Shown here in pieces: positions 1 through 64,000 of a DNA stretch of 64,000 nucleotides. The notes beneath the pieces were generated by a model, which was not told the DNA's origin, searched no databases, and was given only the letters and a program-made list of their open reading frames with translations. The position numbers and the translations under genes were made by a program. The DNA comes from Salisaeta longa DSM 21114 (GTDB lineage Bacteria; Bacteroidota; Rhodothermia; Rhodothermales; Salinibacteraceae). Location of the stretch: contig NZ_ATTH01000001.1 of assembly GCF_000419585.1 (NCBI RefSeq), positions 1,076,005-1,140,004 on the forward strand. The letters run 5' to 3'. Each line of letters starts with the position of its first letter. Positions within the stretch are counted from its first letter, which is position 1.

Positions 1-991
1 GAAGCTGGAGATCCATGTAGTCGCTAATGGCAAAGTACCAGCCCCAATCGCGCAGGTACAATCCTTTGTTGTCTTCGCCGTACTGCGGCGGCAGCGGGCC
101 ACTGCGGCGGCCGGGAATGGCCGGCAGAAACCCGAACGGCAGCCACAGCGGCGTCGGCACGTTGAACAGATACAGCTGAATGGGGCCGGTGTACACCCAT
201 TTGCCTTTCACCTTCATCCGCGACGAGCGCAGCGAGTACGACGGCGTTTCATTGGGGCCGCAGTCGCAGGTGGTGTAGCTCCCATCGCGCACAAAGACGG
301 TGCTGTCTTCGTAGGCCTTCACCACGCGGCCCTGCACAAAGCCGCCCTGTTTTTGGGTGCGGGCGTCGGTGACGCGGCCGCGCCGGGTCTGTAGGTTAAA
401 CGAGAGCCCCGTTCCGGTGAAGGTTTGCCCCTGCCGGCCGTCCTGCTGAAAGACGGGGCCTCGGCCGCTGCCCGGCCCGGTAGAGTCGGAGGGCGCGCCG
501 GTGGCCGTCACGACGTCGCTGGAGAAGTCCATGGTGATGCGTCGCGCCTTGAGCGAGGCATCGGCGTGCTTCATCTGCGCGTTGCCGTAGAGCGTTCCGG
601 TGTCGCCCGATGGCTGATTGAAGCGGAGGACGAGCGAGTCGCGGGCCGTGAGATCGACCGGCTGCATGCCGCCTTGCGACGTATCGGCCGGCATCCCGCC
701 GCCGCTCATGGCTTGCTGTGCGGCCTGGCGCCGCCGATCGGCCGCGGAAGGGCCGCCGGGCTGTAAGCTGTCGGGCCGCAGGCTATCGGGGCGCACTTGC
801 GTAGGGCGCAGGCTGTCGGGCCCCACGGCCGCGCTGTCGGGCGGTGCCTGCAACGTGTCACGCGCCGCAGCGCGCGTCGTGTCTGGAGCCTGCTGCGCAT
901 GCACGACGGCCGGCCAAAGCCCCAGGAGCACACCCACGATGCCCACGCCAAGCAGCAGGTCCCTCAGCCTTGTACGCACTCCACCCCTCAT
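1..991 (-). CDS. LptD/OstA-like LPS assembly outer membrane protein, N-terminal part (cut by window edge)
   Basis: Open frame on the minus strand starting at 991 and running off the left edge, so only the N-terminal 330 residues are seen. It starts with a signal peptide (hydrophobic LLLGVGIVGVLLGLWPAVV, then AHAQQ-type cleavage). A low-complexity linker with repeated DSLRP units follows, then an OstA-like beta-jellyroll stretch (LYGNAQMKHADASLKARRI). After it come the TTCDCGPNE motif and LPFGFLPAIPGRRSG, both typical of Bacteroidota LptD. Known role of the family: inserting lipopolysaccharide into the outer leaflet of the outer membrane. Its ATG overlaps the TGA of the upstream ROK kinase gene (ATGA), which points to translational coupling. 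The C-terminal barrel is not in the window. Confidence 0.8.
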   Translation of the reverse strand, partial: MRGGVRTRLRDLLLGVGIVGVLLGLWPAVVHAQQAPDTTRAAARDTLQAPPDSAAVGPDSLRPTQVRPDSLRPDSLQPGGPSAADRRRQAAQQAMSGGGMPADTSQGGMQPVDLTARDSLVLRFNQPSGDTGTLYGNAQMKHADASLKARRITMDFSSDVVTATGAPSDSTGPGSGRGPVFQQDGRQGQTFTGTGLSFNLQTRRGRVTDARTQKQGGFVQGRVVKAYEDSTVFVRDGSYTTCDCGPNETPSYSLRSSRMKVKGKWVYTGPIQLYLFNVPTPLWLPFGFLPAIPGRRSGPLPPQYGEDNKGLYLRDWGWYFAISDYMDLQL

Positions 992-1959
992 GACGGACTT
1001 GGTTCATCGGCGTCGAAGGCCAGCCGGGCCGCGCCGAGCAGACTCACCTCGTTGCCCATCGTTTCGCGGGCAATCACGAGGTCGTCGCGCAGCGCCGGCA
1101 CCACGTAATGCGCCAGGGCCTTGCGGGCCGGCTCCAGGATGTAATCGCCCGCGGCGGAGACACCGCCGCCCACCACTACGGTGCGGATGTCGAGCAAGTT
1201 GACCGCAGCGCCCAGCCCGCAGCCCAGCTTGTGCCCGGCCCACGCCAGCAGGTCGATGCCCGCCTCGTCGTCTCGCGTGGCCGCCTCGTAGAGTGTGCGC
1301 GGCGTGAGGGCCGACAAGTCGCCATCGACCAGGTCGTAGATGCAGCTGTCGGGATAGTTGACGAGCCGCGCGCGGGCGTGCTCCGACAGAAACGACTGGC
1401 CCAGGTAGCCTTCCAGCGCACCGGCCACCCCCGAGTTGGCGTACGCCCCCTCGTAATCAATTGTTAGGTGGCCAATTTCCCCAGCGCCCCCGCTGCTGCC
1501 GCGAAAGATCTGGTTCTGGTAGATGATGGCGCCGCCCACGCCCGTCCCCAACGTAATCATGATGAAGTCGTCGTAGGGCGTACCGGCGCCGTAGTGCGCC
1601 GACCCGAGGCCCGCCACGTTCGCATCGTTTTCGACCACCACAACCGGCACGTTGAGCGCCGACTGCAACGCATCGTGCAGGTTTACCGACGTCCAGCCCG
1701 GCAGGTTGGGCGGATCGCTCACGGTGGTACGGTCCCAGTTGATGGCGCCGGGCGACCCGATGCCTATGCCCGCGACGCCGTCGGGCGCCTGCCGCTTCAT
1801 CTCGCGGGCCGCGTCGATGAGGCGCTCTACCACATGCTCGGGGCCCTCGTCGGCCTCGGTAGGCCGCTCGATATGCTCGCGCACGCCCCGTTCCTGCTCT
1901 ACAAGCGCAGCCTTCAGGTTCGTGCCGCCCAGGTCAATGCCAATTGCGTAGGTACTCAT
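988..1959 (-). CDS. ROK family sugar kinase (glucokinase-like)
   Basis: Protein of 323 residues. It opens with the ATP-binding phosphate-1 motif (AIGIDLGGTNLKAALV) and has the sugar-binding END motif (VVVENDANVAGLGS) and a GTGVGG loop (ITLGTGVGGAIIYQ), followed by GAGEIGHLTI. These are the marks of ROK kinases, cytoplasmic enzymes that phosphorylate glucose or a related hexose with ATP. The usual zinc motif CGCGxxGCxE after GEIGH is absent: the segment reads IDYEGAYANSGVAGALEGYL, with no cysteines. It lies 27 nt after the divIC-like gene and overlaps the lptD-like gene by 4 nt, so it is probably part of the eno operon. The substrate cannot be assigned. Confidence 0.88.
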   Translation of the reverse strand: MSTYAIGIDLGGTNLKAALVEQERGVREHIERPTEADEGPEHVVERLIDAAREMKRQAPDGVAGIGIGSPGAINWDRTTVSDPPNLPGWTSVNLHDALQSALNVPVVVVENDANVAGLGSAHYGAGTPYDDFIMITLGTGVGGAIIYQNQIFRGSSGGAGEIGHLTIDYEGAYANSGVAGALEGYLGQSFLSEHARARLVNYPDSCIYDLVDGDLSALTPRTLYEAATRDDEAGIDLLAWAGHKLGCGLGAAVNLLDIRTVVVGGGVSAAGDYILEPARKALAHYVVPALRDDLVIARETMGNEVSLLGAARLAFDADEPSPS

Positions 1960-1986
1960 AAGTGGGGGGTTAACAGACGAATAGCG

Positions 1987-2304
1987 CTATGGGGTTGGCG
2001 GCGCGTCCACAACGCGGTACACCGTTTCGTTGGGCTTCCGCATGCCGTACACCTCGCGCGCAATGCGCTCAACGGTCGAGTCCGGGAGCGGGCGGTCGAG
2101 TTCGGCTTGCAGCCGCTGGATGCGCGCCTTCAACTGCTTGTTCTCGGCTTGTACGCGCTCGTACGCCTGCGCCCACTGCCAACGCTGCCACAGGCTGTGG
2201 CTATCGAAGAAGCCCACCCAGAGCAACACCAGCAGCAACGCGCCCCCAACGAGCCAGCGGCCACGCACCCGACGAGACGTAAATATTGATCCTTCCATGC
2301 CCAA
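1987..2304 (-). CDS. Septum formation initiator (FtsB/DivIC family)
   Basis: Small protein of 105 residues with a short basic N-terminus, one membrane helix (WLVGGALLLVLLWVGFF, about residues 17-33), then a heptad coiled coil (ERVQAENKQLKARIQRLQAEL) and the family tail ending in VERIAREVYGMRKPNETVYRV. The layout (type II membrane topology, coiled coil, conserved REVYGMRKPNE-like motif) fits FtsB/DivIC. Members of that family link FtsQ/DivIB and FtsL in the cell division complex. It is 23 nt downstream of the enolase gene, and eno-ftsB/divIC is a common neighbour pair in bacteria, which supports the call. Confidence 0.88.
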   Translation of the reverse strand: MGMEGSIFTSRRVRGRWLVGGALLLVLLWVGFFDSHSLWQRWQWAQAYERVQAENKQLKARIQRLQAELDRPLPDSTVERIAREVYGMRKPNETVYRVVDAPPTP

Positions 2305-2327
2305 GTCTTGTGCGCTTGCACGGTGAG

Positions 2328-3764
<1,437 letters not shown>

Positions 3765-3797
3765 TCATGCATAGTGCGTTCATAATGCGTCTCCGCA

Positions 3798-5159
3798 TCA
3801 GGGCGCCGGGCGCACCGTCGTGGTTTCGTTGATCCAGGCGTAGCAGCCGTAGTCGATGGTAAAGGACTTGCCCTTCTCCCAATCGCTCCGGTAAAAGATG
3901 TCCTCCGTCGTAGGGAAGTACTGCCGGTACGTTTGGATCTTGCTGTTTGCCGAAGATGCCACGTTCGGGTCGGCCGATTTGGCTTCCTGATAGGCATCAA
4001 CCGCCGCCCAGTACACCGCCCGATCGTCGCGGCCCATGTTGCTCCCGCCGCATTCAGAGACGGCGCGTACGTACAGGTCGCCAATTGCGAGATAGGCCCG
4101 CCCGAAGTCGCTGTTTTTCTCCAGTGCTTTTCGGAAGTAGGTGCGGGCTTTCGAAAGCTGACCCATGCGTTGCTGCGCGATGCCCATGTTGAAGAAATCC
4201 TCTGCCGTCAGCGTAGCGCCTTGGGCTTGGGCTTTCTGGTACGTTTCGAAGGCCGCCTTCGGCTGTCCATTTTCCAGGCGCAGTTTTGCCACGTCGAGCA
4301 AGATGTCCGCCGGCGGGTTGGTTGCCATGAGGCTGTCGGCCAACTGCGCAGCGGCTTCAACATTGCCCTGCTGGATATACGCCGAGAACAGATCGCTCAT
4401 CACCTGCGCGTTATCGGGCGACTTCTTGAGCTGCGACTCCAGGTAGGCCACGCGCGCCTGCGGGTTGCGTCCGAAGATTTGCTCACGCACGCTCGCAAAC
4501 TTCTCTTTCAGCGAGCCCTCCACGGTGCGCTTCTCTTCCACCGTGTTGATGAACGCCAGTGCCTTTTGCGTTTCGCTATTGGCCAGATACTGATCCAGCA
4601 CGAAACTGATGTAGTACGGGTTGATCTCTTTGGGCGCTTGCTCGAAGGCACTGCGGTAGTATTCCGCCGCCGACTTCAAGCCGCGAGGGTTTTGGGCTAG
4701 CAGATCGCTGTACTGTTGCATGAAGCGCCCCTTGGTCATGGTCCACTCATACCCCGAAATTGAGCCACCCTGCGCCTTTATCTTTTCGGGAGTGCTTTTC
4801 AGGATTGTAGTGGCCGTATCGAGATACGCGGCCCGCTTGGCTTCATCCGTGGCTTTCTTTGCCAGCTCTGCGTAGAGCGTAACGGCCCGGCGGTAGTTGC
4901 GGGCGTCGTCGCGCGGGAAGAGCGGCGCATTGTTCAGAATCCACCGCAAGTCGTTGACAGCACTTGCATAGTTCTCGTTCTTGAAGTCCTCGTAGTAGAG
5001 GCTGTAGTGCGTCATCTTTTGCTGCTTCGTCGGCTCGCTTGCCGTGCCCGTCTGTTGCGCTTGGGCCGGCGCGACGCTAACCAGAAACAACAGGGTCCCC
5101 AGGAGGCCGAGCAGCGAAGGGCGCCGAACGAAAGAATGCGTGGCTTGAAGCATGTTCAT
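3798..5159 (-). CDS. Secreted TPR-repeat protein
   Basis: Protein of 453 residues if started at MNMLQATHS. The signal peptide (LLGLLGTLLFLVSVAPAQAQQ) starts right there, and the longer frame upstream adds 36 residues with no such logic. The body is a string of helical TPR-like units, clearest near the C-terminal half: AEDFFNMGIAQQRMGQLSKARTYFRKAL, then DFGRAYLAIGDLYVRAV. TPR arrays serve as protein-protein scaffolds, and export suggests a periplasmic job. It is the last gene of the run GT5-like, DUF4270-like, barrel, TPR, and ends at a terminator. The specific role is unknown. Confidence 0.8.
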   Translation of the reverse strand: MNMLQATHSFVRRPSLLGLLGTLLFLVSVAPAQAQQTGTASEPTKQQKMTHYSLYYEDFKNENYASAVNDLRWILNNAPLFPRDDARNYRRAVTLYAELAKKATDEAKRAAYLDTATTILKSTPEKIKAQGGSISGYEWTMTKGRFMQQYSDLLAQNPRGLKSAAEYYRSAFEQAPKEINPYYISFVLDQYLANSETQKALAFINTVEEKRTVEGSLKEKFASVREQIFGRNPQARVAYLESQLKKSPDNAQVMSDLFSAYIQQGNVEAAAQLADSLMATNPPADILLDVAKLRLENGQPKAAFETYQKAQAQGATLTAEDFFNMGIAQQRMGQLSKARTYFRKALEKNSDFGRAYLAIGDLYVRAVSECGGSNMGRDDRAVYWAAVDAYQEAKSADPNVASSANSKIQTYRQYFPTTEDIFYRSDWEKGKSFTIDYGCYAWINETTTVRPAP

Positions 5160-5229
5160 GCTGTTTCCAATGTTATGCAAGTGTTTACTTTCCTGGACAT
5201 GCGCAAGGGGGCCGTGGCTTTCGCTTCGG

Positions 5230-6549
5230 TCAGCGGAATTTGCGTTCCAAGAACCAGCGCTCCCCAATACTCACGTTCAGGCTCACTCCGTAGAACGTAT
5301 CGCGCACAAGATTTTGCTGTGTTGTGCCGCGCGTTCCTACGATGGTATTAATATCAATCCGCGTGCCAGACCCGCCGGTTGGCAGACTGATGCCGGCTGT
5401 GAGCGCGTATTCGTTGAGGTTAACGGAGGGCGCCGGCGAGACGTACAGGCGTTCGGCGTACATGCCAAAGCGATAGGCCGTCCGCGCGAAGTAGCCCGCG
5501 AGGTTGTCTTCGCCAGCGGGCAAAATCTCGGCCCCGGCCGAGGCGCGCCAGCGATTGGTGAAGGTGTCGGCCCCGCCGACCGGGAAGCCAGAGGCCACGC
5601 GCGCCGGGAACGGGTTGCCCACATTCGACCAGGGCGCAAACGAGCCATCCGCCACAATCGTCCAGCGCGCGTCGGGCTGGTACGATACGCCGAGGCGCGC
5701 CTTCCACGGCAGGGTGACGTCGCTCTTGACGGAGCCTCCCACCGGCTCACGGCTGAGGCTCTGGCCCGTCGAGCGCTCCTGGCGACCGCTCAACGCGGTA
5801 GGCAGCGTGACCGAGGTTCCAATGGAGAGCGCGTCGTTGGCGGCCAGCACATCGGCCAGGGTGATGTGGACGCCGGCGGTGCCCGAAAGCCCCCACAGAC
5901 GGGTCGCGTTGGTGACCACGCTCCGGTTGAACCTCGCATCCTGAAACGTGGTGATGCGCTGGCTCTCCAGGATGCCAAAGAGACCATCCACCGTTGCGCC
6001 AAGGCTCAGCCATTCGCTCACGCGCCAGCCGAGCCCCGTCCGGATTTGGTGCAAGCCGCCTTGCCCCTCAAACTGCACCTGGTACGGCACCGTCTCGCCG
6101 GATCGATCGAGCGTCAACGCGCCGGTGCGGCCTGCGGCATAGTTGTATTGGCTGTACGGCCGGTAGGCCAAGCCAAAGCCGAGCTCGCGCGTAATGAGCG
6201 GCAGGCTAAACTGCAGGCCGCGGATGTTGCCCGTCTGCAACGTATTGATGCCGCCGCGGCCGTCGCGGGCGCGCACCGCACGGTAGGTGATGCCCGCCGC
6301 CGCCCGCACGTACACCTGATCGCTCCACAGCGCCGGGTTGGCAAAGTTGGTGTAGTTAAGCGAGCGCAGCGCATACCCGCCCCCGCCCATGGCATCGCTC
6401 TGCGACGACGAAAAGTCCTGAAGCGATCCGATGCCGTACCGGGAGTAGATCGTCCCGCTGCCCGCCGATTGTGCGCGGGCCGGTGCGGCGTAACTTCCCC
6501 AAAGCAAAAGGGTAGCGGCGAGATACAGAAAGGTGCGCATCATCATCAA
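5230..6549 (-). CDS. Outer membrane beta-barrel protein, Bacteroidota type
   Basis: Protein of 439 residues starting MMMMRTFLYLAATLLLWGSYAAPARAQ, a clear signal peptide. The mature start contains SRYGIGSLQ and a glycine-rich GGGGYALRS segment with NFANPALWSD, as seen in Bacteroidota outer membrane proteins distantly like FadL/PorV. The rest alternates polar and hydrophobic residues as in membrane beta strands and ends with an aromatic-rich strand (ERWFLERKFR). It is probably an outer membrane transporter or channel, but the ligand is unknown. It lies 42 nt after the DUF4270-like lipoprotein gene and 70 nt before the TPR gene, so it is likely in the same transcript. Confidence 0.75.
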   Translation of the reverse strand: MMMMRTFLYLAATLLLWGSYAAPARAQSAGSGTIYSRYGIGSLQDFSSSQSDAMGGGGYALRSLNYTNFANPALWSDQVYVRAAAGITYRAVRARDGRGGINTLQTGNIRGLQFSLPLITRELGFGLAYRPYSQYNYAAGRTGALTLDRSGETVPYQVQFEGQGGLHQIRTGLGWRVSEWLSLGATVDGLFGILESQRITTFQDARFNRSVVTNATRLWGLSGTAGVHITLADVLAANDALSIGTSVTLPTALSGRQERSTGQSLSREPVGGSVKSDVTLPWKARLGVSYQPDARWTIVADGSFAPWSNVGNPFPARVASGFPVGGADTFTNRWRASAGAEILPAGEDNLAGYFARTAYRFGMYAERLYVSPAPSVNLNEYALTAGISLPTGGSGTRIDINTIVGTRGTTQQNLVRDTFYGVSLNVSIGERWFLERKFR

Positions 6550-6591
6550 ACAAAGCTAACAAGAAAACACTCAGGGAACTGAGAATGCTGC

Positions 6592-7884
6592 CTACAGCGG
6601 CGTCACCACCAGCTCAGCCCGTGGTACCGGAGCATTGGTGGACTGGGGGGTTGTAAGCAGCAGCACGTTGGGCGCCACCTGGCTAGACGCCACCTGCACG
6701 CGGTACCGCGTAAAGAGGGGCCCATCCTGCGCGATACGCTCGAAGAGGTTTTCGAGGGTCGCGGTGGGCAGCCCCCCCGTGGCCTGAATCGTTCCGGCCA
6801 CGAGCCCTTCGTCGAGGCGTACAAGCGGAATGGCGCAGCTGTTGGCGTCGAAAAAGGAGAGCCCCAGCTCGGTGCACAGCGGCGCCCCCTCGGCCAAGCG
6901 CGCGACGAGCACAAACGCGTTCGGGGCGGGCCGCACAAAGCCCATCGGCGTGTTTCGATCAAAGGTTAACGTGTCAACCGGCAGCACGATGCGCGCCCGG
7001 TTCACGGGGGCCTGGCCTAACGTATCGAGCGGCGCTTCATCCTTGGGCAACGAAAAAACCGCCGCTTGCCCGGTCGTTTGCTGCAGCAGTGCGCGCCCTT
7101 GGGGCAACGTACCGTCTTCGGCGTAGGAAACGCCTGAAAACACCTTCCGCCCTGTAAACGCCAGCGTGTCGACCTGTGTGCGTACGCGCAGCACAGCCGT
7201 CGCCCGCTGGAATCCAACCACCGCATTTCCAGAAGCGTGCGTAAGCGCAATGCCGTTGAAGCGGTTTGCAAAACTATCGGACGTATCGGTAAGCACCGGC
7301 TCGTTGGCGTCAATCCACGACTGCGGGAAGTCGACGGTGACGAGCGTGTCCGACGGGTTGTAGGTGAGCGTCGTGATTTCTCCAAGGCGCCCAAGCGTCG
7401 TGTCGGCACGCAGGCTGTCGGCCGACCACTCCGCCGCAGTATCAAACACCGTCAGCTCCACCGGCTGCGTGGTGTCGCCGTACACGTAGTTCGGCTCCAG
7501 CTCCAGTGTCACGCTTTGGATCTCGGTGACATCGCTGGCATAGCCCGGCGGATACACCCGCGGCGCACTGAAGTCCACATATCCCTGGGCCGTCGTAATG
7601 CCTATCACCGGGTCGTCCACGCGCCCGGCCACCACCCTGTTGATAGAGGTGCCAATTGGGAGCGTAAGCCCGCTCGTTACAGCCGGCTGCAAGGTGGTGT
7701 CTTGCATGTTGCGCACCGGCACCGTGAGCTCCACCGGGTCGCCGCCGCGCAAAGAATCGGGCCCCACGCCCAGGCCAATCGTTGACGAGGAGTCGCATGC
7801 ATTAGCGGCGAGCAGTAACGTAGCGCACGCGACGACAGTCCAAAGGGCTCGCGCAACCGAGCGGCGGAGCACAGAAGTAGCCAT
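6592..7884 (-). CDS. DUF4270-like secreted lipoprotein
   Basis: Protein of 430 residues from MATSVLRRSV, with a hydrophobic signal (ALWTVVACATLLLAA) ending in a cysteine (ANAC) that can take lipid. The upstream alternative start MDPVASS would add 7 residues. The sequence is rich in beta-strand segments and has the features of DUF4270 family lipoproteins (early DSSSTIGLGV, then repeated VDTL and ELxV strands). In many Bacteroidota a DUF4270 gene directly follows the GT5-like gene, exactly as here, and that context is the main support for the family call. It is presumably anchored in the outer membrane. Function unknown. Confidence 0.65.
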   Translation of the reverse strand: MATSVLRRSVARALWTVVACATLLLAANACDSSSTIGLGVGPDSLRGGDPVELTVPVRNMQDTTLQPAVTSGLTLPIGTSINRVVAGRVDDPVIGITTAQGYVDFSAPRVYPPGYASDVTEIQSVTLELEPNYVYGDTTQPVELTVFDTAAEWSADSLRADTTLGRLGEITTLTYNPSDTLVTVDFPQSWIDANEPVLTDTSDSFANRFNGIALTHASGNAVVGFQRATAVLRVRTQVDTLAFTGRKVFSGVSYAEDGTLPQGRALLQQTTGQAAVFSLPKDEAPLDTLGQAPVNRARIVLPVDTLTFDRNTPMGFVRPAPNAFVLVARLAEGAPLCTELGLSFFDANSCAIPLVRLDEGLVAGTIQATGGLPTATLENLFERIAQDGPLFTRYRVQVASSQVAPNVLLLTTPQSTNAPVPRAELVVTPL

Positions 7885-8188
7885 AGAAGAGGCAACCGGG
7901 TCCATAGAAAACAAAACCGTAGGTACTAGCGACAACGTGTGGCCTGCACGTTTATTGCGCATGATGCACCGCGACCGTAAGCCGTTCGTGCACCGCGCCT
8001 GTCGACAGTCTGAAGCCCCACCAGACGGATTGTCGATGGGGCTCACGAAGCTCTGATGGAAAGCTTTCCGTGGATGGCGTGCCCGGCGAACGAGTCGTAG
8101 GGCCGCTCACACGATCACTTTTGGAACAGAGCGTAAAGCCGTTGCAGCCTATGCCAGATAAAACCGGGTGTTTCTGGGCGCGCAATGC
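7885..8188. other. 304-bp non-coding gap between the GT5-like and lipoprotein genes
   Basis: No coding frame of quality. The only structure seen is a 7-bp inverted repeat, AGCCCCA (8014-8020) with TGGGGCT (8037-8043), with a 16-nt loop, too weak to call a terminator. No promoter match stands out. Confidence 0.4.
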
Positions 8189-8953
8189 CTATGCGGGGAC
8201 TTCACTTAGCATTTGATCGTACAGTGCATGGAGCGCGTCGTCGGGGGCATCGGCCGGAAGCACCGTAGCGCCTTCATCATCCGGCGCGTCGGATGCATGG
8301 TCGTAGATGGTTGCAGTGGCATGTAACCTGCCGAGCTGCGCGAGCGTCGCCGGGTCGTTTGTTTCGAGGCCAGGCAATGCCAACGCGTCAGCGGTGGTCT
8401 CGCTCTGGTGTGCAAACCGGTCGGGCGTAAAGCACGTCAGCGTGTCAGCGAGGACGTCGCTGTCGGCATAGTCTTCCTGCAGCACAGCGGGCAGAAGGGC
8501 AGCGGCCCATCCGGCGCTGTGGAGCATATCGGGCTTCCAGCGGAGCTTTTCGAGGGTTGCGGCCGCTGCCCGTGCAAAGAAGAGCGCGCGCTGCGGGTTG
8601 TCGTCAAACGGCGCACCGTCATCGTCGACCGCGTGCGCAGTGCGTCCAAAGTACGCCTCGTGATCCATGAAGTAGACCTGCAGCGACGTATCTTCAATCG
8701 ATGCTACTTTCACGGTAAGCGTTTCCACGCCATCGGGCATATGAACGTCTGTGCCCGACAGCCGAATGACCTCATGAATACGGTAGGCGCGCTCTGTGAT
8801 CATACCATAGCGCGGCATCATCACCCGCACATCGTAGCCGTCACGCGCCTGCAGCCCTTCCGCCAACATCCGTATCCAATCGGCATGCGGGGCGTCGGGG
8901 GCAAACGGCGTGATCGCACTGACGGCAAACAGCAGACGACGGGATTGGGCCAT
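8189..8953 (-). CDS. Glycogen/starch synthase N-domain-like protein (GT5-like, Bacteroidota type)
   Basis: Protein of 254 residues resembling only the first Rossmann domain of glycogen synthase. It starts LLFAVSAITPFAPDA and continues with GYDVRVMMPRYGMITERAYRIHEVIRLSG and KVASIEDTSLQVYFMDHEAYF. This pattern (MPRFG-INER, HEVIRLSG) is that of the short Bacteroidota proteins annotated as glycogen/starch synthase. The ADP-glucose-binding KxGG motif of true GlgA is replaced by APHADW, and the second domain is missing, so it is unlikely to be a complete synthase. Upstream is a MITE-like element; downstream is the lipoprotein usually paired with it. Confidence 0.75.
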   Translation of the reverse strand: MAQSRRLLFAVSAITPFAPDAPHADWIRMLAEGLQARDGYDVRVMMPRYGMITERAYRIHEVIRLSGTDVHMPDGVETLTVKVASIEDTSLQVYFMDHEAYFGRTAHAVDDDGAPFDDNPQRALFFARAAAATLEKLRWKPDMLHSAGWAAALLPAVLQEDYADSDVLADTLTCFTPDRFAHQSETTADALALPGLETNDPATLAQLGRLHATATIYDHASDAPDDEGATVLPADAPDDALHALYDQMLSEVPA

Positions 8954-9050
8954 AAGGGGGCACTGCAGCTGGTGGAGGGCAAAAGAGACAACGCAAGGTG
9001 TACTTGCACCATCAAGGTAACAATACCTTCACCCAACGTCAACCCGTGGC

Positions 9051-9442
9051 ACCAGGGCCAGGGCAATCGCATGAGTAACCGTGCACACGACACGTACGCT
9101 TCAAAGACGGCCCCTGCCTCCGAGGCTTGTTGTCGTCTTTTTGCAAATCAGTCCTGAACAACGTCAGAACGAATAAGCACGATTGATGCAACGGCCCTGG
9201 ACATCTTGGAAGGGTGCGTATTCTTTCATACATGGAGATCGCACCAATGGCATGACCTTCGGCCCCACCACGGGCATGACCTTCGGCCCCCGCGTCGCTC
9301 GCATGCGCACCAGTGGCATGACCAAGGCCCCTCACTCCTCGCGATGACAAGGAGGGCACTGCTTTTTTATGCGTTGCACGTGCAGTTGGCCAAACCCGCC
9401 CGAACAGCCATCTGGACCATACATTGATGCGATTGCCCTGGT
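9051..9442 (-). mobile_element. MITE-like dispersed element, copy 1, with terminal inverted repeats and target duplication
   Basis: A 392-bp non-coding segment whose ends are inverted repeats: CCAGGGCAATCGCAT at 9058-9072 and its exact complement ATGCGATTGCCCTGG at 9427-9441. It is flanked by a perfect 13-bp direct repeat, GTCAACCCGTGGC, at 9038-9050 and 9443-9455, as expected for a target-site duplication. The right copy of the duplication carries the stop codon of the glycosyltransferase gene. Inside are two 24-bp tandem units (9242-9265, 9266-9289). The sequence, read in reverse, is shared with the elements at 18122, 23278, 28982 and 55385. No transposase is encoded. Confidence 0.75.
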
Positions 9443-9443
9443 G

Positions 9444-10328
9444 TCAACCCGTGGCGCCGCGTCGCTGAATGGCGCGCAGTCCGCGCACGGTGCCCATCGA
9501 CCACCCCACACGCCACATCCACCGATGCAGCGCGGCGCGCGATCGCACCTCTTTGAGGAGCTTCCGTGCGTACCAGCGCACGCTTTTTCGGAACTTATCC
9601 CGATACGCCGGCTGGCGCGCTGCATCCTCAATACCATACTGAACCCGCAGTTGCTTGTAGTGCTTGGCATACCGATGGGCCTGCTGGAAGGTAGACCAGA
9701 GCGTGGTTCGGCACCGCATGTGCATGGTGGCACCTGGCACGAACGTCAACGGAATGCCGTGCTGTTGCAAACGCCAGCAAAAGTCGACATCCTCAAGCGC
9801 CTGCAATGCCTCTTGGAAGCCGTGCACCGCATCGAAGGCGGCCCGCGTGATGCCCATGTTGCTGCTTGCAGCAAACACGAACGGTTGTTTTCCTTGCAGG
9901 CTGTTGCGCTGCGTTTGCGCACGATCGCCGATCACCCATGACGGGTTGAGCCGCTCAAAGTCGAGGGCTCCGGCCACAAACGACGCCCCCGACCGGAGCG
10001 CTGCATGCATCGATGCCACCCAGTCTTTACCGGCGACGTCGTCGGCATCACAGAACAGCAGATAGGGGGCCTGGGTGCTGCGGGCGGCGGCGTTGCGCGC
10101 ATACGCGGCGCCGCGCTTCGCCGATGCATCCACGCGGCGGACGGGCACCGACGTCTGAAACCGCCGGACGACCGCCGCGGTGTGATCGGTAGATCCGTTG
10201 TCGGCAACGATCACTTCGAAGGGCTGCGCGCCAACCTGCTGCTGCAACGCCTGGAGTTGAGCGGGCAGCGTGGCGGCTCCGTTGTAACACGGTATGATGA
10301 TGGAGACATCAGGTGGAGGCATGATCAT
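9444..10328 (-). CDS. Family 2 glycosyltransferase
   Basis: Protein of 294 residues from MIMPPPDVS. The longer frame upstream is arginine-rich and unlike any family member. It starts DVSIIIPCYNGAATL with VIVADNGSTDHT (nucleotide-sugar binding), has the DxD-type metal site LLFCDADD, and the acceptor-side EDVDFCWRLQQHG. This is a GT-A fold inverting glycosyltransferase that adds sugars to a lipid- or polysaccharide-linked acceptor on the cytoplasmic side. There is no membrane helix. The acceptor is unknown and there are no other glycan genes next to it. Its final codons coincide with the target duplication of the neighbouring MITE-like element. Confidence 0.88.
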   Translation of the reverse strand: MIMPPPDVSIIIPCYNGAATLPAQLQALQQQVGAQPFEVIVADNGSTDHTAAVVRRFQTSVPVRRVDASAKRGAAYARNAAARSTQAPYLLFCDADDVAGKDWVASMHAALRSGASFVAGALDFERLNPSWVIGDRAQTQRNSLQGKQPFVFAASSNMGITRAAFDAVHGFQEALQALEDVDFCWRLQQHGIPLTFVPGATMHMRCRTTLWSTFQQAHRYAKHYKQLRVQYGIEDAARQPAYRDKFRKSVRWYARKLLKEVRSRAALHRWMWRVGWSMGTVRGLRAIQRRGATG

Positions 10329-10558
10329 GGGCTGGCCAGGCGGGCTGTTGTAGGCGCTGGCTCTTGGGGCCAAGGGTGCACGCCAGCCCGTCGTGCAGCG
10401 ATTAAACGCGTTGCGCTGCAATGCGCCGCGCCTTGATCTTCTGGCTGTGCGTGGGATGTTGTATATCCTCACACAACGGTTTCTGCGCATTCGCGCTTCA
10501 GCGCGTCTTCGCCGCACCTCTGGCGCTCGCTGGTGTCATACAGCCGCCTGCCTGCACG

Positions 10559-11857
10559 CTACTTCTGCTTAAAGGCCAGCGTAATCGGTACGCCCTGAAA
10601 GCCAAACGCTTCTCGTATCTTCCGCTCCAGGTAGCGCTTGTAGCTGTCGCGAATGCCTTTGGGATGATTGCAGAAAAAGGCAAAGACGGGCGGGTTGGTG
10701 CGCACCTGCGTCATGTACTTGATTTGGACGTAGGCATTGCGGTAGGTGGGCGGGTGATTTTCCTCGACGGCTGCTTGCAGCACATCGTTCAGGTCGCTGG
10801 TCGGAATGCGCTTGGCCCGCTCGTCGGCCACGTCTAACGCGGTGTCCATCATCTTGTAGACGCGCTGCTTGGTGACGGCCGACACAAACACAATGGGCAC
10901 GTACGTCATCGTCTGCAAAATCTGGTGGAAGTAGTCGGTGTAGCGCTGGGCTGTCTTGGTGTCCTTCTCCACCAAATCCCACTTGTTCACCGCCAGCACC
11001 AACCCGTTTTTGTGCTGCTCGGCCTGCTTCAGCACACGGATGTCTTGGTTGCGCAGGCCCACGGTGGCATCGATGATGAGGACGCTCACGTCGCCGGTGC
11101 GGATGGCCCGCTCGGTGCGCAGGGCCGCGTAAAACTCAACGTTCTCCTTGATCTTCGCGCGCTTGCGCAGGCCCGCAGTGTCCACGAGCTCAATCTCGCG
11201 GTCGCCGTACTGCACCACCGAGTGCACCGCCTCGCGGGTGGTGCCACTCACTTCCGTTACAATCGACCGGTCGAACCCCAGCAAGGCGTTGACGAGCGAC
11301 GACTTGCCCACGTTGGGCGTGCCAATCAGGGCGATGCGCGTGCGGTCGTGCGGCGTCTCCTCGGGGGGCGCGGGCAACGCCTCCACCAGGGCGTCGAGCA
11401 CCTCGCCCGTGCCAATGCCGTTGGTCGCGCTCACCGGATACACCTCGCCGAGCCCCAGCTCGTAAAACTCACTGGCCGCCCACCGCCGCTCCTGATTGTC
11501 GGCTTTGTTGGCAACCATTAGCACCGGCGTGTCGGTGGCGCGGAGGCGATCGGCCATCTCCTGCTCGATATCCGTGACGCCGGTCTCCGCATCGCCTACC
11601 AGCAAAATCACGTCGGCGTCGTCGAGCGCAATCTCCACCTGCTCGCGGATGGCGGCCTCGAAGCGCTCGGACGAGTGGGGGACGTAGCCGCCGGTATCCA
11701 CCAGCGGGATGACGCGGCCGTTCCATTCAATTTCTCCGTACACCCGGTCGCGCGTTACGCCTGGGGTGTCCTCCACAATGGATTGCCGCTGGCCGGTGAG
11801 CCGGTTGAAGAGGGTCGACTTGCCCACGTTGGGGCGTCCGACGATAGCAACGAGCAT
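10559..11857 (-). CDS. der: Ribosome biogenesis GTPase Der (EngA)
   Basis: Protein of 432 residues with two tandem GTPase domains, the hallmark of Der. Domain 1 has GRPNVGKSTLFN, the DTPGVTRDR switch, DTGGY and NKAD. Domain 2, from about residue 176, has GTPNVGKSSLVN, SGTTREAV, DTAGLRKR and NKWDLV. The C-terminal KH-like domain ends in ITLAFKQK. It is a cytoplasmic factor needed for maturation of the 50S ribosomal subunit. The gene stands on the minus strand between the glycosyltransferase and the second ROK kinase, with about 150-230 bp on each side. Confidence 0.97.
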   Translation of the reverse strand: MLVAIVGRPNVGKSTLFNRLTGQRQSIVEDTPGVTRDRVYGEIEWNGRVIPLVDTGGYVPHSSERFEAAIREQVEIALDDADVILLVGDAETGVTDIEQEMADRLRATDTPVLMVANKADNQERRWAASEFYELGLGEVYPVSATNGIGTGEVLDALVEALPAPPEETPHDRTRIALIGTPNVGKSSLVNALLGFDRSIVTEVSGTTREAVHSVVQYGDREIELVDTAGLRKRAKIKENVEFYAALRTERAIRTGDVSVLIIDATVGLRNQDIRVLKQAEQHKNGLVLAVNKWDLVEKDTKTAQRYTDYFHQILQTMTYVPIVFVSAVTKQRVYKMMDTALDVADERAKRIPTSDLNDVLQAAVEENHPPTYRNAYVQIKYMTQVRTNPPVFAFFCNHPKGIRDSYKRYLERKIREAFGFQGVPITLAFKQK

Positions 11858-11960
11858 GGCATCCAGGGGAAATCGGAGCGGGGATGAGCGATACAGGTCG
11901 CCTTATTGCACGAAGCTCCGTTCAGGTTTCCCGCCGCGTGGCCGTGCGGCCCCTGGCGGG

Positions 11961-11991
11961 CCCCGATTCGTCAGGGTTTGATGAATCGGGG
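11961..11991 (-). terminator. Inverted repeat, possible terminator of the ROK kinase gene
   Basis: Arms CCCCGATTCGTCA and TGATGAATCGGGG, 13 bp with one mismatch, enclose a 5-nt loop. It begins 15 nt past the stop of the ROK gene at 12006. There is no T run, so it may act as a weak or factor-assisted terminator, or as a 3' end stabiliser. Confidence 0.5.
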
Positions 11992-12005
11992 CATGGCCGC
12001 ACCGG

Positions 12006-13013
12006 TCACGACCCGATGGCCGCTTGCATCCGCCGCTGCGCAAGGACCGCGGCGCCCACCGGACCTGCGTCGTCGCCAAGGGCCGCCGGAACGATGCGGA
12101 TGTCTTCGGCCCCGCGCCGCTGGAGGTAATGCGCCCGCGCGGTGCGCGCAATCGGCTCCAAGAAGGGCGCGCCGAGGCGCTCCACCACGCCTCCGCCGTA
12201 GACGACTACCTCGGGGTCGAGCACGTTGACCAGGTTGGCCGTTAGCAGCCCCAGGTAGTACTGCGCTTGCTGCATGGCCTCTTCCATGAGCGGATCTTCA
12301 GCGTCGAGCGCGGCCTCAATGACGCTGCTCGTGAGCTTTTCCTTCCCCTTCGCGTCCATGATGTCGAACACCTCGGTGGCGCGCCCCCGCGCTTGCTCCT
12401 CGCGAATGATCTTCTCCATCGCCGTTTTGCTCGCGTAGGCCTCCACGCAGCCCTCGCGCCCACAGCCGCACACGCGCCCGTGCGGCTTCACCACCATATG
12501 CCCAATCTCGCCGGCCGCGCCCCGCCATCCGCTGTGCAAGGTGCCGTCGATGACGACGCCCCCGCCAATGCCGCTGCCCACAAAAATCCCGACCATGTGC
12601 AGCGCGCCTTTGCCGGCACCGTACACGTGCTCGCCCACCACGCCGATGTTTACGTCGTTAGACACCATCACGGGCATGTCCAGCCGCTCGTGCAGCGCCT
12701 CGCCCAGCGGCACCTCGTGCCAGTCCAGGTTGGGCGCCGAGAGCACGACCCCCGTTTGCGGATCGACGGCCCCCGGCGCGCCAATGCACAACGCCTCAAT
12801 GGCCGACGCGTCGCCGTCCAGCCGGTCGATGGCTTTCGTCACCGTTTCGGCGATGCGGTCGAGGACGGTGTCGACGCCGCGCTTGGCCTTCGTCTTTTTC
12901 TTTTTGGACGCGAGCACCGTCCCGCCACGGACGACCGCGGCCTCAATGTTGGTGCCGCCAAGGTCGACGCCTACGATTAGCGGATCATTCGTTTCCATGG
13001 AAAGCGCGGGCAT
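12006..13013 (-). CDS. ROK family kinase (glucokinase-like) with zinc motif
   Basis: Protein of 335 residues (METNDPL, 5 codons in, is an alternative start). It has the ATP site IVGVDLGGTNIEAAVV, the sugar-binding VMVSNDVNIGVVGE, FVGSGIGGGVVIDG, and after GEIGHM the complete zinc-binding and ROK signature CGCGREGCVEAYAS, here at about residues 178-191. This makes it a canonical bacterial glucokinase-type enzyme, in contrast to the zinc-less paralogue at 988. A run of lysines (KKKKTKAKRG) near residue 37 sits in a surface loop. It lies downstream of asnS (95 nt gap) on the same strand. Confidence 0.92.
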   Translation of the reverse strand: MPALSMETNDPLIVGVDLGGTNIEAAVVRGGTVLASKKKKTKAKRGVDTVLDRIAETVTKAIDRLDGDASAIEALCIGAPGAVDPQTGVVLSAPNLDWHEVPLGEALHERLDMPVMVSNDVNIGVVGEHVYGAGKGALHMVGIFVGSGIGGGVVIDGTLHSGWRGAAGEIGHMVVKPHGRVCGCGREGCVEAYASKTAMEKIIREEQARGRATEVFDIMDAKGKEKLTSSVIEAALDAEDPLMEEAMQQAQYYLGLLTANLVNVLDPEVVVYGGGVVERLGAPFLEPIARTARAHYLQRRGAEDIRIVPAALGDDAGPVGAAVLAQRRMQAAIGS

Positions 13014-13108
13014 GCGTGAGGAGAAAAGGGTGTGCTATTCAATGAACCACACACGCCGCACGAAGGCAAACGCCAACGCACCAGCGCTCCAACATTTTCA
13101 ACCGTGGC

Positions 13109-14629
13109 TTACGGATGCAGGCGCCCCATCGTCCGTGGGAAGGGAATCGTCTCGCGCACGTGCTCACGACCGGTAATCCACGCCACGGTGCGCTCCAGAC
13201 CCAACCCAAAGCCGCTGTGGGGCACCGAGCCAAACGTACGGAGGTCCAAGTACCAGTCAAACACGTCTTCCGGCAGGTCGTGGGCCGCAATCTGCTCCTT
13301 GAGGTAGTCCAGGTCGGTGGCCCGCTCGCCGCCGCCCACAATCTCTCCGTAGCCTTCTGGCGCCAACACGTCCAGCCCCAGCGCCAACCGATCATCTGCG
13401 GGGTCACGCTTCATGTAGAAGGCCTTGATCTTCGCAGGGAAGCGGTGGACGATGATCGGGCGGTCGAAGTGCCACGTCAGCACCGTTTCGTCCGACCCGC
13501 CAAAGTCTGCCCCCCACTCGAAGGTCTGCGCCGAGGTCTTCCAGTCGGGCAGGTTACGCAGCGCCTCCTCGATCTCGTCCACGCGCTTGTTGATTTCAAT
13601 TTCGCGGGCGTCAATCTGCCGCTTGCGCCACTTCTTGGCTTGTCCGCGCTCGCTGGCGTTCGCCGCCTTTTCCTCTTCGAGCGTCGCTTTTTCCTCTTTG
13701 AGGGCGGCCATCCGGTCGTCGATGAGCGCTGCCGTCTTCTCGCTGCGTAGCAGCTCCACCGCCTCGTCGTAGCTGAGCCGCGGGAAGGGAGCCTTCACCT
13801 GTTCCAGCGCGGTGGTGTCGCGCTCCAGCGCCTCCAGCTCCGTCGTGCAGTGGGCCAGCACATCCTGAACGATGTGCGAGACGAAGTCTTCGGCCAATCG
13901 CATGTTCATGTCCAGATCGTAGAACGCCATCTCGGGCTCAATCATCCAGAACTCGCTGAGGTGGCGTCGCGTCTTCGATTTCTCTGCGCGGAAGGTGGGG
14001 CCAAAGGTGTAGATCTTGCCGAAGGCCATGGCCATCGCCTCCCCGTGCAACTGGCCGCTTTGCGTGAGGTACGCCTTCTCGTCTTCGAAGTAATCCAGCT
14101 CAAACAAGGTCGACGTACCCTCCACCGCGTTGCCCGTCAGGATGGGCGCGTCGGTCTGGATAAACCCGCGGTCCTGGTAAAACCGGTGGATCGACTGGAT
14201 GATGTGGTTGCGGATGCGCAGCACGGCCCACTGGCTCTCGCTGCGCAGCCACAGGTGCCGGCGCTCCATCAAAAAGCCGATGCCGTGCTCCTTCGGCGTG
14301 ATCGGATAATCGCCCGACGCCCCGATCAACGACAGGTCGCTCACCTGCATCTCGTACCCGCCCGGCGCCCGCTCATCGGCCGCTACGGTGCCCGTAACCG
14401 CCAGCGCCGCCTCCTGACTCGCGTCGTCGGCCACGGCCCAGGCGTCGTCCGACACGGCGTCGTTGCTCACCACGCATTGCACAAACCCCGAACCGTCGCG
14501 CAAGATGAGGAAGTAGAGATTCTTCGACCCGCGCTTGTTGTGCAGCCAGCCTTTCAGCGTAACCGTCTCGTCCTCATGTTCAGACAGGGCGTCGATGCGC
14601 GTAAAATCTTCAATCGGTGCGTCGGCCAT
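13109..14629 (-). CDS. asnS: Asparaginyl-tRNA synthetase with coiled-coil insertion
   Basis: Protein of 506 residues. The N-terminal OB-fold anticodon domain ([19 protein letters not shown]) is followed by the class II core. Motif 2 is [26 protein letters not shown] and motif 3 is [15 protein letters not shown]. AsnRS-specific residues include [15 protein letters not shown] and AFYMKRDP. It charges tRNA-Asn with asparagine. Between about residues 298 and 366 there is a highly charged helical insertion ([20 protein letters not shown] and the following [20 protein letters not shown]), about 65 residues more than short bacterial AsnRS such as that of Thermus. There is no gatCAB nearby. Confidence 0.95.
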
Positions 14630-14864
14630 GCGGCGTTGGGGAATGGATGTGAGGCAGTTGACAGTGCCTCCTGATACCGGCAGTATATTTCAGGTTCCAT
14701 TTTATACCACTCATGCAGCAGACTATAACCGAAATTCGACAGGGATATGACGCGCCCTGCAACCTTGTAACGAGGCCGCGATTGCTTATTCCTTCATCGA
14801 ACCGATCTGTGCGGTCCACATTCCAGATCATCCCTAGTTACCAAACCATGAAGTACGCAACATA

Positions 14865-15221
14865 ATGAGTCTCCCAACATCAGAGATTTCGAAGGAGCAG
14901 GCTTATGGCTACCTGATGGGGTTGGCCCGCGGGCTGCGCATCGATCAGCACCGGTGGTTGCTGCAAAACGCGGTGCAAGAGGAGATGACGCCGGGTGAGC
15001 TCCTTGAACAGATTGTGGATGCGTACCGCGAGCGTGAGGAAGCGCCCGAAACTACTTCGGAGCAGCCAACCGCCGATTCTATCTTTTCGTTCAGCAATGG
15101 CGCATCCGCCGGCAACGGATCGGCGAGCGACGAGGCCGATGACGATTCAGACACGGGACAGATTCAGCGTGTGCTGAGCGACTACAACAGCCGCATTGAG
15201 GAGACGACCGGCGCGGCCTGA
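14865..15221 (+). CDS. Small acidic hypothetical protein
   Basis: Protein of 118 residues, starting ATG after a 235-bp gap that separates it from divergent asnS. Its first 60 residues are predicted helical (EQAYGYLMGLARGLRIDQHR, then a TPGELLEQIVDAYREREE helix). The rest is a serine- and aspartate-rich disordered stretch (SDEADDDSDTGQ) ending in a short helix. Not recognised. GC-rich third positions and a clean frame support it being real. It faces the UbiA-like gene tail to tail with 52 nt between. Confidence 0.65.
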   Translation: MSLPTSEISKEQAYGYLMGLARGLRIDQHRWLLQNAVQEEMTPGELLEQIVDAYREREEAPETTSEQPTADSIFSFSNGASAGNGSASDEADDDSDTGQIQRVLSDYNSRIEETTGAA

Positions 15222-15273
15222 AGCATCTACGGGATGCTCATCCACGCACGACGTGCCCATCCGCGCGGCCCGC

Positions 15274-16155
15274 TCATAGCTGCAGCAGCAGATAGCCCAG
15301 GGCCGGCCCCGCAACCAGCACGTCCAACCACAGCATAGCATAGGGTCCGCCGCGCCGTTGGCACGCGCGACGGGCCATCGCGCCCATGAGGAGCAGCACA
15401 CCCCCTTCGGCGACAACGACCGGGAGGGGCGGCCGGAGCACCGCGAGGAGCGCGAGGCCCACCATCACACTTCCCCCGCTGCTGTACATCACGCGCCGCG
15501 GCGTCCACTGCGCGGCCCACGGGCGGAGCCCCGCCGAAGCATCGCCCGCCCGATCGAGCCAATCGGCCACGATGACGTTGGGCAGCAGGAAGGCGACGCG
15601 ATAGGCCCCAAGCGCAAGCGCATCGACCGACAGCGTCCCCGTAGCCTCCACCACAGGCAGCACCACCGCCGCAGCCGCCCAGGTGAATACGACGAGGCCC
15701 GTCTTGCCCGCGCTCCACCGCGCCTTGAGGCGACCGGCCCGCGGAACGAGCGGCACCACGTGCACCACGCCCGCGACCGCGACACCGCCCGCCGCCACGA
15801 GCGTCTCGGGGCGCACCAGCGCCACCGTACCGCCCACAAGCGCCGACGCCACGGCCGTTTCCAGCCACAGGTAGCGCCGATGCCGCGTCACCCAGCGCAC
15901 GCGCCGCGGGCGGTTGTACACATCCTCGGCCGCAAACCCCAACACGCGGTCCGCGAGATACACGAGCGTCGTGCCCGCGCCGCCCATCACCAGCAGCGGA
16001 CCCGACGGCGCCACGCCCAGCCAGGCCGAGGTGCCCAGCAGAAGCGCCACCGCCACCAACCCCATAAGCAGCGGATCGTGCGCTGCCCACTGAAGCACGC
16101 GAGACGCGCCGGTGGCCTGGGCGGGCGAAAACGTGGATGGGCGCGTAACGGCCAT
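15274..16155 (-). CDS. Polytopic membrane protein, possibly UbiA-superfamily prenyltransferase-like
   Basis: Protein of 293 residues from MAVTRPSTF, with about eight or nine membrane helices (LMGLVAVALLLGTSAWLGVA, ALVGGTVALV, VVFTWAAAAVVLPVV and others). A loop after the second helix reads YLADRVLGFAAEDVYNRPRR and a later loop reads NVIVADWLDRAGD. Their acidic residues recall the metal-diphosphate sites of UbiA-type prenyltransferases, but the classic NDxxDxxxD is not present. The family is therefore tentative. A frame-shifted, also open, frame (15227-16180) on the same strand is Arg/Gly-rich and was rejected. The function could be lipid or quinone modification in the inner membrane. Confidence 0.7.
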   Translation of the reverse strand: MAVTRPSTFSPAQATGASRVLQWAAHDPLLMGLVAVALLLGTSAWLGVAPSGPLLVMGGAGTTLVYLADRVLGFAAEDVYNRPRRVRWVTRHRRYLWLETAVASALVGGTVALVRPETLVAAGGVAVAGVVHVVPLVPRAGRLKARWSAGKTGLVVFTWAAAAVVLPVVEATGTLSVDALALGAYRVAFLLPNVIVADWLDRAGDASAGLRPWAAQWTPRRVMYSSGGSVMVGLALLAVLRPPLPVVVAEGGVLLLMGAMARRACQRRGGPYAMLWLDVLVAGPALGYLLLQL

Positions 16156-16372
16156 GAGCAAGCAGCCTGCTTCGAGACATCGGTACACACCTAACGCGCG
16201 GCCGTTAGCAGTGCTTCGCATGCGCCCATTAGAGCCTGCATCGACGCCCAGCGCGCACCTGCTTTCATCGACAACTCATAGCAAGTGCATGCGCGCCGCC
16301 CTACGTTGACAAGTCCAGCAGGAAGCGCTTCCGAACCTGTATCGGAGCCTTTCTAACACATACACGTTTTGT

Positions 16373-18040
16373 ATGCACGCATCGGAGCGTCCGATGCAGG
16401 CGCACGCACCAAACGAGCTGTCTTTCGCTATGAAAGCACCCACGCACGTCACGAATCATCTGGAAGCTCTAGGACTCCGTCCCGCAACGGTCCACTACAA
16501 CCTCACGCCGCCCGCGCTGTACGAGCACGCATTGGCGCGCACGGAGGGCCGACTGGCCGCCAATGGGCCGCTGGTGACCCGCACCGATCCATACACCGGG
16601 CGTAGCCCCAAGGATCGGTTTATCGTGAAGGATGCCCGCAACGCCGACTCGATTCACTGGGGCACGGTGAATCAGCCAACCGACGCGGCCACCTTTGAGG
16701 CCCTGCAGGCGCGCATGGTCGACTACGCCGCGCAGCGCGACCTCTTTGTGCAGGACCTGTATGCCGGCTGGGATGACACCTACCGCCTGCCGGTGCGCAT
16801 TATCACCGAGAAGGCCTGGCACAGCTTGTTTGCCTACAACATGTTTGTGCGCCCCGAGGGGCCGCCCGCCGACTTCGAGCCGGGCTTTACCGTCCTCGAC
16901 CTCTGCGGCTTTACCGCCGATCCCGCCCGCGACAACACCAACTCCGAAGCGGCCATCTTCGTGAACATGGCCGACGAGCTGGTGCTCATTGGCGGCACGC
17001 ACTATGCCGGCGAAATTAAGAAGTCGATCTTTTCGGTGCTCAACTACCGCCTCACCGAGCACGACGTGCTGCCGATGCACTGCTCGGCCAACAAGGGCGA
17101 CAGCGACGACACGGCGGTCTTCTTCGGACTCTCGGGTACCGGCAAGACGACGCTCTCGGCGGATGCCAGCCGCACGCTGATTGGCGATGACGAACACGGA
17201 TGGAGCACCGACGGCGTCTTCAACTTCGAGGGCGGCTGCTATGCCAAGATGATCGACCTGACGCGCGAGGGCGAGCCCGAAATCTACAGCACCACCGAAC
17301 GCTTCGGGACGATCCTGGAGAACGTGATCATCGATGAGGAAACGCGCGAACCCGACTTCACCGACGACGCGATCACGCGCAACACGCGCGGCTCCTATCC
17401 GCTCCACTACATCCCCAACGCCTCGGACACCGGGCAGGGCGGCCATCCGCAAACGGTGATCTTTTTGACGTACGATGCGTTTGGCGTGCTGCCGCCCATC
17501 GCGCGGCTCACCCCCGAACAAGCCATGTACCACTTCCTGAGCGGATACACCGCCAAGGTCGCCGGTACCGAGCGCGGCGTCTCGGCCCCCAAGGCCACCT
17601 TTAGCACGTGCTTCGGCGAGCCGTTCATGGTGCGCCACCCGTCGGTGTACGCCGAGATGTTGGGCGATCGTATCCGCGAGCACGACGCACAGTGCTGGCT
17701 GGTAAACACCGGCATCACCGGCGGCCCGTACGGCACCGGCCACCGCGTGGCGCTGGCGCACACCCGCCGCATGGTCGACGCGGCCTTGCGCGGAGCCCTC
17801 GACGCTACCGACACGACGCCCCATCCGTTCTTTGGCGTCGGCATTCCGCACAGCGTAGACGGCGTGCCCAGCGACATCCTCAACCCGCGCAATACGTGGG
17901 AGGACCCCGCGGCCTACGACGATCAGGCCCGCACCCTCGCGGAAATGTTCGTCAACAACTTTGCGCAGTACGAGGATTACGTCTCGGAGGCCGTGCGCGA
18001 CGCGGCGCCCACGGTGCAAGCATCGGCCGTCGACGCGTAA
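16373..18040 (+). CDS. pckA: Phosphoenolpyruvate carboxykinase (ATP)
   Basis: Protein of up to 555 residues; internal starts at MQAHAPN (16394) or MKAPTHV (16430) are equally possible because no ribosome site stands out. Signatures: YTGRSPKDRFIV, the PEPCK-specific P-loop GLSGTGKTTLSAD, metal site LIGDDEHGW, FNFEGGCYAKM and NTRGSYPL. It is the ATP-dependent family, which makes phosphoenolpyruvate and CO2 from oxaloacetate for gluconeogenesis. It ends at a strong terminator (18082-18118). Together with eno and gpmI this window holds three enzymes around phosphoenolpyruvate. Confidence 0.97.
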   Translation: MHASERPMQAHAPNELSFAMKAPTHVTNHLEALGLRPATVHYNLTPPALYEHALARTEGRLAANGPLVTRTDPYTGRSPKDRFIVKDARNADSIHWGTVNQPTDAATFEALQARMVDYAAQRDLFVQDLYAGWDDTYRLPVRIITEKAWHSLFAYNMFVRPEGPPADFEPGFTVLDLCGFTADPARDNTNSEAAIFVNMADELVLIGGTHYAGEIKKSIFSVLNYRLTEHDVLPMHCSANKGDSDDTAVFFGLSGTGKTTLSADASRTLIGDDEHGWSTDGVFNFEGGCYAKMIDLTREGEPEIYSTTERFGTILENVIIDEETREPDFTDDAITRNTRGSYPLHYIPNASDTGQGGHPQTVIFLTYDAFGVLPPIARLTPEQAMYHFLSGYTAKVAGTERGVSAPKATFSTCFGEPFMVRHPSVYAEMLGDRIREHDAQCWLVNTGITGGPYGTGHRVALAHTRRMVDAALRGALDATDTTPHPFFGVGIPHSVDGVPSDILNPRNTWEDPAAYDDQARTLAEMFVNNFAQYEDYVSEAVRDAAPTVQASAVDA

Positions 18041-18081
18041 GCCCACGACGGTCGCCGTACCACATCGCAACAACCAACGCG

Positions 18082-18118
18082 CAGGGACATGCCCCACAGG
18101 GGATGTCCCTGTGTTTTT
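18082..18118 (+). terminator. Rho-independent terminator of pckA
   Basis: Arms CAGGGACATGCCCC and GGGGATGTCCCTG with a single bulged G and a 3-nt loop, followed by TGTTTTT. It begins 41 nt past the pckA stop codon. The dispersed element copy 2 starts only a few bases after it. Confidence 0.9.
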
Positions 18119-18121
18119 ATG

Positions 18122-18640
18122 CAGGGCCATCGCATCAATCGTGCCGGTTCGCGCTGACGCCACTCAGGAGGGATGTGCAAAGTGGCGATACATGCCCCGC
18201 AAGCAGGAACCGCCGTTGAAGCGCTCAGGGCGGATGCACGATGACTCATGCAATGGCGCTGTCAGTATCCCCCGCTGATTGCATGGTGCGTTCCTGCTCA
18301 TCCGCGGAGATTGCCCTTCCAGGATGACCTTGCGGCCCCACCACAGGCATGATCTTCAGTCCCCACGCTCACTACGTTTGCTCGCAATGACAAGAGGAGT
18401 GAAATGCCGAAGCGATACGTGAATGGTTCAGAGGGCTGTTCCGGCGGGTTTGACCAACTGCACGCGCAACGCACAAAAAACCAGTACCCTCCTTGTCATC
18501 GCGAGGAGCGACCGTAGGGAGTGACGTGGGGGCCGAAGGTCATATCTATGATGGGGCCGGAGGTCATGCCCGTGGTGGGGCCGGAGGTCATATCTATGAT
18601 GCGATCTCCAGGTACGGGAAGGAACGCTCCATTGCGGAGA
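18122..18640 (+). repeat. Dispersed non-coding element, copy 2
   Basis: Starts with the inverted-repeat end CAGGGCCATCGCATCAAT. Its first part (18122-18261, 140 bp) ends in the related inverted sequence CATGCAATGGCGCTG. The second part holds boxes shared with the other copies: GGAGATTGCCCTTCCAGGATG, GATACGTGAATGGTTCAGA, CTTGTCATCGCGAGGAGCG and GCGATCTCC. A tandem array of three 24-bp units (18530-18601, consensus GGGCCGGAGGTCATATCTAT plus GATG) sits between the last two boxes. There is no coding frame. This accounts for the pckA-PHA gap of more than 600 bp. Confidence 0.75.
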
Positions 18641-18675
18641 CTGCCTTGTGTTTTTGCGCCCTGTGACCAGCGGTG

Positions 18676-18957
18676 CTATGCGGCCATAAGATACTTTTTG
18701 AGGTAGCGCTCGGCCTCCTGGCGCACCATGCTTTGCATGGGCTTCAGCATAAAGCCGAGATCCACCTGCACCGTTACCTCTTGCGCCGCCACACGAATCT
18801 GGCCTTCCGCCCCGCTTCCCTCAAAGTGAAGCGTGTCGGTCGCCCAGTGGTGGCTAACGCCCAGCCGATCCGACAATTTCTGGGCCACTTTTTCGACGGC
18901 GGTGCGGGCTTGCGCCTTGGTGAGTGCGTGCGACTGCGTGAGTTCGATATCGGCCAT
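18676..18957 (-). CDS. Polyhydroxyalkanoic acid granule-associated/regulatory family protein
   Basis: Protein of 93 residues starting MADIELTQSHALTKAQARTA; a longer frame upstream lacks similarity and was trimmed. The sequence follows the PHA_gran_rgn family pattern: a short helix beginning HALTKAQAR, a WATDTLHFEGSGAEGQIRV beta segment, a second strand VQVDLGFMLKPM and a basic C-terminal helix. The family is annotated in polyhydroxyalkanoate systems, but its molecular role is not established. No PHA synthase is visible in the window. It is transcribed away from the outer membrane protein gene at 19209. Confidence 0.75.
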   Translation of the reverse strand: MADIELTQSHALTKAQARTAVEKVAQKLSDRLGVSHHWATDTLHFEGSGAEGQIRVAAQEVTVQVDLGFMLKPMQSMVRQEAERYLKKYLMAA

Positions 18958-19208
18958 AGGGATGCGGTGTGTGCAAGCAACAACGGACGATGCACAACGC
19001 GCCCCGAAAGGGCGATGTTGCAGCAGGCGACCTGGCCGCAGGAAACCGACGGCCCAACGAAGCACGACCCGCCAAGCCCTCTGCTCACGCATGTCTTCGT
19101 GCGCATTTTGTGTGGAATACGTGCCCACGCCTTCGTTTTGATGGAGCCTCTGCTGCCTTCCCTGTACGTTGGCCCATCGACCGATCAACAAAATGACGCC
19201 CCAACCGG

Positions 19209-20636
19209 ATGTCCCGCTTTGCCGCTGTGCTGTGCCTTGCTCTAGGTGTTTTTGCATGGCCCGCTGACACCCACGCACAGGACGCCCCCGCCGACACCAC
19301 GCTCCGCTACGAGGAGCCGCCCCGCGCGACCCTCAACTTTTGGGCGACCGACCGGCGCATTCAGCTGCTCGACCGCATCCACGCCACCGACAACCGGACG
19401 TACGACCGGGGCGTCTTTCGGCACATCACCCCAGGGATGGATCGCGAGTATGCGCTCGACATGGTCTCGTACCAGTTCTCGATGATGGCCAACCATGCCT
19501 GGCAGCAAACGCCCGATGGCATGCGGCTTCGCTTTGGCAGCATCCAGCGGCCCGACTGGGCGGTGGTTACCCAACTGAAAGAACAAACCGCGTTTGGCAA
19601 GACGCACGGCCTTTCTGTGAACGCTTGGCTGCAGCAAGACGCCCGCGCCAGCCGCGCCTTCGTGGAACTGGGCTACGGCTGGTCGCCTGCCAAGGGGCAC
19701 CGGGTGGGCATTCAGCATACTTTTGCCGATTACAAGCCCAGCCTCGACGCGACGCTGTTCTACGTCTACCGCCACCCGTCAATTGGCGCCGTGCGGGCCA
19801 CCGTAACGGCGCTCGACGTCTACAACGATTTTATTTACGAAGGGCTGGGTGTTGAGGCCAATCAGGAAGATATCGTGCGCACCTACGGGCACCGTCCCTT
19901 TCTTTTGGGGCTGGAGTGGAACAGCCCCGCACGCTATCCGCTTCGCGCAGAACTTGTTGCCCACGTGCAAACGCAGAGCGCGGCCACCCTTCGGTCGCAG
20001 CGCGAGGCTGGATACGCGTACACCGATGTGCGGGAGGCGGCCTTTGGTGGGGCGCTGCTTGCGTATGAACGGGCCTGGTGGACGGTAGGCGTTGAGGCGC
20101 GCTACGATCGCAGCGCCTTGCAGCGCACCGGCTTGGGGCCGGCCGTGCAAAGCGCCTACGCAACGGAGCAGACGTTTTGGCATTACGGCGCGTTTGCCGC
20201 CGCCCACTGGGGCCGTTGGCGTACCGAAGCCACATATGCCATCGAAGACTACACCGACCGGCAGAGCGGACGCAACTTCGAGCTCTCCACCGTGGGCCGC
20301 GCCTTCCGATACAATGAACGGCGTCACGTAACGCGCATCCAGGGCACCTACGATATTGCCGGGGGCGCGTGGCCGTATGTGGGCCTCGAATATGCCGCCG
20401 TCGTGCGCAACCTCAACGGCGACAAAACTGTCCTCACGCGCAACTGGACAAGCGAATACTACACCGAAGGGCCCAGCAACTACCGCGTCAACCTTCTGCT
20501 GGGCTACCGCTTTCGGCGCGGCTCGTTCGTGTTTGGCGTGGGCTACGACACCGATAACGACGACCTCCCGCCCGGCATCCCCGATTCGCCCGGTCGTTTC
20601 GATAATGCGTACAGCCGCCTCACCATCGTGTGGTAG
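19209..20636 (+). CDS. Probable outer membrane beta-barrel protein
   Basis: Protein of 475 residues with a signal peptide (FAAVLCLALGVFAWPADTHAQ). The mature part is rich in alternating strands with aromatic girdle residues (WWTVGVEARYDR, FWHYGAFAAAHWGRWRTEATY, YRVNLLLGYRFRRGSFVFGV) and ends in aromatic YSRLTIVW. The terminal tryptophan is typical of barrels inserted by the BAM machine. No family was recognised. It is 78 nt upstream of the M14 peptidase gene on the same strand, so the two exported products may be co-expressed. Confidence 0.72.
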   Translation: MSRFAAVLCLALGVFAWPADTHAQDAPADTTLRYEEPPRATLNFWATDRRIQLLDRIHATDNRTYDRGVFRHITPGMDREYALDMVSYQFSMMANHAWQQTPDGMRLRFGSIQRPDWAVVTQLKEQTAFGKTHGLSVNAWLQQDARASRAFVELGYGWSPAKGHRVGIQHTFADYKPSLDATLFYVYRHPSIGAVRATVTALDVYNDFIYEGLGVEANQEDIVRTYGHRPFLLGLEWNSPARYPLRAELVAHVQTQSAATLRSQREAGYAYTDVREAAFGGALLAYERAWWTVGVEARYDRSALQRTGLGPAVQSAYATEQTFWHYGAFAAAHWGRWRTEATYAIEDYTDRQSGRNFELSTVGRAFRYNERRHVTRIQGTYDIAGGAWPYVGLEYAAVVRNLNGDKTVLTRNWTSEYYTEGPSNYRVNLLLGYRFRRGSFVFGVGYDTDNDDLPPGIPDSPGRFDNAYSRLTIVW

Positions 20637-20714
20637 ACGACACGCCACTTGCCTTTTGAAGCGGAAACCGTTTTGTTGGAGAACCACCCGTTTCCAGCAC
20701 GCACGCTCCCGCTT

Positions 20715-23243
20715 ATGTCCCACGCTACGATTCGTCGCTTCGCCTGCAGCATTGTCGTTCTGCTTTTCAGTGTTGCCGCCGCGTCCGGCCAGTCGGTGCA
20801 AGCACCCGGCGATTTCTTAGGCCACCGCCTGGGCGAGCAGTTTACGCACCACCACCGGGTGGTTGACTACGTGACGCACGTTGCCGCGCAGTCCGATCGT
20901 GTGCAGCTTGAACGCTACGGGCAGTCGTACGAAGGGCGGCCGCTGCTTGCCACGTACATCTCAACGCCCGAGAACCTCGCGCGGCTCAAGGAGCTGCGCA
21001 CGGCGCACCTGCAGCGCATCGGATTAACCGCGGGCGCCGCGGCGCCGCCCAACGCCAACACACCCGCCATCGTGTGGCTCAGCTACAACGTGCATGGCAA
21101 CGAGTCGGTCTCCACCGAAGCAGCCATGAGCGTGCTGCACCGGTTGGCCACCCGCACGGGCGACGTACAGGAATGGCTGCAGAACGTGATTGTGGTGCTC
21201 GACCCCTGCCTCAATCCCGACGGCCGCGAGCGGTACGTGCACTGGTACGAGCGCACGCGCGGCATGCAGCCCAACGCCTCGCCGCAGGCCCGCAGTCACC
21301 ACGAGCCGTGGCACGCGGGGCGCTCCAACCACTACTACTTCGACCTGAACCGCGATTGGGCCTGGGCGGTGCAGCAGGAGACGCGCCAGCGCCTGGCGCT
21401 GTACAACACCTGGATGCCGCACATCCACGTCGATTTTCACGAGCAGGGATACAACGAACCCTACTATTTCGCCCCGGCGGCCGAGCCCATCCACGAAAAC
21501 GTGACGGCGTTTCAGCGCCGCTTTCAGGAGACGGTGGGCCTGAACAACGCTCGGTACTTCGACCGCAACGGCTGGCTGTACTTCACCGGCGAGGTGTTCG
21601 ACCTGTTCTATCCCGGCTACGGCGACACGTGGCCGCTCTTCAACGGCGCGATTGGCATGACCTACGAGCAGGGCGGCATTGGCGCGGGGCTGGCCGTGCG
21701 CACCGCAGCGGGCGATACGCTGACGCTCGACGAGCGCATTGCGCACCATCGCGCCAGCAGCCTGGCCACCATCGAAACCGCGGCCACCCATCGGGGCACA
21801 CTCGTTCAGGAGTTCATCGACTACTACCGCTCGGGGCAAGACGACCCGCCCGGGCACTACGCCGCCTACCTCGTAAAAGCAACCACCGCCGACCGGGATC
21901 GGATCGCGGCGCTTCACGACCACCTCACCCGCCAAGGCATCGTGGCAACGGTGGCGCGCGCTGCGGCCGGACGCGTGCAGGGCACCCGCTACCACGACGG
22001 CCTGCGCACCGACGTGCAGATTGCAGCGGGCGACCTTGTGGTGCCGGCGCAGCAGCCCAAGGCGCGCCTCACCAAGGTGCTGATGGAGCCGCGGCCCACG
22101 ATCATCGATTCGGTGACGTACGACATCACCGCCTGGACGCTGCCCTACGCCTACGGGCTCGAAGCGTACGGCCTGTCGCGTGCGCCCCAGGTGGCGGAGG
22201 CGCGGGCGCCCACCGGTCCTAGCGCGCCCGCCGAGGGGGCGCCCTACGCCTACGTGGTGGCCTGGAAGAGCCTGGCCGACGTCGCCTTTGTGGGCGACCT
22301 GCTGGAGCAGGGCCTTCAGGCGCGCATCGCCCGGCAGGGCTTCGCCTTGCGCGGCACCACCTACGCCCGCGGCACGCTCATCTTCACCCGCGCCGACAAC
22401 AAGGCGCTGGGCGAGGCCTTCGACCGCCGCATGCGCCGGCTGGCCGACACCCACGATCAACCAATTGTTGCAGCGGCCACGGGACTCGTCGACCAGGGCC
22501 CCGACTTCGGGTCGGCCAATGTGCCGGTGATGGATCGTCCTACGGTGGCCACGCTCGGCGGCCCGCCAGCATCTTCCTACGACGTGGGCGAGGTGTGGCA
22601 CTTCTTCGACCAGACCATCGCCTACCCGCTCACCCTCCTTCCGCCCGATGACTTTGCGGCATCGATGCTCGACGACGTGGATGTTCTCATTCTGCCGGGC
22701 GGCTACGGCTATGCCGACTGGATGACGAGTGCGCGGCGCGCGGCGCTCGTGGAATGGGTGCGCAATGGCGGTCAGCTGATCGCCCTCGGGCGCGCCAACC
22801 ACGCCCTGGCCGGGCACAAGCCGTTTGCGCTGAAGGCGAAGCCCCCGCTGCCCGACACCTCGGCCCTCGATACGTACGGCACGGCCGAACGCACGGCCGC
22901 CATGCGCGGCACGCCCGGCAGCATCCACCTGGCGCAGCTCGACACCACCCATCCCCTGGCCGCGGGCCTCGGGGCGCGCTACTACAGCCTCAAAACGAGC
23001 GGCTTGGCCTTTAGCTACCTCAGCGACGGCTGGAACGTGGCTACCCTGCCCACCGGAACGCCCCTGGCTGGCTTTATTGGCACAACGGCGCAGCAGCGCA
23101 TCGCCGAAACGCTCGTCTTTGGGACGCAGCCCCTGGGCGAGGGCACGGTTGTTTACTTTGCCGACAACCCGCTCTTCCGCGGCTTCTGGTATGGCGGGCA
23201 AATGGCGTTTAGCAACGCGGTCTTCCAGCTCAGCGTGCCGTAA
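20715..23243 (+). CDS. Secreted M14 family zinc carboxypeptidase with C-terminal class I amidotransferase-like domain
   Basis: Protein of 842 residues from MSHATIRRF, where a signal peptide begins (SIVVLLFSVAAASGQ). The M14 domain has the zinc ligands in VHGNES (His/Glu, about residues 127-130) and HVDFHEQGYNEPYY, and the probable catalytic glutamate in MTYEQGGIG (about 316). The C-terminal third (about 650-740) contains DVLILPGGYGYADW and WVRNGGQLIALG, a class I glutamine-amidotransferase-like fold, as in several large Bacteroidota M14 peptidases. It likely digests peptides outside the cytoplasm. Confidence 0.9.
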   Translation: MSHATIRRFACSIVVLLFSVAAASGQSVQAPGDFLGHRLGEQFTHHHRVVDYVTHVAAQSDRVQLERYGQSYEGRPLLATYISTPENLARLKELRTAHLQRIGLTAGAAAPPNANTPAIVWLSYNVHGNESVSTEAAMSVLHRLATRTGDVQEWLQNVIVVLDPCLNPDGRERYVHWYERTRGMQPNASPQARSHHEPWHAGRSNHYYFDLNRDWAWAVQQETRQRLALYNTWMPHIHVDFHEQGYNEPYYFAPAAEPIHENVTAFQRRFQETVGLNNARYFDRNGWLYFTGEVFDLFYPGYGDTWPLFNGAIGMTYEQGGIGAGLAVRTAAGDTLTLDERIAHHRASSLATIETAATHRGTLVQEFIDYYRSGQDDPPGHYAAYLVKATTADRDRIAALHDHLTRQGIVATVARAAAGRVQGTRYHDGLRTDVQIAAGDLVVPAQQPKARLTKVLMEPRPTIIDSVTYDITAWTLPYAYGLEAYGLSRAPQVAEARAPTGPSAPAEGAPYAYVVAWKSLADVAFVGDLLEQGLQARIARQGFALRGTTYARGTLIFTRADNKALGEAFDRRMRRLADTHDQPIVAAATGLVDQGPDFGSANVPVMDRPTVATLGGPPASSYDVGEVWHFFDQTIAYPLTLLPPDDFAASMLDDVDVLILPGGYGYADWMTSARRAALVEWVRNGGQLIALGRANHALAGHKPFALKAKPPLPDTSALDTYGTAERTAAMRGTPGSIHLAQLDTTHPLAAGLGARYYSLKTSGLAFSYLSDGWNVATLPTGTPLAGFIGTTAQQRIAETLVFGTQPLGEGTVVYFADNPLFRGFWYGGQMAFSNAVFQLSVP

Positions 23244-23277
23244 CGTGCGACACGTTGCAAGCTGAAGAAACGGACTG

Positions 23278-24138
23278 GCAAGGCAATCGCATCAATTTGG
23301 ATTCGTACTAACGCCAATCAGGAGTGATTTGCAAAATGATGATGATATGCCTTTGAAGCATGGGCTGACTTTGAAATGCTCAGTGCGGATTCACGATGAC
23401 TCATGCGGTGGCTCTATCAGTACATCTCGCTTATTGCAATGTGCGGCAGGTTTTTGCTCGTTTGTGGAGATTGCCCTTTCAGGATGACCTAAAGGCCCCG
23501 CCACAGGCATGACCTGGAGGCCCCTACGCTCTCTGCATTCGCTCGCGACGAAATGAATGGTTGGCTGAAGGCTCAAACGTCGAGGCTTCAAATGAACGTT
23601 CGGGTGGATTTGCGCATCTGCACGCTCAACGCATGAAAAAGCAGTATGCTTCTTGTCATCGCGAGGAGTGAGGGGCCTTGGTCATGCCACTGGTGCGCAT
23701 GCGAGCGACGCGGCGATCTCCATGTACGAGCAGGAGCGGCCCATTGCGGAGATTGCCGCGCTCACTCCGTTCGCTCGCAATGACAATAGGAATGAAATGT
23801 AGAAACGATACGTGAATGGTTCAGATGACTGTTCGAACGGATTCGACCAGCTGCACGATCAACGCACAAAAAAGGAGCACGCTGCTTGTCATCGCGAGAA
23901 CTGAGCAGATGCGAAGGACACGGGGATGCCCGTGATGCGATCTCCATGTACGGGCAGGAGTGACCCATTGCGGATATCGCTCTTTGGAAGATGTCCAAGA
24001 CCGTTGCAACAATCTTGCTTATTCATTCTGACGCCGTTCAGGAATGATTTTCAAAAAGATGGTGAATGCCTTGGAAGCACAAGCCGTCTTCAAAGCGAAC
24101 GGGTCGTGTGCACGTTTACTCATGCTAATGTCATGGCC
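23278..24138 (+). repeat. Dispersed non-coding element, copy 3 (long, internally duplicated)
   Basis: About 860 bp without a credible gene. It begins GGCAATCGCATCAATTTGG and ends near ACTCATGCTAATGTCATGG, a decayed version of the inverted end seen at 9058. The GATACGTGAATGGTTCAGA / CACGCTCAACGCA / TTGTCATCGCGAG / GCGATCTCCATGTACG block occurs about twice, and the 140-bp end unit occurs at both ends (23278-23417 and about 23990-24138), so the copy looks like a duplication or nested insertion. It fills the gap between the M14 peptidase gene and lexA. Confidence 0.72.
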
Positions 24139-24152
24139 GCGCCGGGCACCGC

Positions 24153-24181
24153 TTGATCTTGCCCTATGTGAGATGTATGAT
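24153..24181 (+). promoter_or_regulatory. lexA promoter
   Basis: TTGATC (24153-24158), exactly 17 bp, then TATGAT (24176-24181). Transcription would begin near 24188, about 38 nt before the lexA ATG and directly at the SOS box. Confidence 0.65.
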
Positions 24182-24190
24182 ACAGATGTG

Positions 24191-24202
24191 GAACATATGT
24201 TT
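24191..24202 (+). promoter_or_regulatory. LexA (SOS) box in front of lexA
   Basis: GAACATATGTTT matches the Gram-positive-type SOS operator GAAC-N4-GTTC at 7 of 8 fixed positions, with a perfect core palindrome AACATATGTT (24192-24201). Its place at the transcription start would let LexA block its own promoter. It is the only such site noticed in the window. Confidence 0.65.
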
Positions 24203-24225
24203 ATCCCTCGGGACCGACGGCGCTT

Positions 24226-24861
24226 ATGGGACGCAAAAAGCTCACGGCCAAGCAACATGAGTTTCTGCAGTACCTCATCGACTTCGTGGACGACCACGAG
24301 GTGTGGCCGACCTACCAAGCCATCATCGACCACTTTCAGTACCGGTCGCCGAACAGCGTCACGCAAAACCTGAAAGCCCTGCACCGCAAGGGGCATCTTA
24401 TCCGCGACGAGCAGCACGGCTACCAGCTGGCGCCGCGCTACCAGGGTTCCGCTGAACCCGGCATTCCCATCCGCGGCATCATCTCGGCGGGCACGTTGCA
24501 AGAAGCCGTCGAGGCCGACCTAGGCACCATCACGCTGGACGTCCTCTTCCCGCATCTTGACCGCATGTTCGCCATCCGCGTCTCGGGGCAATCCATGAAA
24601 GGCGCCGACATCCACGATGGCGACTACGTGCTGCTCATTGACGATGACATCCCCAACGGCGGCATTGGGGCCGTGTTGTATGACGGCGAAACGTCACTCA
24701 AGCGCGTGTACCATGACGATGTGGATGGCCTGCGGCTCGAACCGGCCAATCCCGACTATGACGACATTCACATCTGCCCGGATGTGTTTGAGGAGGTGCG
24801 CGTCTTGGGCCGCTACGTGGGCCACGTAAGCGACCGGGGCATCTTCAAGCGATCGGCGTGA
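24226..24861 (+). CDS. lexA: LexA repressor
   Basis: Protein of 211 residues. The N-terminal winged helix (LTAKQHEFLQYLIDFVDDHE, then PNSVTQNLKALHRKG) binds DNA. The C-terminal S24 peptidase domain has the Ala88-Gly89 cleavage site in GIISAGTLQE, the nucleophile Ser123 in SGQSMKGADI and the general base Lys159 in ETSLKRV. RecA filaments trigger self-cleavage and so release SOS genes. A matching operator and promoter lie just upstream (24153-24202). No other SOS gene is adjacent. It converges with the histidine kinase gene (37 nt gap). Confidence 0.96.
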   Translation: MGRKKLTAKQHEFLQYLIDFVDDHEVWPTYQAIIDHFQYRSPNSVTQNLKALHRKGHLIRDEQHGYQLAPRYQGSAEPGIPIRGIISAGTLQEAVEADLGTITLDVLFPHLDRMFAIRVSGQSMKGADIHDGDYVLLIDDDIPNGGIGAVLYDGETSLKRVYHDDVDGLRLEPANPDYDDIHICPDVFEEVRVLGRYVGHVSDRGIFKRSA

Positions 24862-24898
24862 TGCCGGAAGTACGCCTCGGGGCACCGCTCGCCTCCTC

Positions 24899-26839
24899 TC
24901 ACGTCACGCGGGCCACGCGCGGCAGCAGCACACGAATGGTGGTGCCCCGGCCCTGCACGCTGTCAATTTCTAGCGTCCCGTTCATCTTCTCGACGAGGCG
25001 CTTTGACACCGTAAGGCCCAGTCCGCTACCCTGGTGGGTGCGCGCGAGGCCCTCGCTTTCTTGCGAGAAGGCATCGAAGATACGCGGCAAGAACGACGCG
25101 TCGATGCCGCAGCCCGTATCGGTCACCTCAATGGACACCGTGTCGGCGGTCGCGTCTACACAAATGGCCACCTCGCCCTCGGACGTAAACTTGACTGCGT
25201 TGTCGACGAGGTGATGCAACACCCGCCCGAACAGCTCATAATCGAGGCGCGCATAGACGCGCTCGTCGGGCGTTTCGAGCGTGAAGTCGAGGCCTTGCGC
25301 CTCGACCATGTGCACGAGGCTCTCGGTGAGGCCGTGCACGGCTTCGGATACAGCATGCGTCTTCAGCGACAGATCCAGCGCATCCGCTTCCAGTTGCGCC
25401 AGGTCGAGCAGCGAATCGAGGGTGAGGTGCAGGCGCCGCCCGCTGCGCTCAATGAGCCGGATGAAGCGCCGGTACTTGTCGGGCACGCCCTCGCGCAGCA
25501 TCGACGTAAACCCGAGGATGACCGTGAGCGGCGTGCGCATTTCGTGGGTCATGTTTGAGAGCACCGCCGAGCGAAACCGCGCCACCTCCTCGGCCTTTTC
25601 CTTTGCCTCCACGAGGGCCGCGCGGGCTTCGGTGCGGCGCGTGATGTCCGTCATCACCGTAAGCACGCACGGCTCATCGCGCAGGCGAATCCGCTGAAAG
25701 GAGCAGAGCATGGTCACCGTGTCGCCGGCTGCTGTCCGAAACTGTGCCTCAAAGTCTCGCACCGCCGACTCCTCAGCGAGACGATTTTTGAGGGTTTCGC
25801 GGCGGGACGGATCGGCCCACAGCCCCAATTCATCGGCCGGCGTGTGGGTAAGCTCCGAGCGGCTGTAGCCGAGCGCCGTGCACATCGCGTCGTTCACGTC
25901 GAGGTACTGCCCGTCTGCCAGGCGGCAGATGCCCACCGGGGCGGGGCTGGTTCGAAACACCTTTTGGAACAGGTCGCGGCTTTCGCGGAGCGCCGCGGTG
26001 GCCTCCTTGCGTGCGGTCACATCCGCAAACCCAATCAGCGCGCACGACACGCCGTTTAGCTCTGCCTGACGAGCGCTGCACAGCACCGTCCGCGGCGCGC
26101 CCGTCTTGCACGGGAGCACGAGCTCGTAATCCTGGAAGCTGCCTTCCTGTTGCAGGTGCGCTACAAGGCGCAGGCGCTCCGTCGCCGGTAGCCCGCCCTC
26201 AACGTCGGCAATGCGCTGCCCCACCAACTGATGCGCCGTGTAGCCCGTAAGCTCCGTGAGCCGATCGCTCACTTCCATGATGGCTCCCGTCTTCATCTCC
26301 ACGATCATGAGCGCCGCCGGCCCTAAGTGGAAGGCGGTGTCGAAGAGGTTGAGCGTTTCGGCAAGCGTTTCGGCAAGCTGATGCTGCGTTGCCCGATCGC
26401 GCAACACCGCGAGCGTCTGCGACGGGTCGTTAGGCAGGTGCACAAACGCAAGGGCGAGCCGCTGCGCCGGCGCTGCGGGGAACCGATATTCGGAGAACGC
26501 AGGCGTCTCCTCGGCCCCATCCGCCGCCCACTGCTGCATGAGGCGGGAGCGCTCGTCGTCGGCCACAACCTGCGAGAGGGTGGCCCCCTGCAGCTCCGAC
26601 GGGTCGCTGCGCCCCAGCAGGCGCCCGGCCCTCGCGTTCGCAAACCGGATGGTGCCCGCGTGGGCGTCGAGCAACAACAGGCCATCGGGCACTGCGTGCA
26701 GCACCGCCGGTGACACCGGAGCTGCCGTGAGGCGCTTCCGCAATTCGTCGTTCGCATCGCGCGACGCTTGTAACGCCTCGTGCAGCCGCTCTACTTCGCC
26801 ACGCAACTGCTGCTTCGATGCGTTGTCTACATCAATCAT
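24899..26839 (-). CDS. PAS-domain sensor histidine kinase
   Basis: Protein of 646 residues from MIDVDNASKQ. Order of parts: an N-terminal coiled coil (LRGEVERLHEALQASRDAND); three PAS domains starting near VLHAVPDGLLLLDA, FDTAFHLGPAALMIVE and VFRTSPAPVGICRLADGQ; the HisKA helix with the phospho-acceptor in MTHEMRTPLTVILGF; then an HATPase domain with DNAVKFTSEG (N box), DTGCGIDASF (G1) and GSGLGLTVSKRLVEKM (G2). There are no membrane helices, so it is a cytoplasmic sensor. No response regulator gene is adjacent, making it an orphan kinase. The ligand is unknown. Confidence 0.93.
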   Translation of the reverse strand: MIDVDNASKQQLRGEVERLHEALQASRDANDELRKRLTAAPVSPAVLHAVPDGLLLLDAHAGTIRFANARAGRLLGRSDPSELQGATLSQVVADDERSRLMQQWAADGAEETPAFSEYRFPAAPAQRLALAFVHLPNDPSQTLAVLRDRATQHQLAETLAETLNLFDTAFHLGPAALMIVEMKTGAIMEVSDRLTELTGYTAHQLVGQRIADVEGGLPATERLRLVAHLQQEGSFQDYELVLPCKTGAPRTVLCSARQAELNGVSCALIGFADVTARKEATAALRESRDLFQKVFRTSPAPVGICRLADGQYLDVNDAMCTALGYSRSELTHTPADELGLWADPSRRETLKNRLAEESAVRDFEAQFRTAAGDTVTMLCSFQRIRLRDEPCVLTVMTDITRRTEARAALVEAKEKAEEVARFRSAVLSNMTHEMRTPLTVILGFTSMLREGVPDKYRRFIRLIERSGRRLHLTLDSLLDLAQLEADALDLSLKTHAVSEAVHGLTESLVHMVEAQGLDFTLETPDERVYARLDYELFGRVLHHLVDNAVKFTSEGEVAICVDATADTVSIEVTDTGCGIDASFLPRIFDAFSQESEGLARTHQGSGLGLTVSKRLVEKMNGTLEIDSVQGRGTTIRVLLPRVARVT

Positions 26840-27030
26840 ATGGTCGGCCCTGTGGTCCTTCCCACGTCGAGGATGCGCGCACCGCACCTGCAGGTAAGGG
26901 AAGATGGATTACTGCATGTGATTAAAGGCCTTCACCAAGCGGGCGTTGCATGATTTGGTATGGTTGGCGTTACGGTCTTGCAAGCCTTTCGACGGTCGTT
27001 CGTTACCGCCACCAGCCACAAGCACGCCGT

Positions 27031-28170
27031 TCAATACCAGTAGGGCGCCACCAGCTCGAGCACGCGCTTGCTCGCCCGCGCATTTTGCTCGTTGATGGAC
27101 GCGCGCCGGGGGACATCGAACGTTTTGTCTGCGGGATCGCGCAGCGTCTCGGACGGCAAGCCGTGCGTGTCGCTACTCCACTGCTGCCGCCATACGCCCG
27201 GGATGTCGTTGGGGAGCTCCACGGCACACAGCGCCCCAACAAGCAGCGCCCAGATCCGCGCGGTGGCCTCCGGCTGATACCCGCCGCCTAGTGTAAACAG
27301 CGCCCGTCCCTGCGTGTGCTCGTCGGCCAGATCCACCAGCTGCGCAAAGATTGTCTCGTACGCGCGGGTGGTGAGCAGCATATCGGCTAGCGGATCGCTG
27401 AAGTGCGCATCGGCGCCGCATTGCACCACCAGCACATCGGGTTGAAAGCGCTCAAGGGCAAAGGGTACGACGCGCTCGAACGTCTCGATGTAGCTTTCGT
27501 CTTCGGTAAACGGCTCTAACGGAACGTTCAGCGTGGTGCCTTCGCCCGCCCCGACGCCCACTTCATGCACGCCCCCCGTGCCGGGAAAGAGGTACCGCCC
27601 CGACTCATGCAAGCTCAGAGCCAGCACGCCCGGATCCTCGTAGTGAAGGGCTTGCACGCCGTCGCCATGATGCACGTCGATGTCGATGTACGCCACCCGC
27701 TCTCCGGCGTCCCGAAGCGCGTGAATGGCCACCGACAGGTCGCTGTACACGCAAAACCCCGATGCCATCGCCCGCTGGGCATGATGGAGGCCGCCGCCGC
27801 ACTGAAGCACGCGGGCCGCGCGGCCTTCCAAGATGCATCGCGCGCCGAAGAGGGTGCCGCCCACCAGCCCGCGGGCCGCTGCATCCATCCCTTCAAACAG
27901 CGGCACGTCCATCGTGTCGAGGCCATACGCTTTGGCCTGCGGGGTCGCCTCGCCCCGCGAGGCCGCCGCCACGGCGTCGATGAACGCCGCGTCATGCACG
28001 CGGGCCACGTCCGCTCGCGTCGCCACGGAAGGTGCCGTAAGGTCCACGGGATGCCCCAGCGCCTCCAGCAGGGAGAAAAGCATCGCCTGGCGCTTCGGAC
28101 TGAACGGATGGTCGGCGCCAAAGTCGTAGCGATCGTAGCGGGAATGGTAGACAAACAGAGGAGACACCAA
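27031..28170 (-). CDS. Histone deacetylase family protein (AcuC-like)
   Basis: Protein of 379 residues of the class I/II deacetylase fold. Motifs seen: HPFSPKRQAM near the N-terminus, GGGLHHAQRAMASGFCVYSD with the catalytic histidine pair, YIDIDVHHGDGVQALHY with zinc-binding Asp and His, and VVQCGADAHFSDPLADM. The family removes acetyl groups from lysine or polyamines; AcuC of Bacillus deacetylates acetyl-CoA synthetase. The next gene upstream on the same strand (28213) is AcuB-like, 42 nt away, which supports an AcuC-type role. An AcuA acetyltransferase is not visible here. Confidence 0.88.
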   Translation of the reverse strand: MVSPLFVYHSRYDRYDFGADHPFSPKRQAMLFSLLEALGHPVDLTAPSVATRADVARVHDAAFIDAVAAASRGEATPQAKAYGLDTMDVPLFEGMDAAARGLVGGTLFGARCILEGRAARVLQCGGGLHHAQRAMASGFCVYSDLSVAIHALRDAGERVAYIDIDVHHGDGVQALHYEDPGVLALSLHESGRYLFPGTGGVHEVGVGAGEGTTLNVPLEPFTEDESYIETFERVVPFALERFQPDVLVVQCGADAHFSDPLADMLLTTRAYETIFAQLVDLADEHTQGRALFTLGGGYQPEATARIWALLVGALCAVELPNDIPGVWRQQWSSDTHGLPSETLRDPADKTFDVPRRASINEQNARASKRVLELVAPYWY

Positions 28171-28212
28171 AGAGTCGTGGATTGTGAAAGGAACCGGGGT
28201 CGTAGCTGCGCC

Positions 28213-28875
28213 TCAGCTCGGCTTTGCGACGGGCCACACCACATCGAAGCCTTCAGAGCGAAGGGCTTCCGCGATGGGCCGCACGTTGAGGGTATCCACC
28301 CGCAGGATGACGTGCAGCCGGTCTTCGGATGCCTCGGGCGCTGCTTCCGGGCCCTCGTGCTGGTGCGGGCGGTAATAGCTGAGCACCGAGCGAATGTCCA
28401 GGCCCGCCTCGGCCACGCGCTGCGTGAGGCGCGCCAGTTGCCCAGGTTCGTCGACGAGCGCCACGGCGAGGCGGCCGCCGGGCTTTTCGATGCCGGTAAG
28501 CCGCAGCACGGCCTCCATGACGTTCGTCACCGTCACGATGCCGCGCAGGTCGGCGCCATCCAGTACCGGCAGGCACCCAATGCGCTTCGTTTGCAACAGG
28601 CGGGCGGCCTCTTCCACCGGGTCGAGCGGGCCCGCCGTGATGGGATCGGGCGTCATGACCTGTTCGACGGATGCCTCGGCCTCCGAGGGGCGCGGATGCA
28701 GAGCGCTGGTTGCGAACCGCAGATCGCGATCGGTCACAACGCCCACCAGCCGCCGCCCGTCCATCACCGGCAGGTGCCGCAGATCATGCTCATGCATGTA
28801 GCGATACGCCGAGACAATCGACCGACCCGGCGCCGTGGTGACTACCGGATGTTGCATAATGTCTTGAACCAGCAT
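28213..28875 (-). CDS. CBS-pair and ACT domain protein (AcuB-like)
   Basis: Protein of 220 residues from MLVQDIMQHPVVT; the frame extends 24 codons upstream without matching sequence. Two CBS motifs are clear: PVVTTAPGRSIVSAYRYMHE with HLPVMDGRRLVGVVTDRD, and DPITAGPLDPVEEAARLLQT with CLPVLDGADLRGIVTVT. The C-terminus is an ACT-like domain (GRLAVALVDEPGQLARLTQR). This is the layout of AcuB, a nucleotide-sensing protein of the acetoin/acetate utilisation locus. It lies directly upstream of the AcuC-like gene, so the two are probably co-transcribed. Confidence 0.85.
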   Translation of the reverse strand: MLVQDIMQHPVVTTAPGRSIVSAYRYMHEHDLRHLPVMDGRRLVGVVTDRDLRFATSALHPRPSEAEASVEQVMTPDPITAGPLDPVEEAARLLQTKRIGCLPVLDGADLRGIVTVTNVMEAVLRLTGIEKPGGRLAVALVDEPGQLARLTQRVAEAGLDIRSVLSYYRPHQHEGPEAAPEASEDRLHVILRVDTLNVRPIAEALRSEGFDVVWPVAKPS

Positions 28876-28981
28876 AGCCTGTGCGGCTTTAGGGGGCTTG
28901 AACGACGATTTCTTTAAGATACCGATGTGATCGCAATACCGCAACAATGAGCAATACCGCGATAATCAATGGTACGCTTCA

Positions 28982-29115
28982 GGGCAATCGCAGCAATCTC
29001 GGGGGGGCGCGCGCACCGCGTTCACTCGCAATGGCGAAAGAAGTGAAATGTAGAAACGATACGTGAATGGTTCAGATGGCTGTTCGGACGGATTTGGCCA
29101 CCTGCACGCTTAACG
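28982..29115 (+). repeat. Dispersed non-coding element, copy 4 (short fragment)
   Basis: Begins AGGGCAATCGCAGCAATCTC and continues through TCACTCGCAATGGCG, then GAAATGTAGAAACGATACGT and GAATGGTTCAGATGGCTGTT to CTGCACGCTTAACG. These boxes occur in the same order in copies 2 and 3. The 24-bp array and the CATCGCGAGGAG block are missing. The rest of the AcuB to GatZ-like gap (to 29267) shows nothing else. Confidence 0.65.
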
Positions 29116-29267
29116 TCCGGCATTGGACCACGGCGCATGGTCAAATCGTCGTCCGCCAGAATCATTCGCCCCGCCCCTTCGTGCCTCTATGCAGCAGGGC
29201 AAACCGCCGCCACAGCCGCGGCCCGCGCCCTTGCACGCCAACACCCTCCCTGCTCCGGTCGCTCTTG

Positions 29268-30539
29268 ATGCCTTCTCCCGATGCCCTTGTACGCCGCGCG
29301 GCGGCGGCCGCCAACAGTTCGCCGGCCCGCCTCCTGGCCACCCTCCTCACGGGGCCGTGTGCAGCCGAAGCCCGCGGCGTCACGCGGCACACCCTGCTCG
29401 CGGTGTGCCCCACCTCGCCGGCCGTGGTAGAAGCCGCCATCGACGCTGCAGAACATGCCCGCGCCCCGCTGCTCGTGGTGGCCACCCTGAACCAAGTGGA
29501 CCGCGACGGCGGCTATACGGGCTGGACGCCGGCGGCCCTGCGCAGCGCGGTCGACGACGCCCGCGCTTCGTACGAGGCCACCGTGCCGGTGCTGCTGGGG
29601 CTGGATCATGGCGGGCCGTACAAGAAAGACGCACAGCACGACGCGCAACCGCCCCTGCCTGATGCCCTCGCGGCCACCGAGGCCTCCATCGACGCCTGCC
29701 TAGCCGCCGGATACGAGGTGCTGCACCTCGATGCCACCACCGACCCCCACCACGACGGCCCGCTTCCTGTGGAGGCGCTCGTTGATCGCACGGTGCACCT
29801 ACAGCAATATGCCGAACGGGCGCGCCGGGCGCACAAGGCCCCGCCCATCGGGTACGAGGTGGGCCCCGAAGAAGCGCATGCCAAAGACGCCGCCGCGCGG
29901 TTTGAAGCATTTGTGACCGGCTGGCAGAACGCACAGCACCGCGCCGACGTGGGGCCGCCCGTCTTTGTCGTGGGCGACCTAGGCACGCAGCTCAACACCC
30001 AGGCGTTTGATGCGTCGCGGGCGCGCCGGTTTGCCACGCTGGCCCACGAGCGCCTGGGCGCGCTCCTCAAGGCCCATTACACCGACGACGTCGATGACCT
30101 GCCGGCGTATCCGCTTCATGGGGTGGGCGGCGCCAACGTGGGGCCCGGCCTGGCCGCCGTAGAGTACGACGCCCTCTGTGAACTCGCGGCCCTCGCCGAG
30201 CGGATCGGCGCGCCGTCGGAGATTCCATCGGTCGTGCGTCATGCCGTTGTGGCGAGCGAGCGCTGGACGAAGTGGGTCGACGACCCGGCGCCCGCCTTCG
30301 ATGCGCTCCCCGCGTCGACCCAAGCCTGGCTCGTGCGCACCGGGAGCCGCTACGTGTGGAGCACCGCCGCCGTGCAGGAGGCGCGCCGCGCACTCTACGA
30401 TCGCGTGCAGCCCTACCGCAACGGTCCGGCGTACGTGCACTGGCGGCTGCGCACCGCCCTCCTCCGGTACCTGCACGCCTTCAACCTTGTGGGCTGGTGC
30501 GACGCCCTCCCCACATGGCTTGCCGCTGCGCGCTCGTAG
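29268..30539 (+). CDS. GatZ/KbaZ-like D-tagatose-bisphosphate aldolase family protein (class II, non-catalytic type)
   Basis: Protein of 423 residues from MPSPDALVRRA; a longer frame begins inside the dispersed repeat and is rejected. It is a TIM-barrel protein of the GatZ/KbaZ family: the early RGVTRHTLLAVCPTSPAVVEAA segment, then VLLGLDHGGPYKKDA, HLDATTD, GYEVGPEEAH and PLHGVGGANVGPGLAAVEYD are all family-like. GatZ and KbaZ assist the catalytic aldolase GatY/KbaY, which is not found here, so the isolated gene may act alone or on another sugar phosphate. Confidence 0.8.
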   Translation: MPSPDALVRRAAAAANSSPARLLATLLTGPCAAEARGVTRHTLLAVCPTSPAVVEAAIDAAEHARAPLLVVATLNQVDRDGGYTGWTPAALRSAVDDARASYEATVPVLLGLDHGGPYKKDAQHDAQPPLPDALAATEASIDACLAAGYEVLHLDATTDPHHDGPLPVEALVDRTVHLQQYAERARRAHKAPPIGYEVGPEEAHAKDAAARFEAFVTGWQNAQHRADVGPPVFVVGDLGTQLNTQAFDASRARRFATLAHERLGALLKAHYTDDVDDLPAYPLHGVGGANVGPGLAAVEYDALCELAALAERIGAPSEIPSVVRHAVVASERWTKWVDDPAPAFDALPASTQAWLVRTGSRYVWSTAAVQEARRALYDRVQPYRNGPAYVHWRLRTALLRYLHAFNLVGWCDALPTWLAAARS

Positions 30540-30697
30540 CCATCACGCATGCGTGAACTCTATCCAAAAAGACCGCCAGACACCCCCGAACGCCGCCCGA
30601 CGGTTGCACCCCACCGCCCCACGCCATAGCTTACACGGCTGACCTGTATGTTGGCGCCCGTCCAGCAACACGGTCCCGGATTGCTCCACAAACCCCT

Positions 30698-31744
30698 TTG
30701 CCCGCGGATATGGATTTTTCGCTGCTCCTTACAGCTCTTTTTGCCTTCCTGGTTGTTAACGGGATGCTCCTCTCGGCCTCGGTGCTCGTCTATGCCGAGC
30801 GGCGCGTATCGGGCTTCATCCAAAACCGACCCGGTCCAAACCGTGTGGGCCCCGCGGGGCTGCTGCAGCCGTTTGCCGACGTGCTCAAGTTCGTTTTGAA
30901 GGAGGACGTGCGCCCCGCCGCCTCCAACGGCTTTTTGCACGCCATGGCCCCGGTGCTTACGGTGGTGATTGCCATGACCACCGCCTCGCTCATTCCGTTT
31001 GCCGAAGGCGTGGTGGTCGCCGACATCAACGTGGGCGTGCTGATGCTGCTGGCCCTCACCTCCGTGACGGTGTACGGCATCACGCTGGCGGGCTGGAGCT
31101 CCAACAGCAAGTTCTCGCTGCTGGGCGGATTGCGCTCGGCCGCGCAGATGATCTCGTACGAGCTGTCGATGGGCCTGGCCGTCATCTCGGTCGTGCTCAT
31201 CGCCGGCACCCTCAGCCTGCCGGGCATCGTCGAAAATCAGTCGTCGGGCTGGGCCATTTTGGGCTGGAATGTATTTCGAAATCCGGTGGGGGCACTCATC
31301 TTCATCGTGACGGCCTTCGCCGAAACGAACCGCGCACCGTTTGACCTGCCCGAGGCCGAGCAGGAGCTCGTGGGCGGCTTCCACACCGAATACAGCGGCA
31401 TGAAGTTCGGCATGTTCTTCCTGGCCGAGTACGTCAACTGGTTCATTGCCTCTTTCATGATCGTCACGCTGTTCTTTGGCGGCTACCTCATTCCGTTTCA
31501 GCCGCTGCTCCTGCAAGCCTTTCCCGCGCTCGACGGCTCCATCCTGTTGGGCTTCCTGCAATTCGGCGCGCTGATGCTCAAGGTGGCGTTCTTTGCCTTC
31601 CTGTTCATCTGGGTGCGGTGGACGTTCCCGCGCTTCAAGTACAACCAGCTGATGCAGTTGGGCTGGAAGCAGCTGCTGCCCATTGCGCTGGCGAATACGC
31701 TCCTCATTGCTGTGGGCGTCGCGCTCTTCCGCACGTTCCTGTAG
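30698..31744 (+). CDS. nuoH: NADH-quinone oxidoreductase subunit H
   Basis: Protein of 348 residues (344 if started at MDFSLLL). It has eight or more membrane helices and the NuoH signatures YAERRVSGFIQNRPGPNRVG, LLQPFADVLKFVLKED and ETNRAPFDLPEAEQELVGGF. NuoH forms part of the quinone-binding chamber of respiratory complex I in the inner membrane. It is followed after 84 nt by nuoG, an inverted order compared with the usual G-H, and no other complex I genes are in the window. Confidence 0.97.
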   Translation: MPADMDFSLLLTALFAFLVVNGMLLSASVLVYAERRVSGFIQNRPGPNRVGPAGLLQPFADVLKFVLKEDVRPAASNGFLHAMAPVLTVVIAMTTASLIPFAEGVVVADINVGVLMLLALTSVTVYGITLAGWSSNSKFSLLGGLRSAAQMISYELSMGLAVISVVLIAGTLSLPGIVENQSSGWAILGWNVFRNPVGALIFIVTAFAETNRAPFDLPEAEQELVGGFHTEYSGMKFGMFFLAEYVNWFIASFMIVTLFFGGYLIPFQPLLLQAFPALDGSILLGFLQFGALMLKVAFFAFLFIWVRWTFPRFKYNQLMQLGWKQLLPIALANTLLIAVGVALFRTFL

Positions 31745-31828
31745 GCGGATCGGCCCGCCCCGCGGCGCGTACACCCGCTACCCGCCGCTGCATACGTTTT
31801 TGTTCTACGACGGACCCCTACGATTCCT

Positions 31829-33568
31829 ATGCCAACCGTCACGATTGACGATACAACGTACGAGTACGAAGGCTCGCACAAGCTGCTTCAGTTTTGCCTC
31901 GACCAGGGCATCGAGCTACCGCATTTTTGTTACCACCCGTCGATGAGCATTCCGGCCAACTGCCGCCAGTGCCTCGTAAAGGTGGGCATGCCCAAAAAAG
32001 ACCGCAGCACCGGCGAGGTGGAAACCGACGAAAACGGCGAGCCCGTCATCCAGTTTTTCCCCAAGATGCAGGCCAGCTGCACCATCGACCTGCAAGACGG
32101 TATGGTGGTGGAAACGCATCGCTCCAGCGAGGAGGTGCGCGGCGCACAGCAGGACACCCTTGAGTTTCTGCTCATCAACCACCCGCTCGACTGCCCGATC
32201 TGCGACCAGGCCGGCCACTGCCCCCTGCAGATTCAAGCCTACAAGTACGGCCCCGAAGGCTCGCGCTTCGAGTTTCGGAAGGTGCACAAGCCCAAGCGCG
32301 TGAAGCTGGGTCCGCGCGTCACCCTCGACGCCGAACGGTGCATCAACTGCACGCGCTGCACGCGCTTCACCGATGAGGTATCGGGCAGCAAGCAGCTCAC
32401 CATCAACAACCGCGGCGTTAAGAATTACCCGATCACCGCACCGGGCGAGTCGTTCGACGAGGACTACTCGATGAACGTGATTGACCTCTGCCCGGTGGGC
32501 GCGCTTACCGCCACCGACTTCCGCTTTAAAGCGCGCATCTGGGAGATGAACTCCGCCCCGTCCATCGTGGGCACCAATGCCACCGGCGCCAACTGCCACT
32601 ACTGGACGCGCGACAACCTCGTCCTGCGCATCACGCCCCGGCAAAACATGGCCGTAAACGAATACTGGCTGCCCGACGAGGACCGCCTGGGGTACGAGCG
32701 CTTCAACGAAGACCGTCCGGAGGGCCCGCAGGTGCGCACCGAAGGAACGCTGGCCCACAGCTCGTGGGAACAGGCCTTTGCGCAGGCGGCGGCCAAGCTC
32801 GGCTCGGCATCCCCCGAGAAGACGCTTTTCCTGGGCTCGGCGCACGCCACCGTAGAGGACAACTACTTGCTCACGCAGCTTGCCGACGCCGTAGGCGCGG
32901 AGGCGCCGCGGTACATCCCGCACGTTGAGCCCGGCGCGGGCGACGACTGGCTCATCACCGACGACAAGACCCCCAACGCCCAGGGCTGCGAGCGCCTGGG
33001 CATCCGCCCGGTCGACGTGGAGCTGCTGCGCGCTAAGATTGAAGCGGGCGAGATTGACACGCTCTACGTGATGGAAGACGACCCCGTGGCGGCTGAGCTC
33101 CTCACGCGCGAGGCGCTCGAAGATGTAACGGTCATCCTCCACTACTACAACACCACCAACCAAACGCTGCCCGTGGCCGATGTGGCCCTCCCGGCGGCCA
33201 TGATTGTGGAGACGGTGGGGACGTTCGTCAACCAGGACGGCCGCGCCCAGCGCGTGCGCCCCGCCAAAGCCATCCAGGGCGTCAACCGCACGCTGATGAT
33301 GGAGATGGGCAAGAGCCGCCCCGACACGCACGGCACGCCGTTTGACAAGTGGCACAACGACGCGCACCGCATCAACTGCAAGCCCGGCTGGGCCGCGCTG
33401 CCCGCGATTGCCGAACGCCTCGGCGCTTCGATGGATTACGCGAAAGGCCCACATTCCATCATGGACGAACTTGCGGAGACGCATCCGGCCTTCAGCGGCG
33501 CCACCTACGATGCCATGGGCCTGCAAGGCGTTGCACTGGAGGAGGTTGAAGCCGTTGAGGCGGCGTAG
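31829..33568 (+). CDS. nuoG: NADH-quinone oxidoreductase subunit G (short form)
   Basis: Protein of 579 residues. N-terminal 2Fe-2S domain: HFCYHPSMSIPANCRQCLVK and a later ASC. His-Cys3 cluster: NHPLDCPICDQAGHCPLQ. 4Fe-4S cluster: CINCTRCTRFTDE with the distal CPVGALT. The rest is a reduced molybdopterin-oxidoreductase-like domain that ends with no molybdenum-site sequence. It carries electrons through complex I. It is clearly shorter than typical NuoG/Nqo3 (about 780-910 residues). It ends near a perfect 36-bp palindrome shared with the convergent mltA gene. Confidence 0.93.
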   Translation: MPTVTIDDTTYEYEGSHKLLQFCLDQGIELPHFCYHPSMSIPANCRQCLVKVGMPKKDRSTGEVETDENGEPVIQFFPKMQASCTIDLQDGMVVETHRSSEEVRGAQQDTLEFLLINHPLDCPICDQAGHCPLQIQAYKYGPEGSRFEFRKVHKPKRVKLGPRVTLDAERCINCTRCTRFTDEVSGSKQLTINNRGVKNYPITAPGESFDEDYSMNVIDLCPVGALTATDFRFKARIWEMNSAPSIVGTNATGANCHYWTRDNLVLRITPRQNMAVNEYWLPDEDRLGYERFNEDRPEGPQVRTEGTLAHSSWEQAFAQAAAKLGSASPEKTLFLGSAHATVEDNYLLTQLADAVGAEAPRYIPHVEPGAGDDWLITDDKTPNAQGCERLGIRPVDVELLRAKIEAGEIDTLYVMEDDPVAAELLTREALEDVTVILHYYNTTNQTLPVADVALPAAMIVETVGTFVNQDGRAQRVRPAKAIQGVNRTLMMEMGKSRPDTHGTPFDKWHNDAHRINCKPGWAALPAIAERLGASMDYAKGPHSIMDELAETHPAFSGATYDAMGLQGVALEEVEAVEAA

Positions 33569-33657
33569 CGCCATGTGACCGGATCATTCCCTGTGGGTCT
33601 TTGGGTAAACCGAGGTCCACTTGGGATGGCCGATCCTCTAGAATTGGCGACCCACAC

Positions 33658-33693
33658 CGCCGTAGGAACGACCGGCCGGTCGTTCCTACGGCG
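33658..33693. terminator. 36-bp perfect palindrome between convergent nuoG and mltA
   Basis: CGCCGTAGGAACGACCGG followed at once by its exact reverse complement CCGGTCGTTCCTACGGCG, with no loop. It lies 89 nt past the nuoG stop, and the mltA stop codon (33686-33688) lies inside it. It probably serves as a bidirectional terminator, but neither side has a T run. Confidence 0.6.
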
Positions 33694-34879
33694 TGTCTAT
33701 GGGGATGAGCACCGTGTAGCGCCCCGTGCTGTTCATGCGGCCCGCGATGGCCCGGGCCCGTTTGCCCGCGCCCCAAAACACGTCGCCGCGGATGGGCCCC
33801 TGGATGGCGCCGCCCGTATCCTGTGCAATCAGAAGCTGCCGAAACGCCCGTTGCCCGCTGGTGTCCGCACGTGGCACGCGCGTGTCGAGCCACAGCGGCG
33901 CCCCGTACGGGAGGTAGTCCGGGTCGACCGCCAACGAGTGGCGCGGCGTCAGCGGCACGCCCTGCGCCCCGAGGGGGCCCTCGTTGGGGCCCAGCTGCTT
34001 CAGGACGCGGAAAAAGACGTACGACGCGTTCTGGTGCATCACGTCGTCGGCACGGGCGGGGTGGCTCAGGAGCCAGGCCCGGATGGTTTGCAGCGACACG
34101 TTGGCCTGTGTGAGCGCACCCATCGCAATCAGGTCGCGGCCGATGGCGCGGTACGGATGGCCGTTCTCGGCCGCATAGCCCACGCGCACCACGGTGCTGT
34201 CGCGCAGGAGCACGCGCCCCGAGCCCTGGATGTGCAAGAAAAACGCGTCGACGGCGCTGTCGACCCACAGGAGCTCCAGGTTGCGCCCCTTGAGCGCGCC
34301 CCGGTCGATCGCGGCCCGCGAGAAGTGCGGCACGAGCTGCCCTTCCACCACGCGGCCAAAGATCGTCTCGTCAACGCCGGGCACAAAGCGCCCCACCACA
34401 ACCTCCACCAAATCGCGGGGCGGGCGGTACAGCGGCTGCGCAAAGCCGGGCTGGCGCGTGCGGGCACCGGACAGCTGCGGCTCGAAGTAGCCGGTAAACA
34501 GGCCGCGGCGCGTGCCATTGTGTTTTATGTAGTGCGGACGAAAGTGGGCCTCGAAGAAGCGGCGCGCCGCCCCCGGGCGGTCCCTTGGAACGGCGCGGGC
34601 CTTCGCGCAAGCGTCCTGCCAACGATCCATCCGGCCAAACACCGGATAGCGCGGGTGCATCCACGCCGTCGCATCCCAATCGCTCCACTGCGTGCACGAC
34701 CGCAGAAAGGCCGCAAGCGCCGGCTGTAGCGCTGCCGTGCGCCAGCCGCGTAGGTCCGCAAACGACGCGCGCGGCCAGGCTACCGGCGCGGGCTTTTTTT
34801 GCGCATCGTCCGATGACGAGCAGCCCATCACCCCACTTCCGATAACAACAAGCGCAAGAAAGACCCCGAGGCGACGCAT
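33686..34879 (-). CDS. mltA: Membrane-bound lytic murein transglycosylase A
   Basis: Protein of 397 residues with a lipoprotein signal (FLALVVIGSGVMGCSSS). The MltA domain includes GLFTGYFEPQLSGAR, FFLHIQGSGRVLL and VGYAAENGHPYRAIGR. The 3D domain with its aspartates reads SLAVDPDYLPYGAPLWLD then LIAQDTGGAIQGPIRGDVFWG. It cleaves peptidoglycan glycan strands, giving 1,6-anhydro ends, and acts as a lipid-anchored envelope enzyme. The last codons lie in the palindrome at 33658. The gene is downstream of mgsA, 47 nt away. Confidence 0.95.
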   Translation of the reverse strand: MRRLGVFLALVVIGSGVMGCSSSDDAQKKPAPVAWPRASFADLRGWRTAALQPALAAFLRSCTQWSDWDATAWMHPRYPVFGRMDRWQDACAKARAVPRDRPGAARRFFEAHFRPHYIKHNGTRRGLFTGYFEPQLSGARTRQPGFAQPLYRPPRDLVEVVVGRFVPGVDETIFGRVVEGQLVPHFSRAAIDRGALKGRNLELLWVDSAVDAFFLHIQGSGRVLLRDSTVVRVGYAAENGHPYRAIGRDLIAMGALTQANVSLQTIRAWLLSHPARADDVMHQNASYVFFRVLKQLGPNEGPLGAQGVPLTPRHSLAVDPDYLPYGAPLWLDTRVPRADTSGQRAFRQLLIAQDTGGAIQGPIRGDVFWGAGKRARAIAGRMNSTGRYTVLIPIDTP

Positions 34880-34926
34880 GTGTATGGCTATGCCTGTGTT
34901 GACTTCAAAGCCTGCCGTTTGGTCGA

Positions 34927-35343
34927 TTACGCAGCGTCGTCCGGGGCATCCTCGGAGGCATCGCGCACGCCGCCGTGGTTCATCATGTAGCGGGCCGTCG
35001 CTTCGTTGGTGGCCAGCGGCACGTTGTGCATGTTGCAGGCGCGCAGCAGCGTCTGGATGTCCGGCTCGTGCGGGTGCTTGTCGAGCGGATCCACAAAGAA
35101 GATGACCGCGTGGATGTCGCCCTCCACGATGGCCGCGGCAATCTGCACGTCGCCGCCCAGCGGACCGGAGAGGTAGCGGTGCACCTCCAGGCCCAACTGG
35201 TCCTCAATCATCTTGCCGGTGGTGCCGGTGCCAGCCAGTTCAAACCGGCGCAGCACATCCACGTGCTTGTGCGCAAACGAGATCAGATCCGCCTTTTTGC
35301 CGTCGTGCGCGATGAGGGCAAGGCGATACGGAGCAGAAGCCAT
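34927..35343 (-). CDS. mgsA: Methylglyoxal synthase
   Basis: Protein of 138 residues. Signatures: [17 protein letters not shown], the phosphate-binding loop [23 protein letters not shown] with catalytic aspartate, [16 protein letters not shown] and [10 protein letters not shown]. It converts dihydroxyacetone phosphate to methylglyoxal and phosphate as a bypass of lower glycolysis. It is divergent from fdxA (136 nt between starts) and followed by mltA. The acidic C-terminal tail ([11 protein letters not shown]) is extra to the core fold. Confidence 0.97.
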
Positions 35344-35479
35344 GGTAGAGCAGGGTTGCGTGAAAAGCAGGCGGGCGCGTCGTTACGAGGACGTTCGCGT
35401 TGGAACCGGTGAAAACATACAGGCTACCACCATTACGAGTCAACACATCGCCCCTTTGTTTGTCCGACTTCCACGTTTC

Positions 35480-35824
35480 ATGCCCTACGTTGTTACCGAA
35501 CCCTGCATCAACTGCAAGTACACCGACTGCGTTGAGGTGTGCCCCGTCGATTGCTTTTACGAAGGGCCCAACTTCCTTGCCATTCAGCCCGAGGAGTGCA
35601 TCGACTGCAACGCCTGCGTGCCGGTGTGCCCGGTAGAAGCCATCTACCCCGACGACGAGTTGCCCGAGGAGTACGCCCACTACACGCAGTGGAACGAGTA
35701 CCTGGCCAACCAGTGGCGCGAGCTAGGATACAACATCACCGAGAAGAAGGAGCCCTCCGAAGACGCCGCCGAATGGGAGACCCGCGAGAAGTCGGAGGAA
35801 GACATCCTCACGTGGGACGTGTAA
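35480..35824 (+). CDS. fdxA: Seven-iron type ferredoxin (FdxA family)
   Basis: Protein of 114 residues from [17 protein letters not shown]; a longer frame starts antisense to mgsA and is rejected. The pattern [20 protein letters not shown] and then [16 protein letters not shown] is that of Azotobacter-type ferredoxin I with one 3Fe-4S and one 4Fe-4S cluster. The C-terminal part is strongly acidic ([20 protein letters not shown]), in line with a high-salt cytoplasm. It carries electrons at low potential; the partner is not evident from the neighbours. Confidence 0.93.
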
Positions 35825-35887
35825 CCCCGGGGCGCCCGCCCGCTGGGCCCATCTGCATCTTTTTTCTTTGCTCAAGCGCCAACATCT

Positions 35888-37423
35888 ATGGATTCCTCTG
35901 ATCGGCACCTCCTCATGATCCTCGACGGCTACGGCATTGCCGAGGATCCTGCGGTTAGCGCCGTAGATGCCGCCGATACGCCTTTTCTCGACGATCTTTT
36001 TGCCAATCACCCGCGGGCAACGCTTCGGGCCTCGGGCGAGGCCGTGGGGCTGCCCGACGGCCAGATGGGGAACTCCGAAGTGGGCCACATGAACCTGGGC
36101 GCGGGCCGCGTGGTGTACCAGGACATCACGCGCATCTCGAAGGCCATCCGCGACGGCGCCTTCTTTGAAAACGAAACGCTCGTTGCCGCTGCGCAGCACG
36201 CCAAAGACAACGACGGCGCGCTGCATCTGATGGGCTGCTTTTCGGATGGCGGGGTGCACAGCCACCTCGACCACCTGTACGGTTTGCTCAAGCTGGCCGA
36301 GCAGCAGGGCTTGGCGCCCCACCAGGTGAATGTGCACGCCTTCACCGACGGCCGCGACACCGATCCGCACGGCGGCGTCGACTACGTGCGGCAGTTTCAG
36401 GACGAGGCCGACGCCATCGGGGTGGGGCGCATCGTCTCGATTGTGGGCCGGTACTACGCCATGGACCGCGACGAGCGCTGGGAACGCACCGAAAAGGCGT
36501 TTCACCTGCTCACCGAAGGCACCGGCGACGTGTTTGACGGGCCCGTTGAAGCGCTGGAAGCCAGCTATGGCAACGATGTGACCGACGAGTTTGTAAAGCC
36601 GCGGCGCATCGCCACTGACGATGACGCCCGCATTGGCGCGGGCGACGCGGTGGTGTTCTTCAACTTCCGCTCCGACCGCGGCCGCCAGCTCACCGAGGCC
36701 TTCACCGCTGCCTCGTTCGATCCGTTCAACCGGCCGCCCCTCGATGACCTCTACTTTGCCACCATGACGCCGTACGACAAGACGTTCGACGTACCGGTGG
36801 CGTTTGAGAAGGTCGACCTTACCGACACCATCGGCGAGGTTATCAGCGCAGCCGGGCGCCCGCAGCTGCGCGTGGCCGAGACGGAGAAGTACGCGCACGT
36901 GACCTACTTCTTCAGCGGGGGCCGCGAGAAACCGTTCGACGGCGAGGATCGCATCGTGGTGCCCTCGCCCAAGGTGGCCACCTACGACCTGCAGCCGGAG
37001 ATGAGTGCGCCCGAGGTGGCCCGCCGCACGGCAGCGGCCCTCAACGAAAACGCGTACGCCCTGGTTGTGCTCAACTTTGCCAATCCCGACATGGTGGGCC
37101 ACACCGGCGACTTTGAGGCGGCCGTGCAGGCCGTGGAAGCCGTAGACGCCGCTGCCAAGCGCGTGGTGACGGCGGCCCGCGCCAACGGCTACTCGCTCAG
37201 CATCATCGCCGACCACGGCAACGCCGACAAGATGCGCACGCCCGACGGCGACGCCCACACCGCCCACACCACCGCGCTCGTCCCGCACGTCATCATCAAG
37301 GACGGCTTCGACGGGCCCATCGCCGACGGCAAACTGGGCGACGTGGCGCCTACCATCCTGGCCCTGTTGGGCCTCGACATCCCCGAAGCTATGACGGGCG
37401 ACGTGCTCGTTTCCACCGATTAG
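35888..37423 (+). CDS. gpmI: 2,3-bisphosphoglycerate-independent phosphoglycerate mutase
   Basis: Protein of 511 residues, the usual iPGM length. Signatures: MILDGYGIAED with a metal aspartate, the nucleophile Ser63 in GQMGNSEVGHMNLGAG, FSDGGVHSHLDHLYGL, HAFTDGRDTDP, FNFRSDRGRQLTEA, FANPDMVGHTGDF and IIADHGNADKM. It interconverts 3- and 2-phosphoglycerate with manganese, feeding the enolase encoded at 2328. It is 63 nt downstream of fdxA on the same strand. Confidence 0.97.
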   Translation: MDSSDRHLLMILDGYGIAEDPAVSAVDAADTPFLDDLFANHPRATLRASGEAVGLPDGQMGNSEVGHMNLGAGRVVYQDITRISKAIRDGAFFENETLVAAAQHAKDNDGALHLMGCFSDGGVHSHLDHLYGLLKLAEQQGLAPHQVNVHAFTDGRDTDPHGGVDYVRQFQDEADAIGVGRIVSIVGRYYAMDRDERWERTEKAFHLLTEGTGDVFDGPVEALEASYGNDVTDEFVKPRRIATDDDARIGAGDAVVFFNFRSDRGRQLTEAFTAASFDPFNRPPLDDLYFATMTPYDKTFDVPVAFEKVDLTDTIGEVISAAGRPQLRVAETEKYAHVTYFFSGGREKPFDGEDRIVVPSPKVATYDLQPEMSAPEVARRTAAALNENAYALVVLNFANPDMVGHTGDFEAAVQAVEAVDAAAKRVVTAARANGYSLSIIADHGNADKMRTPDGDAHTAHTTALVPHVIIKDGFDGPIADGKLGDVAPTILALLGLDIPEAMTGDVLVSTD

Positions 37424-37450
37424 GCCCCGGCGTGCCTGCCTTGGCCGTCT

Positions 37451-37891
37451 TCACGACTGATCGGCGGTGCGCAGCGCGTGCAGGTCGTCGACGCCGGCGA
37501 CCCGCCAGCGGTGCGTGGTGTCGTCTGCGGTGCACGTGATGCGGGCGCCGGGCTGTAAGAACTCACTCAGCACGCGCGCCAGGGCCGTGGGGTCGACCGC
37601 CGGTACGGCATCGCTGATGACGTCGACGCGGCCGTCCTGGATGCGCAGAAAGCCCATCGGAAAAAGCAATGGGCCGTCCATGCGGCTGCTAAGCGTTTGG
37701 TAGACGCTGCTGCGGGCGCGCTGCACCTGCACGAGCTCTGCCTTCAGCCACATCTGCCCGGCGCCCTGTTGCGCCTGGGCGCGGTCGAAATGACGGCGGG
37801 CAAAGAGCGTGTCGATGAGCGCCTGCAGGTCGTCGGCACGGTCAGGGCGCACGCGGGCGTCGTGAAGGGACAGGTGCATGCGGGCGGCCAT
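37451..37891 (-). CDS. Conserved-looking hypothetical protein
   Basis: Protein of 146 residues if started at MAARMHLSLHDARV; a start 16 codons earlier (37939) is possible but its sequence looks like read-through. It has no signal peptide or membrane helix. It is a mixed alpha/beta protein with an acidic/charged central helix (ADDLQALIDTLFARRHFDRA) and beta strands near FLRIQDGRVDVISD. Not recognised. It is convergent with gpmI (27 nt) and divergent from the inner-membrane hydrolase gene. Confidence 0.6.
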   Translation of the reverse strand: MAARMHLSLHDARVRPDRADDLQALIDTLFARRHFDRAQAQQGAGQMWLKAELVQVQRARSSVYQTLSSRMDGPLLFPMGFLRIQDGRVDVISDAVPAVDPTALARVLSEFLQPGARITCTADDTTHRWRVAGVDDLHALRTADQS

Positions 37892-38075
37892 GGCGCAACG
37901 ATGGGATGGATGCAAAGCGATGGACGCGTATCTACCCACCGGGCCACGGCGACGTTTCGCCGGGCACGCTGTGCTCTTTCCGCGGAAATGACGTTTGCGT
38001 CCGAACCCTTGCGCGGGCCTCGGGTGCAGAAGGCGTCCGCTCGCTCAACTGGTCTGCTCGTATCGTTCGGCACGC

Positions 38076-39137
38076 ATGGATTCTGTTACGCAACTCACGC
38101 TTGGCGCCGCCGTGGGCGAGGCTGTCCTCGGCCGGAAGGCCGGCACCAAAGCCCCGCTGTGGGGCGCTTTCTTTGGCACGCTGCCCGACCTCGACGTGCT
38201 GGCGAACCCCTTTCTGACGGAGGTGCAGGCGTTGGGCTTTCATCGCAGCATCACGCATTCCCTGCTGTTTATGGTGCTTGTGGCCCCACTGGCGGGGGCC
38301 GCGCTGCAACGGCTGCACGACGATGCTTCGTGGAAAAGCTGGGCAGCGCTGGTGTTTGCGGCCCTCTCCACACATGTGTTGCTGGACTGCTTTACCGCCT
38401 ACGGCACGCAGGTCTTTTATCCCTTCAGCCGGTATCCGGTGATCTTTGGGACGATTTTCGTGATCGATCCGGTGTACACGCTGCTTTTGGGCGGCGGGCT
38501 GGTGATGGCGATGGTGCGGCGCTCAACAGCGCCCGCGCGCCGATGGTGGAACGCCGCGGGGCTCGCGCTGAGCACCGGCTACCTGCTGCTCACCATCGTC
38601 CACAAGGCACATGTCGAGTCGGTCTTTGCGCGTGCCCTGTCCGCGCAGGGGAAGCCGTCGACCCAGGTATTTACGCGGCCCACGCCGTTTAACAACCTGC
38701 TGTGGATGGGCCTGGTGGAAGGCCGCACGGGCTACTGGGTGGGCTACTACTCGCTTTGGGATGCCGGCCCGCCCACGCGCTTCCGGTTTGTGCCGAAGCG
38801 TCACCACCTGCTGAAGCAGGAATGGGACGCGCCCGCCGTGCAGCGCCTGCGCTGGTTCTCCCGCGGATACTTTGCGGTATCGCAACGCGACGGCCGCACG
38901 CTCGTGCACGACCTGCGCTTTGGCCGCAACGACGTGGGGCTCACCGCCCACGGCCGCTACATTTTCACGTTTCGCCTGCGCTACAACGATGCCCGCCGGG
39001 TTACGGGCTTTCATCAGCTATCGCCCCCGTTGAGCCTCTCTGCACCGCTCCTGCGGGCCTTTGCGGCGCGCATCGTAGGACGCAAGCCCCCGTATCCGTT
39101 TCTGCCCTCTACCGGAAATGCGCCGGGCGGCAGTTGA
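38076..39137 (+). CDS. Inner-membrane metal-dependent hydrolase, YdjM/YbcI family
   Basis: Protein of 353 residues from MDSVTQLTLGAAVGEAVLG. It has four to five membrane helices in the first half and the family motifs GTLPDLDVL, FHRSITHSLLFM and THVLLDCFTAYGTQVFYPFS. These His and Asp residues are proposed metal ligands of the YdjM family (PF04307), some members of which depend on LexA in Escherichia. The second half (from about residue 190) is soluble and beta-rich, with PTRFRFVPKR and GRYIFTFRLRY. Its substrate is not known. Confidence 0.85.
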   Translation: MDSVTQLTLGAAVGEAVLGRKAGTKAPLWGAFFGTLPDLDVLANPFLTEVQALGFHRSITHSLLFMVLVAPLAGAALQRLHDDASWKSWAALVFAALSTHVLLDCFTAYGTQVFYPFSRYPVIFGTIFVIDPVYTLLLGGGLVMAMVRRSTAPARRWWNAAGLALSTGYLLLTIVHKAHVESVFARALSAQGKPSTQVFTRPTPFNNLLWMGLVEGRTGYWVGYYSLWDAGPPTRFRFVPKRHHLLKQEWDAPAVQRLRWFSRGYFAVSQRDGRTLVHDLRFGRNDVGLTAHGRYIFTFRLRYNDARRVTGFHQLSPPLSLSAPLLRAFAARIVGRKPPYPFLPSTGNAPGGS

Positions 39138-39303
39138 TAATGGCCGCCATATGCTGTTCTTTTTAAGCTGTGTTTGAAAATCCCTCGCGGACTGCGCCCG
39201 GTTGGTCAGCCACTTCGTCCACCACGGGCTCGCGCTCACGTTGCTTTCAAACGCAGCCTCGTCGTTTACTTGCGCTCGTTCCTGCCACGCATCTTCTGCT
39301 TCT

Positions 39304-40125
39304 ATGGAGTCGATACCATTCGTTACGCCCGAGAATGTTGATCTTTTCGTGCAGTACACGCTGAACATTGTCGCGTTTATTGCCATCCTGATTGCCGCAC
39401 GCATCATTGCCGGCTGGGTGCGCAAGCTCATTCGGCGTGCGTTGGAGCGGCCCGAGTTTGACAAAACGTTGTCCAAGTTTTTGGGGACGTTCTCGTACTA
39501 CGCGGTCTTTTTGCTGGGCATCGTAGTGGCCCTCAACACCGTGGGCGTGGCCGCGGCGAGTCTCGCGGCCGCCCTCGCCGCCGCCGGCTTTGCTGTGGGC
39601 CTCGCGCTGCAGGGCTCGCTCTCCAACTTTGCGGCGGGCATCATGCTGCTCATCTTTCGCCCCTTTAGCGTGGGCGACTACGTAACCGTGGGGGGCGAGA
39701 CGGGCTTCGTGCGGGAGCTGCAGTTGTTCTACACCAAGATCGATACGCGGGCCAACGAGCTCGTCATCATTCCGAACAGTGCCGTCTTCGGGTCGGTCAT
39801 CCGCAACGAGTTTGCCTACGACATCCGGTGGGCCGAGTGCGCGGTGGGCACCGACTACCCGGCCGACCTCGACGAGACGCGGGCCGTGCTGACGCGCGCG
39901 GCGGAAAGCGTAGACGGCCGCGTAGAAGACAAGAACGTCAGCGTAGCGCTCACCGAGCTCGGCGGCTCGTCCATCAACTGGAAGGTGCGGATTTGGGTGC
40001 GCAGCGAGGACTATTTCCAGAAGAAGCAGGCCCTAACGCGCGCCGTGAAGTACGCCCTTGACGACGCGGGCATCGGCATTCCGTATCCGCAGATGGATGT
40101 GCACCTCGACAAGCTCGACGGCTGA
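39304..40125 (+). CDS. Small-conductance mechanosensitive channel MscS family
   Basis: Protein of 273 residues from MESIPFVTPENVD, the standard MscS length. It has three membrane helices. The third, pore-lining helix has the Gly/Ala pattern LAAALAAAGFAVGLALQGSLSN. This is followed by the beta domain FRPFSVGDYVTVGGETGFV and NSAVFGSVIRN. It opens under membrane tension to release solutes on osmotic downshock. A strong terminator (40160-40191) follows. Confidence 0.95.
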   Translation: MESIPFVTPENVDLFVQYTLNIVAFIAILIAARIIAGWVRKLIRRALERPEFDKTLSKFLGTFSYYAVFLLGIVVALNTVGVAAASLAAALAAAGFAVGLALQGSLSNFAAGIMLLIFRPFSVGDYVTVGGETGFVRELQLFYTKIDTRANELVIIPNSAVFGSVIRNEFAYDIRWAECAVGTDYPADLDETRAVLTRAAESVDGRVEDKNVSVALTELGGSSINWKVRIWVRSEDYFQKKQALTRAVKYALDDAGIGIPYPQMDVHLDKLDG

Positions 40126-40159
40126 CAGTCATAGCATTGCCGTCTCTCCGTCGCACCAC

Positions 40160-40191
40160 CCGCCGTCGCCCGCTCCACGGGCGGCGGTTTT
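40160..40191 (+). terminator. Rho-independent terminator after mscS
   Basis: CCGCCGTCGCCCG pairs with CGGGCGGCGG (two unpaired bases) around the loop CTCCA, then TTTT. It lies about 35 nt past the mscS stop. The rest of the gap to gcvT (to 40339) shows no glycine riboswitch-like fold. Confidence 0.65.
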
Positions 40192-40339
40192 GGGGTGGCG
40201 GTGTCGTTTGCGTGCTTCCATAAATCACGGCTTGTTCGTTGACTTCGCCCGAAGCGCCGCCTATCATTCAGCCGTGCTGCGCATGTCCGAAATGCGCGCG
40301 GCCCTCGCTTCCCCGTATCGCAAGACTTTCCGTATCCGC

Positions 40340-41455
40340 ATGGCTTCAGATACTCACAAGCGCACGCCGCTCTATGCCGCCCACGAAGCGCTGGGGGCCC
40401 GCATGATGCCGTTTGGCGGCTTCGAGATGCCGGTGCAGTATACCAGCATCATCGACGAGCACAAGGCCGTACGCACCGCCGCCGGGCTCTTTGACGTGAG
40501 CCACATGGGCGAGGTGATGGTCACCGGCCCCGAGGCGTTCGCTTTCGTGCAGCACCTCGTAACCAACGACGCCTCGAAGCTCTACGACGGCCGCGCCATG
40601 TACACGGTGATGTGCACGCCCGACGGGGGCATTGTCGACGACCTGCTGGTGTACCGGCGCGCCGACGATGCGTATCTGCTGGTGATCAACGCGGCCAATA
40701 TTGCCAAGGACGTGGCGTGGATGCGCGATCACAATCCGATGGACGCAGCCATCGAAAACATCTCAGCAGACGTTGCGCTGCTTGCCCTGCAAGGCCCCGA
40801 GGCGTTTGCTATCGCGCAGCCGTTTTTGGATCAGCCGCTCGACGACCTCTCCTTTTATCACTTCCTGGACACGACGGACGGCGCGTTTATGGACTGCGAC
40901 CGCGCCATCGTCTCGCGCACCGGCTACACCGGCGAGCCGGGGCTGGAGCTGTACCTGTCGCCCGGCGATGCGCAACGCGTGTGGAATACGTTGTTGGATG
41001 CGGGCCGCGCGCAGGGCTTGCAGCCGGCCGGCCTGGGCGCCCGCGACACCTTGCGCCTGGAAGCCGGCTACTGCCTGTACGGCAACGACATCACCACCGA
41101 AACCACCCCCTACGAGGCCGGGCTCGGGTGGGTTGTGAAGCTCGACGCCGGTGACTTTGTGGGCCGCGCGGCGCTGCGCACCATCAAGGAACAGGGGCCC
41201 GAGCGCGCGCTCGTGGCCTTCATCGCCGACGGCCGCGGCATTCCGCGGGCGGGCTATGCCATCCAAGCGCCCGACGGCACGGCCCTGGGCACCGTGACGA
41301 GCGGCACGCAATCGCCCCTGTTGAGCGCGGGCATCGGGATGGGCTACGTGCCCAACGACGATGCGTACACCGCGCCCGGCACGCACCTGCAGGTGATGCG
41401 TCGCAAGCGCCCCATGGACGTAACGGTTGCCAAACCGCCGCTCCACGAGCAGTAA
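40340..41455 (+). CDS. gcvT: Glycine cleavage system T protein (aminomethyltransferase)
   Basis: Protein of 371 residues from MASDTHKRTPLYAAHEALG; an upstream frame of 94 codons overlaps mscS and its terminator and is rejected. Signatures: GARMMPFGGFEMPVQY, LFDVSHMGEV, VMCTPDGGIVDDLLVYR (folate-side aspartate), SRTGYTGEPGLELY and TPYEAGLGWVV. It passes the aminomethyl carbon of glycine to tetrahydrofolate, yielding methylene-THF and ammonia. It heads a tight run with comB, a membrane protein, purK and purE. Folate carbon and purine synthesis may explain that grouping. Confidence 0.96.
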   Translation: MASDTHKRTPLYAAHEALGARMMPFGGFEMPVQYTSIIDEHKAVRTAAGLFDVSHMGEVMVTGPEAFAFVQHLVTNDASKLYDGRAMYTVMCTPDGGIVDDLLVYRRADDAYLLVINAANIAKDVAWMRDHNPMDAAIENISADVALLALQGPEAFAIAQPFLDQPLDDLSFYHFLDTTDGAFMDCDRAIVSRTGYTGEPGLELYLSPGDAQRVWNTLLDAGRAQGLQPAGLGARDTLRLEAGYCLYGNDITTETTPYEAGLGWVVKLDAGDFVGRAALRTIKEQGPERALVAFIADGRGIPRAGYAIQAPDGTALGTVTSGTQSPLLSAGIGMGYVPNDDAYTAPGTHLQVMRRKRPMDVTVAKPPLHEQ

Positions 41456-41494
41456 CGTCCTTTCGTTTTCCCCTGTACCGTACCTCCTCCTCAC

Positions 41495-42286
41495 ATGGCT
41501 GATGCTTCAAACGTCGAAGTTTTTCTCACCTACTCCAGTGTTACCGAAGACGACGTCCGGGGCGCCACCGTGGTGGTGATTGACGTGCTACGCGCCTGCT
41601 CTACCATCGCCACGGCCCTGCACCACGGGGCCCGCGCGGTCCTCCCGGTGGCCGACATGGCCGAAGCCGGAAAAATTGCCGCCAACCTCGACCCCGACAT
41701 GTACCGGCTGGGCGGCGAGCGTAACGCGGAAAAAATTGAAGGCTACCACCTGGGCAACTCGCCGCTTGAGTACACCCAAGACGAGGTGGAAGGCCGCGAC
41801 GTCATCCTCAACACCACCAACGGCACGCGGGCCCTCTCGCGCGCAAAAACCGCCAAGCACCTGCTGGCCGGCTCGTTCCTCAACGCCAGCCGCGTGGTCG
41901 ACTTCCTCAAACAGGTGGAGACGCCGATCGTGATCATCTGCGCCGGGCGCCAAAACCGCCTCTCGTTGGAAGACACCATCTGCGCGGGCGTGCTCCTCGA
42001 CCGTCTCTGGGAAAACGACGACCCCGGCCTTGTCTCCGATGCCGCCCACACGGCCGTTACGCTGTATCATCACGACCGCGACGACGTCGAAGACGCGCTC
42101 AAGCGTGCCAATCACGCCCAGCGCCTCATGCGCAACGGCTACACCGAGGACGTAGCCTACTGCTTTGCCATTGACGCCGTGCCTGTGCTTCCGTACTATA
42201 GAGACAACCGCTTGGTGCTGGCCGATTCGCTCTCGCCGGCGCCCCTCGCGGCGTCCGACGATTCGGCCGACGCGCCGTCGCTGTAA
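41495..42286 (+). CDS. comB: 2-phosphosulfolactate phosphatase (ComB family)
   Basis: Protein of 263 residues with the ComB pattern: VVVIDVLRACSTIATALHHGA, GNSPLEYT, ILNTTNGTRAL, GSFLNASRVVDFL and CAGRQNRLSLEDTICAG. The family removes phosphate from 2-phosphosulfolactate (coenzyme M route in archaea). Bacteria with it lack coenzyme M, so a different use, such as sulfolactate or sulfonolipid metabolism, is possible here; that is inference. It lies 39 nt after gcvT and 22 nt before the FtsK-4TM-like gene. Confidence 0.9.
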   Translation: MADASNVEVFLTYSSVTEDDVRGATVVVIDVLRACSTIATALHHGARAVLPVADMAEAGKIAANLDPDMYRLGGERNAEKIEGYHLGNSPLEYTQDEVEGRDVILNTTNGTRALSRAKTAKHLLAGSFLNASRVVDFLKQVETPIVIICAGRQNRLSLEDTICAGVLLDRLWENDDPGLVSDAAHTAVTLYHHDRDDVEDALKRANHAQRLMRNGYTEDVAYCFAIDAVPVLPYYRDNRLVLADSLSPAPLAASDDSADAPSL

Positions 42287-42308
42287 CGATGGGCTTTGCT
42301 GTGCCGCC

Positions 42309-43076
42309 ATGACGCTTCACGCTCTACGTTCTGCCGCCCGCCGGTTGGTCCGGGCCCGCCCGGCCCGCCTACGCCTGGCGGGTGGGCTCGTGACGGGCGT
42401 GAGCGCGCTGCTTCTGCTGGCGCTCCTCAGCTACCACACAGGGGACAACCACGTCGCCCGCGCGCTTTCCGTGACCACCACCTTCTTCGCGACCGGCGTG
42501 CCCGAACACCCCGAGCTGGCTGTGCTGCAAAACCGGCTCGGCCTCGTCGGCGCCAAAATTGCGTACGCGCTGATGCGGCAGGGCGTGGGCTACGGGGCCG
42601 TGCTTCCGGTAGTGTGGATGGGCGTGTGGGGCGGCCTCCTGGCCTGGGGGCGCGCGGCTTCACACCAACACGTGTTGTGGCGGAGCGGCGTGGCTGCGTT
42701 CGTTGCGGCACCCCTTGGCGCGGCCACTCTTGGCTGTGCGCTTGCCGCGCTTGGCGCGCCGGCGTGGATATGGGCCGGCCGCTGGGGCTGGCAAACGGCC
42801 CAATGGATCGACCACTCTCTCGGCTGGGCGGGCCTTTGGCTGTCGGCCGTCTTGGGCATCGTCCTGCTGAGCGGCCTGGCCCTCTGGACGGCCCGCGGCG
42901 TGCAGCCTTTTCGGCTTGCCACGGTGCGCCGCGCGCAGCCTGCGGAGCCCGCATCGTCGCCCGCGCCCTCCTCCAACCCGCCGCCCGACACCAACCGCCT
43001 GCCGGCCCGCCCCGACGCGGCCTCGGCCGACGCCTCCTCCGCTTTGCCTCCCCCTGTAGACGCTTCTTCCACATGA
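42309..43076 (+). CDS. Orphan FtsK N-terminal 4TM-like membrane protein
   Basis: Protein of 255 residues from MTLHALRSA. After a basic N-terminus come four membrane helices: LAGGLVTGVSALLLLALLSY; a segment around RLGLVGAKIAYAL followed by VLPVVWMGVWGGLLAW; LGAATLGCALAALGAPAWIW; and LWLSAVLGIVLLSGLAL. The SYHTGDN after helix 1 and the NRLGLVGAKIA segment match the FtsK 4TM domain. A proline- and serine-rich tail then ends in TGA without any FtsK motor domain. Its TGA overlaps the purK ATG (ATGA). The function is unknown. Confidence 0.65.
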   Translation: MTLHALRSAARRLVRARPARLRLAGGLVTGVSALLLLALLSYHTGDNHVARALSVTTTFFATGVPEHPELAVLQNRLGLVGAKIAYALMRQGVGYGAVLPVVWMGVWGGLLAWGRAASHQHVLWRSGVAAFVAAPLGAATLGCALAALGAPAWIWAGRWGWQTAQWIDHSLGWAGLWLSAVLGIVLLSGLALWTARGVQPFRLATVRRAQPAEPASSPAPSSNPPPDTNRLPARPDAASADASSALPPPVDASST

Positions 43077-44221
43077 GCACCCCCGACGACGCCTTTCCCG
43101 TGCTCGGCATCCTGGGTGGGGGACAACTGGGCAAAATGATGGCTGCCGCCGCGGTGCAGATGGGCGTGGCGGTGCGGCTCCTTTCCCCCAAGCCTGCCGG
43201 CCCCATGCAGTACTACGCCCACGCCCAAACGGCCGACTGGACCGATCCCGACGTTTTGCGTGCGTTCGCTGCGGACTGCACGGCGGTGACGGTGGAAAGC
43301 GAGTGGGCCCCGGCGGGTGCGCTCGATGCGGTGCGCCCCGACACGTGTGCCCTGTGGCCGGCGCCCGAAACGCTTGCGCTCATCAAAGACAAGGGCGTGC
43401 AGAAGCAACACCTTGCCAAGGCCGGCCTCCCCGTCCCCGATTTTGCCAACTGCCCCACCCTCAACGACGCCCTCGACGCAGCGCAGGCCTTTGGCTACCC
43501 CGTCATGCTGAAGCAATTTCGCGGGGCCTACGACGGCTACGGCAACGCCACCGCGCACACGCCTGAAGACTTGCGGGCGGCTTGGCCGGACCTCGCCGCC
43601 GACGACGGGTTGCAGGTGGAAGCCTTTGTCGACTTTAGCCATGAGCTGGCGGTACAAGTGGCCCGGCGGCCCGGCGGCGCATCGGTAACCTACCCCGTGG
43701 CGCACACCATCCAGCGCAACCACAAGTGCCACGCCGTCCACGTGCCCGCACCCGTTGCCCCCGATGTGGCTGCCGAGGCGCAGCGCGTGGCCCATGCAGC
43801 CGTCGATGCGGTTGATGGCGTGGGCCTTACGGCTGTTGAGCTTTTTGCCTGCGCGGACGGCTCGGTGCTGATTAACGAGCTGGCCCCGCGGCCCCACAAC
43901 ACCGGCCACTACAGCATCGAGGGCTGCCACACCTCGCAGTTTGCCAACCACGTGCGCGCCGTGCTCGACTGGCCCCTGGGCGATCCGTCGTTGCGGGCCA
44001 ACGCAGCGGTTATGGTGAACGTGCTGGGCGACCGCCAAGGCACGCCGCCTCGCACCACCGGCCTCCCCGATGCGCTCCAGCAGCCAAACGTCTCGGTGCA
44101 CATCTACGGCAAGCCCGATGTGCGCCCCGGACGCAAAATGGGCCACGTAACAGCTGTGGGCGCCGACGTGGAGGCCCTGCGCACGGCTGCCGAAGCATCC
44201 GCCACCGCTATTCAGCTTTAA
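43073..44221 (+). CDS. purK: 5-(carboxyamino)imidazole ribonucleotide synthase
   Basis: Protein of 382 residues beginning VLGILGGGQLGKMMAAAAVQ, the ATP-grasp N-terminal motif of PurK. Also seen: DKGVQKQHLAKAGLPVPDF, VMLKQFRGAYDGYGN (ATP binding), VEAFVDFSHELAVQVAR and ELFACADGSVLINELAPRPHNTGHYSIEGC. It makes N5-CAIR from AIR, bicarbonate and ATP in purine synthesis. The ATG overlaps the stop of the upstream membrane protein gene. purE follows 15 nt later and handles the next step. Confidence 0.97.
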   Translation: MSTPDDAFPVLGILGGGQLGKMMAAAAVQMGVAVRLLSPKPAGPMQYYAHAQTADWTDPDVLRAFAADCTAVTVESEWAPAGALDAVRPDTCALWPAPETLALIKDKGVQKQHLAKAGLPVPDFANCPTLNDALDAAQAFGYPVMLKQFRGAYDGYGNATAHTPEDLRAAWPDLAADDGLQVEAFVDFSHELAVQVARRPGGASVTYPVAHTIQRNHKCHAVHVPAPVAPDVAAEAQRVAHAAVDAVDGVGLTAVELFACADGSVLINELAPRPHNTGHYSIEGCHTSQFANHVRAVLDWPLGDPSLRANAAVMVNVLGDRQGTPPRTTGLPDALQQPNVSVHIYGKPDVRPGRKMGHVTAVGADVEALRTAAEASATAIQL

Positions 44222-44236
44222 CCCTTTTGCCTGCTT

Positions 44237-44752
44237 ATGTCTACGTCCACTCCGCTCGTTGGCATCACGATGGGCAGCGAATCCGATCTTCCGGTGATGG
44301 AAGACGCGGCCGACCTGCTCGACCGCTTCGAAGTGCCGTACGAGATGCGCGTCCTCTCGGCCCACCGCACTCCGGCCGTCATGCACGATTACGCGGCGCA
44401 CGCGCACGAACGCGGCCTCAAGGTGCTCATTGCTGGTGCCGGCGGCGCCGCCCACTTGCCCGGCATGCTCGCGGCCTCCACCCCGCTGCCCGTGCTGGGC
44501 GTGCCCGTAAAGACGAGCAAGCTCAACGGCCTCGACTCGCTCTTGTCCATCGTCCAAATGCCCGGCGGCGTGCCCGTCGGCTCGCTCGCCATCAACGGCG
44601 CCCAAAACGCGGCCTTGCTGGCCGTGCAGATCCTGGCTACGGCCGACCCGAACCTTCTGCAGCAGATGCAGGCGTACAAGCAAGACCTGATCGCCAAGGT
44701 TGAGGCGATGGACGACCGCGTGCGCCAGCACTCCTCTGCTTCCCACCACTAG
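44237..44752 (+). CDS. purE: 5-(carboxyamino)imidazole ribonucleotide mutase
   Basis: Protein of 171 residues, class I PurE. Signatures: [67 protein letters not shown] and [13 protein letters not shown]. It rearranges N5-CAIR to CAIR, right after PurK in the pathway. The protease gene starts 16 nt later on the same strand. Confidence 0.97.
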
Positions 44753-44768
44753 TTTCCTCGGTTTTCCC

Positions 44769-47138
44769 ATGCCTATGCGTCGTCTTCTGTTGCTGCTGGT
44801 GCTTGTTGGATGGAGTGGCGCCGCGTTGCCCGCGCAGGCGCAGCGCCTCCACGTGCCCTCGGCCGAGCGTACCCTCCCGACGCCGCCCACGCGCACGCTC
44901 GCGGCCCTCGACAACGACCGCCTTGCCGCACAGACCGCCGCGCCGGCCCCCGGCGTCCCGTACCAGTACGGCACCGTCCGTCCGGTGCGCATCACCACGC
45001 AGGCCAACGGCACCTGGACCGACCTGTCCGGCGGCACGTCGGTGTGGCGCGCACGCATCGCCTCCCCCGGCGCTCGCTCGCTGAGCGCAGCGTTCTCGCG
45101 GTTTGACCTGCCCCCCGGCGCCCAGCTGTACCTCTACGGCCCCAACTACGCCACCATGCGCGGGCCCTACACCCGCCGCGACAACGCCGACGGCGGACCG
45201 TTCTGGACGCCCATTGTGCGCGCCGACGTGCTCACGCTAGAGCTGGTCGTTCCCACGGCCGCAAGGAACGACGTCACGCTGCACCTCGACCGCATCAGTC
45301 ACGGCTTTCGCGCGCTGAACCCTGCCACAGGCGGCGTGCGCGCCAAGTCTGGGGCCTGCAACGTGGATGTGGCCTGCGACGCGGCCGATCCCTGGCGCGA
45401 CCAAGTGAGCAGCGTGGGGCTGTACTCCTTCGAGTCGGGTACTGGCACCTTCGTATGCAGCGGCTCGCTCGTCAACAACGCCACCGGCAACCAGACGCCG
45501 TACGTTCTGACGGCCGAGCACTGCGTCACCACGCAGGCCACCGCCGCTACGGTGGTGTTCTACTGGAACTACGAGAACCCTACCTGCCGCGCGCCCGGTA
45601 GCGTAGCGAGCGGCTCCTCCCCCAACGACGATCCGCTGGAGCAAACGTCCACCGGGGCCTTTCTGCGCATGTCGTACGGCAACGTCGAATCTACCGGCGG
45701 CATTGCCGGACGGCCCGACGTGACGTTGCTGGAGGTGGCCGAATCGCTTCCCGTGTCCTACGATCTCTTCTTCAACGGCTGGAGCGTGGCGGGCGCCGCG
45801 CCGGTTGAGGCCGTCACCATCCATCACCCCAGCGGCGACGCAAAACGCATCAGCTTTGAATACGACCCCACAGCCATCGCGGGCTACGGCGAGGCGCCGT
45901 CTAGTGGATCGAGCACCACGCACCTGCGCATTGCAGACTGGGACCTCGGCACCACGGAGGGCGGCTCCTCGGGCTCGCCCCTCTACGACACCAACAAGCG
46001 CGTGGTGGGCGTCCTCTCGGGCGGATCGGCGGCGTGCGGCAACAACCTTCCGGACTGGTACGGCCGCATCGCCGAGGCATGGGCAGCGGGCCCTACACCC
46101 GACACGCGGCTGCGCGACTGGCTCGATCCGAACAACACCGGCATCGAGGTGCTGGACGGCCGCCCGCAAGGCGACCCGAGCGACCTTGTGGCGCCGAGTT
46201 CCCCCGCTCCGCTAGAGGCCATCGCGCTTGATGCTGAGGTCGCCGTGCGCCTCCGCTGGACGGCCCCCGGCGACGACGGCATGCAGGGCCAAGCCCGCTC
46301 CTACGACCTTCGGTACAGCACCGGCGGCCCCATCGACACGCCCGAGGAGTTCATTGCGGCCACCCGCGTATCGAACGTACCGCCCCCAGCGCCCCCGGGC
46401 ACCGAGCAATCGGTGGTTGTCGATAATCTGGCGCCCGAGCAGGCCTACTACTTTGCCCTTGTGGCGTACGATGACGGCAACAACCGCTCAGAGCGCGTCT
46501 ACACCACGACGCCCCTTACGCTGCCCGACAACATCCCGCCGGGCGCAGTAAACGACCTGGCCCTCTCGGTGACCAACGATGGGCAGGCCATTGCTGTCTC
46601 GTGGACCGCCGCGGGCGACGATGGGCAGGAGCGCCGCGCCAGCGCCTACGACGTGCGCTACGCCACGCGCCCCATCCAGTCGACGGCCGACTTTGCCGCT
46701 GCTACGCCGCTTACCAATCCGCCGCAGCCCAGCACGCCGGGCGCCACCGACCGCGCCACCGTAGACGGCCTAGCGCAGGGCGTGCCGTACTACTTTGCCG
46801 TGCGCGTGATTGACAACGTCGGCAACACGTCGGCCCTTACCACAAGCAATGAAAACCGGATCTTGGTGGACGGCGACGTGCTGGCCAGCGTGCCGGCGCC
46901 CAACCCCGCCACACAGCAGATGCGCCTGCGCTTTGCCGTGCGCACCGAGCAGCGCGTGCAGGTGCGCCTCTACGATACGTTGGGCCGCCTGGTGCGCCGC
47001 ATCTTTGACGGCCCCGTGCCGGCCAACCAGGAGCGCCGGGTAACGGTGCCGGTGGGCGATCTGGCCGCTGGTACCTACTTCATCCGCTACACCACCGAGC
47101 AGACGGCCCGCACGCGCACGGTGGCCATCGTGCACTGA
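44769..47138 (+). CDS. Secreted trypsin-like protease with fibronectin III domains and type IX-like sorting tail
   Basis: Protein of 789 residues from MPMRRLLLL with a signal peptide (LLLLLVLVGWSGAALPAQAQ). A pro-region is followed by an S1 fold like lysyl endopeptidase, with catalytic His in LTAEHCV (about 253), Asp in RPDVTLLEV (about 317) and Ser in TEGGSSGSPLYD (about 402). Two fibronectin III-like units follow, each starting with a RLRWTAPGDDG or VSWTAAGDDG segment and ending in QAYYFALVAYDD or YYFAVRVIDN. The last 80 residues (SVPAPNPATQQMRLRFAV, then TLGRLVRR and AAGTYFIRYT) look like a Por/type IX sorting domain. Confidence 0.87.
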   Translation: MPMRRLLLLLVLVGWSGAALPAQAQRLHVPSAERTLPTPPTRTLAALDNDRLAAQTAAPAPGVPYQYGTVRPVRITTQANGTWTDLSGGTSVWRARIASPGARSLSAAFSRFDLPPGAQLYLYGPNYATMRGPYTRRDNADGGPFWTPIVRADVLTLELVVPTAARNDVTLHLDRISHGFRALNPATGGVRAKSGACNVDVACDAADPWRDQVSSVGLYSFESGTGTFVCSGSLVNNATGNQTPYVLTAEHCVTTQATAATVVFYWNYENPTCRAPGSVASGSSPNDDPLEQTSTGAFLRMSYGNVESTGGIAGRPDVTLLEVAESLPVSYDLFFNGWSVAGAAPVEAVTIHHPSGDAKRISFEYDPTAIAGYGEAPSSGSSTTHLRIADWDLGTTEGGSSGSPLYDTNKRVVGVLSGGSAACGNNLPDWYGRIAEAWAAGPTPDTRLRDWLDPNNTGIEVLDGRPQGDPSDLVAPSSPAPLEAIALDAEVAVRLRWTAPGDDGMQGQARSYDLRYSTGGPIDTPEEFIAATRVSNVPPPAPPGTEQSVVVDNLAPEQAYYFALVAYDDGNNRSERVYTTTPLTLPDNIPPGAVNDLALSVTNDGQAIAVSWTAAGDDGQERRASAYDVRYATRPIQSTADFAAATPLTNPPQPSTPGATDRATVDGLAQGVPYYFAVRVIDNVGNTSALTTSNENRILVDGDVLASVPAPNPATQQMRLRFAVRTEQRVQVRLYDTLGRLVRRIFDGPVPANQERRVTVPVGDLAAGTYFIRYTTEQTARTRTVAIVH

Positions 47139-47233
47139 GATCCTGCGTTGCCCCCCGCTGCACCGACCTCGGATTCCTGCGACAGGTTCGGTGTGCCGCC
47201 GTTTTCGTTTACGTTTGCACAACCCCTTCGGCT

Positions 47234-48355
47234 ATGCATCATCTGCTACGGCCAGCGCTTCGCTGGGGCGTCATCGCCCTGCTTCTAGTGGCCACCGGTT
47301 GCCTCCCGCACGGCTGCCGCCGCTCGCTCAGCGACGCCGTCACGCCCACCGACTCGCTGTCGCGAACCGTTGCGGCTTCGGTGCCGATGGATACATTGCG
47401 TGCGCAGTGGCATGTTGATGCGGTGGACGATCAGCGGCTGGGGTTTCCGCGCACCGTTCGCTTTCGGCCCGACGGTGCGGTGGTACTCTCGGATGCCGAA
47501 CGCAACGCGCTGTACACGTTTTCGGCGGGGGGCACGTTGCAGCAACGCGTGCACTCTGCGGCGCTCGACATTCCCTATCTGGCCGGACGGCGCGGCGATA
47601 CGCTGGTGGTTTACAGCGCCGGCGCTCGCGCTTTCCGCTACGTAACCGACGGCCGCGTGCTGCCCGACGCTACGCCGCTACAGGCGCCAACGGAGGCCCT
47701 GATTTACACAACGGCCGCTGACACCGCCCTGTACGCAAAAATTTTAGCTGAGGACGCTCCCGACCGCCTCGTGCGCATGGGCCGCAACGGAGCTGTGCGT
47801 GCCACAGCTGCCATCGAGGGGCCGCACTGGCGCACCGCAGGCTACCTACTCCTGTGGGGCGATTCGCTGCTGAGCCTCTCTGGCTTTCGGCCGACGGTGC
47901 GGGTGTGGCCGCGCGCGTTTGCCAGGGCCGCGCGCCCCGATACCATGCGGCTGATAGGCTTCGACTCGCCCATGCTGGAGCGCAGCTACAACTTTATGAA
48001 GGGCGACGCCGACAAGCCGCCGCTGCTCGTGGCGGCCGCCGACGCGGCTGGGCCGTACTTGTTTGTGCTCAACCTACGCCCCGGCTGGCTGCGCGTCGAC
48101 GCGTACGATCGCGCCGGGCGCCTGCAACACCGCCTGGTGGAAGCGCGCCCCGACGACAACAAAAATTTCTACCCGCGCGACATGGCCGTGCGGCGCACGC
48201 CCACCGGCTACCGCTTTGCTGTTGCCTTTACCGATCCGGTGGCGCGTCTTGCGGTGTACGACTGGGCCCTTTCCGCTCCGGCAGCGCCAGTGCCACAAGC
48301 AGCAGCGCCAGCCCCAGCGCCAGCGGCCACTGAAAAAGCTCGCGGTAGCTTGTAA
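47234..48355 (+). CDS. Lipoprotein with beta-propeller-like body
   Basis: Protein of 373 residues with a lipoprotein signal (VIALLLVATGCLPHGC). The body repeats short strand motifs such as PRTVRFRPDGAVVLSDAERN, SLSGFRPTVRVWPRAF and LRPGWLRVDAYDRAGRLQHR, as in 6-bladed NHL-type propellers of Bacteroidota. The last 40 residues are Pro/Ala-rich. Its 3' end overlaps the convergent VWA gene at 48228 by 128 nt on opposite strands. The family is not firmly recognised. Confidence 0.68.
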   Translation: MHHLLRPALRWGVIALLLVATGCLPHGCRRSLSDAVTPTDSLSRTVAASVPMDTLRAQWHVDAVDDQRLGFPRTVRFRPDGAVVLSDAERNALYTFSAGGTLQQRVHSAALDIPYLAGRRGDTLVVYSAGARAFRYVTDGRVLPDATPLQAPTEALIYTTAADTALYAKILAEDAPDRLVRMGRNGAVRATAAIEGPHWRTAGYLLLWGDSLLSLSGFRPTVRVWPRAFARAARPDTMRLIGFDSPMLERSYNFMKGDADKPPLLVAAADAAGPYLFVLNLRPGWLRVDAYDRAGRLQHRLVEARPDDNKNFYPRDMAVRRTPTGYRFAVAFTDPVARLAVYDWALSAPAAPVPQAAAPAPAPAATEKARGSL

Positions 48356-49274
48356 ACTGCTCCGTGCCCAGGGTGGTGCGCTGCAGGCGGGCGAGCGCAT
48401 CTGGCAACGCACGCAGCGGATTCTGCGCGGCCGACAGGCGAAGGTACGCGCCCGATTGCGCTAACGTACGCAAGGGCTCGGGCTGTAATCGCGAGAGGGC
48501 CACCTGTCCGCTGCTCGTTCGCTTAAAGCCCACCCGGCGCTCGTTCTCGTAGGCCGGAACCTTGCCCCCGGCGCGCGTGCCCACCCCGGCCGCGTATACC
48601 TGAATGCCGGCGTCTTGCAGCGCCTCGGCAGCGGACGACGCGTTCCCCTGATGGTACTCGCCATCGCCGACCACCAACAACACCTTTGCACGTCCAGGGG
48701 CCGACGCCGAATCGGGCGGGGCCTGCGTATCAAACGCCTGCAGCACCGCCTGCTGCATGGCGCGCATGTTCGTGCCCGGCGTGGGCATCAACGAGGGATC
48801 GGCCACGTCCAAAAAGAGCCGCAACGCATTGTAATCGGTGGTGAGGGGACACTGCACAAACCCATCGCCTGCAAACACCACGAGCCCCACGCGGTCGCCG
48901 CTAAGGTCGTTGAGCAAGCCGCGAATGGACTCCTTGGCGAGCGCCAGCCGGTGAGGCGGTACGTCTTGTACGTACATCGACGACGAGACATCGAGGGCGA
49001 TGACGAGGTCCAGGCCCTTGCGCTCGACGGTGCGGGTGGCCGTGCCCACCCGTGGCCCCATCAGCGCAACCGTCCAGCACGCCAGGGTGCCCAGCAGCAG
49101 GGCGGCGGTAAGCACGCGGCCGCCGCGCCAGGCCGTGGATAGCCGGCGCAGCAATGCGCGCTGTCCGAAGGCTTCCTCCGCCCGGTGGCGCCGCCATAGC
49201 GCCCACCCCAGCATGCCGGCAGCAACCGCCACGCTTAATCCAGCCCAACCGTACGTGGGATGCAGCCACTCCAT
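48228..49274 (-). CDS. BatB-type von Willebrand factor A membrane protein
   Basis: Protein of 348 residues: two N-terminal membrane helices (WAGLSVAVAAGMLGWALW, VLTAALLLGTLACWTVALMG), a VWA domain with the metal-dependent MIDAS motif LVIALDVSSSMYVQDV and later VVGDGEYHQG, and a C-terminal helix WPLALGLALLLVALALPERK. This is the layout of BatB/BatA proteins of Bacteroidota (aerotolerance loci), which work with MoxR ATPases. The second helix and the VWA domain face the periplasm in the usual model. It is 11 nt downstream of the batA-like gene. No moxR or DUF58 gene is in the window. Confidence 0.87.
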   Translation of the reverse strand: MEWLHPTYGWAGLSVAVAAGMLGWALWRRHRAEEAFGQRALLRRLSTAWRGGRVLTAALLLGTLACWTVALMGPRVGTATRTVERKGLDLVIALDVSSSMYVQDVPPHRLALAKESIRGLLNDLSGDRVGLVVFAGDGFVQCPLTTDYNALRLFLDVADPSLMPTPGTNMRAMQQAVLQAFDTQAPPDSASAPGRAKVLLVVGDGEYHQGNASSAAEALQDAGIQVYAAGVGTRAGGKVPAYENERRVGFKRTSSGQVALSRLQPEPLRTLAQSGAYLRLSAAQNPLRALPDALARLQRTTLGTEQFTSYRELFQWPLALGLALLLVALALPERKGPSRTPQDAPPDR

Positions 49275-49285
49275 ACAAACACGCG

Positions 49286-50230
49286 TCAGGGAAAGGATCG
49301 GAAGGGGGCCGCCTGCAGCACCACGGCGCCCGCGAGGAGCGCCAGGGCAGCGCCCAGGAACGTGGGGTAGCGCTCATCGACGTCGGTGTACACGCGGGCG
49401 TCGATGGGGCCCTGCTCCAACGCGCCGATGGTTTCGTAGATGCGCCGCAAGGCCTGCTGATTGGAGGCCTGATAGTAGCGCCCCCCGGTGCGCTGCGCGA
49501 TGGCCTGCATCGTACGGGAGGCCGCTCGCTCCTCCGCCGGTTCATCGGAGGACGAGGCCCCGCCGCCCATGTCGATGGTGTACACGCGCACGCCCAGCGC
49601 CTCGGCAATCTGCGCAGCCGTTAGCGGATCAATTTGCCCGCGGTTGCTCTCGCCATCCGTCAGCAGAATGACGATGTTGCTGGGGCCCTCGGCATCCTGC
49701 AACCGGTTGACGGCCGTTGCGAGGGCCGCGCCCATAGCGGTGCCATCTTCAATCATGCCGGTGTTTGTCTCCGTAAGCATCCGCTGCAAAAAGGCGTAGT
49801 CGAGTGTGAGGGGCGCCTGCGTAAACGCCTTGGCGGCAAACACCACGAGCCCGATGCGGTCGGACGTGCGCCCGCGGATAAAATCGGCGGCCACTTGCTG
49901 GGCCACCGCGAAGCGCGTAGGCGAAAAGTCGTCTGCCCGCATCGAGGTGGACGTATCCAGCACAAGCATGATGTTGATGCCCTCGGTGGTGCGCGTGCGG
50001 CGGACGTTTTCCACCTGCGGCCGCGCCAGGGCCACCACGGCCAGCGCAAGCGCGGCGTACCGCAGCGCGCGCGGCACCCAGCGCACGCGCACCCGCCAGG
50101 TACGCGGCACATCGGCGGCGAGCTGTGTGCTGCTCCATTGCAGCCGCGCGCCGCCGCGCCACCACTCCCATCCGGCCAACAGCGGCACCAGCGCAAGCAG
50201 CCCCAGCCACTGCGGATCGGCAAACGTCAT
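49286..50230 (-). CDS. BatA-type von Willebrand factor A membrane protein
   Basis: Protein of 314 residues. It starts with a membrane helix (WLGLLALVPLLAGWEWW), a second helix (LRYAALALAVVALARP) and a VWA domain with MIDAS residues in INIMLVLDTSTSMRADDF, VVFAAKAFTQAPLTLDY, GTAMGAALATAVNRL and VILLTDGESNRG. The C-terminus has one more helix. It is the first gene of the batA-batB pair and diverges from the tetR gene at 50513. Confidence 0.88.
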   Translation of the reverse strand: MTFADPQWLGLLALVPLLAGWEWWRGGARLQWSSTQLAADVPRTWRVRVRWVPRALRYAALALAVVALARPQVENVRRTRTTEGINIMLVLDTSTSMRADDFSPTRFAVAQQVAADFIRGRTSDRIGLVVFAAKAFTQAPLTLDYAFLQRMLTETNTGMIEDGTAMGAALATAVNRLQDAEGPSNIVILLTDGESNRGQIDPLTAAQIAEALGVRVYTIDMGGGASSSDEPAEERAASRTMQAIAQRTGGRYYQASNQQALRRIYETIGALEQGPIDARVYTDVDERYPTFLGAALALLAGAVVLQAAPFRSFP

Positions 50231-50478
50231 AGCATACTCCGTTGCATGAACAGCTGTGGACGTTCCGCATACGCCGCGCGCCGCGCTTCGTTTTCATCAC
50301 GCCAGGGCCTGCCTACGCGAGGCGTTTGGGGAACACCTATCTGTGAAGCGTAGATTAAGAGAGGCGAATAGTTTTAATTGATCCTCTGCTTGTGCAGGTT
50401 TGTGTACGTGCATCCGGTTGTTCTTTGCTCACACACCCACGACGGCTGACGAACCCCCAGCCGCTCTTGACATTTTCT

Positions 50479-50507
50479 TGACTTTCTCGTTGCTTAACAC
50501 CGTTAAT
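50479..50507 (+). promoter_or_regulatory. Promoter and likely operator of the TetR gene
   Basis: TTGACT (50479-50484), 17 bp, then GTTAAT (50502-50507). An upstream TTGACA (50467-50472) is a second possible -35. The -10 overlaps a 13-bp inverted repeat, TTAAC-ACC-GTTAA (50494-50506), a plausible binding site for the TetR protein itself. The predicted start lies at or just after the ATG (50513), so the message may be leaderless. Confidence 0.5.
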
Positions 50508-50512
50508 CGTGT

Positions 50513-51157
50513 ATGCCTAATGCTTCCTCCACCGGTCCATCCACCGCGAATGGTACGCCGGGCGACGGCGACTTGCGACGGCAGATTTTAGATACGACGC
50601 GCCACCTGCTTGTGCGCGACGGGTTCTCGAATCTTTCGATGCGCAAGATTGCACGCTCAATCGGCTACAGTGCAACGAGCATTTATCTGCATTTTGAGAG
50701 TAAGGATGCCCTGCTGCACACGCTGATTGACGAGGGCATGCAGCACCTGTACGATCGGCTGGAAGCGGCCGCTGCGGCGCACCCGCACCAACCGCTGAAC
50801 CGTTTGGAAGCGCTTTGCCGCACATTCATCGACTTCGGCCTGAGCAATCCGGAGTACTACGAGATCATGTTTCAACTGCATCCTGAGCATATGGAGCGGT
50901 ATCCGGCCGAAAAGTACCGGCGCGCGCGCCGCAACCTGGACATTATTGCTGAGACGCTGGGTGGTGGCGCGGCCTGCGGGGACCTGTCGGTAGACAACCC
51001 GCGGGTGTCTGCGAGCACGGTGTGGGCCTCGCTGCACGGCACCGTGTCGCTCTTGCTCGCCCAGCGGGTGGACGTACGCATCGACCGCACCGACTTCATC
51101 GAATCGGCCATTCAGCAGACGCTCCGCAGCTACGCAGCCCTTCCGCGCTCCGCGTAG
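50513..51157 (+). CDS. TetR family transcriptional regulator
   Basis: Protein of 214 residues. The N-terminal DNA-binding helix-turn-helix is LRRQILDTTRHLLVRDGFSN followed by LSMRKIARSIGYSATSIYLH and FESKDALLHTL. The ligand domain has the C-terminal pattern HGTVSLLLAQRVDVRIDRTD. It lies 48 nt upstream of a long-chain acyl-CoA synthetase gene, so it is a plausible fatty-acid-responsive regulator (FadR-like) of that gene. The effector is not visible from the sequence. A possible autoregulatory inverted repeat precedes it. Confidence 0.92.
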   Translation: MPNASSTGPSTANGTPGDGDLRRQILDTTRHLLVRDGFSNLSMRKIARSIGYSATSIYLHFESKDALLHTLIDEGMQHLYDRLEAAAAAHPHQPLNRLEALCRTFIDFGLSNPEYYEIMFQLHPEHMERYPAEKYRRARRNLDIIAETLGGGAACGDLSVDNPRVSASTVWASLHGTVSLLLAQRVDVRIDRTDFIESAIQQTLRSYAALPRSA

Positions 51158-51205
51158 TCGCCACCTTCCGCTTGTTCATTTAGCCAATCGCTTCGCGAAT
51201 CCTCT

Positions 51206-53110
51206 ATGCCTAGCTCCATTCATACCGCGCCAGCCACGTCGGGTCCGCCCATCCTGGGCAAAACGATCCCCGATCTTCTCTACGATGCTTGCGCGCAGTA
51301 CGAGAACCCAACGGCCCTGAACCAGCCCACCAACGGCTCATGGACGCCCACGGCGCTGGAGGATTTCCGGATACAGGCTGAGGAGATTGCGCTTGGGCTG
51401 CTGGATTTGGGCTTCACGCGGGGTGCCCGCATCGCCTTCTTGCTGGAAAGCGACGTGCACTTCTGTCGGGCCGACATGGGCTGTCTCCTCGCGGGCCTCG
51501 TCGACGTGCCGGTGTACCTGTCGACCGCGCCCGAGCAGATGGCTTACGTGATCGACCACGCCGAGGCCGAGGCGCTGATTGTGGCCAACGACGAACAGCT
51601 TGCCGTTGCGCAGAACCTGCTGCCCGAGCTGGAGCGCATCCGCGCGGTGGTGGTGCCCGATCCCGGCCCCGAAACAGAGCGGGCGTCGCTGCCTGAGGGC
51701 GTCGAGTTGTACACGATGGATGCGGTGCGCGCAATGGGCCGCGACAGCACCGACGACCAGGACGCGGCCATCGCCGATCTCCGCCAGGCAATTGCGACCG
51801 ACGACCTCGCCACCCTCATTTACACCAGCGGCACCACCGGCCAGCCCAAGGGCGTGATGCTGACGCACGAAAACATCTCGTTCAATGCGATGACGTCGCT
51901 CAGCGAGCTGACGAACTTTAAGCCGGGGCCTTCGGGGGAAGTCGTTCTGTCGTTTCTGCCGCTCACGCACATCTTTGCTCGTACGCTGCAGTACGCCTTC
52001 ATGGCCATGGGGGTGAGCATCCACTTCACCAACCCAGACGACCTCGTGGATGCCTTGCCCAAGGTGCAGCCGACCGCCTTTGCCTCGGTGCCGCGCGTGC
52101 TGGAGAAGGTGTACGCCGGCATCCAGAAGAAAATTATGGGGATGGAAGGCCTCCAGAAGTCCATTGGCACGTGGGCCATGGGTCTGGCGCGCCAGTATGC
52201 CATTGGCGAACAGCAATCGCTGGTGTACAACCTGCAGCGGACAGTGGCCGATCAGTTGGTGTTCAAGAAGTGGCGGGCCGCGCTGGGCGGACGCGTGAAG
52301 TACATCGTCATTGGCGGCGCCGCGCTGCAACCCAGCCTGGCCAACACGCTCGCAGCAGCGGGCATCACCACACTGCAGGGCTACGGCCTCACCGAAACGA
52401 GTCCGGTGATTTCGTTTACACGGCCCGAGGACAACGTACCGGGCACCGTGGGCAAGCCGCTGCCCGGCGTGGAGGTGATGATTGCCGACGACGGCGAGAT
52501 CCTCACTCGCGGCCCACATGTCATGCAGGGCTACTACAAGGCCGAAGACAAAACCGCCGCGGTAATGTCTGGCGACGACTGGTTCCACACCGGCGATGTC
52601 GGCGAATTTGATGCCAACGGCAACCTCAAGATCACCGACCGCAAAAAAGACCTGTTCAAACTCTCGACCGGAAAGTACGTCATGCCACAGCCCATCGAGA
52701 ACAAGCTGGGCAGCGAGCCGCTGGTCGACAAGGCCGTGGTGGTGGGCAACAGCCGGAAGTTTTGCGCGGCGCTCATCTTTCCCACCGAAGACCAGGTACG
52801 TGCCTACGCCAAAGAGATGGACCTCGACAGCAGCCAGCCGTTTGCCGATTTGCTGGAAGAGCCGGCCATGATTGAACAGTTCCAGCAGCTCGTCGACAAC
52901 GCGAACGAGGGCATGGACCACTGGTCGACCGTAAAGCGCTTCGCCCTCATTCCCGACGAACTCACCATCGAGTCGGGGCTGCTCACGCCAACGCTCAAGG
53001 TAAAACGCCCGCAGATGCGGGAGACGTACGCCGAAGAAATCGAGGCGCTGTACGCCGACGATGCCGACACGCCGCGCACTACCGCCAAGCAGGCCGTCAT
53101 TGTGGCATAA
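51206..53110 (+). CDS. Long-chain acyl-CoA synthetase (AMP-dependent)
   Basis: Protein of 634 residues of the ANL superfamily. Signatures: LIYTSGTTGQPKGVMLTHEN (P-loop), FLPLTHIFARTLQ, GGAALQPSLANTLAAAGITT, LQGYGLTETSPVISF, DDWFHTGDVGEFDANGNL and ITDRKKDLFKLSTGKYV (A5-A8). This is the FadD15-like group with a long linker. It activates long-chain fatty acids by way of an acyl-adenylate. The upstream TetR gene probably controls it. There is no beta-oxidation gene next to it. Confidence 0.95.
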   Translation: MPSSIHTAPATSGPPILGKTIPDLLYDACAQYENPTALNQPTNGSWTPTALEDFRIQAEEIALGLLDLGFTRGARIAFLLESDVHFCRADMGCLLAGLVDVPVYLSTAPEQMAYVIDHAEAEALIVANDEQLAVAQNLLPELERIRAVVVPDPGPETERASLPEGVELYTMDAVRAMGRDSTDDQDAAIADLRQAIATDDLATLIYTSGTTGQPKGVMLTHENISFNAMTSLSELTNFKPGPSGEVVLSFLPLTHIFARTLQYAFMAMGVSIHFTNPDDLVDALPKVQPTAFASVPRVLEKVYAGIQKKIMGMEGLQKSIGTWAMGLARQYAIGEQQSLVYNLQRTVADQLVFKKWRAALGGRVKYIVIGGAALQPSLANTLAAAGITTLQGYGLTETSPVISFTRPEDNVPGTVGKPLPGVEVMIADDGEILTRGPHVMQGYYKAEDKTAAVMSGDDWFHTGDVGEFDANGNLKITDRKKDLFKLSTGKYVMPQPIENKLGSEPLVDKAVVVGNSRKFCAALIFPTEDQVRAYAKEMDLDSSQPFADLLEEPAMIEQFQQLVDNANEGMDHWSTVKRFALIPDELTIESGLLTPTLKVKRPQMRETYAEEIEALYADDADTPRTTAKQAVIVA

Positions 53111-53208
53111 GCGGCACGCACGCGGGCATTTACGGCCACGGCATGGATCCCACAGCGACGGTCGCGGTTGAGTGCATCGCTTCTGCTGTTTGGTAATGGA
53201 CGCTTTGC

Positions 53209-55359
53209 ATGCCGCTCTCGCTGGACTGGTCGCCGCTGCTTCTTTTCCTATGCCTTGCCGCGGCGGGCGCGCTCACGTACGTGACGTATCGCCGCACCAC
53301 CCCGGCGCTGTCGCAGGGTCGCACGTGGCTGCTGGGCAGCCTCCGCTTTGTGGCGCTTGCGCTCATCCTGTTCTTGCTCGCGGCCCCCATTTGGCGCAGC
53401 GTGACATCCGTTGAGCAGCCCCCGGTGCTTGCCGTGCTGGTTGACGACACGCAAAGCCTGCGTGTGGCTGCGGGGGGCAGAGCTTCATCGCCCGACGCTG
53501 CGCGGGCGGCGGTGGATAAGGCGCTGCAGGCCCTGCAGTGGCCCGCAGCCGTCGACGTGCGCTACTTTGCATTCGATGACGCCGTGCAGCCGTTACCAAA
53601 CGAGCGGCCGCTCGACTCGCTCGCGTTCGACGGCGCGCAGACCGACATGACCGCAGCGCTGCAAGGGCTCCGCGACCGTCTTGCCAACGATCACCTCGCA
53701 GGCGTCGTCCTGCTCTCCGACGGCCAGTACACCACCGGCGCCAACCCCATCTACACCGCGGCTCGCTACCCGGCGCCGCTGTACCCCGTCACGCTGGGCG
53801 ACACGACGCGGCCGCGCGACGTGCGCGTGCAGGCGGTGCTCACCAACGACCTGGCCTACAAAGGCACGGCCCTGCCCGTGCAGGCGACCCTGCAGAGCGA
53901 AGGATTTGGCGGCACCCGCGTGACCGTTCGCCTGCGCTCGGGCACCACCGTGCACGACACACAGCAGCTCACGCTGCCCGAGGGGGCCGTGAGTCCGACG
54001 GTCAACCTCACCGTAACGCCCCAAGCGGCGGGCGTGCAGCGCTACACGGTGGAGCTTGCGCCGGTGGACGGCGAAGCAACAACGCGCAACAACACCCAGA
54101 CCGTGGCGGTGCGCGTGTTGGAAAGCAAGCGGCAGGTTCTCCTGGTGGGCGGCGCGCCGAGCCCTGATGTGGCCGCGCTTCGGCGCATCCTCTCCGCCAA
54201 CACCAACATCGCCCTCACGGTGCACATTCCGGTGACGCAGAACGCAACGGTGGGCGGCCCCTTGCCCGATAGCCTCTCCTCCTTCGACGCGATCGTCCTG
54301 GCCGGTTACCCCGGCCCCGTGGCGCCCGCGGCCGACCTGCAGCGCCTCGCAGACGCGCTACGCAACGATACGCCCGCCCTCTTTTTCCTGACGCGCGCCG
54401 CCGACCTCCGGCGTGCCATGGAAGCCTTCGGCGATGCGCTTCCGGTGGCGCCTCAACGCGTTCAGCTTTCCTTTGCCAGCGTCCAGATGACCCGCGCGGC
54501 CCGCGCCCGTTCGCATCCGGTATTTGCCATTGAAGACGCCCCCGCCGATGCTTGGTCGCTGCTCCCGCCGATTGCGTACGCACCGCTCACGTGGCAGCCG
54601 GCCCCCGATGCCCAGGTACTCGCCCGCACCGCTTCCGCCGATGCCCCACTGCTGGTGCTGCGTGAACGCAGCGGACAGCGCACCGCCGCCTTTCTGGGCG
54701 TCGATACGTGGCAATGGGCCAACCTGCCGTCCGATCTGTCGCGCGCAGCGCCGCTGTGGCCCGGGCTGGTGAACAACCTGGTGCGGTGGGCCGCGGCCCG
54801 TGGGGTGGAGCAGCCGGTGCGGGTGCAACCGACCCAAGCCACGTTTGCCGGCAGCACACCCGTGACCTTCACCGGACAGGTGTATGACGGCGCGATGACG
54901 CCTGTGCGCGACGCTACGGTGCGCGTTGACGTGACCGGCCCCGACGGCGCCACGCTGCCCTTCACCATGCAGCCGGTTGGCAACGGACGCTATCGGCTGG
55001 CTGCGGGCACCCTGCCGGCCGGCGCGTACCGGTACGAGGCCACCGCCCGGCAAGGCACCACCGTGCTGGGCCGCGACCGTGGGACGTTTGCTGTGGGCGC
55101 CGTTCAGGAAGAATTTCGCGCGCCATGGGCCGACATCGCCCAAATGCGACAGCTCGCGGCGCAGTCGGGCGGGGCCGCCTTCACCGCCGCGACGGCCGCG
55201 CAGGTAGATGATACCTTGCAGGCCCGCGCTGAGCTGCAGCCGCGCGTCGTGGAAGCCAGTACGACGTACGAGCTGTGGCACCTGTGGCCGTTTCTCGCCG
55301 TCATCGTCGCCCTCCTTGCCACCGAGTGGGCCCTGCGCAAGCGCAGCGGTCTTATTTAA
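53209..55359 (+). CDS. Membrane-anchored von Willebrand-like protein (BatA-related, large)
   Basis: Protein of 716 residues. It opens with two membrane helices (PLLLFLCLAAAGALTYVTY, LRFVALALILFLLAAPIW), then a VWA-like fold where the MIDAS is degenerate: VLVDDTQSLR instead of DxSxS. Beta-rich domains follow (TVNLTVTPQAAGVQRYTVEL), then a Rossmann-like stretch with LLVGGAPSPDVAALRRIL and FDAIVLAGYPG, an Ig-like domain near VTFTGQVYDGAMTPVRDATV, and a final helix WHLWPFLAVIVALLATEWAL. The order matches large Bacteroidota proteins of the bat neighbourhood. It is separated from batA/B by tetR-fadD. Function unknown. Confidence 0.8.
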   Translation: MPLSLDWSPLLLFLCLAAAGALTYVTYRRTTPALSQGRTWLLGSLRFVALALILFLLAAPIWRSVTSVEQPPVLAVLVDDTQSLRVAAGGRASSPDAARAAVDKALQALQWPAAVDVRYFAFDDAVQPLPNERPLDSLAFDGAQTDMTAALQGLRDRLANDHLAGVVLLSDGQYTTGANPIYTAARYPAPLYPVTLGDTTRPRDVRVQAVLTNDLAYKGTALPVQATLQSEGFGGTRVTVRLRSGTTVHDTQQLTLPEGAVSPTVNLTVTPQAAGVQRYTVELAPVDGEATTRNNTQTVAVRVLESKRQVLLVGGAPSPDVAALRRILSANTNIALTVHIPVTQNATVGGPLPDSLSSFDAIVLAGYPGPVAPAADLQRLADALRNDTPALFFLTRAADLRRAMEAFGDALPVAPQRVQLSFASVQMTRAARARSHPVFAIEDAPADAWSLLPPIAYAPLTWQPAPDAQVLARTASADAPLLVLRERSGQRTAAFLGVDTWQWANLPSDLSRAAPLWPGLVNNLVRWAAARGVEQPVRVQPTQATFAGSTPVTFTGQVYDGAMTPVRDATVRVDVTGPDGATLPFTMQPVGNGRYRLAAGTLPAGAYRYEATARQGTTVLGRDRGTFAVGAVQEEFRAPWADIAQMRQLAAQSGGAAFTAATAAQVDDTLQARAELQPRVVEASTTYELWHLWPFLAVIVALLATEWALRKRSGLI

Positions 55360-55384
55360 TGCCTCGCAGCTGCCGGTTTGGGGC

Positions 55385-55630
55385 CTTTATCCGGTTCTGG
55401 AGATTGCTCAGCTACGGAATTTGCCACATACCTTCGGACCTCGCCCTGTCCTTCGCAATGACACTGCAAGAACTGCAAGGTAGGCTAGAAAGTGAGAAAC
55501 TGTTTGTAATGGCTCAGGTGGCTGCTCGGATTCATATCCGCAACTGCACGCTCGACGCACAAAACAAACAAATCCAATGTGTCATCGCGAGGAGCGAGCG
55601 TATGCGAGCGACGTGGCGATCTCCATGTCC
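55385..55630 (+). repeat. Dispersed non-coding element, copy 5 (partial, decayed)
   Basis: Shares the boxes TGGAGATTGC, CTTCGCAATGACA, AATGGCTCAGGTGGCTGCTC, CTGCACGCTCGACGCACAAA and TGTCATCGCGAGGAGCGAGC, ending CGACGTGGCGATCTCCATG. The 24-bp units present in copies 1 and 2 are absent; here CGACGTG runs directly into GCGATCTCC, which marks the site where the units sit in other copies. It fills the gap after the VWA-like gene. Confidence 0.65.
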
Positions 55631-55660
55631 GAAGAAGACCGCATCACGCTGGAGACAGCG

Positions 55661-56959
55661 CTAGGCCCGGGCTGCGCGCTGCGTATGGGCCTTCGCACCG
55701 GGCCGACCGTCAGACACAGCCGCCGCCCCCGTGACGCGATGCGCCGTGTGATTGGCCAGCACCTGCGCCATCAAGCGCGCGGTGGGCGCGAGGGCCCGCT
55801 CGTCGATGTTGAAGTGATGGTGGTGGAGCGGATAGCGCGTCTCGGGGCCCGAGCGCGTGCCCACCCGCAAAAAGGCCCCCGGCACGTGCTTCAGGTAGTG
55901 CGCAAAGTCCTCGCCGCCCATGCTCGTGTCCGGAATCCAGTGGATGGCCTCGGCCCCAAACATCGCATCGACCGTGTCCTCGATGTTTTCGATCAGCGCC
56001 TCATCGTTCACCACCGCAGGCGCGCCGTCCTCGATGTGCAGCTCGACGCGCGCGCCGTAGAGCGCCCCGAGCTCTTGCGCCGTCTGCCGCATGTGCCGCC
56101 GAATGATCTCGCGATCCGTCGCGTCGACCGTTCGCAGCGTGCCGCCAAACGTGGCAATCTCGGGAATGACGTTGTGCGCCTCGCTGCCGTTCATCTTGCA
56201 AATCGTGAGCACCGCCGGATTGCGCGCGTCGGTGACGCGGCCCACGAGCTGGTAAAACTGTTGCATGATTTGCGTAGCGATCCACACGGTATCGGCCCCT
56301 TCGTGCGGACGCGCCGAGTGGCCCGTGCCCTCTTGCCGCACCTGCACGTCGAAGCGATCCGAAGCCGCCGTGATGGGCCCCACGCGCAATCCATAGCAGC
56401 CCACGTCCAGCTTCGGCTCCACGTGGATGCCGTACACCGCACTGAGTCCATTCAGCACGCCCGAGCGGATCATGAGCGGCGCCCCGCTGGGCAAGCCCTC
56501 CTCGTTGGGCTGAAAGAAGACCCGCACGGTGCCCGCCAGCTCGTCGCGGCGCGCGTGCAGCAGAAGCGCTACGCCAATAGCAACCGTGGTGTGCGCATCG
56601 TGCCCGCACAGGTGCGCCGCATTGGGCACCTGCGACCGATACGGCACCTGCTTCTGATCATGCGCGGGCAGCGCGTCGATATCGGCCCGGTAGCCCACCT
56701 TCGGCCCGTCCTCGGCGCCCACAATGTCAACAAACAAGCCCGTGCTCGCCACCGGCCCCTGCACGTCGAGCCCGTACCCCTCCAGCGTTTTCCGGATGAA
56801 GGCGGACGTCTGCTCCTCCTTCATCCCCACCTCGGGATGCATGTGCAGATGCCGCCGGAGCGCCCGCAGCAGACGCTCAAAGGTCGGTTCGTCATCCAGG
56901 ATATCCGTGAGGGCGTCGGGCAGGTGGGCCGCATCAACCGGCGAAACGTGATCGAGCAT
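55661..56959 (-). CDS. M20 family amidohydrolase (peptidase M20D)
   Basis: Protein of 432 residues from MLDHVSPVDAAHL. It starts with the HMHPEVGMKEEQTSAFI motif, has the metal-binding YRADIDALPAHDQ and HLCGHDAHTTVAIGVALLL, the catalytic glutamate in FFQPNEEGLPSGAP, the dimerisation lid GTGHSARPHEGADTV, and DTSMGGEDFAHYL near the end. The family hydrolyses N-acyl amino acids or amino acid conjugates such as hippurate or N-acetyl-diaminopimelate. The substrate is unknown. It lies between the dispersed element copy 5 and the tRNA-Lys gene. Confidence 0.93.
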   Translation of the reverse strand: MLDHVSPVDAAHLPDALTDILDDEPTFERLLRALRRHLHMHPEVGMKEEQTSAFIRKTLEGYGLDVQGPVASTGLFVDIVGAEDGPKVGYRADIDALPAHDQKQVPYRSQVPNAAHLCGHDAHTTVAIGVALLLHARRDELAGTVRVFFQPNEEGLPSGAPLMIRSGVLNGLSAVYGIHVEPKLDVGCYGLRVGPITAASDRFDVQVRQEGTGHSARPHEGADTVWIATQIMQQFYQLVGRVTDARNPAVLTICKMNGSEAHNVIPEIATFGGTLRTVDATDREIIRRHMRQTAQELGALYGARVELHIEDGAPAVVNDEALIENIEDTVDAMFGAEAIHWIPDTSMGGEDFAHYLKHVPGAFLRVGTRSGPETRYPLHHHHFNIDERALAPTARLMAQVLANHTAHRVTGAAAVSDGRPGAKAHTQRAARA

Positions 56960-57139
56960 GAGGAGACAAGATGCATGAGAAGCCATCGGACCCCATGGTA
57001 CCGATCCCGCGGGTGGCTGATTCCCGGCGTTGCCAGTTTGTCAAGGACAGCGGGGGAAGCGATGCGAAAAAGTAGCGAAGGCCTGGGCCCCATCGAACCA
57101 TTTTCAGGCCTCGGCATTCCAATCGGCAGAAGCAAACAA

Positions 57140-57212
<73 letters not shown>

Positions 57213-57392
57213 CAGGAAGCCTGCTAGGTGTCTTGAATGACAACCCAGCGGGCTTTTTCTTTGTCCTATCGGCAGTTCTCTTCGTGCACGATCTCCTCTG
57301 TTGTAACGGTTGATGCCGCACTGTTGGCACACCTGATGAGCGAGGGCTTTTCTACCCCGGGCTGCCAATCCCTGCCCTCAACCGTAAAGCGC

Positions 57393-57713
57393 TCAGGGAG
57401 CATCCGCGGAGCGGCGGACGGCTATTGCGCCACAGCCCAGCGCAACGACCGGCAGCAGGATCACGAAGAAGAGGACCGACCCGGCGTAGTAGGAGAGGCC
57501 CACGGCCCGGCAGCACAACAGGAGCGCACGCACCAGCGCGTAGGAGCGCGCCATCCACCCGACGATACCCTCGCCTTCAGGCGCAAACGCGATACGCTGG
57601 GTACCGGCAGCCGAAGCCACTGTGCCCGTGTGCAGCGTAAAGCCTACGTCCACGGCGATAATGCCCAGAGACCGCACGGCCGGCGAGGCCCCAAAGGAGA
57701 AAGCGTATGCCAT
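57393..57713 (-). CDS. Small hypothetical membrane protein
   Basis: Protein of 106 residues with high-GC third positions, unlike the antisense frame on the other strand, which supports it being coding. The C-terminal half has two hydrophobic segments (YALVRALLLCCRAVGLSYY, GSVLFFVILLPVVALGCGAI). The N-terminal half is soluble (VRSLGIIAVDVGFTLHTG). Not recognised. It stands alone between the tRNA and the promoter of the dynamin-like gene. Confidence 0.5.
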   Translation of the reverse strand: MAYAFSFGASPAVRSLGIIAVDVGFTLHTGTVASAAGTQRIAFAPEGEGIVGWMARSYALVRALLLCCRAVGLSYYAGSVLFFVILLPVVALGCGAIAVRRSADAP

Positions 57714-57833
57714 CGGTCATTATGGGAGCGGCTGAAGCGAATTTGACTACACACAGCCATGAACTGCGTAGGTTTAGCAACTGATCGATGATCGGTCATT
57801 CTTGTCATGGATGTAAGTACAACGTTCCAAAAG

Positions 57834-57862
57834 TTGACAACCCTTACTCTGTGCTTTACATT
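57834..57862 (+). promoter_or_regulatory. Promoter of the dynamin-like GTPase gene
   Basis: TTGACA (57834-57839), 17 bp, then TACATT (57857-57862). Transcription would start near 57869, about 33 nt before the ATG at 57902. The surrounding 180 bp are clearly AT-richer than the core genome part of the window. A short inverted repeat, GATC-GAT-GATC, lies at 57783-57793. Confidence 0.6.
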
Positions 57863-57901
57863 CTACACTGAAGTCTATTCTCTGAGTTAGCAAATCTTTG
57901 C

Positions 57902-60900
57902 ATGCCCACGTCCAACTCATCTCCCCGCCGCTCTGACACCCTCGATACTGATGCGCTCCTGGACTATCTGCATACGGCGCCGGTACGCTTAGCTGTTTTC
58001 GGAGAGTTCAGCGCAGGAAAAACGACGGTGCTCAACGCGCTCATTGGGGAAGAAATCTTGTCCGTTGCCGTCGACCCCACGACGGCCGTCCCCACACGCA
58101 TCCGCTTTGGACGAGAGTTCAACATTTTCATCGACCGGACGGGCGGCGAGCAACTTGTGCTGTTTGAAGATGACCCGCCGTTCTGGACGCGGTTCGTGGG
58201 CCGCCGCGATACGCTCAACACGCTTCAAAAGCAGAAGGGCACGATTCAGGACTTCCTTCGCATGTGGACGAAAGAAGGCGAACGTGCGAACGAGGTAGAG
58301 CGCGTCATCATCGAGATTCCACTCGATTGGCTCAAACAGGGCATCGAACTGGTCGACACGCCCGGCGTCAACAACGAGTTTACGCGCCACCAGGGCTTTA
58401 CCGAGCAGGAAGCCCGCACCGCCGACATCGCGCTGCTCTTGATGGACGCACGGCAGGGCGGCGGCAAGCGCACCGAGTTCGAGTTCATGAACGAGGTGCA
58501 GAAGCAGGTGCAACGCTGCATTGTTGCCCCAAACAAGATGGACCTTGTGGAGGCCGATGAGCGCGAGGAGTTCATCGAGTACATCCAAGATATCGCCCTG
58601 CCGCAGCACTGGGACGGCGCTGTGGTGCCGCCGGTGATCGGCATCTCTGCGTTGGCGTCGCTGCACCCGCAGGCGCATGACGAGCCTGACTTGCAGGCGG
58701 CTTTTGAAGATCTCACTACGCGCCTGGAGCACATGGCGGAAGAAGAGCGGGGCAAGCTCCTGTTGTCCCGAAAGGACAACCCCGAGAAAGCCTTGTTTGC
58801 AGAGGCCCGCACCTTGGAAGGCAACAATCGCTACGACCGCGCCCACCGCATCTACTTCGACCTGCTCGATATCCTAGAGGCCGCTGGTCTCGACCCAACG
58901 CCTGCCGAGGAAGGCATTCGCCGGTGCGAGACGCATCTCTCCTCGCAAGTCGATACACTAGACGAGCTCAACGCGCAATACAACGCGGCAATGGCACGTG
59001 CGGAAGACGATCCCGATGCCGCATTGGAGCAGTTAAAAGCCATTCGCGCCGAAAAGTCGGGCCTGGCCCTGGACGATGGCGACCTCGATGCGTCGATTGA
59101 AGCGCTGGCGGCACGCATCGACCGGCGGGATGAGGCGCGTGCCGAGATCTCGCGGCTTTGCACGCAGGTGGAGCAGCACCGAGACAACGAGGCGTGGATT
59201 GATGCAGCAAAAATTTCTGAGAAGCTACCCACACTCATTGAACCAGCCGAACTATCGGCAAAAAAGGCGGAGTCGGTCCGTTCCTATGTCGCGAAGCAGA
59301 AAGACGAACGCGACGCCTGGGCAACACGTGAATGGAAAGAGGTGAAAGCAGACATCGAGGCGTGCCTTGAGGCCGATCGCTACATTGACGCCGAACAGCA
59401 CCTGGCGGCTCTTCAGTATGTCGCACCTTACACGCCGTTTGGGGACAAGACCGATGCGCTCGTGCAGACGGTGACCGAACAAGCAGACACGGAGCGTGCC
59501 TACCGAAAGGCGGTTCAGGATGCGACCGCCGCCGCAGGGGACCTCACGAAAAAGCGCATCTCTCCCGAGCGTGGGCAAGAGATTGCCGAGCAGATTGATG
59601 CGATCCTACCGCTGTACCGCTCGCTCTATGGGAAGCAGACCCTTCTCGAATCGCCTGAAATCACGGCCACGGCCCCGGCGCTGACGATCAATCAGAAGCT
59701 TGCGCTGGCGACACGGCTACACGCACTGGGGGCTTATGCCTCGGCACGCCGCAGTGAAGCGATTTTGGAGGCGGTTCAAGAGCGGAAGGCCGCCGTTGAC
59801 GCGATTCACGTAGACGACGCGGGACGCGTACCGCCGGATCTGGCGCAGCAGCACCCGGACCATCCGGCCGTGGAGGAAACCATTCATCACCTGATGGAAG
59901 CCGATATCTCCTTCTGGACGCCGTTCTGGAGGATCCATGCAATCCATGATGCTCTTGATTCCTTCAGCGACCATATTGAGGACGGCCTGCTTGATGCACG
60001 GGGAGCACACCTTGCGAATAGGAAAGCTATGTCCGTGGTATTTTACGCGGGCACGGTGCCGAGCGCCATAGGGCTCATATTGGCTCCTTTTGAGCCTCTT
60101 GCCATCGCGCTGGTTTTGCTCGGCATCGCAATATATTCACTCAACGGGCTGGATATCAAACACGCCTGGTCTGCAAAGCGCCATATTGAACGTGGAGACC
60201 GTGCCCGGGAGCAAGGAAATCTTGCTGAAGCGGCGAATCACTACCACCAAAGCATAGCCCTGGATAAACAGGCGAAGACATGGCAGGAGCTTACCGATCT
60301 CGACTCACTAATCTACGCGGGCGTACACTCATTTAGAAATAGGACAGGGTATACTGATGAATATTGTTTAAATACGCTGGCTGCGTCTCCCTACATACAA
60401 TGGCGATATGAGACAGAGGACAAGGTCCGTTCGTCGCCTGCAGTCGCTGGGGGAACCGTGTTCGTCGGAAGTGACGACGGCTCGGTGTACGCCCTGGAGG
60501 CACGAACGGGGGAACTGCAGTGGCGATATGAGACAGGGAGTTGGGTCCGTTCGTCGCCTGCAGTCGCCGGGGAAACCATGTTCGTCGGGTGCAATGACGG
60601 CTCAGTGTACGCCCTGGAGGCGCTCACGGGGGAACTGCGGTGGCGGTATGAGACAGAGGATTCGGTCTTTTCGTCGCCTGCAGTCGCCGGGGGAACCGTG
60701 TTCGTCGGGTGCAATGACGGCTCAGTGTACGCCCTGGAGGCGCTCACGGGGGAACTGCAGTGGCGATATGAGACAGAGGATTCGGTCTTTTCGTCGCCTG
60801 CAGTCGCTGGGGGAACCGTGTTCGTCGGAAGTGACGACGGCTCGGTGTACGCCCTGGAGGCACGAACGGGGGAACTGCAGTGGCGATATGAGACAGGGAG

Positions 60901-61348
60901 TTGGGTCCGTTCGTCGCCTGCAGTCGCCGGGGAAACCATGTTCGTCGGGTGCAATGACGGCTCAGTGTACGCCCTGGAGGCGCTCACGGGGGAACTGCGG
61001 TGGCGGTATGAGACAGAGGATTCGGTCTTTTCGTCGCCTGCAGTCGCCGGGGGAACCGTGTTCGTCGGGTGCAATGACGGCTCAGTGTACGCCCTGGAGG
61101 CGCTCACGGGGGAACTGCAGTGGCGATATGAGACAGGGAGTTGGGTCCGTTCGTCGCCTGCAGTCGCCGGGGGAACCGTGTTCGTCGGGAGTGATGACGG
61201 CTCGGTGTACGCCCTGGAGGCGCCCACGGGCGAACTGCAGTGGCGATATGAGATAGGGAGTTGGGTCTTTTCGTCGCCTGCAGTCGCCGGGGGAACCGTG
61301 TTTGTCGAGTGCAACGACGGCTCGGTGTACGCGCTCGGTGGGCCCTAA
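57902..61348 (+). CDS. Dynamin-like GTPase with membrane hairpin, TPR-like region and C-terminal PQQ-type beta-propeller
   Basis: Protein of 1148 residues. GTPase domain: G1 GEFSAGKTT (34-42), switch threonine in DPTTAVPT (59-66), G3 DTPG (152-155), G4 NKMD (211-214), as in dynamin-like proteins. A long helical, charged middle follows (about 300-700). Then come two hydrophobic helices (MSVVFYAGTVPSAIGLIL, PLAIALVLLGIAIYSLNGLD; about 710-752), a TPR-like stretch (GNLAEAANHYHQSIALD), and from about 833 eight PQQ-type repeats of 40 residues with the core SSPAVAGGTVFVGSDDGSVY, enough for one 8-bladed propeller. The propeller is probably cytoplasmic if the two helices form a hairpin. The dynamin-like gene at 61388 follows. 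Likely an acquired membrane-surveillance effector; function inferred. Confidence 0.85.
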   Translation: MPTSNSSPRRSDTLDTDALLDYLHTAPVRLAVFGEFSAGKTTVLNALIGEEILSVAVDPTTAVPTRIRFGREFNIFIDRTGGEQLVLFEDDPPFWTRFVGRRDTLNTLQKQKGTIQDFLRMWTKEGERANEVERVIIEIPLDWLKQGIELVDTPGVNNEFTRHQGFTEQEARTADIALLLMDARQGGGKRTEFEFMNEVQKQVQRCIVAPNKMDLVEADEREEFIEYIQDIALPQHWDGAVVPPVIGISALASLHPQAHDEPDLQAAFEDLTTRLEHMAEEERGKLLLSRKDNPEKALFAEARTLEGNNRYDRAHRIYFDLLDILEAAGLDPTPAEEGIRRCETHLSSQVDTLDELNAQYNAAMARAEDDPDAALEQLKAIRAEKSGLALDDGDLDASIEALAARIDRRDEARAEISRLCTQVEQHRDNEAWIDAAKISEKLPTLIEPAELSAKKAESVRSYVAKQKDERDAWATREWKEVKADIEACLEADRYIDAEQHLAALQYVAPYTPFGDKTDALVQTVTEQADTERAYRKAVQDATAAAGDLTKKRISPERGQEIAEQIDAILPLYRSLYGKQTLLESPEITATAPALTINQKLALATRLHALGAYASARRSEAILEAVQERKAAVDAIHVDDAGRVPPDLAQQHPDHPAVEETIHHLMEADISFWTPFWRIHAIHDALDSFSDHIEDGLLDARGAHLANRKAMSVVFYAGTVPSAIGLILAPFEPLAIALVLLGIAIYSLNGLDIKHAWSAKRHIERGDRAREQGNLAEAANHYHQSIALDKQAKTWQELTDLDSLIYAGVHSFRNRTGYTDEYCLNTLAASPYIQWRYETEDKVRSSPAVAGGTVFVGSDDGSVYALEARTGELQWRYETGSWVRSSPAVAGETMFVGCNDGSVYALEALTGELRWRYETEDSVFSSPAVAGGTVFVGCNDGSVYALEALTGELQWRYETEDSVFSSPAVAGGTVFVGSDDGSVYALEARTGELQWRYETGSWVRSSPAVAGETMFVGCNDGSVYALEALTGELRWRYETEDSVFSSPAVAGGTVFVGCNDGSVYALEALTGELQWRYETGSWVRSSPAVAGGTVFVGSDDGSVYALEAPTGELQWRYEIGSWVFSSPAVAGGTVFVECNDGSVYALGGP
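60394..61345 (+). repeat. Eight near-identical 120-bp tandem repeats (PQQ blades)
   Basis: Eight in-frame units of 120 bp, each encoding one 40-residue PQQ-type blade. A 347-bp stretch (60430-60776) is identical to 60790-61136, one 360-bp step (three units) away, so a three-blade block was recently duplicated. Variation between units is confined to a few codons: GSWVR or EDSVF or EDKVR, SDDGS or CNDGS, and ART, ALT or APT. Confidence 0.93.
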
Positions 61349-61387
61349 CTATTTTTTCGTGTTTTTTGAATCAGTTGCTTTATCTGT

Positions 61388-63244
61388 ATGCAACTCACAA
61401 CATACCGTACCACCCTTCAGTCCCTCCTCACTGACCACCACGCTTTTGCCGAGTCGGCTGGCGTTTCCACAAAATCGGTTGAAGCCCTTCAGGAGCAACT
61501 CCGTCACGGAGAGCTCAGCGTCGCCGTCGTTGGGGAAATCAACCGGGGGAAGTCCACCTTCCTGAACGCGCTCATGGGCGAGACGGTCTTCCCCTCCCGT
61601 GCCATGATCTGCACAGCGGGCGTCACCGTGCTCGACCACGGCGAGACGCCACGGGCCGAGGTGCTCTACCGCGACGGGGCGTCCGATGAAATGGACCTCT
61701 CGGACACCGCTCCAGCGAAGGCCCTCAAAGCCGTCGTGTCGCGTTCCAACAAAGACGTGCAAGACATCGAGGTCACGCGCGTGTGGTACCCCAACCCGTT
61801 TACCGGCAACGGCATCGTGCTGGTCGACACGCCCGGCGTGAACGACCCCGACCACTGGCGCGAGGACATCACGTACTCGTACCTTGCGGAAGCCGATGCG
61901 GTCATCATGCTGCTCGACCCCATGCAGCCGCTCTCGGCCTCGGAGGTCGAGTTTCTGGACACCAAGATCCTGGAACGCAGCATCGCCAACCTGATCTTTG
62001 TGGTGAACAAGATCGACGACGTGCCCGCGTCGGACCGCGAAGACGCGCTGCGGCGGATCGAGTCGATGCTGGCAGAGCACGTGCCCAACCCCACCATCTA
62101 CCCCGTGGCCGCCAAGCCCGCGCTCCAAGCAAAGCAGTCGGGCCGCACGGCGGATCTGAAAGGCACCGGTCTGCCCGCGTTCGAGGAGGGACTGCTGGAG
62201 TTTCTGGCCAAAGGACGCGGCGGCATGCTCCTTCAAACCAAAGTTCAGAAAGGCCAGCGGCACCTTGGGCACATTCAAGACACCATCCAGCAGCGTCGGG
62301 CGGCGCTGGATGAAGAGAAAGGCGTGGTGGAACAGCGCCTCCAAACGGCCCAGAGTCAGTTGGACGCCTTGCAGCAGAAGCGCAACGACCTCGAAGCCGA
62401 ACTGGGCACGCGCCAGAAGCAGATTGCCCGGCGGCTCAACGGCGTCATCCGCGAGCGCGCCGACTACCTGAACGGCTCGCTGAAGTCGGCCATTGCCAAC
62501 GAAGCAAGCACATCGGCCCTGCGCGAACGGGCGCTGCGGTTTCAGCGCGACAGCGTTTCGGCCCTGCGCGACGCCACGGAGAACGCTTTTGAGGACTTGC
62601 TGGATACCTACGACGCCACCTCCGCCGAACTGGCAGGCGAGGTGCGCGACGTGCTGCAGAACCTGAGCCGCGAAGCCGCCAACCGCGCACAAACGCTCCA
62701 GGTGGAACAGACGCGGCGTGGGCCGACGCGACAAGAACTGGAAGATCGCCGCGCCGGAGCCGCCGTCGGGGGCGGACTGGGCGCACTCGCAGGCATCGCG
62801 GGAGCAACCGGGGGCGTGCTCGGAGCCATCGGCGCAGGAATTCTCACCGGCGGCATTGGCCTCCTCATCGGAGCCGGAGCCGCGGCGCTGCTCAGCGACG
62901 GCGGGCGATCAGAACCCGACTCGCGTTACATCGACGCCGGCACGATTGCCAGCAACCGGCAGGCCCTCAACGCCCTGGATGCGTTCGTCGACCGGCTGCG
63001 CTCCACGACCGACTCGGTGAGCCAGGGCATTGTGGCATCGGCAAAGGAAACGATTCTCGCGCCCATCGACCAAAGCATGGCCCAGCAGCGGCAGTTGATC
63101 CGCCAGATCCGCGAGGACCTCCAGCAAACCGCCGCCGATCAGCAGGCCCTCCGCGACACGCTGGCCGAGCAGGACGAACAGGCCGCAGCCCTGCAGTCGC
63201 GATACAAACGTCTAATGGAGGAAATTGAGGCGATGGCAGCATAA
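61388..63244 (+). CDS. Dynamin family GTPase with glycine-rich membrane segment
   Basis: Protein of 618 residues. GTPase motifs: G1 GEINRGKST (49-57), G3 DTPGV (147-151), G4 NKID (207-210). It is followed by a coiled coil (about 295-350, EEKGVVEQRLQTAQSQLDAL), a second helical region, and a glycine/alanine-rich hydrophobic segment (VGGGLGALAGIAGATGGVLG and onward, about 457-500), as in the membrane-inserting paddle of bacterial dynamins. A final coiled coil ends the protein. It lies 39 nt after the first dynamin-like gene without a terminator, so the pair are probably expressed together and may form a heteromer. Confidence 0.9.
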   Translation: MQLTTYRTTLQSLLTDHHAFAESAGVSTKSVEALQEQLRHGELSVAVVGEINRGKSTFLNALMGETVFPSRAMICTAGVTVLDHGETPRAEVLYRDGASDEMDLSDTAPAKALKAVVSRSNKDVQDIEVTRVWYPNPFTGNGIVLVDTPGVNDPDHWREDITYSYLAEADAVIMLLDPMQPLSASEVEFLDTKILERSIANLIFVVNKIDDVPASDREDALRRIESMLAEHVPNPTIYPVAAKPALQAKQSGRTADLKGTGLPAFEEGLLEFLAKGRGGMLLQTKVQKGQRHLGHIQDTIQQRRAALDEEKGVVEQRLQTAQSQLDALQQKRNDLEAELGTRQKQIARRLNGVIRERADYLNGSLKSAIANEASTSALRERALRFQRDSVSALRDATENAFEDLLDTYDATSAELAGEVRDVLQNLSREAANRAQTLQVEQTRRGPTRQELEDRRAGAAVGGGLGALAGIAGATGGVLGAIGAGILTGGIGLLIGAGAAALLSDGGRSEPDSRYIDAGTIASNRQALNALDAFVDRLRSTTDSVSQGIVASAKETILAPIDQSMAQQRQLIRQIREDLQQTAADQQALRDTLAEQDEQAAALQSRYKRLMEEIEAMAA

Positions 63245-63246
63245 GA

Positions 63247-63603
63247 TTGAATATTTTCAAGACATATCAAGACGCATCGCTCAGTACATCTGCGTCTGAA
63301 GATCACATTGGCAGTTCGGCTGGCAGAACGCAAAGCTCGCCAACGTTTTCACGCAGCGACCAATCGCCTGCTGTTCTTCCGAGCATCGAACAGCTTCGAG
63401 AGGTGCTTCAAAACCTCAAAGAAATGCGGGAAAATGGTGTACTTTCAGAGAAACAAATAAAGCGAAGCAAGCAGCGAGCCCTTGCGAACTTTGCAGAGAA
63501 ATCTAACGACGATGATGAAGCAATCATGCAAGGATTGCATCAATTGCAATATGAAGGATATCTAAATGCGACCGATGTACAAACCGCAAAGAGTATTCTC
63601 TGA
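63247..63603 (+). CDS. Small SHOCT-like protein (TTG start)
   Basis: Protein of 118 residues if started at the TTG at 63247, only 2 nt after the stop of the dynamin gene, so it is likely translationally coupled. The first 45 residues are Ser-rich and disordered (SEDHIGSSAGRTQSSPTFSR). Then comes a SHOCT-like motif, IEQLREVLQNLKEMRENGVL with SEKQIKRSKQRAL, and a second, looser one near LHQLQYEGYLNATDVQTAK. SHOCT domains are often oligomerisation tails of membrane-linked proteins. The gene is AT-richer than its neighbours. It may be a cofactor of the GTPases. Confidence 0.6.
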   Translation: MNIFKTYQDASLSTSASEDHIGSSAGRTQSSPTFSRSDQSPAVLPSIEQLREVLQNLKEMRENGVLSEKQIKRSKQRALANFAEKSNDDDEAIMQGLHQLQYEGYLNATDVQTAKSIL

Positions 63604-63866
63604 CCAACTCACACTCGCAACACTAAGCGGCGTCTGAAAACTCGATTTCTCGGAGCCAGCACCGCGCTGTCGATTGGGGATCGATTCAATGTTAAGTTAT
63701 AACACGAACGGACCTGTAGCTGGAGACTGAAAATCGCCGGCATCGATGCCTTCGATACGACAGCCATCCACACGAACACAGGTTGCAGGTCGCACGGTTA
63801 AGGCGTACGTTATCTGTTGAGATTTACGCATACATTCTGTTCTCATCTCCGCTACGAGGGTGCTCA
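63604..63866. other. 263-bp AT-richer intergenic region before the ATPase gene
   Basis: No coding frame. A weak promoter-like match exists (TTGGGG, 17 bp, TTATAA, near 63675-63703), but the predicted leader would exceed 150 nt, so it is not annotated as a promoter. Composition is like the rest of the island. Confidence 0.4.
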
Positions 63867-64000
63867 TGATTCAAGAGCTCTACTGCAAGAACTTCAAGAT
63901 CTTTCGCACAGCCACAACGGTGCCGCTTCATCGGCTCACGGTGGTGACTGGACCGAACAATTCGGGCAAGAGCACCATCATCGACCTGTTCCGCCTTCTC
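63867..64000 (+). CDS. AAA/OLD-like ATPase, N-terminal part (cut by window edge)
   Basis: Only the first 44 residues are present, from MIQELYCKNFKIF. They show the opening strand of SMC/RecF-type ATPases followed by a Walker A, TVVTGPNNSGKSTIIDL. ATPases with this start include OLD-family nucleases and the ATPase subunits of several anti-phage systems. Whether a TOPRIM or other effector follows lies beyond the window. It is on the same strand as the GTPase genes but 263 bp downstream. Confidence 0.75.

Follow-up and report, generated by a model that had tools for sequence, protein, structure and literature searches.

A probable transposase-less mini-transposon with ISAs1-type ends at the 3' end of a glycosyltransferase gene in Salisaeta longa

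The 392-bp segment at positions 9051–9442 of the window (the whole stretch of 64,000 nucleotides of Salisaeta longa DSM 21114 that was analysed) is very probably a non-autonomous mini-transposon of the ISAs1 type (probability about 0.9). It carries no transposase gene and contains only mechanical short open reading frames. An ISAs1-family DDE transposase, given in trans, would have acted on the CAGGG...CCCTG ends, and the element would have inserted just 3' of the stop codon of a glycosyltransferase gene with duplication of the target. In its full form the element consists of a 141-bp unit A_L, a hairpin/spacer array and a 141-bp unit A_R, with both units in the same direction. The present copy is a composite with A_L reduced to about 25 bp; this outermost part still provides the end. 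The features of the copy and of its relatives in the window are as follows.

9038–9050, no strand: left flanking direct repeat GTCAACCCGTGGC (sequence)
9051–9058, no strand: extra ACCAGGGC between the left repeat and the end, readable as AC followed by CAGGGC in 6-bp tandem duplication (comparison with other copies)
9058–9072, plus strand: left terminal inverted repeat, R-type end CAGGGCAATCGCATGAG (sequence)
9059–9199, minus strand: complete 141-bp terminal unit A of the right-hand type A_R; its inner end (9186–9199) is a degenerate CAGGGCCGTTGCAT (profile models, alignment)
9226–9349, minus strand: hairpin module (P/Q) with the 24-bp near-repeats CACCANNGGCATGACCTTCGGCCC (profile models)
9364–9422, minus strand: spacer module D (profile models)
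9416–9440, minus strand: A_L remnant of about 25 bp with the L-type end CAGGGCAATCGCATCAAT, fused directly to D (profile models)
9441–9442, no strand: GT between the right end and the right direct repeat (sequence)
9443–9455, no strand: right flanking direct repeat, holding the TGA (9444–9446, minus strand)
9444–10328, minus strand: glycosyltransferase gene, intact; likely start at 10328, open reading frame to 10517
18122–18622, plus strand: related copy that has lost its right terminal unit but keeps A_L, hairpins and D (profile models)
23279–24133, plus strand: related full composite A_L - arrays - A_R; its outer flanks agree at 5/10 and no longer match (profile models, flank comparison)
28980–29118, plus strand: related fragment, L-type end (24 bp) with Q and D (profile models)
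55395–55635, plus strand: Q-D-P hairpin/spacer unit without terminal units (profile models)

The earlier note on this DNA had described 15-bp inverted ends and a flanking direct repeat of 13 bp. Both are exact. The end CCAGGGCAATCGCAT at 9058–9072 has its exact reverse complement at 9427–9441, and GTCAACCCGTGGC is found at 9038–9050 and 9443–9455. Around the element the direct repeat stretches to a 15/16 match over 16 nt. A 392-bp frame was slid along the window and 63,520 positions were scored; the segment at this position is the only one flanked by a 13-bp repeat whose copies lie no more than 20 bp beyond its two ends. The terminal inverted repeat of 9051–9442 is exact over 15 bp from CCAGGG and lies within the range described for ISAs1 elements, which have inverted repeats of 14–22 bp starting with CAGGG and direct repeats of 10 bp (PMC11946415). 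The stop codon TGA of the glycosyltransferase gene (9444–9446) is located in the right direct repeat and the reading frame on the minus strand is undamaged, as had been proposed. In GTDB this glycosyltransferase is matched by distant homologues only. A search of 26 related genomes for an empty-site comparison gave no ortholog with at least 40% identity, and no orthologous (empty) site was found in the relatives compared.

The direct repeat does not abut the ends. The gap is 2 bp at the right CCCTG end and 8 bp at the left CAGGGCAATC end; the left gap also shrinks to 2 bp when CAGGGC, which is doubled there, is counted as a small tandem duplication. An abutting 10-bp duplication is absent from this copy (2/10 match), and the offset 13-bp repeat is found instead.

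The same ends are found repeatedly in the family. The end motif CAGGGCAATCGCATSA (at most two mismatches) occurs 40 times, compared with a single occurrence of the reversed control. Besides the copy at 9051–9442 there are 16 end-to-end copies, for which the flanks of the outermost ends were compared. Flanking repeats of at least 8/10, exactly 10 bp long and abutting CAGGG, are present in 11 of these (three with 10/10, six with 9/10 and two with 8/10). The perfect 10-mers are CACAGCCCCC, TGTGAATGCC and CCTTTCGATT. Agreement between the flanks is 11/11 at base 10 and drops to 5/11 at base 11. Mis-paired flanks as controls reach at least 8/10 in 2 of 272 cases. Thus, a 10-bp duplication accompanies transposition in this family. 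The earlier note had asked for a genome-wide tabulation of flanking repeats around same-ended copies, and the case in which no other copy has one does not apply. Its expected duplication length of 13 bp, on the other hand, is not that of the family, and the copy at 9051–9442 is the exception.

A 431-bp query matches the 3.4-Mb host genome about 100 times, in some 40 clusters; in 30 relatives its matches are short and confined to one internal motif. Modules were defined by profile models of pieces of the element. The half-units L and R (66 bp each) together form unit A, which is 141 bp long and has the inverted ends CAGGGCAATCGCAT. Among 27 genomes of the taxonomic family this unit is present in the host only. 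As a conserved RNA fold, its pairing is essentially the terminal inverted repeat only (−0.9 kcal/mol), and its single-strand folds are no better than those of shuffles. The palindromic hairpin module has the arms P and Q (TGTCATCGCGAGGAG...GGCGATCTCC and GGAGATTGCC...CGCTCGCAATGACAA) and is combined with the spacer D. A complete copy has the order A - [hairpin - D - hairpin]n - A. Its two A units point the same way, and therefore one of its outer ends is an L end and the other an R end. Most copies are mosaics of 440–970 bp. In five copies, including the one at 9051–9442, A_L is shortened to its outer 22–56 bp. The interior of this copy recurs at 18122–18622, 23279–24133, 28980–29118 and 55395–55635, the four other gaps that the earlier note had pointed out, and its hairpin/spacer part is also present without A ends at many loci.

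The flanks of single A units inside composites agree at 5/10 at most and show no duplication. Thus, the composite is the moved unit. Its outer ends are nearer to CAGGGCAATCGCAT than its inner ends (11.1 versus 9.2 of 14 positions, p = 0.001), and in most copies A_R has CAGGGCCGTTGCAT or a near match as its inner end. Three solo copies of A are present in the host genome (G000:C1:2302523–2302661, 1204028–1204167 and 2559264–2559404). Their flanking repeats match at 7–9/10, in two of them only after a 1-bp shift, and the first two of these units combine an A_L-like outer left end with a functional outer-type right end. The composites may tentatively be regarded as a single transposon, evolved and non-autonomous, whose direct terminal repeats are 141 bp long, although the odds are somewhat against it. 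The outer ends alone would have been kept functional, the inner ends would have degenerated in a common manner, and recombination between the units would have produced the three solo copies, like solo LTRs.

Tandem Q-D-P hairpin-spacer arrays with a period of about 200–270 bp and without transposon ends were also observed. They include G000:C1:2131309–2134545, 2140064–2141123, 950318–955209 and the unit at 55395–55635 of the window.

The earlier note had proposed a search for an autonomous partner with matching ends; such a partner is present in relatives and absent from the host. Of 27 genomes of the taxonomic family, 15 contain the end motif, and the controls gave counts near zero. In the relative G008 an intact IS of 1306 bp lies between two such ends (L197 1501–2806, G008:C9:2023–3328). 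Its ends are CAGGGCAATCGCAAGAA (CAGGGCAATCGCA) and the end of the host family matches them at 13/14 positions. The target duplication is GCTACAACTG (10/10). The encoded transposase of 401 amino acids is assigned to ISAs1 (NF033564, 428.7 bits; PF13808 and PF01609). A partial second copy of this IS was observed at G008:C7:84356. Seven further ISAs1 elements within the order have 10/10 duplications. CAGGGC ends with perfect 10-bp duplications are found in ISAs1 ISs of G034, G015 and G029. Relatives also contain gene-less elements of 151–277 bp with the same ends and duplications of 9–10/10. Several of them share an asymmetry of the ends, with CATGA[AG]C at one end and CATCAA at the opposite end. 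Duplications of 9–11 bp are found around such elements, including an exact one of 11 bp. For roughly half of the end pairs in relatives, no clear duplication is seen at a length of exactly 10 bp. No similarity between the interior of the element and the ISAs1 elements was seen beyond the ends. Since same-ended copies carry target duplications and relatives have an autonomous IS with near-identical ends, the earlier view of a non-autonomous transposable element, as opposed to a plain palindromic repeat, is supported.

The host genome (98.5% complete, three contigs) has no PF01609 (DDE_Tnp_1) protein and no ISAs1 match. Hence the partner is missing there and, judged from this absence, the family is probably stranded. 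We infer that the element was mobilised in trans by an ISAs1 transposase that has since been lost from the host genome. Its ends, the duplication at the level of the family and the partner in the lineage agree with an ISAs1-type MITE; the lack of a partner in the same genome and the duplication length of the copy itself do not. Therefore, the statement that the element works like an ISAs1-mobilised mini-element is stronger than the statement that this copy is a textbook member.

The 13-bp repeat is most readily read as an irregular target duplication. If the ends are taken as ACCAGGG...CCCTGGT, direct repeat and element would abut, the duplication would be 13 bp and the site before insertion would have contained GTCAACCCGTGGCGCC once. 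It is possible, but rather unlikely, that the repeat is instead a rearranged or carried-over donor flank of an ISAs1-type insertion that normally duplicates 10 bp. The offsets of 8 bp on the left and 2 bp on the right add up to 10 extra bp, the left end has CAGGGC twice, and the duplications of other copies are 10 bp long. However, the 13-bp repeat is exact, no other segment of this length in the window is flanked by one, and a single irregular insertion is simpler. Irregular lengths also occur elsewhere, with an exact 11 bp (CCGGGGAGGTG) at L179 2416–2659 (G032:C45) and about 8 bp at an ISAs1 IS (L272, G029:C1:4218154–4219239).

Members of the IS231/IS4 group have CAGGG-like ends and duplications of 10–13 bp. 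A mini-element of this other DDE family would fit a repeat of 13 bp, but is very unlikely, as the ISs with matching ends in relatives encode an ISAs1 and not an IS4 transposase and the host has no PF01609 protein at all. Also very unlikely is a palindromic intergenic repeat of the REP/BIME kind that was dispersed through slippage or by a Y1 transposase of the RAYT type and whose flanking repeat is incidental: Q-D-P arrays without A ends exist at many loci and the host has one Y1_Tnp (RAYT-like) reading frame, but the A-ended copies have defined end pairs with 10-bp duplications and ends that match DDE-type ISAs1 elements, and Y1 enzymes are not known to produce target duplications. This origin is contradicted for the A-ended copies, not for the A-less arrays. 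RAYT was rejected as the partner, as the single Y1 frame has no link to the element ends.

This Y1 frame (L102:1147–1753, around G000:C1:2196152–2196758) contains an in-gene palindrome, GTAGGGATTCATCGCCGATGAATCCCTAC. A short motif (GGCATGACCTTCGGCCC / GGGCCGAAGGTCATGCC) is repeated in DNA of many related genera (L092–L101), once apparently within a Y1-transposase-like gene (L101).

The ISAs1-type mini-transposon was compared with known systems. It has CAGGG ends of 14–22 bp and the 10-bp target duplication in common with ISAs1-family ISs such as the G008 element and ISArsp11 (1306 bp, CAGGGCTGATGCAAAGTCG, 10-bp direct repeat; PMC6305408), but shares the ends alone and lacks the transposase gene. 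Like MITEs mobilised in trans by ISs, the family is short and gene-less, with terminal inverted repeats, target duplications and many intergenic copies; unlike usual MITEs, most copies are mosaics and the genome lacks the partner IS. In TIME-COMP2, two miniature elements in the same orientation also surround a core and the whole moves with a target duplication. That system is derived from Tn3, with 5-bp duplications and a gene-carrying core (PMC4133298), whereas here the ends are of ISAs1 type, the duplications are 10 bp and the core is a hairpin array. The BrickBuilt MITE of Porphyromonas gingivalis (PMC4596501) shares a repeat-array interior between leader and tail units. Its interior is a 23-bp minisatellite; here the units are hairpins and spacers of ~200–270 bp that also occur outside the element. 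A search of Rfam over the window returned one tRNA only, the plasmid collection gave no match, and literature searches by hairpin sequence and for MITEs in Salinibacter found nothing relevant and no report, respectively.

The element is a fairly ordinary mini-transposon, except for its mosaic relatives in the same genome, in which two mini-transposons surround hairpin arrays. The widespread intergenic 'palindromic repeat' of the host genome is thus in part a transposon family, with exact ends and a duplication length that are now defined and with the ISAs1 enzyme family as the most likely mover. Its composite build indicates that miniature elements can enclose a hairpin array to give one mobile unit, whose autonomous element is now absent from the genome.
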